From: Plicaturopsis crispa FD-325 SS-3
Taxonomy: Eukaryota; Basidiomycota; Agaricomycetes; Amylocorticiales; Amylocorticiaceae
Direction of reading: 5' to 3'
Assembly (NCBI GenBank): GCA_000827205.1
Contig: KN832565.1
Span: forward strand, 920,905 to 984,904
DNA: 64,000 nt
The notes under the pieces were generated by a model, which searched no databases, was not told the origin of the DNA, and saw nothing but the letters and a program-made list of their open reading frames with translations. Each line of letters begins with the position of its first letter. The stretch's first letter is position 1. Of this stretch, positions 1-64,000 are shown piece after piece. The translations under genes were made by a program, and so were the position numbers.

Positions 1-7
1 CGCAAGG

Positions 8-27
8 CAGCAGCAGCAGCAGCAGCG
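8..27 (+). repeat. Short GCA/CAG trinucleotide run
   Basis: A tandem GCA run lies just before the first ATG of the DBP3 gene. It is open in the same frame as that ATG and would encode poly-alanine if the true start lies to the left of the window. It may equally be 5' untranslated leader. Confidence 0.6.
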
Positions 28-30
28 GCG

Positions 31-2058
31 ATGGATGTCGACGACTCACCTGTAACTGCCGAGGTCCCTGGTGAGCTGAAAATTTCTCTCTGTGGGGAAC
101 GACGATTGACCGAATCTAGCCCCCGCAGATGCCGAGCAAACTCACAAGAAAAAGAAGAGAAAACACGACGATGCCCCGGCAGAGGAGACTGTCGACGCAT
201 CTGCAACGAAAAAGGACAAGAAAAAGAAGCAAAAACTCGAATCTGATCCTTCCTCCTCGACGCCTACAGAGGTGCCTACGGCTGTAGACGAATCATCGAA
301 GTCTAGCAAAAAGGACAAGAAGAATAAACGAAAGCTCGAAACCGATCCCTCGCCCTCAGCACCGTCCACATCCACCCCCGTGATCTCAACAAACGCGACA
401 GCGGCCCCCTCGCCATCCGATGTCACTGCCTTTCTCACGAAGCATTCTATAACTCTCCACACTCCGGACGACGAGCCCGCCCCCACGCCTGTCATCTCCT
501 TCGACCAGCTCGCCGTCCCGCCCAGTTTGAGAGCCGCGTTTGCAGGATTTAAGGAGCCGACGCCCATTCAGGCATGTACATGGCCGCCCGCACTCGAAGG
601 CCGCGACGTCGTCGGCGTAGCGGAGACAGGCAGGTATGTGTCCGCCGTTCCACCATCTTACAATATTACATATCTAATGTTACCTGCAGTGGAAAGACCC
701 TTGCGTTTGGTATCCCCGCACTCGCGCGGCTGATCGCCTCCCCCATCTCCGCGAATCCCCAAAAAGCAAAAGCTACCACGACCGTGAGCATCCTCGTCGT
801 AGCGCCGACGCGGGAGCTGGCGATCCAGACGCACGACACGCTGTCGGCGCTCGGCGCACCGTTCGGTATCGCCAGCGTCGCGATTTTCGGCGGCGTGGAC
901 AAGGGTGGGCAGATCCGTACGCTGCAGAATGCGAACAAGGACGGCAAGACAACGAGGATTATTGTCGGCACGCCGGGGCGTATATTAGATCTCATGAACG
1001 ATGGGGCCTGTGATTTGAGTCGGTAAGTGCTGCTTTGCGTTCATTTCTCAGTCTTGATACTAAAGACACTTAGGGTGGATTATCTTGTCCTGGACGAGGC
1101 CGACCGGATGCTCGACAGCGGATTTGAGAATGATATACGGGCGATCATCTCGAATACGAAGCAGGGCAGTGAACGGCAGACAATGATGTGTGAGTTCGAC
1201 TTGGTCTTGGGTGGTCAAGAATAGAATTGACGGTGCTATAGTCAGCGCAACGTGGCCTGAAGCTGTCAGGCGACTAGCGAGTTCATTTCAGCAAAGGCCA
1301 ATTCGTGTCACCGTTGGCAGTGATGATTTGACAGCAAATAGCCGTGTTGAACAAATAGTGGAGGTATTCGACGACGGGCGTACCAAAGAGTGCGTCATTT
1401 TTCTCGATGCATGACATGAAGGCCCCTGACCTCTCCTTCAGCTCTCGCCTGCTCGACCGCCTGCGCCAGCTCGCCCATAAGAAGACGACCAAGACGGGTT
1501 CGGACGAAGCGCGCATTCTTGTCTTCGCGCTCTATAAAAAGGAGGCTTCGCGCGTGGAGCAGATGCTGCGGCGACAGGGGTACTCTGTTGGCGCGCTACA
1601 CGGCGACAAGTCGCAGTCGGCACGGATGGAGGCGCTCGAGGCGTTCAAGAACGGCACGACCGGGCTGCTCGTCGCGACGGACGTCGCCGCGCGTGGGCTG
1701 GACATCCCTAACGTTGGCGCGGTCATCAACTACACCTTCCCGCTCACGATCGAGGACTACATCCACCGCATCGGACGTACCGGTAAGTGCACTTTTTTGA
1801 TGATGCAGACGCGCGTTGCTGACAGGAGGCGTAGGTCGTGGTGGCCGCACAGGCAAGTCGATTACCTTCTTCACCGGTGCCGACCACGAGCGTTCGCTTG
1901 CCGGCGAGCTTGCACGGGTGCTCGGTGATAGCGGGTTCAAGTGCGAGGGGCTGCAGAAATTCCCGATGACGATCAAGAAGAAGACGCACGGCGCGTACGG
2001 CGCATTCTTCAGGGACGACATACCTGTACCCAAGGGCCCGACCAAGATAAAATTCTGA
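31..2058 (+). CDS. DBP3: DEAD-box ATP-dependent RNA helicase, DBP3-like
   Basis: Predicted nucleolar RNA helicase of 60S ribosomal subunit assembly. Seven exons can be joined in frame: 31-70, 129-633, 690-1022, 1074-1189, 1242-1389, 1442-1782 and 1835-2058, giving 568 aa. The N-terminal 100 residues are lysine-rich with repeated KKDKK blocks, as expected for a nucleolar protein. The helicase core is complete: Q-motif PTPIQA, motif I AETGSGKT (about 178-185, split by an intron), DEAD (300-303), SAT (333-335) and HRIGRTGRGG (about 489-497). The phrase VAETGSGKT after [10 protein letters not shown] is typical of DBP3, as is the short C-terminal tail. The frame is open upstream of the ATG at 31, so the start could lie outside the window. 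Assignment to DBP3 rather than a sister helicase (DBP2, DBP5) is from remembered family patterns. Confidence 0.9.
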
Positions 2059-2507
2059 GGACCTTTGTAGATGTTTCCGGGCGTAATGTATAGGGGAATA
2101 CTAAGTAGTAATTTTATCGCGCCGTATAGTGGCCATTGAAATTTACGGTCGGATGTAAAGTCTGTGCAAGATGATGGCCGCCGGCGCATTTCGTCAGCTA
2201 TTTGGTGAAGTCGCGGAACTATGCAAACCGGTGCCGCTGCGGTGCAGCGTGTCTCCTCTTGCCTCCTGCGCTTTCCTGCCTGGCAATTGCCTCGTTTCAG
2301 ATCGGACCAATAACTGTTCACTTTTGGCGCCCCACCGAGCCGTCATAACGCGTAAAGGAGCTTGTGGCCTGAAGTAACGCGGAGGTCGCCGACTCGGATT
2401 TGCCCCAGAATCTGCCGGCACCAGAACAGCCTTTTGCATCGCTTGCTCTTGCTTTATCTGCTCTGTAACGCTGCAAGAACGTTGTCTCCAGCCAGCACCC
2501 AACCAGC
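2059..2507. other. Intergenic region DBP3 to oxysterol-binding gene
   Basis: This 449-bp stretch holds the 3' end of DBP3 and the leader/promoter of the next gene on the same strand. I see no gene, clear TATA box or repeat in it. Confidence 0.6.
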
Positions 2508-4230
2508 ATGATGGGACTCTTCAGCCAGGCAACTCGTTTTCGTCCTCGAGGCTACTCCGAAGGCTCTGCAGACAGAGCTCCTGAAGACACAGACCCAGAC
2601 GATACGTCGATCTTGTTCGTCAACCCATAGCCTCTTCCTTCGGGCAAATGTACTTCTTCAGTGCTGACGTCGATGCTGAGTGTAGAGACGAAGATGAAGG
2701 ATCGATTATTACATCCCTCATCTCACAACTTAGGTGCGTACATCGTCCGGATCATGCCCCCTGCCCCAACACTAATGCCCCCTCAAGAGTGGGCATGGAA
2801 TTGTCCAAAGTGACGTTCCCCACCTTCGTTCTAGAGCCCCGCAGTATGCTGGAGCGGATAACGGACTTCATGTCACATCCAGATCTTGTGTTTGGGCAAG
2901 TGTCTCGTGTTTGCTCGGTTTTCTGGCGCCTAACGCTCTACACTTAGCGCGGAGAATTGTGACGATCCTGAGGAGAGGTTTATACGCGTGCTTCAGTACT
3001 ATCTTGCAGGTTGGCATATTAAACCGAAAGGCGTTAAGAAACCGTAAGCTTCACGCCATATCACAATCATGCATCGTCGTACCCACATCCTCAATCCTTA
3101 GCTACAACCCTGTCCTCGGAGAGTTCTTCCGGTGTCGGTACGACTATCCCAACGGTACCCAAGGATTCTATGTTGCCGAGCAAGGTGCGTACGACACACC
3201 GCATCTTCTACATGTCTGGTACCACAATTGACGTTTATGCAGTATCACATCATCCCCCTGTGTCCGCCTTTTATTACATATCGCCTGCAAACCAGGTCTG
3301 CATCGTCGGCGAGCTACGACCGAAATCCAAATTTCTTGGAAATAGTGTCTCAACAAACATGGAGGGCGAGAACCGCGTCACACTGCTCGGCAGACCAGAA
3401 GACGGCGGTCAGTCAGGCCGCTTTTCCATCCACTGATCGCTCTGACACGCCGCGTTACCTGTGTAGAATACGTGATCACCATGCCGAACATGTACGCCCG
3501 AGGTATATTGTTTGGCAAAATGGTCCTCGAGCTAGGCGACCTTTGTATGGCGAAGAACGAGAAGAACGGGTTATACTGTGACTTGGATTTCAAGACCAAG
3601 GTCCGTGCATGATACGCCAAGCCAGTACATTCATTGATCAAAGACCACTCCAGGGGTTTTTCTCCGGTACTTACAATGCGCTAGTGGGTAAGCTGAGGCG
3701 GAATAACACGGAGATTGGCGAGGTATCCGGGCGGTGGAGTCATACCATGGAGATCAAGAACACCAGAGTACGTTCTTGCCTCTTCTCAAATAAGCGCGTC
3801 TCACATAGCCTCAACAGACGGGTGCAAAGCGGGTACTGTTCGACGCTGTGAAGGATGGCCAGAAAATCGCGCCCATGTCCGTGCCGCCAGAGGACGAGCA
3901 GGAGCCCAACGAGTCCCGCCGATTATGGCGCGCACTGACCGACGCGATCCACGCGAAAGACATGGAAGCGGCAACGGAGGCAAAATCCACTGTGGAGAAC
4001 GCCCAACGTGAAGAGAACCGCAAACGCGAGGAGAGCGGCGCCAAACACATACCCCGATTTTTCGAGCATCGCGATGGTAGGTGGCAGCCGAAACTTGTGT
4101 GAGTCCCCTATTCTTCTCCCTGCTTCGCATTGTGAACTCACGCGATCTTGGTAGCACACCGCAGGATCCAGACGCTGCGGTAGCTGCTGTGCAGGAATGG
4201 ATATGGGGCCCTGCGCCCTCTTCTTCATGA
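2508..4230 (+). CDS. Oxysterol-binding protein (OSBP/ORP, Osh6/7-like)
   Basis: Lipid-transfer protein of the oxysterol-binding family, expected to carry sterol or phosphatidylserine between membranes at contact sites. Ten exons: 2508-2614, 2662-2733, 2788-2895, 2948-3043, 3102-3184, 3243-3407, 3467-3600, 3654-3767, 3818-4098 and 4155-4230. They join in frame to 411 aa. The diagnostic fingerprint EQVSHHPP is at residues 154-161 and is created by splicing at 3184/3243. The lid region with LPTF-like FPTFVLEPRSMLE and the WHIKPKGVKKPYNPVLGE block precede it. There is no PH domain, no ankyrin repeat and no FFAT motif, so it is the short ligand-binding-domain-only type. The intron at 2896-2947 begins with GC rather than GT. 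Two ATGs are adjacent at 2508 and 2511 and either could start the protein. Confidence 0.9.
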
Positions 4231-4578
4231 TGCGGACATTGACTTGTTACGACTCTTCTCGCTTGCTTTGTTCCATCCACTTCCCCCGTACACATACACA
4301 CAACTCCGCTTTGGTTAATGCAAATTCTATTCCTGAAGATGTATATGTAGCAACAAATGATGGTATATTTACTTGGAGCGTTATAGCAGGCTCAATGAGA
4401 GTGTGTATAATTTGACGGATATATGGTTCGAGCCCAGAGCAAATGGATAGAAGATGAAGTGCGTATGCAACAATTGCGTAGGTTGACCATGAGAAGAAAA
4501 CAGAAAGATCCAGAGACATCCAAAATATAATAGAGTAGGGTAAGATATGCATGAGGAGAGTTATCAGAGCAACCGAGA
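4231..4578. other. Convergent 3' intergenic region
   Basis: 348 bp between two stop codons facing each other. It should hold both polyadenylation regions. No gene or repeat is seen. Confidence 0.6.
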
Positions 4579-7500
4579 TCAAGACCACCAGCCGTCATCG
4601 CCTTGGGTAGGCGTGAGCGACACTGTGCTCAGGGCCGGGGAGGGAACAGAAGGAGGGATGGAAGGACGGTACGGTTGTTGAGGTCGCCGTGCTTTGGGCG
4701 TAGACGGGCCGAGATGTGGGTATTGTTTCGGGGCCGCAGGTTTGTTGGGAGCGTGCATGGAGTCCCACACCGACGCAGTCGCTTTATCAGGCGTGATACT
4801 ACGGAACGTCGAAGCATTCGACGTGACCCTTGACAGTCCATTCAGGTGTGCAACAGGTGTGCCTGCCCGACTGTCAGGGTAAATCGTACTGGCTCGAGAA
4901 TCTGGTCGGGCCGGTGCACGAGCGTAGCCATTGCGATATGGTGGGGGAGTAGACGGGATTGCAGCGGCAGCGGCGGCCTTCTTGGCCTGCTCGGCCTCGG
5001 CCTGTAAAGATTTGATCTGACTCTCGAGGGCGGAAACACGCTCGCGCAGTTTGTTCTCTCGGTCCTGTCATTCAAAATGTCAGTGCACACTCGGGAAGAG
5101 ACAAAACGTGAGTGCATACCTTTGCCAAACGATCATCCGCCTCCTTCTCCTCCAGCTGGAGCTTCGCCAAGGAATAATCAGCGTCAAGTTGCGCATGCGT
5201 CTGGTCGGCCTGATCGAGCTTCGTCGACACCAGTTCCAGCTTCGACTCGTAGTCCTTGGCACGCTTCTCCCATTCAGAGGCGCGCTGCTGTGCTTGCCCC
5301 AAGGTCTGACGAGCGTTAGCTGCGGCTCGCTCGGTATTGGCAACCTTGGTGTCTTGCTCCTTGTAACGGCGCTGCAATGCTGCATGCTCGTTTTGTAAGG
5401 CTCGGTGTTGGTCGCGAGTCCGTTTGAGCTCCCTGATCTCTTCGTTGTCGGCCTCTCCGATAAGGGTTGTGAGCATCTCGATTTTCTCTGACGCTTGGCG
5501 AAGATCATCCCAGTGGCTTTGTTGAGATGCGAGGTGGTCGTGCTCCTTCTGGAGGGCAGCAAGCGCCTGGAGGGCAGACTCCTTCTCACGATTGCTGAAA
5601 TTGACTTTCAACTCCAGCGCGTCAACCTGGATGAAGTGGTCAGTGTATCGTCAATCACATTGTTACAGCGCGACATACCTTGGATCTCAAACTTTGCCGG
5701 TCAGCCTCTACCTCACGGTTAGACTTCTCAAGGGCTGCAATGCGTTCCTGCGTAGTCTGTGCAGTAACATCGGAAGCCTTGAGACGGGCCAAGGCCTGCG
5801 AAAGCGCCTCCTCAAGCTCGCTATTTCTTGCCTGCCTCGCCGCAGATTCGGCAGCCTTGGACACCGCCTCAGCCTTGACCTCATCGAACTGGGCACGAAG
5901 ACGCTCTCTATCGGTCTCGAGGCCCCGTAGTTTCTCGTAGTAGTTGTCCTTCTCGACCCGAACCTGACCGTGCGCGCCGCGCGCCTTTGCTAGTTGAACT
6001 TGCAGTTCCGCGTTGGTCGCCTTGAGCCTACGCATCTCCTCAACGTCAACCCTGGAAGAATCGCGAGACGAAAGCAGTTCTGCATGTGCGGCCTGAAGGA
6101 CATTTGTGGCGACAGCAAGATTCTCAGGAAGGGCGTTGAGGCGATCGAGGACTTCGTGCTGAATAGACAAGCTTTCCTGGTTTTGTTGAGAGATCGTCTG
6201 CTGGCCAGAGGCGAGGGATAAAACGGTGGATTCGATGGACCGTACCGGCTTATCGAGTAAACCAGTCGACTCCGGCCGCGAACGAAGTTCTAGTTGAACA
6301 GTGGTGAGTGCATCCGTGGCCTTCTTCAACTGAACAGGGAGATCAGAGACAATCGCCATGACGTCCTTGTGGATGGATGCCAATCCCGCGTTGTCGGTAT
6401 GCAGTGCCCTTTGGCCCGCTGCCAGTGAGTCTATTGTGGCTGCTACTTGTTGAATCGGCTGCAGCAGTTGACCAACACTTTCGTTGACCTTTCCTGATAG
6501 AGTATCGGTGCTGAAAGCACGGTCACGGACAGCCAGGCGCGAGTCAAGACGTTCAACCACGAGATCAGCGACCTGCTCCTTGATTTCGAAAGCATCGATG
6601 GGGGCAATGATCTTCCGCACTTCTCCAGTAAGCTGCGCAATGATCGCATTGGTGTCGAGGGAGGGAGTTGCAGAGCGTAGTGGGGGGAGAAGAGGTATTA
6701 ATCTGTCAACAATGAGGCCTGCTGTCTCCCGCTTGTCGGAGGCGAGATCAATGAGCTGGGAGATGTGAGGTTTGACGGCCTGTGTCAACTGGTCGGTCAA
6801 AACGCCATAGTCGACGGGGTCTGGACGAAGGCTGTTAAGGACAGGGGCCAAAACAGTCGTCAATTCGTGGATCAATGCCCCCCGGTCCAGCGAAGGCGCT
6901 TTTTCAATGGATTCCAAGCGCATCCCAATCTGGGACATAGCATTCATAACGGCGTTTATCGTCCTGTTGCTGAGCTGCTCCACGAAAGGTGCGAAGTCAT
7001 TGGCAGTTCCGGCAGCACGAGCCTGCATGTCAAGGCGCTGTGCCAGATCATTGAGGTCGCGCTGTAATAGAGCTCGCGACTCGGCCTGTCCCTGCTGAAC
7101 GACGTCCTTGATCAACTCGAAGTCCATCTCCCCACGGGCATCCATCTGGCTATCATCCAAGCCACGAGCCGCAGACTCCTGCAGCTGAGCCCGGAACAGA
7201 GACACAACCTCGGTAATCATGGCCTCAGTGGATGAGCTGATGGCGGGTGCGCCCGACACATCATGACTGCGCTGGAGGTCGTGGCGGATGAGCTCAATCT
7301 TTTCGTCAAGCAGATCCTCAAGTCTGTCCTCGAAGTGCTGGAGTTCCAAATGTCTAGTGAGGTTGGTTGCGGGCATGGATCCAGACGAGTTAGCACTGTG
7401 CAATGCTCCGGGCAATGAAGACCGGCGCTGAGGACTGAACAAATCATCCGGGCTTTGCAAGGGCGGGTGCAAGCCCGGGTCCGTGACGAGACGCCCACGG

Positions 7501-10500
7501 GAGGCCTTGTGAGAGATCGCGGGCACAGCGAGATCGTCGAGCGACGGCCGGTGCATGTGGTCGAATATTTCCCGAGAGCCCAACCGAGAACGCACAGTAC
7601 GGCGCGTTCGCTCGTCTCCATTTCCGTTGATAAGCGCGCGGAAGACGCTGGCCGGGACAGTATTCTTGGAGACAGGGTGTTTGAAATCCAGCGGTATCGG
7701 CGCACGCTTGAGCCTGGATGTGCCATGCATGACCATGTCTTCCTTCGGCGATATCTGCATCTCTTGGTCTCGCGCCGTGCTCTCGTCCTCGAGGAACTGT
7801 TCCGGGCTGCCAACATTAGCGATGAGAGAATGCGGCAGAGGTTCTGTTTCCTTTTGGATGAACGGCAAAGTCGAGAAACCGGAGAATGTGAAGGGCTGAG
7901 CTTGCGCATTGAGGGAGCTCTGTCTGCGACTGCCCGATAGTCTGGGAGTGCTTGGGGCTGAGCGACGAGAAACCTGCTGCTGCGGAGATTCGGAAGGAGC
8001 GGGGAATCTGAACGAGTTCATACTACGCTCGCCTTCATCTTCCACGTCATTAACAGACGCACTTGACGCCCGACGCTGCCTCTTCTCTCTGCCTTGCTCT
8101 GGGCGAATAGACATCGCTTCCGGCGGCACAGGCAATGGTCGAGGTATGGGATCTACAGGCGGTATGACCATCTGGGGCACACCTGGCGGTGGACGGAAGG
8201 TGAATCCAGTCAAGCCTCCGGGCTTGAACTCCGGCGCAGCCACGTTCAGCGGCTTTCCAAAAGAGGGCGCACGGGAGTGCCCGGAAGAGCCCAGCTGAGG
8301 CGGTGTCGCCGACTGGCCGAATGTGCCCGGTGTGAAGGAGCCAGAGGGTCGAGCGCCGAATACGAACGGCTGGGCGAACGGGTTGAGGGAATTTCGCCTC
8401 GGCATCTTGTTCGCGAACTCCGTTTGCGCGGGCGGCGCCGAGGGCATATCAGAGGCAGTGCGAGAATGCGCGAGAGCGGGGTCGTGCGACGAGAGCTGAC
8501 CGGAGGCCGTGCGCGAATGAGGTAGCGGCGGAAGCGGTCGACCAGAACCAGGCGATGTGAGCGGGTAGTTGCCTGAGTCGATACCGAGATATTGCGCATG
8601 GCCTTCCTCACTGGGATTCGAAACCATTTCTTCATCGCGGCGAAGAGGGATGGCGAACGTATTATCTGGTGGGCGAGGGAAATTGGGCAGTCTCCGTGGC
8701 TTCTGAATCTCCTGCTGAGTACGGCGCCGCATGCGACGTTCCACCCGCTGCTGGCGTGCCCTCTCTTCATCCGATGGATTAGACCACTCTCCTATGCTCT
8801 GCTTTTTGAAGAGAGGTACGCGTTAGCATTTGGCCTTGTATGCAACTTCATGAAAAACTGACCTCGTCCTCAGAAAGCTCCTCCGTCGCACGCATGTCCT
8901 CTGAGCCCGTCCACTCCCCTACAGCATCCTGATCCGGATCATCCGTGCCGCGGACATCGCTGCGCTCGTGGATCGTATCCGGTCCGACATGAGCCACTTG
9001 TCCTGCTGCACCACCCACTGAGCGCAGAGACAACGCAGCAGACAACCGGGACACGTGACGGGAATGCAGTCTACTCTGCGCAACCGTCGACGCGTCCTCC
9101 TCCTCACCCTCCTCGTTATCTTCCCGGCTCACATCGCCATCAGCATACTCCGTAGCAAAGCTCTCGTCCGCCATCTCCGTGGCATCACGGTCAACAGGCT
9201 CCTCTTCCGTTTCCTCCTCTGCTTCGGGGATCCCCACCCCGAACCCAAGCGTGAAGTCAGGTTTGCTATCGGGGCGCCCTGGCGCATTGGGTGCAGCGAG
9301 CCCTGACACCGTGACGGGGACGCGACCTTGCGGCGCGTGTATATTGTCAGAGGACGCAGACATTGGTCCTATTCCAGGCGACGAGCGGTGAATGATCTGA
9401 TCGGAGCCAAGTGTCGAATCGGCGCCAAATGGATTGTACGGCGCAGTCGGATTGAATGAAGTAGATGGCATGAATGTGTTGGACTGCGCTAATGACAGGC
9501 TGTGCCCGTGGCCACGCTGGAAGCGCGGTGGCGCATGCATTCCGCCGGAGGGTGATGGAGTGAAGGTGAATGGTGGCTGCGGAGACGTCGAGAGGGATTG
9601 GGTACCAGTATTTGTTTGTGACTGCTGTTGTAGTTTGTTCAACTTGAAGTACAGAAGGGCAGGGTCGGCGGGAGACGATATCTGCGCACACAAAGGGAGA
9701 TGGAAAAAATCAGCGGGGCACGTGGTGGGCATGTGTCTGACGTACCGACGCCGCTCGTGCGTGCGGGGCGTGTATGTGGGGGACATTAGTGCCCGGTCCA
9801 CGTTCTACACCTAGTCTCTGAAGCTTCTCCTCGATCACGCGCTGTTTGATGGCATCCCAGGAGCCCTGTCACGTCACGGAGATAAGTGTGAGTGAGATAG
9901 GCAGGGAGTGCTATCGACATACCTTGCCAGGAAGAAAGACATCGACCGTGTCAGGTACGTGCAGTCTCCAGGCGTCCGAGGGATACGGCTCTGCTGTAGA
10001 GACTTCTGGAGGCCGCGCATCCGCCACGGCTGGAAGAGAGGACGGATCAAGCGGTGTCCGCGCCCACGGCGCCCGAGTCGACGGTTGACCCTCCTCCCCT
10101 GGTACAGTCTCCTGCGGGAAATTTACAGTGATTTTTTTGCCCTTGGCAGCGGGCGGTGGGGGTGGAGTATTGACAGCGGTCGGGGGAAGGGGACTGTGCT
10201 TGCGCCCGGGGCCTCCGAGAGGTGCCTTCGGTGGTCCTCCCAGACTGACGCTCTGCTGCCTGCGATTCCGGTTCGGGAACTGCTGGCCGTAAGGCTGACC
10301 TTGCGGGAGCATCATCGGGGGCTGAGGGAAGCCGTTGTGGCCCATAAGCGGGGTCATTGGCATCTGACCGGGCTGGTGCATGAGGTGGACGATGCTCGGC
10401 TGGCCTTTGTGCTGCATAGTGAAATTCGGACGACCGGGTGCGCCTGGCGGTTGCGCATGGAAGTATGGCTGCATTGGAGTCTGGAAACCGAGACCGTTCA

Positions 10501-10654
10501 TTGGAAACGGCGGCTGAAATGAATGCTGGAGAGCCGTAGGAAGAGCGGGGGAGTACATGGGTTGGCCGCCATCAAAACCCATGCCTGGCTGCTGGGTATT
10601 GAGTGACGGTGGTATATTCAACCTGGAAAGTTGATGGCGATGTTGGGTGGCCAT
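4579..10654 (-). CDS. Large uncharacterised protein, disordered N-half and coiled-coil C-half
   Basis: Not recognised. Six exons (10654-9923, 9865-9746, 9681-8863, 8801-5679, 5626-5120, 5064-4579) each have lengths divisible by three and join to 1,928 aa. Residues 1-250 are rich in P, Q, G and M, ending in a short charged helix (KQRVIEEKLQRLG) after the first intron. Residues 290-560 contain long acidic tracts. The middle is Ser/Arg/Pro-rich and looks disordered. From about residue 1000 on there are helical segments and then long heptad-type coiled coil (for example LQKEHDHLASQQ and EWEKRAKDYESKLELVSTKLDQ). The last 120 residues are again Pro/Ser-rich and end GDDGWWS. This layout suggests a scaffold, possibly cytoskeletal or polarity-related, but nothing in the sequence names a function. 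The exon 4 acceptor may be at 8801 or three bases further in. Confidence 0.75.
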
Positions 10655-11192
10655 ATCAAGAGTAGAACGGCTGTGTAACGCGTCCAGGGAGTGCCGAGCG
10701 ACAGAGAATTAAGCCTAGGAAAGCTAGCGAGACGGAGACCCAGGAGAGAGACAGGCCGTTGGCAAGCAGACGACAACGCAAACAGCGAGTATTGACGCTA
10801 GCTTGCGAGATATGGGAAAATGCGAGAGCTAGCGGACACTAGCAGGCCAGTAGCACCGCTCAGAGTGGGGGCAAACGTTTAACGAAGGGAGAAACTGCAA
10901 ACTCGCTGGAAAGTTATCCGACAATAATTTACGGCCACGTGGATCTCGAATAGGTGGCGGGCACTCGGAAACCGGGGTCTCTGACTCTCTGTACTTGATA
11001 CTTACCAGCTAAGTGACTGCTAAGTGACTAGGCAGTCGCGGTGTGCTTCCTAGAGCTTTGCCAGAATGAAGCTTGCAAATAGATTAAATAAAATACACTG
11101 TACAGGTCCACAGGCGTAGCGTTGCAGGCCAGATATATTTGTAGACCCAGGCGAAAGAAACCCAGAAACACGAGCGTCGAGGGGTGCGTTTA
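10655..11192. other. Intergenic region upstream of coiled-coil gene
   Basis: 538 bp containing the probable promoter of the large coiled-coil gene and the 3' end of the next gene, both on the minus strand. The tetranucleotide CTAG recurs in 10700-10850, but I see no clear element boundary. No gene is supported. Confidence 0.5.
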
Positions 11193-12244
11193 CTAGTCGG
11201 ACAAATCGCTGTCAACCTGGAAAAATCGACATAACGCGTCAACCATACGCCTATCCCGCGAGATAAATAAACGAACATACGCTGAACTCGTTTTCCACGA
11301 CATCATTTCCTCGCGAGTGTCTTCCAGTAGACTGAAGCCCAGGTCATCAGGCCCACCGTACCCAAGATGTTCGCTCAACAGCCACAGCGCTCTCGCCAGG
11401 CTATCCTCCATGTCACCAATTGCCTGAGCAGCGTCCGAATCGTTCTCGGTCTCGGACTTGTACCGCGCTAGTGCCTTGACCATGGTTGCATCGTATGCAC
11501 TGAGGAAGTGTTCGCCTGCCTGTATCGCGGAGGGGTTCGTGTCCTTTCCAGGGATGGCGAAGGAAGGTAGCTGCCTGGCATCGTCCCGACAGATATTCAC
11601 TTCGGCGGCAAAACTGTCGATGGCATGATACATCATGAGGAAGACGACGCTCCCAAGTGTCTTCTTTAACCCCTTAGTGCTAGGCGGCTTCGCACTGAGT
11701 ATGTTCTGGTGAAGCAAGGGTTAGCATCTATGTAGCCTTGGGAAGGGGAATGGTGCACACCTCGACAGCGATGCGCACAAACTCGTAGCCTTTTAGCCAT
11801 TCCAGGAATACCTGGCCTTCCGTGTACATCGTTCCTGTGGCTAGCAGACGCTCGTTCGTGGCGTCCTTGACTTGGTCCGTAATGATCGATGCTTGGTAGC
11901 CAAACTCCCCAGAACCTTGGATGCAAGTAGCATCCAGTAAATTCTTGGGCAGGTCGTACCGAATGAGCCTTCACATACCTATCCGCATGTGCACCAGCTC
12001 TGCAAGTGCAACGCTGTCAAACTCTGGGGCGCTCAGTCGCAGAAACAGCTCACGGGCGTGAGTAGCTCCTTCAAATCATTCGTGTTCAGAGCATTGTCAT
12101 AACTATCCATCCAACGCGCTTATGATAAGTCTTGTCACACTCACGGTTGAACCTCTTTGGTATTGGCTTCTCCTTTGCAGGAGCGGGCGTTGAGCTGGAA
12201 GCGATAGACGCGTCCGGGGCGCCGGCTTCAAAGAAATCTGACAT
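11193..12244 (-). CDS. Hypothetical protein, 285 aa
   Basis: Not recognised. Four exons (12244-12145, 12068-11979, 11915-11761, 11705-11193) join in frame to 285 aa. The N-terminus (MSDFFEAGAPDASIASSSTP) is acidic then Ser/Ala/Pro-rich. The rest looks mainly alpha-helical, including GEFGYQASIITDQVKDATNE and a hydrophobic helix around KKTLGSVVFLMMYHAIDSF. No signal peptide or membrane segment is convincing. The protein ends DSDLSD. The exon 3 start was chosen because the alternative acceptor at the earlier AG breaks the frame or gives an intron of only 35 nt. An alternative last intron with donor near 11279 would replace the tail by a longer hydrophobic one; I judge this less likely. Confidence 0.6.
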
Positions 12245-12588
12245 CTTGCGCGTCAGAATGAGTTCGAGACGGGGCGTGTTTGAACGCTAATGGAAGGATT
12301 TCAAAGGAAACCAACGTCGCGCCTGTCGATCAGCCCGAAATGAGTGTCACGAGAAACACTTCAGGGCCGGCCAATGCGCGCGGGGTGACACGCAGAGCAA
12401 GTTCGGCAAGGTCGATCGCTACGATCCAGTGGTATCAATTAACGGACAGTATACCTACGAATATAACAAATAAGCAGTAAGGATACAGGCCAAAAGCAGT
12501 GCGTGCAAATAAATACTGTGTTGTGCCAAGAAAAAACCGTGTCCTGTGAATGAAACGGGCGTATCGTCTGTGATGTGGGCCAACCATG
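12245..12588. other. Intergenic region, hypothetical gene to DOT1
   Basis: 344 bp between the start of the 285-aa protein gene and the DOT1 stop codon, both on the minus strand. It should hold the promoter of the former. No gene or repeat is seen. Confidence 0.5.
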
Positions 12589-14693
12589 TCACCTCCGCCT
12601 GGAAGCCCGAGAGGAGCTGCGAGAGTTCTCGAATCGCTCTAGGATATGCGCGTACCCCGTGCGGTCGACGCGGTGGAGGTAATAAGATCCTCCGCCGCTG
12701 CCCCACGAGACGCTGCCGGAATGGTACTGTCGCTCGGTGACATCGAATATCGCGCTGATATCGTCAATCTGGAAAGACGTTGAGCTAAGGGGAATGGATA
12801 GCAGATGGGTGATACGTACATTACGTTCCGTGACGCGTGCATTGAGGGAAGAAACGAATGGTTTGAGGGAAACCACGATCGCACCCTCTTTTAAGTCTAA
12901 GAATCTCGGCCGAAGGGCCTCGATTACTAGATAAAGTGTTAAGCAAGGCTCGCGAAGCGTAGGGGGAAGGAGCTTACAACTTTCCGAGAAAACTTTGTTG
13001 TTTACCAAGATTAAATCGGCCTGGCTGATGAGCTCGGTGACGCGGACGCTGGTGAGCATATCGCCTTCCTCCAGCTCGATCTCGCCGCAGCCGACACCCC
13101 ACATCCTGCATCGCGTCTTGAACTGCTCGAGTTGACTCCGCGCGACCTTCGCCGGCGTGGGCATGATTTCTATCCCGAAGCTCCTGCACCCGCTTTGCAG
13201 ACTGGCTTGGCACACGACGTTCCCGACCCCTGAGCCGAGGTCGAGAAAGAGCGAGTCGGGTCCCAGATGCGCAGCGGTGATTATGTCGGATGTAAACGAT
13301 GGCATGAGTTCGCCGTATACCGTGCTGGAGAATGCTTCGTAACGCTGCAGCGATGCTACGTGCGGCCCGACTGCGCGTTGGTATGTCTCCTCGAGGATGC
13401 GCAGAAGTACCTTCTGCGGGACACCGGAGGGAGTCCAACTGCGCACGCCTTTCTTGACAAGATTTTCGGGGGAAGGCTCAAACACCGATAGATCCGGAGG
13501 GAGGTGGGGGTATTTGAGGCTGATGAGTATGTCGTTAATGTTTTGGAGATGCTTGAGGAACTCGGCACCGTCGCGGCGGTGGATAGCACGCTGGAAGAGG
13601 CGCAGATGGTTGACATCTGGGACAGAGGCGGTCGAGAGAGCGGTCAGTGTAGACATGGAGGAGGTCGTAGAGCCCTGGGAGCTGGGCGGTGATGGCGTGT
13701 ATTCGTCGTCCGACAACGTCGGCAGCGACCCAAATAGAGCTCGTTGCTGAGGGGTTAGGTAGCCTGGTGGACATGTCAGTGAGCACGTAGCACAGATATT
13801 GAGGGGCACGCACATTCGATTATGGTAAACAGTGTATCCTTCAGACACATGATCGGGTTATAATGGTCCTTGTCTTTTGGTTGTAAGAGAGCAAATCTGC
13901 GACGGGTCAGGTTTCAGTATCTAGTAACAATATGAAATGCTCACTTTTCGCATCCGTGACTATTTGGGTATTGGAGTTCGGCTACAGGGTATGTGTATTC
14001 GCCTTCGTCCGTCAGGCGTAGTTGAAACGCCTCGCCATCAAAATCTACGTACGCGTGAGTGGAGCCCTCAAGACGAGAGAGGAGAGACTCACAAGATATA
14101 TATGTCTTGGCTAGACTCTTCACCACCTCCTCGCAGCTAATGAAGCCCTCTCCTGGTAGCCCGTCCTCCTCGACCCACAGCTCGCGAGAGACAGGGGTAT
14201 TGTCATCGGCGGGGAAAGATGTGGTAGAACGCGATCTGCTAGTGCGGTATATGGGCTCTGGCGACAACACTGAGCGCGAACGACTGGAATGGCGTAGAGA
14301 GGAGGCCGAGCTGCTCGTCCCGCGCTTCCGCGTCGGCTGCTCTGTAGGCGGCCTCAGGGCTTGCGACCGTGTAGACTTCGTGTCTCTGGCGGCACCACCC
14401 GTCGTCTTGCGTTTCTTCATCGGAGGCTCGAGGGAGGAGGAAGCAGAACGCGAAGAAGAGGAAGTGGCGAGCGTCGAAGGAGTCGCCTGGGGCTTTGTGG
14501 CTACCCGCTTCATACGCGTTACGACGACTGTTGGAGTCACCGAGACGCCTGACTGCGATTGTCGTGTCTTTCTTTCAGAAAAGAAAGACATGTCTGTTGC
14601 CGCAGGACGAGCTGGAGCAGAAGAGAGCATCGTCGAGCGTCGAGAGGTTGCTGTGGTCAAGAATAAGGAAGTGCGGGGCGGTGGCGGCGTCAT
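12589..14693 (-). CDS. DOT1: Histone H3-K79 methyltransferase DOT1
   Basis: Nuclear S-adenosylmethionine-dependent methyltransferase acting on lysine 79 of histone H3. Six exons (14693-14093, 14044-13945, 13896-13814, 13763-12978, 12926-12820, 12768-12589) join to 618 aa. The first 150 residues are basic and Ser/Thr-rich with a KKRKTT nuclear-signal-like block, fitting the DNA/nucleosome-binding N-terminus of fungal Dot1. The catalytic domain shows YGE (about 411-413), SAM-binding motif I DLGSGVGN (about 436-443), GIE (about 458-460) and the NN of the post-I region (about 516-517), then VSLKPF. The block KDKDHYNPI, split between exons, is also typical. Three introns have lengths divisible by three and stay open if retained. 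A second ATG at 14630 could be the start. Confidence 0.92.
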
Positions 14694-14962
14694 TCGAGAA
14701 TCTCAGCGCGTCTATCGGGTAATTTTTCCGCACGTGCACGACATAGCAGATTTGTTGTCCAAAAACAACAAGGACCTACAATTCTCAAACAAAAATTCGT
14801 GGCACAACATAGCTCGTCTAACAAAAGGAATAAATGGCTATAAGAGAACAAGCGACAGGGTACTATAAGGGTAGTGAGACGCTACAATGAGTATTAGTCT
14901 AAGGGAGAGTAGAGTCGGAGAAGATAGATCAAAAGAACTGAAGCGACCAGCGCCTCGCCACT

Positions 14963-15940
14963 TCACCCCTCCGTCCGCATGGCGGATACCCGCAGAGTCG
15001 CTATGAGTCCAATATGGTCAGACACGAAATCCAACGCGCCGAAACTCCTCATTTTCTTCCGCTTGCTTTCCTCCACCCGCGCACCCTGTCCAATTCTTTC
15101 CAGCGACTCCGCAGTGACACCTCCGGAGTACCAGACTTTGTCCAGGCGCTGATTTCCGTAGCGCTCTCGCAGGTCACGGGTGCTCTGCGGTCCCCATGTG
15201 TAGCTGTCCTCCGAGTCCTCCGAGCCTCCCAGGGCTAGATACGCATCGACGAAGCCGTGGGCGGTATGAAGCGTGCGATCAAACGGCTCGATCGAGTTCA
15301 TGTCGCCAGCAAAGACGGAGCCGTATATTTCTGGCGAGTGCAGGTATTTTGATACGATTGCAACTTGCCCCGGCCGCAAGGGTGGTTCAGCGACAAGCGA
15401 TTCGAGATGGGTGTTGCATAGGCGAAGGCGTGCGCCTGCAGAGGCCCCCGGAGGGCGTGCATTAATGTCGATGAAGAGACCGTCGCGGCCAAAATCTGTC
15501 TTGTCGCGGTAGTGCACTCGGAACGCTTTTTCAACGTGCAGACGACGGTCGACTAGTGTCGTGGTACCGTAGACGTGGTCCATCCACCTTGTGTTATCGA
15601 TATCGGTGATGTAGAACTGTTTTTGAACCCATCCCGTGGTAGTGATCTGGCGAAGCGATGCAGGGGCCATCTCCTGGAGGAATATCACGACGGGAATGTC
15701 GTCACGACGGCTGGAGATAAGCGCGAGGAGGTAGTCCAGGATGGCACTCATTCGAGTGGGACCGCCTGCCGAGTACGCATCTACGTTCCAAGTTATAAGG
15801 GAGAACTGCGACAGTGGCTGGTCTAGGGGTGCGTGGGCCTCCTTCAGTGGTACGACAACCCACTGGTCGGTTTCGGCGTCCCAGGCATAATGCTCTTGAT
15901 CCGTGGGGCCGTAAGCAAATTCACGGATGGGATTGGACAT
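14963..15940 (-). CDS. Endonuclease/exonuclease/phosphatase family, TDP2-like
   Basis: Magnesium-dependent phosphodiesterase of the EEP fold, resembling tyrosyl-DNA phosphodiesterase 2. Single exon of 325 aa. Motifs in order: TWNVD (about 50-54, metal-binding Asn), LQE (88-90, metal-binding Glu), NTHLE (176-180), GDMN (212-215, catalytic Asp/Asn), RLDKVWY, and SDH (307-309, catalytic His) near the C-terminus. The exact order and TWN..LQE..GDMN..SDH spelling match the TDP2 branch more than sphingomyelinases or deadenylases. TDP2 removes 5'-phosphotyrosyl adducts left by topoisomerase II; assigning that activity here is inference. The frame continues upstream to an ATG at 16159, but that extension is hydrophobic and unlike the family, so the ATG at 15940 (MSNPIREFAYG) was chosen. 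Confidence 0.8.
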   Translation of the reverse strand: MSNPIREFAYGPTDQEHYAWDAETDQWVVVPLKEAHAPLDQPLSQFSLITWNVDAYSAGGPTRMSAILDYLLALISSRRDDIPVVIFLQEMAPASLRQITTTGWVQKQFYITDIDNTRWMDHVYGTTTLVDRRLHVEKAFRVHYRDKTDFGRDGLFIDINARPPGASAGARLRLCNTHLESLVAEPPLRPGQVAIVSKYLHSPEIYGSVFAGDMNSIEPFDRTLHTAHGFVDAYLALGGSEDSEDSYTWGPQSTRDLRERYGNQRLDKVWYSGGVTAESLERIGQGARVEESKRKKMRSFGALDFVSDHIGLIATLRVSAMRTEG

Positions 15941-16630
15941 TCCTCCTGTGCCCGTAAGGTTTCCAGGGAGGATAAAAAGGAGGGAAGTGAAGTGGAGGAA
16001 AAGTGCAAAGCTAAGAAAAAAGCCTGCGAAACTGTGGACCAACACCGGGACGCGCGGAGAAAATTTCTCACCCACTACTACCTTCCTAATATGGAAGGCG
16101 CCGCCGCTTCGGACAGCTTGACTCTGGCTTGACTCGCAGAAAGCTGTCCGAATCTTCATCCTTCTTTATCTTGACTTGCATCTGTGAACTTTTGACTCTA
16201 TCCTGGCTGTCGATACCGTCTCGGAATTTATACCCTCGTCCGGACTTCTGAGCGCTACTGGGCGTGGAACTTCAGAGGGACTGATGGATCAGATCAATCA
16301 TGACACGTATCATGTATGGGCCTATTCATAAGTGCTACACGGCCTTCGTCGATGCGTTTTTGACGGTGCAGCACACACTAGGAGACTAGGAAGGTATACA
16401 GCTGAATAGCGATGCTCGTAGATGCACAGAACACGACAGGTTTGATGTTGGGGATCCCCGCTGGGCCTCATGCGATGGGATGCGCGCTGCTGTCACATGA
16501 TATTCTGATAACGCGAAGCAGAATTGATTCGGCAGCCTCCGTCGTGTGCTATTTACACCTTACGGGTGGAGACTTAAGTAGCATTGGACTTGTCTAGGCG
16601 TACATTCTCAGCTCTTCATCTTTGACCACC
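15941..16630. promoter_or_regulatory. Divergent promoter region, EEP gene / oxygenase gene
   Basis: 690 bp between two divergently transcribed genes, so it should hold both promoters. An open frame continuing the EEP gene to 16159 overlaps it but is judged non-coding. I cannot point to a clear TATA box or operator. Confidence 0.45.
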
Positions 16631-18142
16631 ATGTCCGACGTCAAGCTCGGTGAAGGAGGCGGCATCTCCATCGTTGACTTTGGACCCTTTCTGGACGGAT
16701 CTAACAAGCAGGCCGTCGCCGATGCTATGCTGACGTCTTTCAAGAACATCGGTTTCGTCTATCTTGTCAACCATGGCCTCCCTCAGGACAAGATAGACGG
16801 GATGTTCGAGATGGTGCGTAACAACCTTTTATACACTCAGATCCGCGCCTTATTGATGTGGTTATCAGTCTAGGCGATTCTTCAGTCAACCAGAGGAGAC
16901 CAAAATGCTTGCGCCGCATCCGCCCTCGGGGACTCACCATCGAGGTATGTCACGAACACATCAATGTCGAGTGCGCTACTCATTTCGTTCATCAGGTTAT
17001 TCTGCCCCGGGTAAAGAGAAAGCAGTGCAGCACATCTACGACGAGGAGGGACTCCTTGCTGAACGCAAGAAAGCGCCCGATGTCAAGGAAAGCTTTGAGG
17101 TAGGGCGCGAAGAAGATGAATATATGCCTAATATCTGGCTTCCCGATGGCGTACTGCCTGGCTTCAAAGAGACGTCTTTGGACTTCTTCTGGGTACGAAG
17201 CACATCGACTTGCTGCAACATGCGCTTATTCTCGTGGAAATTTTGCTGCAGACTTGCAACGAAACAAAATTCAAGGTTTTGAGCGCGCTTGCCTTGGGCC
17301 TTCATTTGCCAGAAGACTTCTTCGAGGCTTATCATCAGACACCGGACAACCAACTTCGTCTGCTGCACTATCCTAGGTTTGCGCTGCATTCCTGACTTGT
17401 TGCCTTTTATCTTATGCACACTTCTCAGTGTTCCAATCTCATCCCTGCAGAATGACGAGGTAGTCCGAATTGGCGCACATTCCGATTTCGGAAGCATTAC
17501 TTTGCTCATGCAGGACGATGTTGGCGGGCTTGAGGTTGAAGATCCCAACAAGCCTGGCGAGTTCAGGGTAAGTGCACAGTGTACCATGAATATGTGAGGC
17601 ATCCCTAACGACTTACGACTCCGCAGGCTGCGCCTGCTGTGCCAGGCGCTATTATCGTCAATGCAGGCGATTTCATGGCACGATGTTGTTATCATTTTCC
17701 CGGTTGTGTCGGCGGTTGGCACTAACTCTGCTATCTAGGGTCGAACGATCAGATTCGCAGCACAGTCCACCGTGTCCGTGCCCCGCCTAACTTGACGAGT
17801 GCGGACGGTATGACGCCCGAGCGTTACTCCATTCCTTATGTATGTTCTATCGCTGCATTTACACGGATATATGATCTGATGGAGTTTCGTTACCGCAGTT
17901 CTGTTCTACGGTGAGCAAAACCGCGGAATCTATGTGCGAGTCTCTACCTAACTTATTTCGTATGTGCAGGATTTCAGCAAGGTAGTGGAATGCTTACCGG
18001 GAACCTTCTCGGAGGAGAGGCCCAAGAAGTACGAGCCCATCTCGGTCAGTGCTCCGTCGAGCAGTCTTGCTGTATATGACCTGACGGCCTTTCCCAATAG
18101 GCGTTGGATTACATCATGAAGCGATTGGCGGTCAACTATTGA
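16631..18142 (+). CDS. 2-oxoglutarate/Fe(II)-dependent oxygenase (IPNS-like family)
   Basis: Soluble non-heme iron oxygenase of the isopenicillin-N-synthase-like family. About ten exons join to roughly 335 aa; the start at 16631 follows CACC. The N-terminal DIOX_N domain contains FKNIGFVYLVNHGL and FFSQPEETK. The catalytic domain carries the iron triad in GAHSDFGS (H211, D213) and STVHRV (H270), and the 2-oxoglutarate-binding RYS (R288, S290). One exon is only 12 nt (17899-17910). Substrate is unknown; fungal relatives act on varied small molecules. The neighbours are a TDP2-like enzyme and a membrane protein, so context gives no pathway. The gene ends KRLAVNY at a TGA. Confidence 0.87.
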
Positions 18143-18751
18143 GAGACGCGCGGCGTGAATTGCAGTGTAGGAGCATATATAGGAGCGTGAATGATACCTT
18201 TGCATGTTGTAATTGTCATAAGCCAAGACCATTGTACGTTTTGAATGATTTTATCTCTTCTTATGAGCCGTTGGTTTCGATTGACAGTGTGACTTCTTGA
18301 GCTACACGACTTGTGAACACCGCCGACGCGTCGTCGACGGCCAGAGGAGTAGGCGGTATATATCATGTTTCGCGCCCCTTTCCCGTTAGAAACGGCCAAC
18401 GGTGTCGGTGTCCTCTCAGAAAGTTATAGGGTACTATCCTGTAGTAGTACCGTATGCCACAGTCTTGTAAGCGCGAGGCTGACGGACACGCCTCGAGGCT
18501 GCTTCAAGTCCCACAAAGTTCCGACTCACAGGCAAAGCGACTTGCTGGGGACGTGGCCTAGTCCTGGTAAAATATCGTACAATGCCATGAGGACATCCGG
18601 GTATCGTGGTCAACAAAGTGAGGCTCTAGTCGTAAGGTGCGAGGGACGAGTACCTGAGCATACGCAACATCAGGGAAAGCAATGCATCTGAAAACAAGGA
18701 CGATGAGAAGGAGCGGCCTGAATTCGACGAAAGGTCATAACGAGACGTGTA
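18143..18751. other. Convergent 3' intergenic region
   Basis: 609 bp between the stop codons of the oxygenase (+) and the membrane protein (-). It should contain both transcript ends. I see no supported gene, tRNA or repeat. Confidence 0.5.
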
Positions 18752-20210
18752 TCAGACACCCATAGGACGTCCGTGATCGGGGCGGTCTTCGTCCATGACA
18801 CCAGGCTCGTTGAGCATCCCCTCCATGGGTATATCATATTTTGATTCCGCTCCCAAATCCACCCGTTCTTCCGACTCGTTGACGGTGACTACGCTCTGTC
18901 CAATGCGCAGCACAGGGTCTTTAGCATCATTCGTAGCAAGAGATGACTCGAGCCCGCTCGAGCTCATGCCGCCATCCGTGGTTGTGGCCCCTCCAAATGT
19001 ACGGAATCGGATCGACTTTGCCTGGATCTCAGTGGTGATCAATGCGGGGGAGCTACGCATGGCAAGGCGGACGGTTATGAGAGTGAAGACGATGCCTTGC
19101 GAATGGGGCCAAGTCAGTAGCCTGTCTCTTCTAAGGGGCAAGATTCTGCGTACCAACACTAGGCACGGAAGCCTCTTGCATGATATACTGCCCGTTGTTA
19201 CCGACGGCGTAAAGGACAATCAGGATGAGCAGCTCCATGTCATAGACAGCGGCAGATTCCACGAGGATTCGGATAATGGGCGTCAGGCTGAACGAGGCAT
19301 TCGTGTTCCCTCTCGAGGCTTTCCCCTGCATCCATATCCGCCATGCGATGAGGCCAGTCGTCATGGTATTTTGGACGAATGCGACGGCGTAGATGGTGTT
19401 CATCCAGTGCACCAATGACGGTGAGAAGATATCCCCAATACTGAGAGTGGAGAACATGTGCAATGCAACACTATTTGAGACTAAGGGACGTGCGTCGCGT
19501 TCGTCAGCGAGTCGTTATCCAGATGTACCGGTCAACGTACTGATACTGATAATCAGGAGGATGATAGGCAATATCACGATAGCAAGGTTGTTCTCCCATA
19601 CGATGTAACACCGATAAATCTACATGCACCAAAGGTTAAATATCAAATGAAGAAAACGGGCCTAATCACTTACAACCAAGGAATCTCCCAGCCATGTCAT
19701 GAACGCATTGAGAGCATCGTGAGCGATATTATCCCAGCGCTGCAAATCCGCGAAGTACACCGCAGGGCCAGGATCGGCGACCAGCCACACATAACCTCGC
19801 AACATACGATACAGGTTGATGGCAATGTGTGCGCTCGCGACTGCGAACATAAGCAGCGTATACCCAAAAAAGATCTATTCGTAACGGCCCCCGTCAATGA
19901 GTGTCGTATAGTGTGATGCACAACGTACTTACCTTCGCCGGGACGGTCTTCGTCTTCTTCTTCTTCAAGATGACGAACACAGTCTCGAAGAACAGACTAC
20001 AGTATATTCCTAAAGCAAAGTCAGGGAGCATGCTTCGTTGACTTGGATGACAGTAACGCACCATACAGGATCGTCTTGCGAGTACAAAAAAATAAACCAA
20101 GTCAGTTCAGGCGTTGAATCGCGTCTGTTACGATCGACGAGACGCACCTCTACCCATACGGAAAGGATACCGGCAAGCTCAAATGGTAGCTGAGGGAGAG
20201 CGCGAGCCAT
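18752..20210 (-). CDS. Seven-helix membrane protein, basidiomycete family
   Basis: Integral membrane protein of a family that is strongly expanded in mushroom genomes and has no known function. Seven exons (20210-20148, 20074-20062, 20009-19933, 19874-19674, 19619-19541, 19480-19154, 19095-18752) join to 367 aa. The second exon is only 13 nt and supplies the family-typical ETILYG turn between the first and second exons of helix 1. Family hallmarks are the GDSLVIYRCYIVW segment, split by an intron, and about seven hydrophobic helices. The last 115 residues are a hydrophilic cytoplasmic-type tail rich in Ser, Glu and Asp. Start ATG at 20210 gives a short hydrophilic N-terminus before helix 1. 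Topology and receptor-like nature are inference. Confidence 0.8.
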
Positions 20211-20947
20211 GGGTATAGAATGACGCCTGCGGCGAACCTAGCGAGGGCGAGTTCGATGGCAGAAAATGATAGCAGGGCGTGCTGGCAGCGTTGGTTTTAA
20301 TGTGTGCGATAACGTGCAGCATACATATCTCATCTCCCATCTTCCCTGAACAACGCGGCGGAAGCATCAGATCATGAGGCAAGTTGGGGGAAAGCGCCGA
20401 TTACGCGGAGTCACAAATAAAGTTTGAAGTACTTACCTGGTAAGGCAGTTGTGGTGTTGAGATACAGAGGACGCCTTCCCCACGATGAATTACAGTAGCG
20501 TTGACGGCTCAGTTATAACTCAACAGCTACAGCATACCTCACTATACCCGCTGAATGTTGGGACCATCCCATTCCACCTCCATAGGATTCAGAGCCATGC
20601 GCATGCGTTATGCTTTCAATCTTCTCATCATCGCATGCACAGAACCTACGTATCGCATGGATTCAGACCAGACAAATGTGATGACAAGTAGGATTGGCGA
20701 TAGCTCAATTATTTTGCGCTCGGTCTTCAACGTTCATCACTGAGCGTGAAGTCTCGTATGTCAATCCTTGCAAAGAGACATCTTCAAGGAAATGCAGTTT
20801 TACAGTGCTCACGGTACGTGATCCGCCGCATGCCATCATCGGAGGAAGTGAGAGTCTGGAATTGTGATTGGTTGATGTTCAGGCAAAACCCGAAATCAGC
20901 GCCCAATGCCCAATTGATTGCCAAGTGGGTACACACGCTGTATGCAT
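20211..20947. other. Intergenic region, membrane protein to NIC96
   Basis: 737 bp between the membrane-protein start and the NIC96 stop, both on the minus strand. It should hold the promoter of the former and the transcript end of the latter. Only short random open frames are present; no repeat or RNA gene is seen. Confidence 0.5.
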
Positions 20948-23900
20948 TCAAAGCGCAATCTCGACGTCGAGCCTGGCAAGGTAAGAGTACACGTCTGGTG
21001 ACATGCGGTATTTGAGTATACCGGCGAAAATCATGAGCGACCGTGATTTCTTTCGTAGAGAGGCCAAGGTCTAAAAGCAGCGTCAACAATAGAAGGTACG
21101 GAGATAATTCAAGTGTGAGCGCACCATCTGTCTGGTAGCGTCTGCAGCAGCAGAAACCTTGACTTTCTGATGGACACCCGAAAGCGCATCCATGGTAAGA
21201 GGCAGATATGTCTGCAAGCTCCGTTGAAGGGCTTCGTGTAGGTCTTTGAATTCTTCGGCGCGGCGTGTGATCTTTGCCACATCGCCGTCCAGAGGAATCA
21301 GGTCCGTAGACTCCATGATCTTTGGAGAAAGGAGTTAGTTCGGTCTTTGCATATTTCTGACGCCAGCATACCTCCAGTGCAACCTCTACCCGGCCAGAGT
21401 TCTTCGCATCCAGAGCCTCCCGGATACGCAGCAGACGCACCACGGCATCGCGGTCTTTCCCTACAGCCCTGTTCATTCGCTCGTAATGCCTCAGAATCTC
21501 CGCGGCCGTGCGCTCGATTGTCCGGCCTTTTTCATTTTCACTAGGCTGCGCGATAGTATTTCCTAGCTCTTGAGCAAGGCAGGCGATGACGGTAGCGTAG
21601 TCGCCCGCCAAGTTGTATAGCTTGATGGCTTCTGGAATACGATCGTTCTCCTGGGAGTGGCGCGCGGCGCGCACAAGAATCTGCGAGTTGAACTCTTTGT
21701 TATCTTGGAGTAGCAGTAGGTTTGCCCCTTGCTCGATAACTCCGGTCTTAAAACAGAACACGCCGAAACGGCGTCAGCGATTGGTCCGCCGTAGAACTTT
21801 GAGAAAGCCACGTACAAATCGTGTTCCGTCCGGCCTAAAGCCACCAACAAGCTCTTCCCATGCAGGGCCGGTGTTAGCTAGGACGATGATGCGACGGACA
21901 AGCTCCCATGCATTCTCCACCTGCTCCTTTCCGACGCCGTCCCCCTGATCAGCACTTAGGCACACGCAGTAGACATACTGCAGTGCCTCTTTGGCATCCA
22001 TTTTCACGAATTGGCGCACGTAGCGCCATATAAGCGTGGATAGACTCAGTGCTGGCGGGGAAACCGGTGACAGAGAAACTTAGTTTCATAGCGTTCAGTT
22101 ATAACCAGGCAGCGATTTGAGACAGGCTTACGTGGTGTCATGTCCGAGGTTTCTGCGCGTGAGGGCACACGGAGGAGGCCATGGTATGCCAATGCAATTG
22201 CGAGATGAACAGCTTCGATCTCGGTATCTTGATGTTCCCAGAGGGCAGATACAGCCTATCACAATTCGCCGTGAGCAGCGCCCACAGGACGAAAAAGAAG
22301 TATACCCACCCTTTCAAACTGGCCGCACATGAGCAAAACGCCAGCCCACACACCTCTCCTCGAACCCTTCTGACTAGGAGGACCGTCGAAATGTCTTTCG
22401 CCGTAACCAAGTAGAACTTCGGCCAGATTCCGCAAGCCTCCATCTTCGTCTTCATCGACCTATGCGTTCAAGCGTTAGCGGTAGGTGATCAAAGAGATCT
22501 ACACAACGGGTGAATACGAACCATCGAGAGCTGGAACCATAGCCAATCTTCAGTCGTCGTTGTCACTTGGTGTACACTTCGTCGAGAGGGTTCAAGTTTG
22601 CCCATTAGCTTGTATAAAGCAAGCTTAAACGGATCGGCCGTTGCTGAATGGAGCATATGTGCATTGTAGACCGACTGAAGGTGGTCACGGTGGGGTTTGG
22701 GTAGACTGAGAGATATCAAAGTTAGCGACTCTACCAGATATAGTTTCAGAGGGAACTCACCGTCTTTCAGGTGATTCAATCCAGGCACGGAAATGGTTCA
22801 CAAAACTAGCTTCCCGGTGCTCAATCGCTTGCTGGTAATGTAGGGCCTCTCCCAACGCCTCGGATGCATGCCCTGTACGCACTAGGTAGAACAGGCGCGC
22901 CCATAATGGTTGTCCAGCGACAAGCTAACAAGGAATGTTGGTTAAAAGAGACGGGAGAAAGATGACGTCGTGCGAACCTCTATTCGGTCTTCCCATTCAC
23001 CGTTCTTGTAGTATCTAACAAGAAGGAACGCGCGAACTTTGTTTGCTATGCTAGGGTCTCCGCCCAACCGAGCCTCCATCGGCCGCGCCTGTACAGTCCG
23101 CTCCAGTATGTCCCAATATTGTTCTTCGAGAGCCTCCCTGGAGCCCTTCGCAATTTGACGTCGCAGGGCGACTGCCTCTCGGGACTCGGGGTCACCTAGG
23201 TATACTCGTGCAAATTTTCGCTCAAAAAGGGGAGTGTTGAGAATGTGCGCGCCGGCATGTTCGACAGGAGGCAGAGCGGGAGGTTCGGAGGTGATTTTTG
23301 AGAGTATATGGAAGTTTTGGGTCATTTGTAAAGCCCGGGGCTGAGCCGGAGGTTAGCGGGTACCCTCTTACGCGGCAGAATATCGCTCACATCAGGATTC
23401 ACTACGAGGGAGGCCTCAATGAGCGAATGAACGATAGGAAACGATGTGCCGCGTAGCCTAGCAGAATTCAATTCTGATATGACGCGGTCATACGCCATCA
23501 TCTTGCTCTGCATTTGCAAAGTAAGGCTTGGACCCGTGCTCGCCTATGGGATATCAGTACATAGACGTGGTACGTTGCACCATATATGGGATCACTCACA
23601 GCCAGACTGCTTTTACCGTGGAAGCTTTTCTTCATTTCGGCCATGGCCTTGTTTTCACCTCCGACGCGCCCTCCCAGTTCCTCGAATACCCTTTTCTTCT
23701 TAGCCTCCCAGTCCCTCCCATTGCGCTCCTCCAGCAGACGGTAGAATTCTGCCTGGGTTTCCTTCCTCCCTTCTTCAATGGTTGAAATAAGATTCTGTTC
23801 GTGAGCATGCCGTAGATATCCAGTGATGTCAGTGTCTTGCAACGGCTGGAGCGGTGAGAATGTTGTGTTCGTGTTTAGATGCGCAATCGAGCTAGCCAAA

Positions 23901-24165
23901 GCCGGCGCATCTACATGTGCTTGCGCGAGTAGATAGTTGCTATTCGCGTAGTGTAAGTTTGTACCGAGCGTGCCACACACATTGAAAGATTTGCAACATA
24001 CGCGCGGTCCGTGTCATTAGACGTGCCTGGTTGACGAGAGACAAGGCGTCGAGATTGCGCCTCGACCTGGTCCAGAGACAAGTTGACTGAGGGCAAATCA
24101 GGCCTTGCTAGATGCGATGTGAGGGCCTTTGAGGAGGTCAACAAAGCCGAGAGATCAGACGCCAT
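20948..24165 (-). CDS. NIC96: Nucleoporin NIC96 / Nup93
   Basis: Linker nucleoporin of the inner ring of the nuclear pore complex. Twelve exons (first 24165-24002, last 21070-20948) join in frame to 865 aa. The N-terminus is a helical segment expected to bind other nucleoporins, followed by a long alpha-solenoid. Recognisable family blocks are LLEERNGRDWEAKKKRVFEE, a basic-acidic helical region near residue 125; EALHYQQAIEH; and a C-terminal TLASLRKKSRSLMIFAGILK, followed by a RLDVEI-type end. The size is close to that of yeast Nic96 (about 840 aa). The upstream ABC transporter gene is divergent and 282 bp away. Splice sites for all introns are GT..AG. Confidence 0.93.
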
Positions 24166-24447
24166 GGTCGCGCTAAGCGATTTCGGCTGGTTTAAGTACG
24201 CGTCGCCTGGTTTCTGGTAGTGTTGTGCGCCTAAAAATGTTCAGCCCGACACGAAAGAGCGCGTTCACAGGTAGAAAACAGGAAGGAAGGTACTTTTGTA
24301 ACGGCACGCCTGCAAGTTCAGGCCAAACGAAAGAGACACTTGATGCCTGATTTAGGCATAAACCACCCCTGTCTTGCCGGCACGTCGCGAGCAGCACTCG
24401 GACGTCTGCTTTTCTGCTTTCACGACCATCTACTTATCCATTTCACC
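24166..24447. promoter_or_regulatory. Divergent promoter, NIC96 / ABC transporter
   Basis: 282 bp separate the two start codons. Both promoters must lie here or in the leaders. No clear TATA element is visible. Confidence 0.45.
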
Positions 24448-27172
24448 ATGCTCAAACAGAGGCGGAGGAGAGGCGCGTCAAACAGAAAAGGTTCCTTCAA
24501 TCCTGACGATCGAAAGAATGTCCGACATACAAAAATCGGTGTCTGGGACCTGTACGAAGAGATTAACCCGGAATTGGCTCAAATACCTGGGTCCTCCAGA
24601 CTGGAGACTTATATGGAGCTTTTGCAGGGGCTTCCCTATGTCTGGAGGATGCTCAAAGATATAGGCGGGATCAAGGATTGCTGGACTTTGCTCGGAATCT
24701 ATCTATTACTAGAGGTCGCGATCTCTCTCATACCCGCCGTCATATTATGGTGAGTACGCACGTACTGGAAAGTACAAGTACTGAGGCTATGCATAGGTAC
24801 TCTGGTCAAATGCTTGCAATAGTCAGTCCGCACGTGTTATATACGCGTGTGTACGCTGCTGACATCACTACGAAGGTCGAGACAGCAGTTGAGACCAGGA
24901 CAGTGGATGCTGGATCCTTGCTTCGTATCGCAAGTGGCCGGGTAGCTTGCGGTTTGGTCAAACGAATCCTCCTCTACTGTAGGAACTCTTTGGCCACCCC
25001 GCTCAACGTCCGAATCAAACAACACTACTCCGTGCATATATTCCACGCAATGGCTCGCCTCGATCTCCCCACGTTCGAAGACCCCGCTGTCCAGAGGCAA
25101 TTGGAGGCAGCCTCTTCTGGTCGTCACAGGAATAGCGTCGCTTGGGATACAGTTGAAATGATAACTGGTATCGGTACCAACGTCATCAGGCTTGCCTCTC
25201 AGCTTGGCGTGCTCGCCTCTGTCTTGCAATCTCAGCGGGACGGTATCCCGCTGGCATTTTTAAGTTTTTCCTTGCGAATATTTGATTGGATGAACACAAG
25301 CAAATCGTTTTTCAGTCCCGGAGGTATGGCGAAGTCTTTTCCGACTCCGAGCGATTTACGAGCCAATATACAGTCTTTGCCGCGACTACAAGAAATGACG
25401 ACTATGTCAGGATGCAAGGCATGAAGCATGTCGTCGCTAATCCCGACCATCGCAAAGAAGTAGTAGCCAACGACTTATACAGCCATCTCAGTGCTGGTAT
25501 GTAATCGCATGGCAGCATAACGGTCTACATCTCCTAACGCTGTTTCAGAGTTCCGTAAAACAGTCGACCGGGTGGGAAATGATGCCAGCGAATTTCCAGA
25601 GGCCAGAAGGACACATATTCAGCGAGATAGGTTGACGCTCAAGTCTCTGCTTAATGAGCCACTGCAAACGCTACCGGAGGTTTTTAGAATCCACTCATAA
25701 ATCGAGTTGAGTCCACTAAACGATGTTTTAGATTGTATTTGCTTTGCGCGCCGTCCAATACCCTGCTTCCATTCCGCTGTCTTTAGCATCTCTGAGACTC
25801 ATTCAAGAGACTACAGCGGATTTCAGTTTCAGCGTTCTCAGGTTTCTGGAACAGACTGGATCTATCTCGGAGCAGCTGGCAGACGTACGCAAACTATACG
25901 AGATCGTCAACATACCCAATACGATTGTGGATGGACGGGAGCCTTTCCCTGAAAATCAACAAGCCCTGACCAGTGGAATCGCCGTGGAGTTTAGGTGCGT
26001 GTACTAGTGCAGATTTTCTTATCACAACACTCAGTTTTCCGTGGTAGAAACGTCTCATTCCGTTACCCTGGTAGTACTGAGTACGCGTTAAAGAACGTGT
26101 CCTTCAAGATTGAGCCAGGCCAGCTTTGTGTGCGTATTCCGATGCGTCTCTCCTGGTCACAAGAATTGAAACTGGGGTTATAGGTCATCGTCGGGTCCAA
26201 CGGGTCAGGAAAATCTACTTGTTTGAAGCTCATCACAAGGCTTTATGACACTACGGAGGGAGATATACTTATAGACGGGAGGAATATACGGTCGCTCAAG
26301 CTCGCCGATTTGCGAAGGGCCACGTCTGTTCTATTCCAGGATTACACTCACTTCCCATTATCCGTGAGGCACTTTTACATATTTTCTCCCGCCGTGGTGC
26401 TTACGCGTGTCCTAGGTTCGCGAGAATATTGGTCTGGGCGATCCGGAGCACGCTGACGACGATGAAAAGATAGAACAGGCTGCCCAGCTTGGAGGTGCTA
26501 AAGAGTTTATCGATCGTTTACCAGAGGGGATGGACCAGTACCTTGATCGACCGGTCCGTGACTACTACTCTGGCATACCTCAAGGAACGAAAACTCTTTT
26601 TGGACGACCCGTTGATTACAGTCATGTTCGAGGCGCCGGTGGCATGGACACCACAATGACCACAACCCTGTCTGGCGGTCAAATGCAAAGGCTCGCTGTG
26701 TAAGTGGTATATCCCTTATGTCCTCAATTTTACCGTTGATATTTGGTGGTATAGGTCGCGTACATTTATGAAATCGCTTATTTCCGAGCCGAAGGTGGGC
26801 ATGCTGCTCTTCGACGAGCCAAGTGCCTCCTTAGACCCTACGGCTGAGCACGGTAACGATCATATATCATTATCATCGTTGTACATCCTACTAATTGCGC
26901 GCGACCATAGACCTTTTCGAGCGACTACGAAATCTACGGGGCAACAAGACTATGCTATTCTCCTCTCATCGATTCGGTAATCTCACTCGGCACGCCGACA
27001 TTATCCTGTGAGGCACTAGTACTCGTTGAGGAGCATTGGTTACTAAAACGTACTCGACAGGTATATCCAGGATGCGGCAGTGCAAGAGACAGGAACTCAC
27101 GATGAGCTATTGAAGCAAAATGGAGAGTACGCTCGTATCTGGATGTTACAAGCTCAGGCTTTTCTATCGTAG
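24448..27172 (+). CDS. ABC half-transporter (TMD-NBD)
   Basis: ATP-binding cassette exporter half-molecule with one membrane domain followed by one nucleotide-binding domain. Several introns split it, e.g. around 24750-24870, 25500-25548, 26000-26030 and 26703-26756. Near the N-terminus is a hydrophobic helix (CWTLLGIYLLLEVAISLIP). The NBD is complete: Walker A GSNGSGKST, Q-loop LFQDYTHFPLSVRE (interrupted by an intron), signature LSGGQMQR, Walker B GMLLFDEP with SASLDP D-loop, and H-loop SSHRFGN. A long insertion between the Q-loop and the signature (about 26520-26660, with GIPQGTKTLFGRP) is a feature of a basidiomycete-specific subgroup. It should act as a dimer; substrate and membrane are unknown. 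An in-frame ATG at 24343 would add about 35 residues, so the start is uncertain. Confidence 0.85.
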
Positions 27173-27265
27173 ACGACGCATCATCGAGTGCATATACATT
27201 AGTCAAAACTAGACACCATTATTCGTATCGTACATCCATATCTATCCACCCCTCAGGATTACATA

Positions 27266-30200
27266 TCATAACATCAGATCGTCCTCGACGTTCAAGCGCG
27301 GTTTCTCTTTTTTGCGCTGGCTCTTTCCTTCGAAAAATAGTGCGACGATTTTGAGGTCGTGCTGAAGCTCCTGTTGTACGACGTGCCCGAGAATTGGGTG
27401 TTGGCAGAGTTCTTGCACTTTACAGACGTGCATCTTCAACTGGCCCAGATCTCGACGACAATGTAGCGAGGATTTCGGGTCCAGTGCCTTTTGCAACTTA
27501 TTGACGGCTTGAAATAATGTCCTGTCAGGATACTTGTCAAAATAGGGCTACGCTGGGTGACGAAAAGAATGTCACTTACGACACCTCTGTCTGCAAGGTC
27601 ATCAGCTCCTCCAATTCTATATGCTGGGCCTTGCTCATGCGCCTTTTGACTTTGGCTTTGGATGCATGAACGCGGGCTTGAAGCGTTTGCAGGCATACGA
27701 GAACGTGAGGAAGCGCCCCTAGGAACAGGATACGATAATATCGATGAGGCCAGTCCATCTTCTGCGATTCTTGGTAACAGTCGTTCCATATGATAAATCG
27801 AGTGCCCGCCAAACCATTTGCCGTAGCACGAGTCCGACGGGAGACATATTGATGATATGTACGTTCAATAATGCGCGCAGCCTTGATCTCCTCGGGCGAC
27901 GGTGGTTTTTCCGTCAGCGAGACATTGCTGGACGGTAAAGGTGCTTCCATATCTACATCTGCGACTTCGTCTTGTAGCGTTTCCTCGACATCGTTTTCTT
28001 CTTCGTCTCCATCATCATCCTCGGCCGGGTCGTAGGCTAGGTCGTCGGTAGGGTCCCCTGCGGACACATCGGCCACATCCTCCTGCGTCGCGTTCGCCGA
28101 CGTAGAAGTGGTCGCTGCCGCGGAAGAAGGGACGAAGGGTGCAGCACTGGGCCGAAGAATTGATACGACTTTGGTCGAGGGTTTGAAGGGGGGAGCCTCG
28201 AGGGCGCTCGGAACATCGCGTAAGGTCTGAACGATGATTGGGCGCACATCCTTTAGGGGGGGCGGAGATCTAGGCAGAACACTTCTATTCCAGAGCAAAA
28301 TCATCTCGTCCATCGGACTCCTCACAGTGGGATTTTGAACAGCTTTGGCAATGTCCTTCCAGTCTCTCGATAGAACATACCTAGAGGGGTTTGAGCGCCC
28401 CGGCTTTGTAAGATAAGTAGGAGGAAATGCTCACGGAGCGTATAAGCGTGAAACGTTTCGACGATCAGATTTGGATGACAGTCGCCTCATCGCTTGCACT
28501 ATCTTTGATCTTAGTTCGAGGTTATTGATGTTGTAGCCCACTATCTGGCAAACTCAGACTCGGCTGCAAGGTAAAGAGGCTCTAAATCCACGTACGCAGA
28601 CAGATGGTCCGACATCTAAAGTTATGGTGAGCATGCGGATTGGGAGATCTCGACGATAAAGGCCTACATTCGAGCAACAAAGACATGTCGAATGACAAAA
28701 CGGACTTTTGTAAGAGTAGTTTTTTCGTAAAGAAGATAATCAGCGTCAGCTATGGATCCCAATTATCAGCTGAACCTCCATGATATGTCACAGATTGAGC
28801 AGACCTTGTCCTTCGGAAATTTGTTCCAGCAGCAGTACGGCGATATTGTGGAAGACATTGAGGAAAAGCACCGCATTTTGGGGAGTGTTAGTATCAAAGC
28901 TCTTGGAGAAGGTGAGCAACCAGCTACGCGGTAGAGTAACTTGATGTGTCATAGCTTCCTTCCGGTATTGGTGAGTAAGAGCAATCATCCCGCATATTTG
29001 GTCCAGTAAGTCGCAGAGGAGATTGATATCTATTGGCAGTTGCGCCTCCACAATATGCCTAAGTAGTATCAGCAAACGGTGCCAGCATTGCAAAAAATCA
29101 GTGTGCGCTTACTTTAGAGAGAAGATACCCATCGTAATGGAGTTAGGAGTGTTACCGTGGATGCACCAAATCAGTTCCTCCACGATATAACCGCCCCCTC
29201 TCCGGATAAAGCCATCGTCGAGTATGGTTTGCATCAGTGGTGTCCGAACAATAAAGCGAGAGGCTTCAGCGCGGTCTATAGTGAAGCTCAAGCTGGCAGC
29301 TTTGAGAATGGTCGAAAGAATGGCTTTTTCGCCGTTTCTGTGACGACGTTCGAAATGGTAGAGCAAACGCTTTGACCACACCTTCGCCACTTCAAATCCA
29401 GCCACATCCTCACGAGATAGATTCGGGTTGAGGTTTGCTATGGTTCCAAGAGGAAAATATGGGGGATGGAGGGCGTCATAAAGTTGGTCGAGCCAATATC
29501 TATAAATCTCACGTCGGTGGAGTTCAACCTCTCTGGGAGGAGGATACACATACCTTTGGTGCCATTCCTCTTCCGGGCCAAGCTTGACTATGTGGAGGGT
29601 ATGGAATATGAGGATCTGCTGCAAATGAATGTGAACTCGCGAATTGTACCAGTCCTGGTCCAATGCAGTGGCATTAACGTGAGCCTGTGGGCATCCTGGC
29701 CGGTTGCAATATCCAGAAGCCGCCCACGAGACGCAAGGGGAAAATGCTTGTGCTCTACGGCACGCCTCGTTCTCACCGAAGACTTTTACTCGAAGCCGTC
29801 GTCCTAGTTCCCTTTTGAATATAGGTGTAAAGTTGACATCAGAGATGAAGACATCCTCTTCGTTCTGACGAGTCATAGCGTATCGAGAGGAAGCTATGAG
29901 GCCATGGAGAAACGTCCCAGTGCGAATGCGAAGCTCATGGGCGGTCGTCGTCGACGCAGTGAAACCGAAGAGTCGCTGAACGATACCGTTGTTGGCGGGA
30001 TCCGAATGACTGTAAAAGTCTCGGAGCAAGGTGGCATAGATGAGAAACATCTCAAGTTGCCTGGATACATCTCGGGCCAAAGCCTCCGCAAGGATTCGAG
30101 GGGGGTTAACGAAGACATGATCGAGGCATAATAGGGCGGCCGCAGGTTTGTTATAGACGTGGTAGAAATTTCGAGCAAGTTCTTCGAGATGATTAGCCTC

Positions 30201-33200
30201 CTTCGCTACAACGGCGCGGAAGAGGTCAATCTTGCGAAAAATGATATCAGTAACGGAATATACATTGACGGCTTGTATATACCTCTGCGTTGTCACTAGG
30301 CTCCAGAAGTGTAGGATTGAGTCGACCAGCCAACTTGAGCAATTGTTGCAGAGCAACGTTCGAGCTTGCAGTTTCTGCTGTTACCCCAAAGGATAAATTT
30401 TGCCACAATCCATCGAGCAAGCACTCTTTGGCCCGTTGCATAGATACTTCGTTTCCGCCATCCTTGAGGAACAAGTGGATGGCCTCCAGAGTACGGCCTT
30501 CGGCAAGATGTAGCTCTGCAGCCTCAGCCATTCTACCGACACTCGCAAGCAGAGAAGCACGCTGGACGTCCAGGTCATAAGCCTCCATAAATTCCAACTC
30601 ATCTTCGAACGATGGGAAAAGAGCGCTCGCTTTCCTGGAACAAGTGTCATCAGTATGAGCAGTTTGTAGAGCTGAGCATGTCAAGTCTTACTCCAGCTCG
30701 CCACTTTGGAAGTAAAAAAGCCGGGCGACACTGGTAATCCGCTTCGATACGTCGGGCTTCACCTTGGCTTGATAAGTCGTGATAACGCTAATAGCATCAT
30801 CGAACATGCCAATCTTGCGATATTGTAGAGTAGCAGAAGTGTAGTCCTCTGCGTCCACGAACGCTCGGGCCGCCTTCAGGTCATCCCCGCCTTGCATATA
30901 ACAATCCGCAGCATTGCGGAAATATGCTGTTTTTTCCTTGTTGGCTTCCTGCGCGCAAGCATGGAAGGCCTCGGCAGCAACGAGAAACGCAGTCATGCGT
31001 TCCGCTGTACTCGATCGGGAGCCTGCCGGCATTGCGCGAGCTTCCTCTCGCAAGTAGTAGGCCTGTGAAACAGCGACTTCGCGGGGAAGAGAGGCCCTTT
31101 CAAAGCAGTGCTTGGCCTGCAAGTAGCGCTTGTTTTGAAATAGGGACCTCCCGGAAGTGGCCCACTCTTCTGCAGTCGACGATACAGCTAGGTGTGGTAC
31201 GTCAGTGCCAGGGGTACAGTTTTGAACCAAGTCTCGACTTGTCCAGAATATCTAACATGGATATATATTATCAGTAGTTTTACCATCATCGACCAGACTG
31301 ATCATACCCGCATCGGTTCGCTCTTCTCCGAGCTATCCACTATCCACATATTTTTTCGTGCCCTTGTGATTGCGACGTACAGGAACTTCAGCTACTCGAA
31401 CTATGATGAGCTATGACGAAACATCATAGGGGAGGATCATTACTTCACTGCAAACACCAGCATGCCTAGTCTCGCTGAAGCGTGGTGCCGGTGTAGACTT
31501 GCGCTGGCTAGCTTCCACTGCGTTGAGCACTACTCGCCACTGGGACAGGTCGACTGTCGAGTCCTGGAAGAAATTATACAGAAGGACCTGTCATGGTGTC
31601 AGCATTATCCATTATATGCAAATTTGATTCATACATCATTGAATTCTAAGCCCTTGCTCTCGTAAAGTGTCCTTGGAAAAGATGAGCGGTTTGATACAAA
31701 TAGGCCGTTTGCACTTACAGTATCAGTCCGATGTCACCAACCTGACCCCGTAATCTCTCGCGAGCGGCATTATCGCGTACGAGGATACCTAGAGATGTAC
31801 GTCAGATCGTCGCACCGCTGGGGCATTATCAACGAAATTGTCTCACACTGTTGGGCACCAAATTCAATCGGACTACCTCTGTATAGAGAACCTCAGTGAT
31901 GATAGTAGCTTTTGAGGGAAGGGACGTACGAGTCTCCAAAGAGAAACTGTTCATATCTGACCGTGTTCTGATCCCATCCTCCCAGAAATACAGGGCGAAG
32001 GCCCTGAACGATGCCTTTTTCTTGTGCTAGTATATCGATAGCATACGGCCAAAATTCGGTTATAAGCTCGATGACTGAATGGGCACAGTTGACAATCCCC
32101 GCATGAGAACGATAGTTGACGGCGAGTTGAAACGACTTGGGCGGCTCGATAGTCTTCTGAGCGTGATGCGAATTTTGCTCCTAGTAATAAAGTACACGTG
32201 AGCTTCGATCTCGATATACAATTTACAAACGAAGAATGATTGACATGCCTCGATACGAAAAAGAAATGCTTTCAGATCGTTGAACCTGAATGAACTGCCT
32301 ATCGAAATCGTTTGGGCTGTATCCCCGGCCCAGAAAAGTCCATCGGGGTTCCGACACAATTTACGTAGAACTGAATGGAAAAGATTAACAAGTGTCGTTT
32401 AAGATGTATGAGATGACGCACGCAAAGCGTCAATCAGCAGATTGTCCTGGGCCTCGTCGACATAGCTTCCGAAGGGATAGTTTAGTCGGTTGACTACAAG
32501 ACTTGATAGAGCCGACATACAGATAATCGATAAGACGGGGCAGAAGGCCCGGCTCTTGCAGATGTTTGAGGATGGTGTGTGTTCTGTAACAACGTAAGCC
32601 GTACGCAACAATTTCCTACACTGTAGGCTAACCTGTCTGCAGCATCATAGTCATTGCGCCCTCGCTTGCGCTTGAGGTACACCTGAAATAAGCCGTATAT
32701 GAGATCCCGTTGTGTAGCGAAAGTCGCCTGGGTACGGTGACTGAGGTTGTCGTATGCATCCTTGTCCAAGTAGCATTCGGGATGAGCTAGGGCTTGCTCT
32801 GACCCTTTGATGACACCTGGAAGATTGTGAGACCAGGGCTCAAATTTGACTGAGCAGCAAATCCATACCCATGAACTCGCTATACACAAGGGAGGGGTCT
32901 GAAAACAAATCCTCGTCAGAAGGGGTAGCGATAACTTAAAACTCGATCAGTACCTAGATTTTTTATAAGAGATTGGGGGAAGTGTGGCCAGTATGATTGG
33001 AAAAACACATCATACGAGACCATGGATTGACCTCCTAGAGCGAGACTGAGGTCCACGCCCGATTGGAGTGACACGCTCGGAGATGAAGGTTCATTGCTCT
33101 CATCATCATTGAAAAAGAGCCTCGTCGAGCTCGCCGCTTGAGAAGCCGACTGAATGTCAGCCTCTATCAGCTTCGACAACTAGTCAAACGCGTCAGGCTA

Positions 33201-35713
33201 ATGTTCTCTTAGCCATGACGAATGACGGCACTAACCTGGTCGAAGGTGATGAAGAGCGGGAAATGATCGTCGCGCAGCTCACTGAAGCATCCAGGGAGAT
33301 CTGCGCGCCAGTTCACCTCGTCATCCCGATCGACGAGCATCGCTTCCTCCCGCTGGTTTTTCGCCGATTTAGACAACTTCGCGAGATCTTGCAGACTAGC
33401 GGAAGCTGTCGCCAGGGACTGCAGCAATTTCGAAAAGTATTCTTCGACCTTTTCGGCGAGAACGCGGCTCTGCGTAACGAAGACTTGTCGTGGCTTCGGG
33501 ACGTCGTCCGCGTGAAGCTCCCATGCTCGCTCGATTCCAAGCATCTTGAACAGCATGGTCGTCGTTTTTCTAGGTTTATCGTGAGAGCTGTTATCGTGAT
33601 GGTTCAATGTAAAGCTCACCCCGTCCCGCTTCGCCCTAGGACATAGCACGAGTGCTGGTGTTCTATAATCTCCTTCTCTTGGGAGCTAAGATGAACGGAA
33701 CATGAGCGGTTTCTGTTCACTTCGAATGTGTATGATAACCTACGATACATGGAAGACATGTTGCACTTCCTGGTTTGCGATAATACCTGAGTAATACGGT
33801 CAGCTACGTGCCTACATGCTGGTGGTTTTGAAGAAAAGGCCTACTATTTAATAGGGCTTGCGAAAATGTGACAAACTTCTCAAGACTACGACAATCGTGA
33901 GCTTAAGTAAGTAGGCACAATAGTAGTCTTAATCGCGTACACAAGTAGTGAATGTAACTAAAAGAAGAATACTTGATCAGCAGTAGGACTCGTCGCAGGA
34001 ACAAAGTGTATCACCTCCTCCAAATCGCCGTGCGGTAGCTCTAAGTGTTTCTGGGTCAGGTCGATTGCTGACTCTTCGACGGGGGGCCATGTTTCGGGCT
34101 CGAAAACATTGTCCCCTGCATGTAGCGGCCGCTTGCGGTAGATGCACCTGGTTTTTTGCCATTATCAACATTGGCAGAAGACCGTTCAGAGGCTAACAGA
34201 CCTCCGTCTGTATTCCTTCCCTTTCCTTCCCAACTGGTAGCCAACGGAGTCCCATAAGCGTTTGTCAAATTGTGCGTGCGTATATATCCCAAAAATCCGA
34301 ATGACTAGAGCGAACAAGTGTCAACGGCATGTTTGTTAGAGCGGAGAGTAGTATAAAACGACCTTGACGTTCTACATCACTGTCATATTCCGGAACACAG
34401 TCTACTTGATACTGCGAGGATTGGAGATAGTTAATCCATGCACACGTTCAGACTGGTGAGTGGTACGCACTACGAGACGAAGGTCGCGCGTCATCTTTGC
34501 TTCGTATATTGGAATCTCAGTGTTAGGCCCGTTCAAACGCTTTTGATTATCGTCCGAAAAATGGCCGTTCGATAACTCCCTGGATGAGACGCGTCGGTGA
34601 CAGTGGCCAACGAGCAGGAGACAACGCTGACACTGACTTAATCTTCTTGATGATGATCTTGAATTTAGAGGCATCCTGCCTTCGCGCCTCGCGCAAATGC
34701 GCGTCGGCCCTCCCAGCGATGAGGATGCGCCACTGGCCAAATCCTTCCGCACTTTCGAAGTACAGCGCGGCTTTCATGGGCTGCACCATCGGATATGCTG
34801 CAGGAGTCTCTCCTTCGCAAGAGGACTCGTTTGCGATAGTCGGCACATCAGAAGTGGACTGATCGTGTATCGGATCCAGTTTTGACTGACTAGTATCCTC
34901 TGGCGGGATGTAGAGCGCCTTGACTACGCTTGAAAGCTCCGGCCGACGAAGAATCGACAGGAAGAACTAAGCCCAGAGTTAGTTATTCTTTGTAAACATG
35001 GATTAAAGGAAATCTAGGAACCTCGAGAACACCTTTCTGGTCTTGAAGGATTTGTGCGGCGAGATTCTTGGCCTCTTGAGGCGTTGTCGGCACCTGGACG
35101 CCGAGCTCATCAAACACCTTCATGTCGAGAGGGACGGTGCGCTTGGTGCGCTTCTTCTTCTGCCGGGGCTGCTTTATCCAGTTCGACATCGACGCCAGAT
35201 GCTCGTCTTCATCTTCATCACAGGCATCAATTGGGGAGCCGGCGTCGAAAGGCAGCGCCATGACAGTTGGAATTACTTTTAGAGCAAGGTCGAAAGAGGA
35301 GCGGCACTCCCGTAGACTCTGGAAGGTTTCTGGGGGAAAATCATGGGGCAAGAAAGCCAAGGACAATGACAGCTTTCCGAGAATCTTTGCAGATGTAGAT
35401 GAGATGAACTCATCGTGTTTAGAGGGGAATTGCGCAAGAACTTTTGCAGCCAAGAGGTCACTTGCTATAGCAGTATCAGCCGAAATCAGAATAGCTACAC
35501 AACTAAGGCTTTGTGCTCACCAGACACAAGAAACTCGAATAGATGGGGCCGAGACAGGATCTGTGTAATGAGAGCATCAAACGCCCCGTCTCTCAACGCA
35601 GTTTCAAACTCGTTCACGGCGATGCGAATGGCATCGTCACTCTTCAATGCATCCACGTTTAGGATGGATAAGCGCATGGACGTGTTCTGGGGTGGCGACA
35701 TGGCTAGGGTCAT
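27266..35713 (-). CDS. Giant UvrD/PcrA-type helicase with TPR-like repeats (TRANK1-like)
   Basis: A single very large gene, on the order of 2,300 aa in more than 20 exons, of a family common in Agaricomycetes and resembling animal TRANK1. The N-terminal part includes a conserved block QWRILIAGRADAHLREARR, then an acidic-aromatic linker. The superfamily-1 helicase core starts with Walker A GRSGTGKTTT, joined across the intron at about 33568-33617. It continues with DEAQDN (Walker B, about 32460), GDTAQTI (motif III, about 32310) and YVAITRARKN (motif VI, about 31370). After this come long helical TPR-like repeats rich in Ala (30.2-31.2 kb) and a C-terminal region with an acidic linker. Splice choices are confirmed in places by matching family blocks; others are approximate. 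Start ATG is taken at 35713 (MTLAMSPPQN). A transposon lies 305 bp upstream. Cellular role is unknown. Confidence 0.8.
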
Positions 35714-36009
35714 GGTGTGTACGACTTCCACCCTCTCGTTTTAAACGGAAACTAGAGCAGGATGCGTGCTGCGGATTGCAACGAGGCGTCCGAGCGTTCT
35801 TGAGCGCTCTTTTTGAAAGGGATTCGCCTTTCACGTTTTGGTGCTGCAATTGCAACCCTTGCTCGCGACGCGCACGCGTCGAATTTCTTCAGAAAGTGGG
35901 TGGCTATTGCCACAACAGAACCAGTCGATAGCAGTCTCTGAGTGAGAAATGCAGCGAGAGAAGCTATACACGACAAAACGCATAAACGCCAGAGAAACGC
36001 GAGAAAGAC
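35714..36009. promoter_or_regulatory. Left half of the pre-insertion divergent promoter
   Basis: 296 bp upstream of the giant helicase gene, ending at the target-site duplication of the DNA transposon. Together with 52768-52985 it would have formed one intergenic region of about 520 bp shared with the Rab gene before insertion. Minus-strand open frames here overlap the transposon end and are not supported as genes. Confidence 0.5.
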
Positions 36010-36018
36010 AAGGCTTAG
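36010..36018 (+). repeat. Target-site duplication, left copy (9 bp)
   Basis: The bases AAGGCTTAG directly precede the left terminal inverted repeat and are repeated exactly at 52759-52767 directly after the right one. This is the footprint of one insertion event for everything between. Confidence 0.93.
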
Positions 36019-36119
36019 TAGTCTCGGATCCAGCCGTTTTCGGAGTTTCAAAACCCAAGACACAGAACCTCCTACAACGTCTGGTGCACTGTGTAAGGGA
36101 CACCCCCGCGCAGGTCACA
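36019..36119 (+). repeat. Left terminal inverted repeat (101 bp)
   Basis: Identical, base for base, to the reverse complement of 52658-52758. Beyond position 101 the two ends keep a weaker resemblance for about 25-30 bp (both contain ATCACG followed by a CCAAAA-type run), then differ. Confidence 0.95.
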
Positions 36120-36467
36120 TCAGGGGTATCACGCTTCCAAAACGGTGTATTTTGTTACGGTGACACTCCTTAACGAGTTATACGCCCCTATCTGGAAGCG
36201 CTACGCTACGCTCACTCTTTGCTTTGCAAGTCATTGACTGCACGAAGGCATGCCACGAAGACATGTCATTCCTGCCTTAGAGTATACGTGAAAACAAGAG
36301 CATATGCCCTTTGAAAGAGGTGTCTTTCAAGTCAGTTCTGGAGTGAATTCTATTGCAATCAATGTGGGCTTTCTTTGCTAAGCAGACTCTGGCTCTTGGA
36401 AAAATTGGTGACCGTGTTTTCGTATCAAAAACAACACTCAAAAGCGATTATTATAGCTCTATCCTAT
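36120..36467 (+). promoter_or_regulatory. Subterminal region and DUF6589 leader
   Basis: 348 bp between the left TIR and the chosen DUF6589 start codon. It includes the diverged extension of the TIR and presumably the promoter of the DUF6589 gene. An open frame from 36375 would extend the protein upstream by about 30 residues but lacks family character. Confidence 0.45.
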
Positions 36468-38642
36468 ATGTCTGAACCACTTGCACAAGAAGATACCGCG
36501 GAAACCAGCCAACCAGCTTGGGGAAATATATTTCTTCATGATGACTCCGAGGATCCAATGGCTCGAGAAGAGCCCGAAAGCGACAGCGACTGCAGTAGCG
36601 ACGACGACGACGATTCGGACTACGACCCGGACGCTATGGACGTGGACGAGGAGAGTGACGAAGGTGCAGAGGAGGTGCGAGGAACTGTGCCGTATCACGA
36701 GCACACGGAGAGGCGAAGAAAGCGGCTATCCGAGGACAGACAGCGCAATGAATTGGCCGGTAACCCTGTCGAAACAATCCCAACGAAGGTCGCAAGAGTT
36801 CTATACACATTGGACGTCCTGGGCCTCGACTTGCCAATTTTTCTGGACGCGCTAAGCTGGGGCGGAGACGAGAACTATGGCTCCGGGACGCCGTCCGAGG
36901 CACGCTCGATCCAGTACGCGCGCTCGTCGCTGCTGCATAGCAAAGAGCTGCCCGGGATTCTGGAGCGCTGGTGGAAGCCGCCGCGCTCGAAAAAGTCGAA
37001 GAGATCGAGGCCGAAAGGAGCGAAGACCAGTATGGAGGCATTTGCAGTGAAGTGCGTGGATAGCGTCCGCGAACGGGAGATGAAAGGTGTCGCGGAGCTT
37101 CTCCGATCGCCGTCGGGCGAGGACTTGAAGGAGGAGACCCTGACGAGCATTAACTTCGATGAGATGGGCGAGGAAATCCGGGCACGCGCACCGACAGTCT
37201 GGACATTGTTGCGAGGAGCCGCATACAGCGCTAAGCAAGAAAAACGAAACAAGATGAAAAATCCTGATAAAGTGCGTCGAATGGTAATTGCTTACCGTGT
37301 AGCGCTAAACCAGCTGCGCTAGGTTGTGCTCATGACAATCGCGATGCTGGCGTACACGCGAAATCATCGCCATGGTCGCATGCAAAAGATGTTCGCGGTG
37401 TATCTGAAGTTTCGTGGACTCTCAGCGAAGGCTTTCGACACTCTCCACGCACTCGGAGTTACAATGAGTCATAAATGGACATGCAATGCCGTCGAGACCA
37501 TGTCTAAGAACGCGATGACCGAAGTCGTCAATATGATTCAACAACATCCCTTCTTTATCTCGCATGATAACGTCAACATACCGTTTCGTGTGTTCTCCCA
37601 GCGGCTCGACAATAAAGGAGAATTCGGAAATGGTACCGCTGCGACTGTATATGTCAAAAGGAACGCTAAGCAGCTGCCAAAAGACGAGAATCGAAACTTA
37701 CAGGAGACGCGCGCGGAGGGGTTGAAGAAGCCGTTGGAGATTCTCGAGATCATGGAGATGGACCTCGAATCAGCCGGGCGCATACAGGACCGCATGTGCG
37801 ACGAGGTCCTTCAGTTCCTCATCGGATCGCCCGAGTTCGACTTGAAGACATACGTGCACGGGGACAGTGCCCTTCTTCAGCGGCTTCCTGCCGTCCGTCC
37901 GCTTCCATGTGGTCCGGAGAACATCACACTGCAGTATATGCTGGGGACGGTCGATATCCCCGAGGCTAGCTACGCCGATAATGACCGTCTGCTTATCGAG
38001 TGGCTCCGGCAGCTGAGAAAGGATGCGCCCGATGAAAAGAGACGATTAGCGCTCGAGCAACTCATCGTGTGGGTAGGCGATCAGCTCACCGTCGATCGTA
38101 TTCGAGGGCTTTTCAAGGCTCGTGCTGAGGATCTAAACTCCTACGACCGGATGGACTGGATAGTGCCAGCGTTCGGGTGGCTGCACCTCGAGATGGCGGT
38201 CGAGAACTCCATACACAAGCAGTACCTTGGTACATCATCGGGCAGGGGTCTAGCACACGATTTCGCAGTCCTGGAACGAAAGGGATTGTCGTCAGTGCTC
38301 ACGAAGGGGCCGTTCCATCACAATCTCCAAGAAGCACTCTACCACATCGCAGAAGCCCATATACGTATCGATTTATGCATGGTCGCCGGCGTCTCTGACC
38401 TCAAAGAGCTCCGCAAGAAGTCGCCGGAAGAGCTGGTAGAGTTAGCGAGGGCTGTTGTTGAAGAGCACGCGTCCACTGCAGCTATCGACAAGATTAGCCA
38501 CGGTACATCGGAGGACAAACAAGACGAAATCAAGAGGCAAACCATTATGTTCAACCGCGATGTTCTCCAGTACATCGTCCTGGATCACGCTATCAAACAC
38601 GGCGACGTTGGGATCATGGAGGACTCTTTACCGCAACTTTTG
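36468..38642 (+). CDS. DUF6589-domain protein, putative transposase; 5' part of interrupted gene
   Basis: Two exons, 36468-37271 and 37323-38642, encode about 708 residues before the gene is interrupted by the nested retrotransposon; coding resumes at 48818. The N-terminus has a long acidic tract (about 25-65), then a conserved region with YTLDVLGLDLPIFLDALSWG. After the intron comes the DUF6589 domain: RGLSAKAFDTLHALG, SHDNVNIPFR (D about 350), YVHGDSALLQR (D about 449), WVGDQLTVDRIRG (D about 521) and GWLHLEMAVENSIHKQY (E about 558). These evenly spaced acidic residues in conserved blocks could form an RNase H-fold DDE-type catalytic site, which is inference. Position between TIRs supports a transposase role. 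Start at 36468 (MSEPLAQEDT) was preferred over the upstream frame. A host gene unrelated to transposition is the alternative reading. Confidence 0.85.
38638..38642 (+). repeat. Target-site duplication of the LTR element, left copy (5 bp)
   Basis: TTTTG immediately precedes the left LTR and recurs at 48813-48817 immediately after the right LTR. It belongs to the DUF6589 coding sequence, so it marks where the retrotransposon entered. Confidence 0.9.
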
Positions 38643-38843
38643 TGTTAAGGGGTGATTTAGAGTCCTTAGAATCACACCTGTAGCTTAACGGGTCCAATCT
38701 CTAAATGATATTAGGATGGATGCGAATGAGCGTAGGTGGATGAGGATGCCCGCATCCGACCCAACGGCTCATGAGCATAACTACAAGCGAACAAATATAT
38801 GTAAATACGCGCCACAGGCGCGCCACGATCCACGTCCGTTACA
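38643..38843 (-). repeat. Left LTR (3' LTR in element sense), 201 bp
   Basis: Starts TGTTAAGG and ends CCGTTACA on the plus strand, giving TG..CA ends. It is identical to 48612-48812. A small open frame inside is present in both copies and is not considered a gene. Confidence 0.95.
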
Positions 38844-38854
38844 CCCTCCCCCTC
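38844..38854 (-). other. Polypurine tract candidate
   Basis: In element sense this is GAGGGGGAGGG, directly next to the 3' LTR, which is where plus-strand DNA synthesis is primed in LTR elements. Between it and the third open frame (38855-39034) I see no further feature. Confidence 0.7.
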
Positions 38855-39034
38855 AGGATGAGACCCTAGGATCAGCCGAAATAGCAAAGTTCTGTGCAAA
38901 ATTTTTACGCGGTAGTTGAATACCGGTAGGGGTTTACGACCCTGACGCCGACATGTAGCGTTTCTGCCACCATGCCTAAGTCCTTTCGATGGTAAGCAAC
39001 ACCAGTTGATGGTGTGCTGAGAACTTCCCCACAC

Positions 39035-41449
39035 TTAGTTGGGGCCCTGCTGAGGGTCGTGATCCACGGCCATAGCCGCTTGAGAACGCGGTGACCGTGG
39101 CGACGCTACGCCGGGGTGCGATGGTTCGGGAGGGGGGTCGTCGGTCAAGAATACCGGCGCGACGAAGCCCGGGAATGCTCGTATAGCGGTGTGGTATCCG
39201 GGAATGCGGCCCTGCATGCGTTGCACCGTCGACTGCAAGTCTGTGAGACCTGCCGTGAACGGTGCCGCGTCGGTAGGGTGGCGGCCGAGGCGCATGTTGC
39301 GACGTGAGCGCGCGTAACGCTCGATGCCCACGTAAAGGGGTAGTTGGGGGTCGCCGCCGTGCATGCGGATCCAGAAGGCGATGTGGGCATAATTCGCGTT
39401 TGACGCGTCGATTGGGTAGGGAGCCGGAGTCAAGCCGCCCAGCGGGTATTGCCCCTGTGCGACTATCCATCCGTACAACCCAGGGATAGAGAAAAGCTCG
39501 ATCGCCTGCTCTCTGAAGAGAGAGTGTTGGCGATCCTGGTTCGAGCTACGAGAATGGGATCCAGGCGGGGTGAATAGACGGAGTATGTGGACGGCGTCGA
39601 CATCCGACATACGCGGGGTCTGCCTTGCTAGCGGACCCGCGGGCAGAGGTAGGATGTCGGGCTCGGCCCTCACTCCAATGGGCCACTGGGATGGTGGCAC
39701 ATTGTTGCAATAGTGATAGAACAATGCGTCATTGCTCATCTCACGCAGTGCTGTGATTTCGTTGTCCCCCTCGATAGCTATGGCATCGTGGGGGCGCACC
39801 GTTGCCGCCGAAGAGCTCGATCCTGCTGTCGACGTAGTCGATGCCGGAGGGCCCACCGGCTGCTGAACGTTGGCGGGGGAGGGAGTACGCGGCGGGGGGG
39901 CGTGGTCATCGGTGCCGGACTGCATTGGCGACGCCCCACCCATCACACGCGTCTGCTCGTCGTTGTACTCCTTGATCCGCTGACGTTTACCACGCACTTT
40001 CGTGCTGGTCTCGTCGGGGGCCAAGGTGTGGCGATTGATGCGGCGCACAGCCGCGTTGCGACGATTGCGACCATCCTGGCAGTACTTTTTGTACCACCGG
40101 AATAGCTGCTTGGCCGCAACATCGCCACCCACGGCCTGGCGATACAGTTCCGCGCCTTCGCGTTCTGTAACCATGGGGGCGTCAGCCCACTTGCCCAGCT
40201 CGCTCCGCGGAAGTGGTTCCAGCGGCACGAGCGGGGTTTTGTTGCGCCTTGTCCAAGCCTGTTGGACGCGCGCATTCTCCTTGAGCTCCGGGTTCATGCG
40301 CGCGTCGTCCGAGACGTAATCGTCGTCGGGGTACGAGTCCTCGCCGTCGTCGTCGTCATCATCGGTGGCGATCATGTCGCGCCGCGAGGCTTCGTCCCGA
40401 GCGATGCGTTCCGCGTTCCGGGAGCCAGACGAACCCGCGGTGTGAGCAGGGCTCTGCACCGACGACGTCGCTGGTCCGGAGGGGACGCCTGAAGCGTAGG
40501 GCACGCGCGGGCCAAATGGCCCCACAGAGGTGGCCAGCGGGGCTGAGGGAGCATGCTGGGAGCTCGACAGCCCTTGGGCTGACGAACTCGCGGCCGCCCG
40601 TGTACTCGCCGAGTGCGGTTGCGACGCCATCTGTGCTGCCCATTGGTTCAGCCCAGGGGTCGGCGCAATCGGTCCAAACGACTGCTGAGGGGGCTCGGGG
40701 GAGTGGCGAGCCTTTTTGCCCTTCCAACCGTTGTCGGGGGCGGATATGGCCGCGGGGCCCTTTGGCTGCTGCCGTCGATTAGACTGGCCGGAGCGTATGG
40801 GGCCCGCTTGCGACTGCCGCGATCCCATGGGGCTTATGGAACGAGGCGGTTGAGGAGGTGGAGGAGGGTACGGCGACGGTCGGGGGTTCCCACTCGACAC
40901 CAGCTCTAGCTCGAGTCTGTCGACGTGGGTCGACAGCGTTCGAAGCTTAGCCTCGAGCGTGGTATTGTGGGATACCGCGTCATCCCGCTCCTGCCTCAGT
41001 CGGGAAACCATCTGTTGCAGGCGATGGCTACGTAGCCGAGAGGCCTCTAACATCCGGTCCATTTCGGACTCGGCTGCAGAGGCCCGCTCTGCTTCGCGCC
41101 GATCGGCGTCGGGTCCCCCTCCCCTCTCGTGGCGGCCGTCAGGACGCCATGTCGACGCCTCCAAGCCTGCCCCGGGCGACGCATCACGCATCTCTGCGTC
41201 AGGCGCCGCGGGTGCCGGCTGTGGAGCGCCGTACGGCGGATACGCGTACGGGAAGCCGTACGGTGGGTATGCCGGCGCGGGCGCGTAGGGGCCGCCTCCA
41301 TGTGGGAACGAGGGCGGCGGTGGGTAGTATTGTGGGGGCGGCCAAACCGGCGCCGCGCCCTGCGGGACGCCATACGACTGGAAGTCGTAGGAGCCCTGCG
41401 GGGCCGGTGGGCGCTGGTCGGCCTGGTTGTTTTGCGAGTTGTTGGGCAT
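39035..41449 (-). CDS. Additional open frame of the LTR element downstream of pol, 804 aa
   Basis: Lies between pol and the 3' LTR on the element's sense strand. The first 90 residues are rich in Pro, Tyr, Gln and Gly. About 115-180 is charged and helical (SEMDRMLEASRLRSHRLQQM) and may form a coiled coil. The middle is Ser/Pro/Ala-rich and disordered with a short acidic run (DDDDDDGEDS). The C-terminal 300 residues look folded. I see no membrane segment, so it does not look like an envelope gene. I do not recognise the family. Most Gypsy elements have no such gene, so it may be an acquired accessory gene. Confidence 0.6.
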   Translation of the reverse strand: MPNNSQNNQADQRPPAPQGSYDFQSYGVPQGAAPVWPPPQYYPPPPSFPHGGGPYAPAPAYPPYGFPYAYPPYGAPQPAPAAPDAEMRDASPGAGLEASTWRPDGRHERGGGPDADRREAERASAAESEMDRMLEASRLRSHRLQQMVSRLRQERDDAVSHNTTLEAKLRTLSTHVDRLELELVSSGNPRPSPYPPPPPQPPRSISPMGSRQSQAGPIRSGQSNRRQQPKGPAAISAPDNGWKGKKARHSPEPPQQSFGPIAPTPGLNQWAAQMASQPHSASTRAAASSSAQGLSSSQHAPSAPLATSVGPFGPRVPYASGVPSGPATSSVQSPAHTAGSSGSRNAERIARDEASRRDMIATDDDDDDGEDSYPDDDYVSDDARMNPELKENARVQQAWTRRNKTPLVPLEPLPRSELGKWADAPMVTEREGAELYRQAVGGDVAAKQLFRWYKKYCQDGRNRRNAAVRRINRHTLAPDETSTKVRGKRQRIKEYNDEQTRVMGGASPMQSGTDDHAPPPRTPSPANVQQPVGPPASTTSTAGSSSSAATVRPHDAIAIEGDNEITALREMSNDALFYHYCNNVPPSQWPIGVRAEPDILPLPAGPLARQTPRMSDVDAVHILRLFTPPGSHSRSSNQDRQHSLFREQAIELFSIPGLYGWIVAQGQYPLGGLTPAPYPIDASNANYAHIAFWIRMHGGDPQLPLYVGIERYARSRRNMRLGRHPTDAAPFTAGLTDLQSTVQRMQGRIPGYHTAIRAFPGFVAPVFLTDDPPPEPSHPGVASPRSPRSQAAMAVDHDPQQGPN

Positions 41450-41731
41450 TGTGCTGGTGCAGACGCAAAGCGGCGGCGGTGGTGTGGTGGGAGTAGGAAG
41501 GAGAGGACAAAAAATGGCGAGGATATTAAGGGCTCGAAGTGAAAACTTCGAGCGCTTAAACTCTCCATTGTCTCGGGTCCGATCGAATTCCGCAACAATG
41601 CCGAGTCGATGCCGCGGCCTGGGCTGCGGTTATCACCGGCACGTCACCTGATCCACATGACCGAACGCGACGCGACTTAAGTGTGCGGAAGCTGTCTCTC
41701 GCATAGCACCTGTCGTGCATCGTTAGCTACC

Positions 41732-44700
41732 TCATTTCGAGGCAGCTTTGCGCGGCAGCTTCTGCCACTTGTCGACCCCCATTAATTCCAGATAATCATC
41801 GAGCGCCGACAGTTCATCGCAGCTCGATAATGGCTCCCAGCTATGGTCGCCGTGAATCCAGTGTATTAAGAATGTGATTTTCTTGCCCACCCACTGATGG
41901 CCGGCTATTTCTTGGACCCGCCACTCCTCATCGTCAGGAGTGCCGAAGTCGTAGGGTTTACGAGATTCTCGGCCCGGGAATAGCAAGTCATCATTGGGCT
42001 CGAACGCGCGCAGAAGGTTCTCGTGAAATGTGGGGTGTATACGGCGAGCAGTCATCTCCGCAGGCAGGTCTAGCGTATACGTAGACGTCTCCGGAAATGC
42101 CGCAGCCACCGTGTACGGGCCAATGTATTTCGGCGCGAGCTTTCGCGCGCGATCCTTCGGCAAGTTCAAGTTCACGGTGGACAAATAAACTTTGTCCCCC
42201 ACAGAAAATGGCGCGATCACCGCTCTGCGCTTGTTAGCCTGAACGGTGGACCGCACGCGTGCCTCTATAATTGAGTCATGCGCCATTTCGAGGTGCATAC
42301 GAGCCCGGAGTGCGAATTCGCGAACTCCTGGGTACTTCGCATCGGCGTCGCGAAATGGGGCCATACGGGGCATGTGGCCGTAGTTCAGTTCAAATGGAGC
42401 GAATCCCGTTGAACTGCTAATGCTCGAGTTAATTGCAAATTCGGCCAGTGGTATCATGTCCAACCAGTCCGATTGGTCGGACTTGACCATAGATCGCAGT
42501 ATCTGGCCCACATTACGGATGGCGCGCTCTGACGCCCCGTCCGTTTGTGGGTGAAATGACGTGGACATCAGTAGTTTCGTGCCCGTGAGTCGGTGAAGTT
42601 CCTGCCAAAATTTGGCCGTGAACTTAGCGTCTCTATCGGACACGATACTCTCTGGGATCCCATGCAGTCGTACAATATCCCGCAGGTAAAACTGGGCCAG
42701 TTCAGCGGACGTGTTGCGCACGCTAAGGGGCACCAGGTGTACCATGCTGGTTAGCCTGCAGATGACCACCCACAAGTAATCAAATCCTCCGGAAGGCGGG
42801 AAGGGGCCCACGAAATCCATGCCGACGGACCGCCAGGGTTCCACCGGTATGGGCATCGAGTGCAATAGGCCCGCCTTCGGTTGATTGCTCGTCTTGGATG
42901 TCAGACAAGTTTCGCAGGATATGCAAAACTTTTCGATGTCCTTCCCGATACGAGGCCACCAGTACCAGCGCCGGATGTACTCCGACGTCTTCTGGTACCC
43001 AAAGTGGCCGAGAATCTGGTGAGCTTCCGATATAATAATCTCCTGCAGCGTCCTCTTGCCATTCAACGATCGCGGCACGCATAAACACTCAGAGCCAAGT
43101 CGGCTCTTAGTGTATATGAGGCCATGAGCGACTCGGAATGAGGGGAACGCTGCCGGGTTTGCGATTATCTTGGAGAACAAGTTATCGATAGCGTACCCAG
43201 CCTTAATGGCCGGCAGGACCGTCACGTCGCCCTCAATTCGAGGACGCAGTGCTGGGCCTGCTTGCAGAGCGTCGGCTAAGCTGATATGGCCATCGGTGTG
43301 TGGTACTGCCCGTACCGCGCTAGCGGCTAACTCATCGGCTTCCAGTACTCGGGCCTCAACGCCTTCGAGTACTCGTCGCGCATGTATGTCAGCCGTTGGC
43401 AAGCGGGTGCGCAGTATCTCATCGCGTCGTATACCTGGCAGATCCTCGAGATCGGGGTCCAGGCGCACATCGGCGTTCACATAGTGCTCCATCGGCTGAA
43501 CCTCGTCGGCTCTGTCGTTCTCGTAGTATCGAGACAGGCAGTCCGCGACTTTATTTATTTCACCAGGGATGTGCGTGATCTCGAAGTCGAATGGGGAGAG
43601 GTACTCGTCCCATCTGACTAATCGACCATTGCGCCCATCCCGTGCGACCGTTTTTATTGTCGTCAGTGCCTCATGGTCGGTGACGATGTGGAACTTCCGA
43701 CCAATCAATTTATCCTCCCATTTCAGCAGCGCCTCGATAACTCCCAACGCCTCGTGCTCGTATGTCTTGTACGAACGCTGAGCCGCAGTGAATTTCTTGG
43801 ACATGAACCCCGCCGGGCGACAATTACGCCAGTCGGGGCCTTGACCATAGAAGGCGCCGGTCCCATACGGACATGCGTCGACTACCACCCAGATGGGATC
43901 AGGGTTCTTAGGGTCAATAGGTCGCAAGATCGGTGTCTTACGAGCTATGTCCTTTATCCTGTCCATACACACTTGGTGGAACGCGCGCCATTGAAACGGC
44001 TGGCCGTTGCGGCACATCGTCTCCAGGGACGATGTATAAGCCGATACGTCCGGCATGAAGTGCGCAATGTATTGCACGAGACCAACAAATCGTTGGACTT
44101 CGTTCAACGACCGCGGGGCTCGCCATTCAAGAATGCGCGCCATTTTGTCGCTGTCGGCATGCAGGCCGGCATCGTCAATAACGTGCCCAAGGCAGTCCAT
44201 TCTCTCCGAATATATATCACATTTCTTCCGGCTAAGGTGAAGTCCCTCGCGCTGGAGAATATCCGATATAATTCGCAGATGTCGTTCATGATCCTCGATG
44301 CTATCTGAGTATATGAAGATATCATCGAGGTATACATGTACGAAGTCGGACAGGTATTCACGGAATAGCCAGGTCATCAGGCGCTGGAACGTAGCAGGGG
44401 CGTTACAATCACCCTGCTGCATTACATGCGAGATGGCCGTGCCAAACGTTGTAGCGAATGCCGTCTTCCACACATCATCAGGATTGACACGAATTTGTTC
44501 GTAGGCGTCCGACATATCGATTTTGGATCGATATTTCGCTCGCGCTACGTCCATTCGTATCTGATCCTGGTCGGGAAATGGGGTGACGTCCTTGAACGTG
44601 TTATCGTTGCGCTGTCGCGCATCGACGACCGTCCTCAGTCCGCCGTCCTTCTTGGGGATACACAAGAGGGGTGCGCACTGAGAGGCAGGCTTCATTTCCC

Positions 44701-45280
44701 ACCAACCCGCGTCCACATAGCGATTCATTTTATCGCGAAGTGGCTGTTTGAGGGCGTCAGGACACCTAGGTAAATGGTACGTGTACCTCGCGTTCTCGTC
44801 GATGAGTGGTATGTTGTGCACCACATCTCGCAGAGGCGGGAGTTCCAGAGGTAACGGTCCTAGTATATCTGCGCATCGCTCAAACCAGCGGGCGCGAAGC
44901 CCAGGTATTTCAGGCGCTGAGTACGTTATACGCTCCCCGCGCTGAACTGCCTGTGCTCGCAATTCCGCTATAAATGCTTCGTTCAACCCATACGGGTCTT
45001 CGTGACCGAACACATCCCTCGGCACCTCAAATTGAGTGTGCTGTGTGGGCGGTGCCGGTTCCGCGATGACAGGTATTTGGGCGGCTGTCGCCTGAGTCCT
45101 CGATCCGTGGAATCGTGGAATGGTATCATACGATGCTCCGGGCACCGCATTTTTGCTAGTCAACTCATCGGCGATGAGTTCATCTAGCAATATTTCCGCG
45201 TCGTCGTTTTTCTTCACCGGGTCATCGGCTGCATCGGGGACGTCCTCCACCGATGCTCGCCGGGAGCGCGCGGGCTCCAC
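41732..45280 (-). CDS. pol: Pol polyprotein (RT, RNase H, integrase, chromodomain)
   Basis: Frame of 1,182 aa. Reverse transcriptase has the catalytic YLDD at about 317-320. RNase H begins near 462 (WVVVDACPYGTGA). The integrase zinc-binding HHCC module is near 754-792 (HQILGHFGYQ ... CISCETC), followed by the DDE core with acidic residues near 822, 882 and 918. A C-terminal GPY/F-like stretch (KYIGPYTV) and a chromodomain (about 1110-1165, with FLIHWIHGDHSWEP) place it with the chromoviruses of Ty3/Gypsy. Chromodomains in this group are known to guide integration to marked chromatin. Confidence 0.95.
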   Translation of the reverse strand: MEPARSRRASVEDVPDAADDPVKKNDDAEILLDELIADELTSKNAVPGASYDTIPRFHGSRTQATAAQIPVIAEPAPPTQHTQFEVPRDVFGHEDPYGLNEAFIAELRAQAVQRGERITYSAPEIPGLRARWFERCADILGPLPLELPPLRDVVHNIPLIDENARYTYHLPRCPDALKQPLRDKMNRYVDAGWWEMKPASQCAPLLCIPKKDGGLRTVVDARQRNDNTFKDVTPFPDQDQIRMDVARAKYRSKIDMSDAYEQIRVNPDDVWKTAFATTFGTAISHVMQQGDCNAPATFQRLMTWLFREYLSDFVHVYLDDIFIYSDSIEDHERHLRIISDILQREGLHLSRKKCDIYSERMDCLGHVIDDAGLHADSDKMARILEWRAPRSLNEVQRFVGLVQYIAHFMPDVSAYTSSLETMCRNGQPFQWRAFHQVCMDRIKDIARKTPILRPIDPKNPDPIWVVVDACPYGTGAFYGQGPDWRNCRPAGFMSKKFTAAQRSYKTYEHEALGVIEALLKWEDKLIGRKFHIVTDHEALTTIKTVARDGRNGRLVRWDEYLSPFDFEITHIPGEINKVADCLSRYYENDRADEVQPMEHYVNADVRLDPDLEDLPGIRRDEILRTRLPTADIHARRVLEGVEARVLEADELAASAVRAVPHTDGHISLADALQAGPALRPRIEGDVTVLPAIKAGYAIDNLFSKIIANPAAFPSFRVAHGLIYTKSRLGSECLCVPRSLNGKRTLQEIIISEAHQILGHFGYQKTSEYIRRWYWWPRIGKDIEKFCISCETCLTSKTSNQPKAGLLHSMPIPVEPWRSVGMDFVGPFPPSGGFDYLWVVICRLTSMVHLVPLSVRNTSAELAQFYLRDIVRLHGIPESIVSDRDAKFTAKFWQELHRLTGTKLLMSTSFHPQTDGASERAIRNVGQILRSMVKSDQSDWLDMIPLAEFAINSSISSSTGFAPFELNYGHMPRMAPFRDADAKYPGVREFALRARMHLEMAHDSIIEARVRSTVQANKRRAVIAPFSVGDKVYLSTVNLNLPKDRARKLAPKYIGPYTVAAAFPETSTYTLDLPAEMTARRIHPTFHENLLRAFEPNDDLLFPGRESRKPYDFGTPDDEEWRVQEIAGHQWVGKKITFLIHWIHGDHSWEPLSSCDELSALDDYLELMGVDKWQKLPRKAASK

Positions 45281-45304
45281 TTTAGTCGAGACCGCGCCGT
45301 CCCG

Positions 45305-48300
45305 TCAAGCCGACGCTGGTCGCTCTGGCGCCTCCACGTCCCAAGGCTTACGAGGAGCAGGGGGCCGCTTAGCGACAAGTGCGTTTTCTTCGGTGAACGA
45401 TAGTGTATGTAGCATCACGTCACCAATGCGCACACAGTTGTTCCCGAAGTCCAAGCACACATTGTGCGAGTTCATAAAGGGTGTCCCTATGATGCAGTCG
45501 TAGCGATCCAAGTTGACTATGTCAAAGTATACTTCCTCGGCAATGCCGCCGAAGTTTACTGGGACCTTGGTGCCATAACTGATCTTGGAACGGCTACCCA
45601 CGCAACCCAACTGCAGGGTCACTTGCTCGTCCAGTGTTATGCGTGGTGCTTTCGTCACCCGCGCAAACTCTGGCGTTATCGAGTCAGTGGTGCTCCCTGA
45701 GTCGAACAGCGTGTATGCCTTCACGCCATTTATCTCAACCTCAGCAGCGAGTGTCGTCTGGGATCGACCGTCGCGGTGAGGTTGCACCGTATCACCGGTG
45801 GATTTGCGGCGGCCAACATTGGCTGAATGTACCATGTTCGCGGCGCGAATGTGTACCACCTCGTCGGTAGTCCGCATTGCACCAATTCGAACATGACGCT
45901 CTGGAAGGGGATCGTCGTTGACCGAGTTCGATTCCTGTTCGGATTCGTACTGGGATCCCCCCCATGAGTTATGGTCCTCGTCTTCAAATTCCCGCTCGTA
46001 TTCTTCCCCAGTGTCCACGTCGACTAGTCGCTGAGCGTTTAGTCGACGTGTACCCGGTACTACCCGCTGACTGTACTTGGGGCACTTGGGGTCATTAGCG
46101 TAGTGACCCCGAATCCCGCATGTAAAGCAGTCGATGTTTGTCGCATCCCGAGGTGGGCGCTTAGTGAACTCACGGGTAGCCGAAGGCTGGGCCGGAGTCG
46201 CTGTCGGTTTCGCCAGCGCATCCGCAGCCGCGTTGCCGTCCGGTCGAACACGGGTCACAGGAACAAATCTAGTTCCAGAGGTCGAGGGTAGGGCCCCACT
46301 CACCGTACTCCTAGACGAGCGGAGTAGCGGTATGGACTGCTCAATCTGCCGAGCATTCAGGCGTAGGTCATCCAAGTCCGAATGCTCCGCCGACAGCCCT
46401 CGATGCTCGATCAGTTTATTATATATCGACGTCGGGAGTCCAGCCATAAAACGACTGCGCAGCATGTACTCCCCTGGGTATTCCACCATTCGGGAGGCAT
46501 ACTTGAGCAGCGTAGTATAGAATCCGTCAACGCCGAGCGCGGCGGTGTACTTGCATGCGTCAAAGTCGTCTGACGCCTGCTTAGCCGTCGCGCTGTTGAC
46601 GAATCGCCGCAGCATCATGCATATAAGTTCGGGGAACTTGATGATCCGCGGGCGAAGTCTCGGGTTGAGTACTTCACGCGTGAGCCACTCGCTGGCGTTA
46701 CCCGTCAGGAAATTCGCGAGCAAGTCACTCCGGATCTGATCACAAGCGTCACCACACAGGTTATGGCTTCGCAGCCACGCCAAGTATGAGGACAACCAGG
46801 ATATGAACGTGTCATAGTTGTCACTTCCGTCGTACGATGGAGGATCTTTCAACTTGGGTTGCTTGGCGCCCGATGGTAAGGGCGCCAGTGCATGCCCAAC
46901 TTGAAGATCTATCATGTCACGGATGTCTTCCAATAACGATGCGTGATGTTCCACATAAGATGTCTCGTCGCGAGTGCTGCGGCCGGCTTTCGTTATGCTC
47001 GAGCCTGCCCTAGCACTCGTATCATCCGGACGATAGTATGGGTACGACGCTCGCTGAGATACACTGCTACTAGTCACGGGTTGTTGCCCGCGAATGTAAT
47101 CGCGTTCATCGCGGCTGTATTCAATCCCGTCTGGTAGAGGGGATGGAGTACGATTATCCGCGAATCTCACCGCGGCCGAAGTTGCTCTTCTACTAGTTTG
47201 CGACTCCGCCCGCCGGGCGTTCGTGTTGCTGCGTCCCCAAGATTCCCGCGATTGCGCGGCCATCTTGTGGGCGGCATCTACACGTCCTTGAAATTGTTCA
47301 ATAGTTTCTGCAGGTCCCCTGGGAGCTACTTCTCGGTCAATCTCCTCTCGCAACCCCGGGGAGCGATCAATAATCACATCCGCGGTTGGGGTAGGCGATC
47401 GCTCAATGATAGCCGCTACCGGGTGAACCGGCTGGTGTTGTGGCAGTTTGCCTGAGAACAGCAGTCGCAGTGAGCGCTCAGTTTCACCGGATTCCCTGAG
47501 ATGACGCAACGTGTCGTCGATCGCCCTATTGGTGCGAGACTTCAGGTCGTTGATCTCAAGGTTAGTGTCACTGAGAGCTTGGTATACGCCACGCATATTG
47601 CTCTCGACTTTGGAGACGATAGCACCATGCGTGGAGTGTAGTTGAGCCGACGTACGGAGATGACGACGCAAGAACGATTGATCATTAGACACTTGTTTAA
47701 GTGCGCTACGCTGATCCTCGTTGAGCGACTGCCAGAGCTCCGCCAGTCGAGGGGACAAAGCGTCCGTCTCAGATGTTTCGCCATATTCCTCAGCAGGTCT
47801 ACTCACCCCGAGGTCCGGTGCTAGCGAGTTTCCTCGTCCAGCTAACGGCGACGGCGGGGTGGTCAGTACCTCACGACTAGCGCGGGTATTGGACCTGTCC
47901 AGGTGAGGTGGCGAATCGTATTGCGAGATGTCTCGTCGACCAGTCGGGGGTGTACGAATCGTCCCGTGTTCGTGCGTTGAACTACCCGTAATCGGGTAGT
48001 TCGTACTCGATATCGGTGACTCTTGCACACTCATGGTTTCCTCGATCGTCGACAGTGTGGGCCGTACCGCCTGTGGCTGGTACGGGGTACTGCTGTACGG
48101 CTCGCGGGACATCGCTGACTGCATGTACAAGTTCGTACCTGCCGTCGCCGGTGCCTCCGTGCTCTGGTCAAACAGTTCTGGTCGCTGGTCCGAATTCAGA
48201 CCAGAGGCCATCCCTGCTTGTCGCCGAGATGGGGGTTCGTCCGACTGCAATGACCGTCGCCAATTGCCTTCAGATCCTTGCCTCGCGTGCTCGGTCTCTT

Positions 48301-48565
48301 CAGGAGACTCCGCGTGGCGAGGATGGGTTAAATTTGATGAGAAAGCGCCCGAGGCTGCAGCCGTTCGGGCGCTATCGCCATTTTGGGAGTCATCAGCTTC
48401 TCCCGCGGCCTCGGGGAACGCGCGTGTCGCGCCTCGAGGCTCGCGGCCAAGTTGCTGTCCCTCGGGGTTCGTTCTAGGAGATTCGGGCATGCCGAATCGT
48501 GTTTTGGGTGCGTTTGGTGGGTTTTTGTATAATCCAAACGCGATTTGGGCGCTTGTAGAGTCCAA
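45305..48565 (-). CDS. gag: Gag and aspartic protease region of the LTR element
   Basis: Frame of 1,086 aa just upstream of pol. The N-terminal half is Ser/Thr/Pro-rich and looks disordered; a retrotransposon Gag-type helical core follows at about 570-740 (with YDTFISWLSSYLAWLRSHN). A zinc knuckle of pattern C-x2-C-x4-H-x6-C lies near 825 (CFTCGIRGHYANDPKC). The aspartic protease active site is LFDSGSTTDS near 966-975. The order Gag core, knuckle, protease is as expected for Ty3/Gypsy. Confidence 0.9.
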   Translation of the reverse strand: MDSTSAQIAFGLYKNPPNAPKTRFGMPESPRTNPEGQQLGREPRGATRAFPEAAGEADDSQNGDSARTAAASGAFSSNLTHPRHAESPEETEHARQGSEGNWRRSLQSDEPPSRRQAGMASGLNSDQRPELFDQSTEAPATAGTNLYMQSAMSREPYSSTPYQPQAVRPTLSTIEETMSVQESPISSTNYPITGSSTHEHGTIRTPPTGRRDISQYDSPPHLDRSNTRASREVLTTPPSPLAGRGNSLAPDLGVSRPAEEYGETSETDALSPRLAELWQSLNEDQRSALKQVSNDQSFLRRHLRTSAQLHSTHGAIVSKVESNMRGVYQALSDTNLEINDLKSRTNRAIDDTLRHLRESGETERSLRLLFSGKLPQHQPVHPVAAIIERSPTPTADVIIDRSPGLREEIDREVAPRGPAETIEQFQGRVDAAHKMAAQSRESWGRSNTNARRAESQTSRRATSAAVRFADNRTPSPLPDGIEYSRDERDYIRGQQPVTSSSVSQRASYPYYRPDDTSARAGSSITKAGRSTRDETSYVEHHASLLEDIRDMIDLQVGHALAPLPSGAKQPKLKDPPSYDGSDNYDTFISWLSSYLAWLRSHNLCGDACDQIRSDLLANFLTGNASEWLTREVLNPRLRPRIIKFPELICMMLRRFVNSATAKQASDDFDACKYTAALGVDGFYTTLLKYASRMVEYPGEYMLRSRFMAGLPTSIYNKLIEHRGLSAEHSDLDDLRLNARQIEQSIPLLRSSRSTVSGALPSTSGTRFVPVTRVRPDGNAAADALAKPTATPAQPSATREFTKRPPRDATNIDCFTCGIRGHYANDPKCPKYSQRVVPGTRRLNAQRLVDVDTGEEYEREFEDEDHNSWGGSQYESEQESNSVNDDPLPERHVRIGAMRTTDEVVHIRAANMVHSANVGRRKSTGDTVQPHRDGRSQTTLAAEVEINGVKAYTLFDSGSTTDSITPEFARVTKAPRITLDEQVTLQLGCVGSRSKISYGTKVPVNFGGIAEEVYFDIVNLDRYDCIIGTPFMNSHNVCLDFGNNCVRIGDVMLHTLSFTEENALVAKRPPAPRKPWDVEAPERPASA

Positions 48566-48611
48566 ATGTCGAGTAGAAGCTCGAGTTTTCGAGCAATGGC
48601 GTTAAAAAAAG

Positions 48612-48812
48612 TGTTAAGGGGTGATTTAGAGTCCTTAGAATCACACCTGTAGCTTAACGGGTCCAATCTCTAAATGATATTAGGATGGATGCGAATGAGC
48701 GTAGGTGGATGAGGATGCCCGCATCCGACCCAACGGCTCATGAGCATAACTACAAGCGAACAAATATATGTAAATACGCGCCACAGGCGCGCCACGATCC
48801 ACGTCCGTTACA
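48612..48812 (-). repeat. Right LTR (5' LTR in element sense), 201 bp
   Basis: Identical to 38643-38843. In sense it starts TGTAACGG and ends CCTTAACA. I could not recognise a tRNA primer-binding site directly next to it; the adjacent sense sequence starts with a T-run rather than TGG. Confidence 0.95.
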
Positions 48813-48817
48813 TTTTG
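48813..48817 (+). repeat. Target-site duplication of the LTR element, right copy (5 bp)
   Basis: TTTTG directly after the right LTR, matching 38638-38642. Confidence 0.9.
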
Positions 48818-49482
48818 TTCCGCTTTCAAGGCAGCGGTCAGTCAAACTATGCGACGGAGATCCTGGAGCTGCTTCAAAACTTGCGGAGGGAATGGCCAGA
48901 GGAACTACGGTACGGCAATCGTTCAATCTCCGAGACACAACCACTGAACGAATATGCATACCTTCAACAGCGAGTTCGTCATAACAAACTGCTGGCTTCT
49001 CAATTTTGGGGGACGACGGGACGGGTTTGTGCCAGTAGACATGGCACAGGAGCACAATATAAAGGATATCAAAGTCAGTCACTCGCAATAATCCTATGCA
49101 GGCGGAGGTAGCTGAGCTGCTGTAGGTAACGTACCACTCGGAAGGGCCAAATATCGACTGGGCCTATTTGAAGAAGATGCACCCTGCCGTGCGCATAATT
49201 CGAGCACTGTCGCAGCACATGGAGCAGGACTTTGGAACCCTGAACCGAGGCAACAAACACGGCATACCTAAAAAAGACCGAGACGTCAGAAAACTACAAG
49301 ACTCGTATCTAGCTTCGCGCACTCACGAAACATATCCAAATGGACGCAAGGCTAAATCAGAGAATCGCGCACTCGATGTCGTGAATGTAGGCTGCATTAG
49401 TCTGCAAAACGGCGACAAAATGAAGGAATGGATTAGTGGCCGAAGCTTCAGAAGGTCAATGCAACAGAAGTGGAAGGAATGA
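48818..49482 (+). CDS. DUF6589-domain protein, 3' part of interrupted gene
   Basis: Continues the reading frame that is broken off at 38642, with the conserved C-terminal blocks of the family. First FRFQGSGQSNYATEILELLQ (ending at 48909), then after an intron (48910-48970) REFVITNCWLLNFGGRRDGF and DMAQEHNIKDIK. After a second intron (about 49073-49123) come VTYHSEGPNIDWAYLKKMHP and a basic, Lys/Arg-rich tail. The TGA at 49480-49482 directly abuts the stop codon of the convergent RecQ-like gene. Without the retrotransposon the full protein would be close to 900 aa. This fragment has no start of its own and is probably not translated in this copy. Confidence 0.85.
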
Positions 49483-52400
49483 TTATTTCGATGTTCTGCC
49501 GTGTCCATAAGTATTTGTATCGGTGTAGTTATCTAGGGCCCCAGGCATTCCAAAAGCGAGCGTGATGCCGGGATTGTTAGACGTTGACTCGGAAGCGCTC
49601 GAATTTGTGGAGGGTGAATGGGGCGAAGGATGCTGCGCAGGTGATATTGAATAGTCGCCGGGAAATGCATTGAGCGCATACGACAAACGAGAAACGGGCG
49701 GCGAAGGATGGCCGTATGGATATGGATATGGTTGAGAGTTATACACTAACGCGCCCGGTGTCGTTGGAGAAGTGGCGGCATGAGGCGCTCCCGAGAAGAA
49801 AGGTAATGGCATAGGCAGGTAAGGCATTGGGTACTGAGCCGCGAAGGGGTGCCGGTTGGAGGAAATAGGCGACGCAAATGCGACGCCAGATGGTGACGGT
49901 GCAGACGAGGAAGAACTCTCGCTCAACGAGGCCGGAAGATAGGGATGAAACGGTGGTGCGCGCTGGCTTATGTACGCTGGGCTCGGGGGAGTGCCATACG
50001 AGTTCGCCGGATTACTATCCTGTACATGACGAGCAAGGTCAATCGACGAATTGAATGACAGAACTAAAATAAAGGTGCTTACCTGCTGAGCCTGCTGAGC
50101 ACGAGGCGTCGAAGTCCCCATGTTGAAGGTAAACGAGCCAACAAGTGTGGAGGAAGCTGGCGCTCGAGCGGCATCACGTATCGCGGCACGCTCGTCCCTC
50201 TTCCGCGCACTCGCTGCTAGCCTTTGCTCCCTTTCCTTTTCCTTCCTATCGGCCGTGGCTTGCTTTTTCTTTGCACTCTTCTCAGCTTTGGCTTGCTCGA
50301 GCGCCGCTTTCCTCGCCACGTCAACACGCCGAATAACCTCAAGTACCTCCTCGCCATGCTTCTTAGCGAAGATCCACGGTGTCTTGAGCGCCAGCAAGTC
50401 GTCGACGGTTTTCAAGGAGGTTTTTGTCGCTAGCGCCGTAAGAGTCGGGTCGGGGAGAATTGCGGACGTCGCAAACGAGCTCGGTGAGTACATGTCGCGT
50501 TTTTTGCGGTAGCGCCAAGTCTCGAGGCACGCACGGACATCCTTCAGGTGGTCACCCCGGCGATTCGACGGGCGCTTTGGTTGGCTCCCCATGGGTCGTT
50601 TGCCGTTGACGTTCAGCATCGTCGATGGCTTGGAGTGTCTTCCAATGGCCCGCGACCTGCGCATACCCCGCTCGCCTTCGCTGCCGCCGTCGTCTGATTC
50701 AGACGAGGACTCGGCGTCTTCGTCATCGGTGGGATCCCCGTAATCGTCGTCTGATTCGTCTTCATGATCTCTCGAGGTGCCCGGATCTAATTGCTCTGAA
50801 GCCCGGAGTCCTTGACGAGCGACATCTTCAGCCGTCTGCATGCATCGGTCGCAGCAGGCACCGGTAGGGGCTACAATCTTCGATCAGTCCCCGTAGTCTC
50901 CAAATCCAAATCACTGGCACTCACCCTTTCGCGGACGAGGGCTATCGAAATACTCGTCTGATACATCCCGGCGACAACCAGGCGCCTGGATCCACCTGCG
51001 AAACGGCTCCTCCACTTTACGCGCCCATACCTTCCCATCATCCTCGATCGGATGTTGGCGCCCTTGAATTTCGTTCGGAGATGGGTCCACGTTGGTAGAT
51101 TGCACGGTCTCGTCCTCAGTGCCAGCGCCTTCGTCCTCAGCATTCACGATGTACATCGCGTCGTCGCCAGCCTCGCCTTTCTTTCTCTTCCTTCGATGAA
51201 ACATGGATTCTTCGACTAGTAAATAGACCGAAGCGTGCACGCCAGGTGAGCGCCCCGCACGACCGGCGCGTTGGGTCCATATTGATAACGATTTGCAGAG
51301 TCCAAACTGAATGACGCGTGTTATATTGGGTATATCGGCACCCTGTCATATTGATGAGTACGGAATTGAACAAATATGAGATATACTGAACTCACCATGC
51401 CTGCTGCCTCCGTCGCCACCAGAATCTTGACCACACCTTTCGAAAACCGCTCCATCACATCCTCTTTGGCAAACTCCGTTCGCCGTGAGCTCAGGCAGTC
51501 GATAGCATCGTGGAAATCATTCGGAAACCAGCTCCGGATTTCTCGCACCAAGTGCTGCGTGGACGCGACACTGTCGATGTATACGACGGTCTGTTCGAGG
51601 TCTTCGGGGGAAATAACGCCAGTTGTAATGAGTCGTTTGAGTTCCGTATAATCGTTTGTGCTTTTGATGCGGATGACCGTCGGGGTGAGGTTTGGGCGAT
51701 CGTTTCCAAGATTGAGAAAAAAGGACTTGGGGAGGTCGATATTGAGCTTCATGCAAGTCTCAGTAAGAGCAGCTGAGGGCAAGGTTGCAGACGTAGCAAG
51801 AAAAGGTATGTGCGTGGGTACAAAAGCACGAAACTTCTCAACAAGAGAATACTTCGGACGGAATTCCCCGCCCCACTGTGAAATACAGTGGCATTCGTCG
51901 ATTATGAATGCGGTAATCCTTTCCGCATATGCTTTCGATCCAAGTAGCTCCCGTATTGCAGGATTCTCCAAGCCCATCTCTGGAGACAGCAAGATGGCAC
52001 GCCACTTGAGGTCCTTCAATTCCTGCCATCGATGATGATGTGAGAGAGACCATGAGGCTCGGGTCTGATGAAACGACTGCTGTATTATGTACATACCTGA
52101 TGCAGTCGCTCATTCCACGTTTGTTTGTTCACAGGTACTGCTGCAATCCCCATCTTCTCAAACCGCGCTGCCTGTCAACCACATTGAGACTGAGTGCAAA
52201 AAGTAGAGGCTCCTTGGGCACACACCATGTCTTTCTCAAGGATGTTGAGAGGGGAAATGATGACGACAATCTTGGTCTTGTCATGTAGCAGCGGCATCAT
52301 GAATGGCATCGTTTTGCCCGCACCGGTCCCTGCAATAACCACCGAGTCGAGTCCGAGAAGAAGCGCTTCGGTGACATCGACTTGCCATTCATGAGGCGCA

Positions 52401-52549
52401 GATCCAAAACGATCCGTAAAGGCTTTGCGAAGGGCTTCCCGAGTTGTTGCTGATGCATAACCCCGAGCCTGAGTAGCTGTCTCGCGTGCAGCTTGAAGAT
52501 TATCATGAGAGCGTTTGAGCCGGGCATCGAGGGCAGGTTGTTGAGCCAT
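49483..52549 (-). CDS. RecQ-like DNA helicase carried by the DNA transposon
   Basis: Superfamily-2 helicase of about 930 aa in six exons. Exon 1 is 52549-52226; later boundaries lie near 52168/52092, 52019/51400, 51348/50925, 50872/50082 and 50025. Motif I is GTGAGKT (74-80). Motif II is DECH (175-178) within IIDECHCISQWGGEFRP, the RecQ motif 0/II signature with Cys in place of the usual Ala. The core continues with TSATL (motif III) and QRAGRAGRS (motif VI). A Cys pair GACCDRC suggests an RQC-type zinc site. An HRDC-like helical module (ILPDPTLTALATKTSLKTV) precedes a Lys/Arg/Ala helix and a Pro/Ser-rich disordered tail of about 180 residues. It should unwind DNA 3' to 5'. It starts 109 bp inside the right TIR, suggesting the TIR region provides its promoter. 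It appears intact. Confidence 0.9.
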
Positions 52550-52657
52550 GGACAGATATGTATTCACGCAGAAAACAGTGAAAATATTCGACGCGGCGCT
52601 GCGACGCGCTATCACGTGGATTAAATTAATGCCATTTTTGGGACGTGATGTTACGAT

Positions 52658-52758
52658 TGTGACCTGCGCGGGGGTGTCCCTTACACAGTGCACCAGACGT
52701 TGTAGGAGGTTCTGTGTCTTGGGTTTTGAAACTCCGAAAACGGCTGGATCCGAGACTA
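52658..52758 (-). repeat. Right terminal inverted repeat (101 bp)
   Basis: Exact reverse complement of 36019-36119, ending GGATCCGAGACTA on the plus strand. It lies just upstream of the RecQ-like gene. Confidence 0.95.
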
Positions 52759-52767
52759 AAGGCTTAG
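52759..52767 (+). repeat. Target-site duplication, right copy (9 bp)
   Basis: AAGGCTTAG, identical to 36010-36018, directly outside the right TIR. Confidence 0.93.
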
Positions 52768-52985
52768 GACGCGGACATGCGGATGTGTCCAAAAGTGGCA
52801 CCAGCCCAGGGCTCAACCACGTGGAAGCCGTGGCTTAGCTTCGTCGCCAGTCGGAAACAACTGAACTGCCCACCGTCACGTCCCTTTTCCTCTACTTTCC
52901 TGTTGTTGTCCTCGTACTTTACCGGTGAGTAGCTAGGAAACGAGAATGCGACTTGAACTAATGCCATACTTCATAGGCCGTCCAA
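52768..52985 (+). promoter_or_regulatory. Right half of the pre-insertion promoter; leader of Rab gene
   Basis: 218 bp between the transposon and the Rab start codon. It now has to serve as the whole proximal promoter of the Rab gene unless transposon sequence contributes. A possible short leader intron (GTGAGT near 52925, acceptor near 52977) is visible. Confidence 0.45.
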
Positions 52986-53899
<914 letters not shown>

Positions 53900-54115
53900 G
53901 TGCTGGCACGTACAACCCCTTGATACAATATTCATAGTACATACTCGGAACATGTTCTCTGCGATCTTGCGCTGTGCCTGCGTGGTTTTCTTTTCCCCTT
54001 CAATTCCTCCTTCCACCTACACTTTGCTTAGGCTACCTTGGCAAATCATATTACATGTGTAATACAAACACAACGGACATGCACTTCTACCGTCCCGAAA
54101 GTCAAGAAAATCATG

Positions 54116-57059
54116 CTAAATCGACGCATTCCAGTTGCCTCCCCACCACCGCTTCACTCGTTCGCCGCCCCATTCTTCGTATTCTGCTTTCGTAACGCCC
54201 ACATTTCGGAACTCATCGGTGTTAGCAAAGTTCGCCATCCCTTTCCATGCGTCTAGAGATGGATCGGCGGCGCGTACGACATGGAGGGGCATCTCAGGCG
54301 GTAAAATGGGCCGTAAACTGGAATGTAACCTCGGGATGAGCCCAGGGAGTTGGGCAGGTGAGCCAGTCACGAAGACATTCTAGGGTAAAGAGACGTGTAA
54401 GCTGAGATTGAGCACCGGATGCAGAGACAAGTATACCTGAGCTAGTCGTGCTTTGTCGCTGTCGGGGAAGCGGGCCAAAACGTTTTGAATCACCTCATCA
54501 AGCCCGGCGGAATCGACACCGGCCATGCCTGGAGCGAACCATGCCTCACATACCCGCCACCGCTCGGTGTTCAGATGTATCCGCGCGCTCCCTACATTAA
54601 TCGCTTTTAGTCTCTCTATGTTCAATATAAATAGTAGCTGGTCACCTTCTACGTCGCCCTCTTCGTATAGTGGCCTGAATGCCGAGATGAGGGCAGACTT
54701 CTGAGAGATGATGGATGCATGCGTATGGTGCACTTGGAATGTCGGATCGTGGGTAAGCAGCTTCTGCTCGATAGCTTGTAGCTGGGTCAAATCTTCCTCT
54801 TCATCTGAGGACTCTGCGCCCGTGTTCTGCCACATTGGTCAGAATCGGTGAAGGTCGGAAAGGGCTATGTCTTACTATCTTTCGGTAAATGAGCCAGTCC
54901 GCATCATCCGCGCCAAAGGTATCTTCTACTCAGGATGAAACATAAGTTTCAGTCGTGCATGATATATATGCAGGTAACTTACCACCGCCTGTCTTCCGTT
55001 TCTTTTTGGGAACACGGTCATCTGCAGCTAGAGAGGCGATATTCTTCATCCGAGCCTGCGCGGCTGCACTTTTGCGATCGCTCAAGGCTGCCTTTCGTCT
55101 CGCTCTGTCTTTGATCCTGCCCATAAGTGCCTACCAGAAACAACCAAGTCAGCGGAACGACCCAGCAAAGCACGGAAGAGTGAATAGTACCTCTTGCTCC
55201 TTGCGTAACTTGCTTGCCCAGCCAGTCAAATCCGCAGTCCTCTCTTCCTCTTCCTCTTTCTCCTTCGCCTCTCGTTCCTCTCGCTCCCGCTCCTTCTCGC
55301 GCCGGGCGCGGGCACGGGCGTCAAATCCTGCTTTCATGAGCTTTTGCTTCTTTTTCTCTTTCAGCTCATCTTCGTCGAGCTACGGGCAGAGAAGACGATA
55401 GGTCAACAATGAAACGATGCACTGGTCAAGGAAAAAATGTTACTCGCCTCAGCGTCTGCCACATCTACGAGAGGGAACGACGGCTCCTCCTGCAAATAAA
55501 CATGAGACGACGAGAAAAATGGAATTGATATCGACGAACCGTGATGTCTTCCCCTTCAGCTTCTTTTTTCCGACTTCGCTTCAGATTAGACTCCAATTTT
55601 CGGATCGTTTCTGCCAGCGCAGCCTCGTCTTCAAAACCTTCTGTCTGCAAGGTGTTCTGATACAAAAGAACATCAGCAGGATGCAATAATGCTTTGCAAT
55701 GATCGTGCCTACCAACCATTCCCGCTTGCTCTCCAGATTGCGGGTTTCCCTGAGGTTCAAAAAATACTGTAGGTCCGCTTCTTTCTGTATCAACTGCATG
55801 GTTTTGGGAGCTAAGAGAGCAGAACACGCTGCACACAGTGTACGAACGTACCTTCTCCATTCTCGTTTTAGCGGCCATTTCCTGCAATTTCTTGCCCTGC
55901 TCCTTGCGTTTCTCAGCAATCCGTGCGAGCTCCTCTTCCGATTTGTCGTCCATTACAGGCAGAGCAAAGGGAAATTGGATTATCCGCTCCGCTTCGCGCA
56001 TTTTCAGCGGGTCCTTCAGAGTCCGCAGTAGAGCGGGATAGTCAACCGCAAACTCGCAAAAGTTGCGCAAGATCCACTGGATACATGTATGAGACAGGCG
56101 CGTGGCTATACTGCATGCACGAACTCACATTCGACTGGACGGACGTAACGCGTGTCGGAAAACTCGAGTACTTCAGCTGAATCAATTTCAGGAGATACTC
56201 GGATGCTTGTGAGGCACCCCACGGAATTCTGCCAGACGTGTTAGCGAGAGCCCAAAAGAACACAAGAATGATATTTACCGTTTGCTGTGACTCATGATAC
56301 CCTTGCCGCTTAAGATAGGTATGACAGAGGTCGAGGCGGTGTTGAAGGACACAACTAGTCCATCGGACGTGAAAGGATTTGAAATTTGAGGTCGATCGTT
56401 TTGGTAAAATGACATGACCGCATCCACGGTGTATGCCAGAGATGGAACAGAATACTGCTCGAACATAAGCTCAGAAGTTACTGCACCCCGTATACCTGGT
56501 AAGGATTGTATGCCGGTGGTGTAGCAGACAGCACTCACAGCCTCTCGAATGCAATGGCGAGCATAACCGTTCCGTCATCAATATTGGATGGTCGACCGAG
56601 GGAGTATCAATTCCAAGTTGAATAAACGTGTAATCTAATACGTTTTCCTACACGACCTCGAAATCAAAACCTTCGCTACCGCTTTCCCTAGCCTGAAGTA
56701 CGGGCGTGTAGAACACATACCAGTGCATCAAAGTTCAATAAGACATCTCCCTCCCATGGTGTTCTGGCTTGGCCCTTCGCGCCGCTCTCCGTGTCGATCG
56801 CGTCGCCGAAGAGTAGCAGTGGTCTGTTGAACTTGCGTTCTTTGTACTTTGCGACGACATTCAGGCCCGTGCGAGGGTTTGTGGACGTCGAAAATCCGTA
56901 GCGAAGATTTGTTGACCCGTTGTCAATGATGAGTGGTGTGCTCTTGCCTCGGAAGGCGTCGTAGGAATCGGGCGCCGAGACGAGGGGGAGAGTCGAAGCT
57001 GGAAGACGCGTTATGTCAGGAGCTGGTGTGTCAGTCATTATAGCATTATCCTCGGGCAT
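54116..57059 (-). CDS. ARP5: Actin-related protein 5 (INO80 complex)
   Basis: Subunit of the INO80 chromatin-remodelling complex, acting in the nucleus. Multi-exon gene starting at 57059 (MPEDNAIMTD) and ending WWGGNWNASI. The actin phosphate-loop motif is LIIDNGSTNLRYGF, followed by the TPWEGDVLLNFDAL block. Arp5-specific features are LTSEL-like MFEQYSVPSLAYTVDAVMSF, the sequence IQFPFALPV, and a long charged helical insertion in the actin fold. The insertion contains runs such as REKEREREEREAKEKEEEEE and basic KKKRKTGG. The C-terminal actin lobe has NVFVTGSPAQLPGLIPRL. The insertion is where Arp5 contacts Ies6 in yeast. A histone pair lies 5 kb away, but they are unlikely to be co-regulated simply by distance. 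Confidence 0.92.
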
Positions 57060-57592
57060 TTAGAGAGTCATGTACATATAGAGAGATAGAACAAGGGAGT
57101 CGAGGTAATCCAAGTCGGTAGTGAGAGCAAGCGTCCGCGTCAAGCGAAGCGAAAGTGCTGCAGCGAACGGACGCGAGACGCATCACCTTTTCAGGAAGGT
57201 CTAGTAATCGCAGCAACTTTGCACAAGTTATTCTGCACCATCCTCTTCGCTCATGATAAGTATCTACAGCTATCCTATTCACCGGAAGACGTTGAGAGTT
57301 ACAAGTATGACTGTGGCAGGATTGAACACCGAGCCAGCGTGCAGACACCAGAGAAATCCAGAGACTATGTATGTCATGGCGCCCTAGCTTACCGCGATAC
57401 ACTGAGTATATTGAAACGACGGCACTAGACGCAATTAAACCAGCTACGCTTGGCAGGAAGAAGTCCAAAGGCGTTGTACCCAAGCACAATCCTACAAATG
57501 TATTCAACCAGTATGAACTCATACCAGCTTCGTCTGTAACAAAACCAGAATAGAACGATCAGATTCCCCACCTAAATCGCCACGAACAGATT
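57060..57592. other. Intergenic region, ARP5 to SMN
   Basis: 533 bp upstream of ARP5 and downstream of the SMN gene, both on the minus strand. It should hold the ARP5 promoter. Small open frames on both strands show no family character; nothing else is seen. Confidence 0.5.
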
Positions 57593-58699
57593 TTATCGTT
57601 GCGTGGATAGAAACTCTCCCGAGTCTTTGCCTTCATCGTCTTTAGAATCTTCCTCTTCGACATTAGACTCCTCCTGCTCGTCGACGTCTTCTCCCCTAGC
57701 TGGTCGTTTGACGGAGGCGCTACGCTGGCACTGGATACAAGAATATGAGAAGTATTCGTCACATTCATGAAGGGCGAAACTTACGTGATAGACAGCTGTC
57801 CAATAACCGCCCCAATACATTGCACCCAGTGCGCGTGAGAAGGCCTCATCCATACTTACGAGAGGGCCAGGCGGCTGAGGCAAATAATGGGAGGAGAAAT
57901 CCGCTGGTGCTGGAGGAGGGTGATGTGGTACTGGCATATCCAGTGTGGGGTCGTGATTTGGAACAAAAGTGTCAAAGTTCACTGGCTGCGAGTCGGCTTC
58001 GCCGGTGGCATTTGTGATGTTATTCACCAGTGAGGCGTCATGCGCTAGGGCACCAGGCGACTCCTGGACCTCCGCCTTTTGGGTATCTTTCTGGGTATAA
58101 GGAACATTGTACCATCTGTGGACGATCAGTCGGAGTGTCTATGAGGCGAGAACAGTATGACGTACAACGGAGACTTGTTCACTGGACCATTTTTCCAGCC
58201 CTTGTCGGGGCCATTGTATGCCTTGAGAAGGGCGGTCAGAAATACGGAAAGGCATCAAGCAGATGTAAGACAGTACCTCATACTCCTCCGTTGCCGCATT
58301 CCATGCCTCAATGAGAGCAGAGTCGTCCCAAATCTCCTGCTGGGTCAGTTCCCTACTCTCATCTTCCTCCTCTCCATCCTCCCACTCCTCTTCTTGAAAG
58401 TCGTTTCCGTCCGCGTAGCCGTAGCTCATAGATGCATCTGGGTTTCCAGGATCGTCCCAATGCTGCACGCGTTGTTGTGGTTGTTGTGGTTGTTCGCGTC
58501 TGGGCTTGTTGCGTTGATTCTTCTTTCGTTTCTTGGCTGGAGGTGGTCTTGCCGGTGGATCGTGTGTGCCGATTTCAGGTGGCTGGTGTAAAAATCCAGA
58601 CGCTGGAGCCGAGATATCATCGTACGAAACTAACGGGCGCATTTCAAGATGAGAGACTGCAGACGAAATGCGGCGCTGGTCGAAGAAATTGAATGACAC
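57593..58699 (-). CDS. SMN1: Survival motor neuron protein (SMN) orthologue
   Basis: Core protein of the SMN complex, which assembles Sm rings on spliceosomal snRNAs. Starts at 58699 (MSFNFFDQRR). The N-terminal part is basic and Pro/Gln-rich with a KKRKKNQRNKPRR nuclear-signal-like run. The Gemin2-binding helix is QQEIWDDSALIEAWNAATEE, matching the SMN pattern WDD.ALI.A. After an intron comes a WYNVP-containing linker, a Pro-rich segment, and near the C-terminus a YG-box-like helix (SRALGAMYWGGYWTAVYH) used for oligomerisation. A highly acidic tail follows, ending GEFLSTQR. No Tudor domain is visible, as in other fungal SMN proteins. The last exons around 57760-57720 are approximate. Confidence 0.85.
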
Positions 58700-58975
58700 C
58701 CGCGGGCGGCCCAGTTGAGTCAGGTCTACTTTGGGAAATTATCTTGACACAGCTAGGCAATCGATATCTTCTTGACCAGTCGCGACGCGCTCGTTTCAAT
58801 TTCAAGTCGTTGCTCTTAGAAACTGTGGCTTGAACCGATACCGTCAGCGGTCGCTTGTATCACTAACATATGGTGACATCCGCTTCTCATCTGCATAAAT
58901 ACGCAGCCAGTAAGTCCCGTCACTTATCAATCATCCCCCTTCGACACCATTAATCGACACTGATTAACCTCTATC
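58700..58975. promoter_or_regulatory. Divergent promoter, SMN / oxidoreductase
   Basis: 276 bp between two divergent start codons. A TATA-like CATAAATA lies at about 58894-58901, some 75-80 bp upstream of the oxidoreductase start. Confidence 0.45.
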
Positions 58976-60599
58976 ATGTCCAGCATCCTAAGTCGCGAAT
59001 ATCATCTTTCCAAGGTTCGCAAGAGTCTTTCATATGTTTCACTAGATTTATGATGACCCAACGTGCGTTTTTTAGTTCGACGGCATCCATGACCTCGCCA
59101 TATCAGAGGTCCCTCTCCCACAGATCAGAGGGACAGAAGTCCTGGTCAAGATACATGCCGTATCCTTGAACGTGCCTATCCTAACCCTGTTCAATTCTGT
59201 CGAACGAATGCTCACGTCGAATTTATGTTCCCAGTTTCGCGATCTCAATGTAATCACGGGAACGTATCCCTTACCGTGAGCCATCTCTATCTCATCTGTC
59301 TCTGTTTGACGGTGTTAACGGTGTCGTTGTATGCAGCGTCAAGGCCAATGTAATCCCTACGTCTGACAGTGCCGGCAAAATCGTCGCTCTCGGGGCCGAC
59401 GTCCTCGCCTCGAAGAAGTGGGCGATAGGCGACCGCGTCTGTGCCAATTTTGCTCTCGATCATTTGCACGGGGATACGTCGGCTGCAATTCAAGGGACCT
59501 CCTTGGGTGCGCCCGTAGATGGCGTGTTGGCAGAGTACAAGGCATTTCCTGCTCACGTAGATTCATGCGTCTTTGCCTTGCCGTATACTACGACTGACTG
59601 TCCTCCGTGGCCAGGCTCTCGTCAAGATACCGGATCAGTTATCATACGAAGAAGCATCGACCCTCCCGTATGTCTTACCTTATGGTTCATACCCCGTGTT
59701 CCGCTCATTTCGTGGACTGGTACAGTTGCGCTGCATTGACGGCGTATAACGCCCTTTTAGGGCCCGTGCCTCTCAAAGGCGGAGACACGGTTCTAGTGCA
59801 GGGGACAGGTGGTGTTTCCATGTAAGTTCTCGTGTTCTATCTATGTCTCGCCTGAAGTGCTTATGAAGTGGCCAACCGCGGTCATATAGATTCGCCTTGC
59901 AGATCGCAGTCGCCTCTGGTGCGACTGTCATTGCGACGTCCTCCTCCGACGCGAAGCTACAGGTTGCTAAATCGCTCGGGGCGCACCACCTTATCAACTA
60001 CAAGAAAACCCCCGACTGGCATAATGAGGTTTTGAGGATTGTACGTTCCCCTGTTTGTCGCTCGTTCGAGGCGGGGCTAATTCGAATGCGGTCTCGTAAA
60101 ATCCGCACCAGACAAATGGTGTCGGTGTAGATCACGTCGTGGAAGTAGGTGGCTCTGGAACTATGGCCAAGACCGTACAGGCTGTCCGGTATGACGGCTG
60201 GGTGCACGCCATTGGATACGTTGCAGAGGTACGTTTTGACCGCTGTCGACGTCACGGTGTTATACATACTTATTGATCGTTCGCAACGCAAGGGCGGCGA
60301 CGAAGTGAACATCGCGATGAGCGCTATCGTGAAAGCGTTCACCCTTCGCGGTATCCAGATCGGTTCCGTTGCCCAGTGAGTCGAGTCGGCACCCCCTTAC
60401 ACATTCATTGTACACGGAATTCATTGAACTTCTGACTTGCATGGGCAGATTCGAAGACTTGATGAAGCTGGTCACGGCGGCGGATATCCGACCGGTCATT
60501 GATAAAGTTTTTGACTTCGAGGACGCGGGCAAGGCGTACGAGCATCTGCAGTCGCAGGCGCATGTGGGGAAGGTGGTTATCAAGGTTTCTAGGGATTGA
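58976..60599 (+). CDS. Zinc-less medium-chain NAD(P)H oxidoreductase (quinone-reductase-like)
   Basis: Medium-chain dehydrogenase/reductase family enzyme. Several exons from 58976 ([16 protein letters not shown]) to the TGA at 60597-60599 give about 350 aa. The GroES-like N-terminal domain includes [13 protein letters not shown] and [11 protein letters not shown], the usual SLNFRD block of the quinone oxidoreductase branch. The Rossmann domain has [17 protein letters not shown], close to the GTGGVS nucleotide-binding pattern. The catalytic zinc ligands of alcohol dehydrogenases (Cys and His near the N-terminus) and the four structural cysteines are not evident, so it should be zinc-free. Substrate is unknown. 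Introns interrupt near 59275-59340, 59660-59735 and 59822-59890, among others. Confidence 0.85.
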
Positions 60600-60736
60600 A
60601 TAAATGGCGAGGATCGGCGGGTGGACCATGCGCCGCAATTTACGGCGGGAGTTACTCCGAGTCTGGTCTCACTCACAGGATTATCAGCGAGGGGGAGATA
60701 GTATCCAATCATATTCATATAACACCATTTAGTGGT

Positions 60737-61564
60737 ATTATGCCTTGGACAACTTTACATGCTTCTCGTCGATTTCTGAGTTCGCTCTGAGAGGGACGCC
60801 AATGGCCTCGTGTTTTTCGGGCGTCAAGCCCTTGATCAACTCGCGGTGAGCCTGCACATCAAGGGAGGGTCAGTATCTCAAAGCGAAAGAAAGCGACTGC
60901 AAGCATGAATACATACCTCAACAGATGTCCAGCCCACAACAAATATCAACGTGTCATCCTTCTCCACCGACGGGCCATACGCCGCCCCTCGCACTCCCGG
61001 CGTCTCCTCACTACTAATCTTCGCGAGGATCCCGTCCACGACGTCCTTCGACCCGCCCGCCTTGACGGTGAAGACGGATAGTTCCGTCGCGGGAGCGGAG
61101 AGCGCCGCGGTGGGGTCGGCGGTGAAGTTGGCGTGGATGATGGAGTGCGGGCCTGTGATTGTGGGCTTGAAGAGCTCGAAGAGGGACGCGTAGACGGCGG
61201 GGGAGTCGATTAGCGCTTGGTGGTTCTCGAATGCCTCCCATACTGCGACCGTGCAAGGTAGATTTATGATATTGATATTGCGGCGATCAGCATTGAGTGG
61301 CAGCTTGGTTGTTGATGAATGATATTTTACTTACCGACAAACAGGTATCCGACGGCGGGGTCTTCAACCTGAACGCCGTGATAGAAACTGTAGCAGCCCT
61401 TTAGGTTTGACTACACAGCGCAATTGAACGTGTAGATGAGGATGGGAGACTCACCTGATTAAACCGGCTTCCTTGCTCAACGCGTCTGCGAATGGCTTCA
61501 TTATCGACTAATCTGCACGATACGCCTCAGACGTCGGGAACGTGCAGATTTCAGTGACTGTCAT
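60737..61564 (-). CDS. Small ABM/dimeric alpha-beta-barrel-type protein with an in-frame TAG
   Basis: Looks like a small ferredoxin-like-fold protein of the antibiotic-biosynthesis-monooxygenase type that is common in mushrooms. The predicted start is MTVTEICTFPTSEAY at 61564. Codon 19 reads TAG (61508-61510), just before SIMKPFADALSKEAG, which continues in the same frame and matches the rest of the protein. Three introns follow (beginning near 61457, 61334 and 60917), with conserved SFYHGVQVEDP and LFVVWEAFENHQALIDSP, ending at TAA 60737-60739. Either the gene has a recent nonsense change, or translation starts at the in-frame ATG at 61501 and the first strand is lost, or the base call is wrong. 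I could not tell which. The second half looks like a tandem partner of the same fold. Confidence 0.6.
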
Positions 61565-62110
61565 GGTGCCAGCTGTTGAAGTGTTGGATGAAGAGAATGC
61601 TAGGGGGGTTGTCGGGGAACCAGTGGTTTGCTCAACGACATCGTTGCGGATATGGTTTATATGGTATAATCTGTTTCAAGGAGTCGGTCAGCTAGGATCA
61701 GTGTTTTGGTAGACCATGGGAAAAGATATGGACCATGGAGAAGAAGGTGTCGTCGTTGGCGAGTAAATAATGAAAGTGTGCATACTGCTTGAACTATCAT
61801 GAGTTGCCGCTCCCGGAGATCGAGCGTATCGTAAACGTCAACGACCTTCGTCAAGGGCTGCCTGGGTCAGGCGGTCGAGGGATGTAGGCTGCAGGTCAAC
61901 GCGGAAGCGTAGTTGACGAATCGTGATTTCGCAGAGAGAAATGCTCAAAAGTTCGCAGGCATGCCAAAACGAACTCGAATACTTCAGCCACAGCAATCTA
62001 TATGACTCGACACTCACGAGGACGACGAGTTTGCAGGAATGCAGTCGATAGGTTGGTATAGATAATACAGAGTGCTACAATACAACAGCAAAAATCGAGT
62101 GGAAACAGAT
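61565..62110. other. Intergenic region, ABM gene to H2B
   Basis: 546 bp upstream of the ABM-type gene and downstream of the H2B stop codon. It should hold the promoter of the former and the 3' end of H2B. Small open frames show nothing recognisable, and I see no RNA gene. Confidence 0.5.
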
Positions 62111-62718
62111 CTACTTCGCACCCGCACTCGAGAACTGTCGACATGATTAGCATGGATTGCAAGACTTAGGAGCGAGGACGTACTTTGGTGACAGACTTGG
62201 TGCCCTCGGAGATGGCATGCTTCGCGAGCTCTCCCGGTAGAATAAGGCGTACAGATGTTTGGATCTCGCGGGACGAGATGGTGGACTTTTTCGAGTATGC
62301 GGCGAGTTCTGAGGAAGGACGTCAGACACGGTGAGGACAGAGTACTTGGGTTAACGTACTAGATGCTTCGCCTGCAATACGCTCAAAGATGTCGTTGACG
62401 AAGGAGTTGAGAATGGCCATGGCCTTGTTCGAGATACCCGTGTCAGGGTGGACCTGCTTCAGGACTGCATAAGCGTTGTATGTTAGCACCGCCGCTGGAC
62501 CTTGCGATTAGAGAGGGCTCACCCTTGTAGATGTACGAGGAGTAGGTCTCCTTGCGAGTCTTCTTGCGCTTCTTCTTTTCGCCGTCAGCAGGCGCCGATG
62601 TTTTCTTCGCACCGCTGGTCTTTTTCGCAGCCTTGTCGGTCGTCTTTGCGGGCGACTTGGAGGCAGCGGTAGTGGAAGGGGCTTTGCCGCCGGTGGTCGA
62701 TGCAGGTTTAGGGGCCAT
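62111..62718 (-). CDS. HTB1: Histone H2B
   Basis: Core histone of the nucleosome. Four exons starting at 62718. The Lys/Ala/Ser-rich N-terminal tail ([20 protein letters not shown]) is followed by [17 protein letters not shown], then after an intron [19 protein letters not shown] and the [16 protein letters not shown] block. The next exon has [20 protein letters not shown] and [20 protein letters not shown]. The last exon is very short and encodes FSSAGAK before TAG (62111-62113); the residue before SSAGAK is usually Tyr. The lysine at SVTK marks the ubiquitination site K120/K123 region. It is divergent from H2A. Confidence 0.95.
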
Positions 62719-62976
62719 TGCGAAAATAAAGTGAAAAGTCGACGACGACGGTGGTGGTGGTTTGAGAGAGAGCGAGGCGAGGGTGAGGAGATCGAAGGGC
62801 TACTTAGATAATATAAGGCTGTGGCTGTGCTGAATTAACGCGGTTTTCGTTGAACGCAATAAACGCGCGTGCACGTGACCATTCGAGTCGTATAAGACGT
62901 CGAGCCACTCGGCCTGCGTCTCTTCCTTCCTCCCACATCCATCCCACTCGACCACCACCACCCTTTCAAACTCAAC
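62719..62976. promoter_or_regulatory. Shared divergent promoter of H2B and H2A
   Basis: 258 bp between the two start codons. TATA-like sequences face both ways: TATAAGA at about 62891-62897 (some 80 bp before H2A) and ATATAAGG at about 62811-62818, which reads CCTTATAT toward H2B (some 93 bp before its start). This is the usual arrangement for coordinated S-phase histone expression. Confidence 0.65.
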
Positions 62977-63558
<582 letters not shown>

Positions 63559-64000
63559 ATGGGTGGATGTTTTCTCTGTTGCGCCTTTTTGTGTCTCGTC
63601 TGTCACTGTATCGGTCCTGTATTTTGTAAGTTATATTCAGCTTATCTCTCACTGCACATAATCGAGGCGGACATGCTTTTCCTCGTTTGCTTTGGCCTGC
63701 TTTTGAGTGACTACGATAAGTGTGCGACGCTTGCACTATTATTCAGTATAAATGTTGCTGTGTTTGTTTTCTGGCGGCCTGTTCCCCGATCTCAGTGCAC
63801 GGACCTACGCAGACTCAGACCTGATGCCAACCTCGTTTCGTCGGGAGCTCGCGGCTCGTGTACCATCGTCCACTTTCCGTTGAGTATCTGCACAGACGCC
63901 TTGTCAAGTACTCTTGTAGACCAGGACACCATTTCACAATAGATATATGCCTTGACATTATGTCGAAGATAGAGATTGTACATGCACGACGAAAGCCGTA
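63559..64000. other. Region downstream of H2A
   Basis: 442 bp after the H2A stop codon to the window edge. It holds the H2A transcript end. Only unremarkable short open frames are present. Confidence 0.5.

Follow-up and report, generated by a model that had tools for sequence, protein, structure and literature searches.

What kind of unit is formed by two convergent genes enclosed by long inverted repeats, and which of its proteins would move it? This question is raised by a locus in a 64-kb window (the whole stretch of DNA analysed here), the host organism of which is very probably Plicaturopsis crispa FD-325 SS-3. With a probability of roughly 0.86, the locus represents an AcademH-lineage DNA transposon (Academ superfamily) of P. 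crispa with two genes, one encoding a DUF6589 protein that acts as the transposase and the other a RecQ-like helicase that acts as an accessory protein.

The left terminal inverted repeat (TIR; 36019–36145, + strand) and the right TIR (52632–52758, − strand) are 127 nt long and 91% alike, and their outer 101 nt, which extend to 36119 on the left, are identical. This pair was the sole inverted repeat of at least 60 nt reported in the window. The target site duplication (TSD) AAGGCTTAG flanks the pair as exact 9-bp copies at 36010–36018 and 52759–52767. Apart from a nested element, the TIRs enclose two genes, a DUF6589 gene on the + strand and, convergent to it, a helicase gene with several exons on the − strand (49483–52549), whose assignment to the RecQ-like superfamily 2 helicases was made from another copy, L009. 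The DUF6589 gene, which is predicted to encode a DDE transposase, consists of a 5′ part (36468–38642) and a 3′ part that runs to the stop codon (48813–49482). These are separated by a Ty3/Gypsy-type LTR retrotransposon (38643–48812, − strand), which was inserted after 38642 and is not part of the transposon proper. Subtraction of this insert leaves approximately 6.56 kb, and the unnested copy L009 measures 6502 bp. The first-pass annotation had described perfect 101-bp inverted repeats around two convergent genes, an exact 9-bp flanking duplication and this size; the aligned TIR arms, the Pfam domains found and the length of L009 bear out this description.

The nested retrotransposon has two identical 201-bp LTRs (38643–38843 and 48612–48812) and its own TSD, TTTTG (38638–38642 and 48813–48817). 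Its pol ORF gave Pfam matches over the cut-off for reverse transcriptase, RNase H, and the integrase zinc-binding domain and a match below the cut-off for the integrase core, and the preceding ORF gave gag and protease matches below the cut-off. An extra 804-aa ORF lies between pol and the 3′ LTR (39035–41449, − strand); its sole Pfam match, to a coiled-coil family (Rootletin), is weak and falls below the cut-off. The insertion interrupts the DUF6589 gene. Three stretches of this gene are matched by the P. crispa protein deposited as PLICRDRAFT_114722 (P0001), with 98.8, 100, and 100% identity, and because the matches lie on both sides of the retrotransposon, the deposited gene model seems to span it as an intron of approximately 10 kb.

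We searched the genome with the window TIR and obtained 23 matching places, which correspond to 12 loci. Three of them are long copies, namely the window element, L009, and L010 (8278 bp), and the remaining loci are short (1.1–1.7 kb) or missing one end. All nine two-ended copies carry an exact 9-bp TSD, each of a different sequence, and all 18 of their ends start with TAGTCTCG; this count omits L013, L018, and L019, the second end of which was not recognisable. The six short two-ended copies (L011, L012, and L014–L017) have only the terminal 100–140 bp in common with the long copies. They form two sets, L011 and L012 with the TIR type of the window and L009, and L014–L017 with TIRs nearer to the L010 type. 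Neither of the two genes is present in the short elements. The existence of such gene-less copies makes mobilisation in trans likely, and the short elements are presumably moved in this way. The TIR gave no match in a plasmid collection.

To find empty sites, 80 bases of each flank were joined with one duplication kept, and the junctions of 15 copies were queried against the genome. Paralogous empty sites were obtained for two of the 15 copies, L014 and L016. The L014 junction was spanned at nine other places with 95–99% identity, eight of them of equal length and one with a 1-base difference, and weaker junction matches (77–88%) occurred at six more places. The L016 junction was spanned at one place (95%, one-base difference). 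For the 13 other sites, including that of the window, no junction-spanning match was observed among the candidates scored (40 of 52), and a 499-base piece of the window left flank had no genomic match except itself. The earlier proposal that further copies would share the TIRs and differ in their 9-bp duplications holds for all nine two-ended copies, and the proposal of empty sites holds, in paralogous form, for L014 and L016, with no match for the window's own site. The further copies, their differing TSDs and the two empty sites confirm a TIR DNA transposon, a unit that spreads with duplication of a 9-bp target.

Pairing of the two genes was investigated across the genome. PF20231, the Pfam family of DUF6589, was above the cut-off in 26 genomic clusters (our own grouping), and 22 of these were examined for a helicase partner. 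A helicase match on the opposite strand was observed within the stretch examined at 20 of the 22 loci. Seventeen pairs are convergent and three are divergent (L020, L021, and L022), and at four loci (L022–L025) the helicase match is weak, with E-values of 1e-5 to 8e-4. The two loci without a helicase match, L031 and L039, have 3.0 and 4.5 kb masked, respectively. L026, a neighbour of L025 that matched the helicase but not DUF6589, is outside the 22. When the window helicase piece was searched against the genome, 15 of 17 matches adjoined a DUF6589 locus on the opposite strand; the other two were C28:55939 and C3:1689975. The 15 matches support, in this genome, the earlier suggestion that one mobile element accounts for the multicopy state of both DUF6589 and RecQ-like helicases. 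The window also contains a weak helicase match outside the element (1584–1835, + strand; 28%, E 2e-7).

A scan of 19 DUF6589 loci for TIRs with an 8- to 11-bp TSD was positive in seven (L009, L010, L023, L027, L030, L036, and L037), and all seven TSDs were 9 bp. Five of these loci (L023, L027, L030, L036, and L037) are further, diverged copies. Four hits were obtained in the control set of 190 sequences, which had been shuffled in 3-base blocks. The TIR/TSD pattern is not due to chance, given the exact duplications in nine of nine two-ended copies and 7/19 positive loci against 4/190 shuffled sequences. A looser scan of 22 loci, in which YAG ends were required, added L025 (probable) and L032 (doubtful); L032 was not counted because it came from the looser scan only and its repeat arms lie at unequal distances from the ends. 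An inner TIR/TSD pair in L037 (1013–8027) was rejected as an artefact, since it lies inside the outer TIR arms and has a nearly palindromic 9-mer as its TSD. There are 15 distinct 9-bp TSDs, those of the nine two-ended copies and of L023, L025, L027, L030, L036, and L037. The first scan found nothing in 12 of the 19 loci, so that many diverged copies would have ends that are lost, unrecognisable, or invisible to the scan. No TIR/TSD was found at the divergent loci L020, L021, and L022.

The window DUF6589 gene (+ strand) matched PF20231 with an E-value of 3.8e-77, and its L009 counterpart reads open through GT-AG introns to give 890 residues. When a confident structure model of a DUF6589 protein was compared with solved structures, DDE transposases and recombinases filled ranks 1–35. 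The DUF6589 alignment contains conserved D/D/E candidates, namely D276, D447 of the GDQLT motif, and E647 or E650 (P0008 numbering). Because of these fold matches and conserved candidates, DUF6589 is most likely the transposase of the element, and the named residues are candidates for its catalytic site. The first-pass annotation had regarded DUF6589 as cargo, which does not agree with the predicted DDE transposase fold. The L009 protein gave no match up to E 1 against PDB sequences.

Three protein searches for animal or named Academ relatives, in each of which approximately 8000 candidates were scored, gave no hit called transposase or Academ among the matches listed (the best 120 of 249, 232, and 427 hits). 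All named organisms among these matches are basidiomycetes, which we take to be Agaricomycetes. One match, the Ganoderma boninense DUF6589 protein P0137, bears the UniRef name "Type 1 capsular polysaccharide biosynthesis protein J (CapJ)", an apparent misannotation. The lack of a transposase or Academ name among the matches listed is what would be expected if DUF6589/RecQ elements were a separate DDE superfamily whose gene content and TSD length resembled those of AcademH merely through convergence. We regard this as improbable, since the DDE transposase with a helicase, the TSD of 9 bp, and the occurrence in a basidiomycete all fit AcademH as described in the excerpts of the papers cited below. 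A broader proposal, in which DUF6589 DDE elements constitute a distinct superfamily comprising lineages with convergent and with divergent gene pairs and the helicase is obligatory in the reaction, is also doubtful, if a little less so. In the literature searched, "DUF6589" was not mentioned and the sole match to "PF20231" was a physics paper; titles and abstract openings contained nothing pointing to a DUF6589 and helicase gene pair. In view of the lack of any mention of DUF6589, its identification as the AcademH transposase may be new, and it may perhaps already be implicit in Repbase or other papers.

MuDR/MULE transposons have long TIRs and TSDs of approximately 9 bp, and the window element has both features in common with them. 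The first-pass annotation had pointed to Mutator on these grounds, and DUF6589 would then be a diverged MULE transposase. No MULE domain was detected; the DUF6589 stretches of the window, L020, L021, and L023 matched PF20231 alone at the thresholds used, and for the N-terminal DUF6589 piece of the window, Pfam gave just CDC45, below the cut-off. As the likeness is confined to TIR and TSD length, Mutator membership was rejected, and we give it very little credence.

In the L009 copy, the helicase gene reads open through GT-AG introns to give 908 residues with Pfam matches to DEAD (1.7e-19) and Helicase_C (6.4e-15), and two pieces of the window helicase (− strand) were above the DEAD cut-off. 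ResIII (PF04851), a helicase-type ATPase domain, was just above its own cut-off in the Pfam scans. Among PDB sequences, RecQ-family or "ATP-dependent DNA helicase" names accounted for the first 37 of the best 60 of 106 matches to the L009 protein. Judged by sequence similarity, the second gene is a RecQ-like superfamily 2 helicase. No HRDC or RQC domain was found in the L009 helicase by Pfam; an HRDC domain suspected by eye in the tail was dropped, with no Pfam match up to E 1.

The dN/dS values between the window and L009 were 0.041 (435 codons) and 0.040 (115 codons) for two DUF6589 exons and 0.031 (209 codons) for a helicase exon. These low values indicate that both proteins have been selected for function. 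The dS values were 0.95 and 0.77 for the DUF6589 exons and 0.24 for the helicase exon. The alignment of window 36019–52758 with L009:1060–7561 is a mosaic, in which the TIRs and the 5′ part of the helicase gene show far greater likeness than the DUF6589 gene. DNA identity was 79–90% in the DUF6589 exons left of the insert and 96% at the left end; between 51484, in the helicase 5′ part, and the right end it reached 93–100%, and in the helicase 3′ part it was as low as 56–87%. This mosaic likeness suggests recombination or gene conversion between copies. The short copies, which carry the same TIRs but neither gene, would suit an arrangement in which DUF6589 and the helicase are passengers moved in trans by an unrelated transposase, but this is most improbable in view of the strong purifying selection on exons of both genes, the retention of the pair in 20 of 22 loci, many of them widely diverged, the DDE transposase-like fold of DUF6589, and the two gene models that occupy most of L009.

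For the two-gene AcademH transposon, the following mechanism is proposed. DUF6589, as a putative RNase-H-fold DDE enzyme, would bind the inverted repeats of approximately 100 bp, pair and cut the ends, and insert them into target DNA with a 9-bp stagger; it is the fold that suggests end cleavage and strand transfer. Repair would convert the stagger into the 9-bp duplication. The RecQ-like helicase may serve as an accessory transposition enzyme that most likely unwinds the transposon ends, or unwinds or resolves strand-transfer intermediates. The pairing of a transposase with a helicase or a nuclease in Academ, as described in the excerpts of the papers cited below, suggests that a displaced strand needs processing. 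Short gene-less elements with the same TIRs would move in trans.

On this reading, DUF6589, a Pfam family whose members have been deposited from many mushrooms as "hypothetical protein", acquires a likely function. It also follows that a RecQ-like helicase gene in a mushroom genome can belong to a transposon instead of to host DNA repair. With its two genes and defined ends, the element could serve to test what a RecQ-like helicase contributes to DNA transposition.

Among known systems, hAT (Hermes) and the P element provide the nearest solved folds to the DUF6589 model, although the structural alignments show just 8–10% sequence identity. TSDs of 8 bp are typical of both, and neither is known to have a helicase gene. 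No 8-bp TSD was found in the 19-locus scan, which allowed this length, and the TSD was 9 bp in nine of nine copies; hAT was ruled out by this difference. The target duplication of Kolobok is TTAA. None of the 15 different TSDs is a TTAA duplication, and one, GTTAAATTT, has TTAA inside. KolobokH, as described in the excerpt of PMC9587614, combines a DDE transposase and a RecQ helicase in a fungal transposon and thus has both activities in common with the window element; its helicase is placed downstream of the transposase domain, whereas the helicase here is encoded on the opposite strand by a gene of its own. KolobokH was ruled out by gene layout and target duplication.

AcademX belongs to the same superfamily by description, and the nuclease and 3 or 4-bp TSDs by which it is described differ from the helicase and 9-bp TSD found here. 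In Pfam scans of the window element and of the L009 helicase, no nuclease domain was over the cut-off, RestrictionMunI being below its cut-off, and AcademX was ruled out by these scans and the 9-bp TSD. AcademH is a transposon group already described in fungi and animals, and its primary paper is reportedly Kojima 2020, Mob DNA 11:15. In the excerpts of PMC10045372, PMC10799480, and PMC8290104, it appears as a helicase-encoding group of fungi with 9 or 10-bp TSDs and a transposase of the DDD/E superfamily, and PMC8290104 records another mushroom as having putative nonautonomous Academ elements. The window element agrees with these excerpts in its helicase gene (DEAD and Helicase_C in L009, RecQ names among the PDB matches), in its exact 9-bp TSDs, and, by predicted fold and conserved D/D/E candidates, in its transposase; no tested feature differs, the likeness being one of description and not of transposase sequence. 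The first-pass annotation knew of no named superfamily with this gene pair. Because a helicase and 9 or 10-bp duplications are how AcademH is described, the window element is most likely a new family of this known lineage, likened to it by description, and neither an undescribed superfamily nor a Mutator element.
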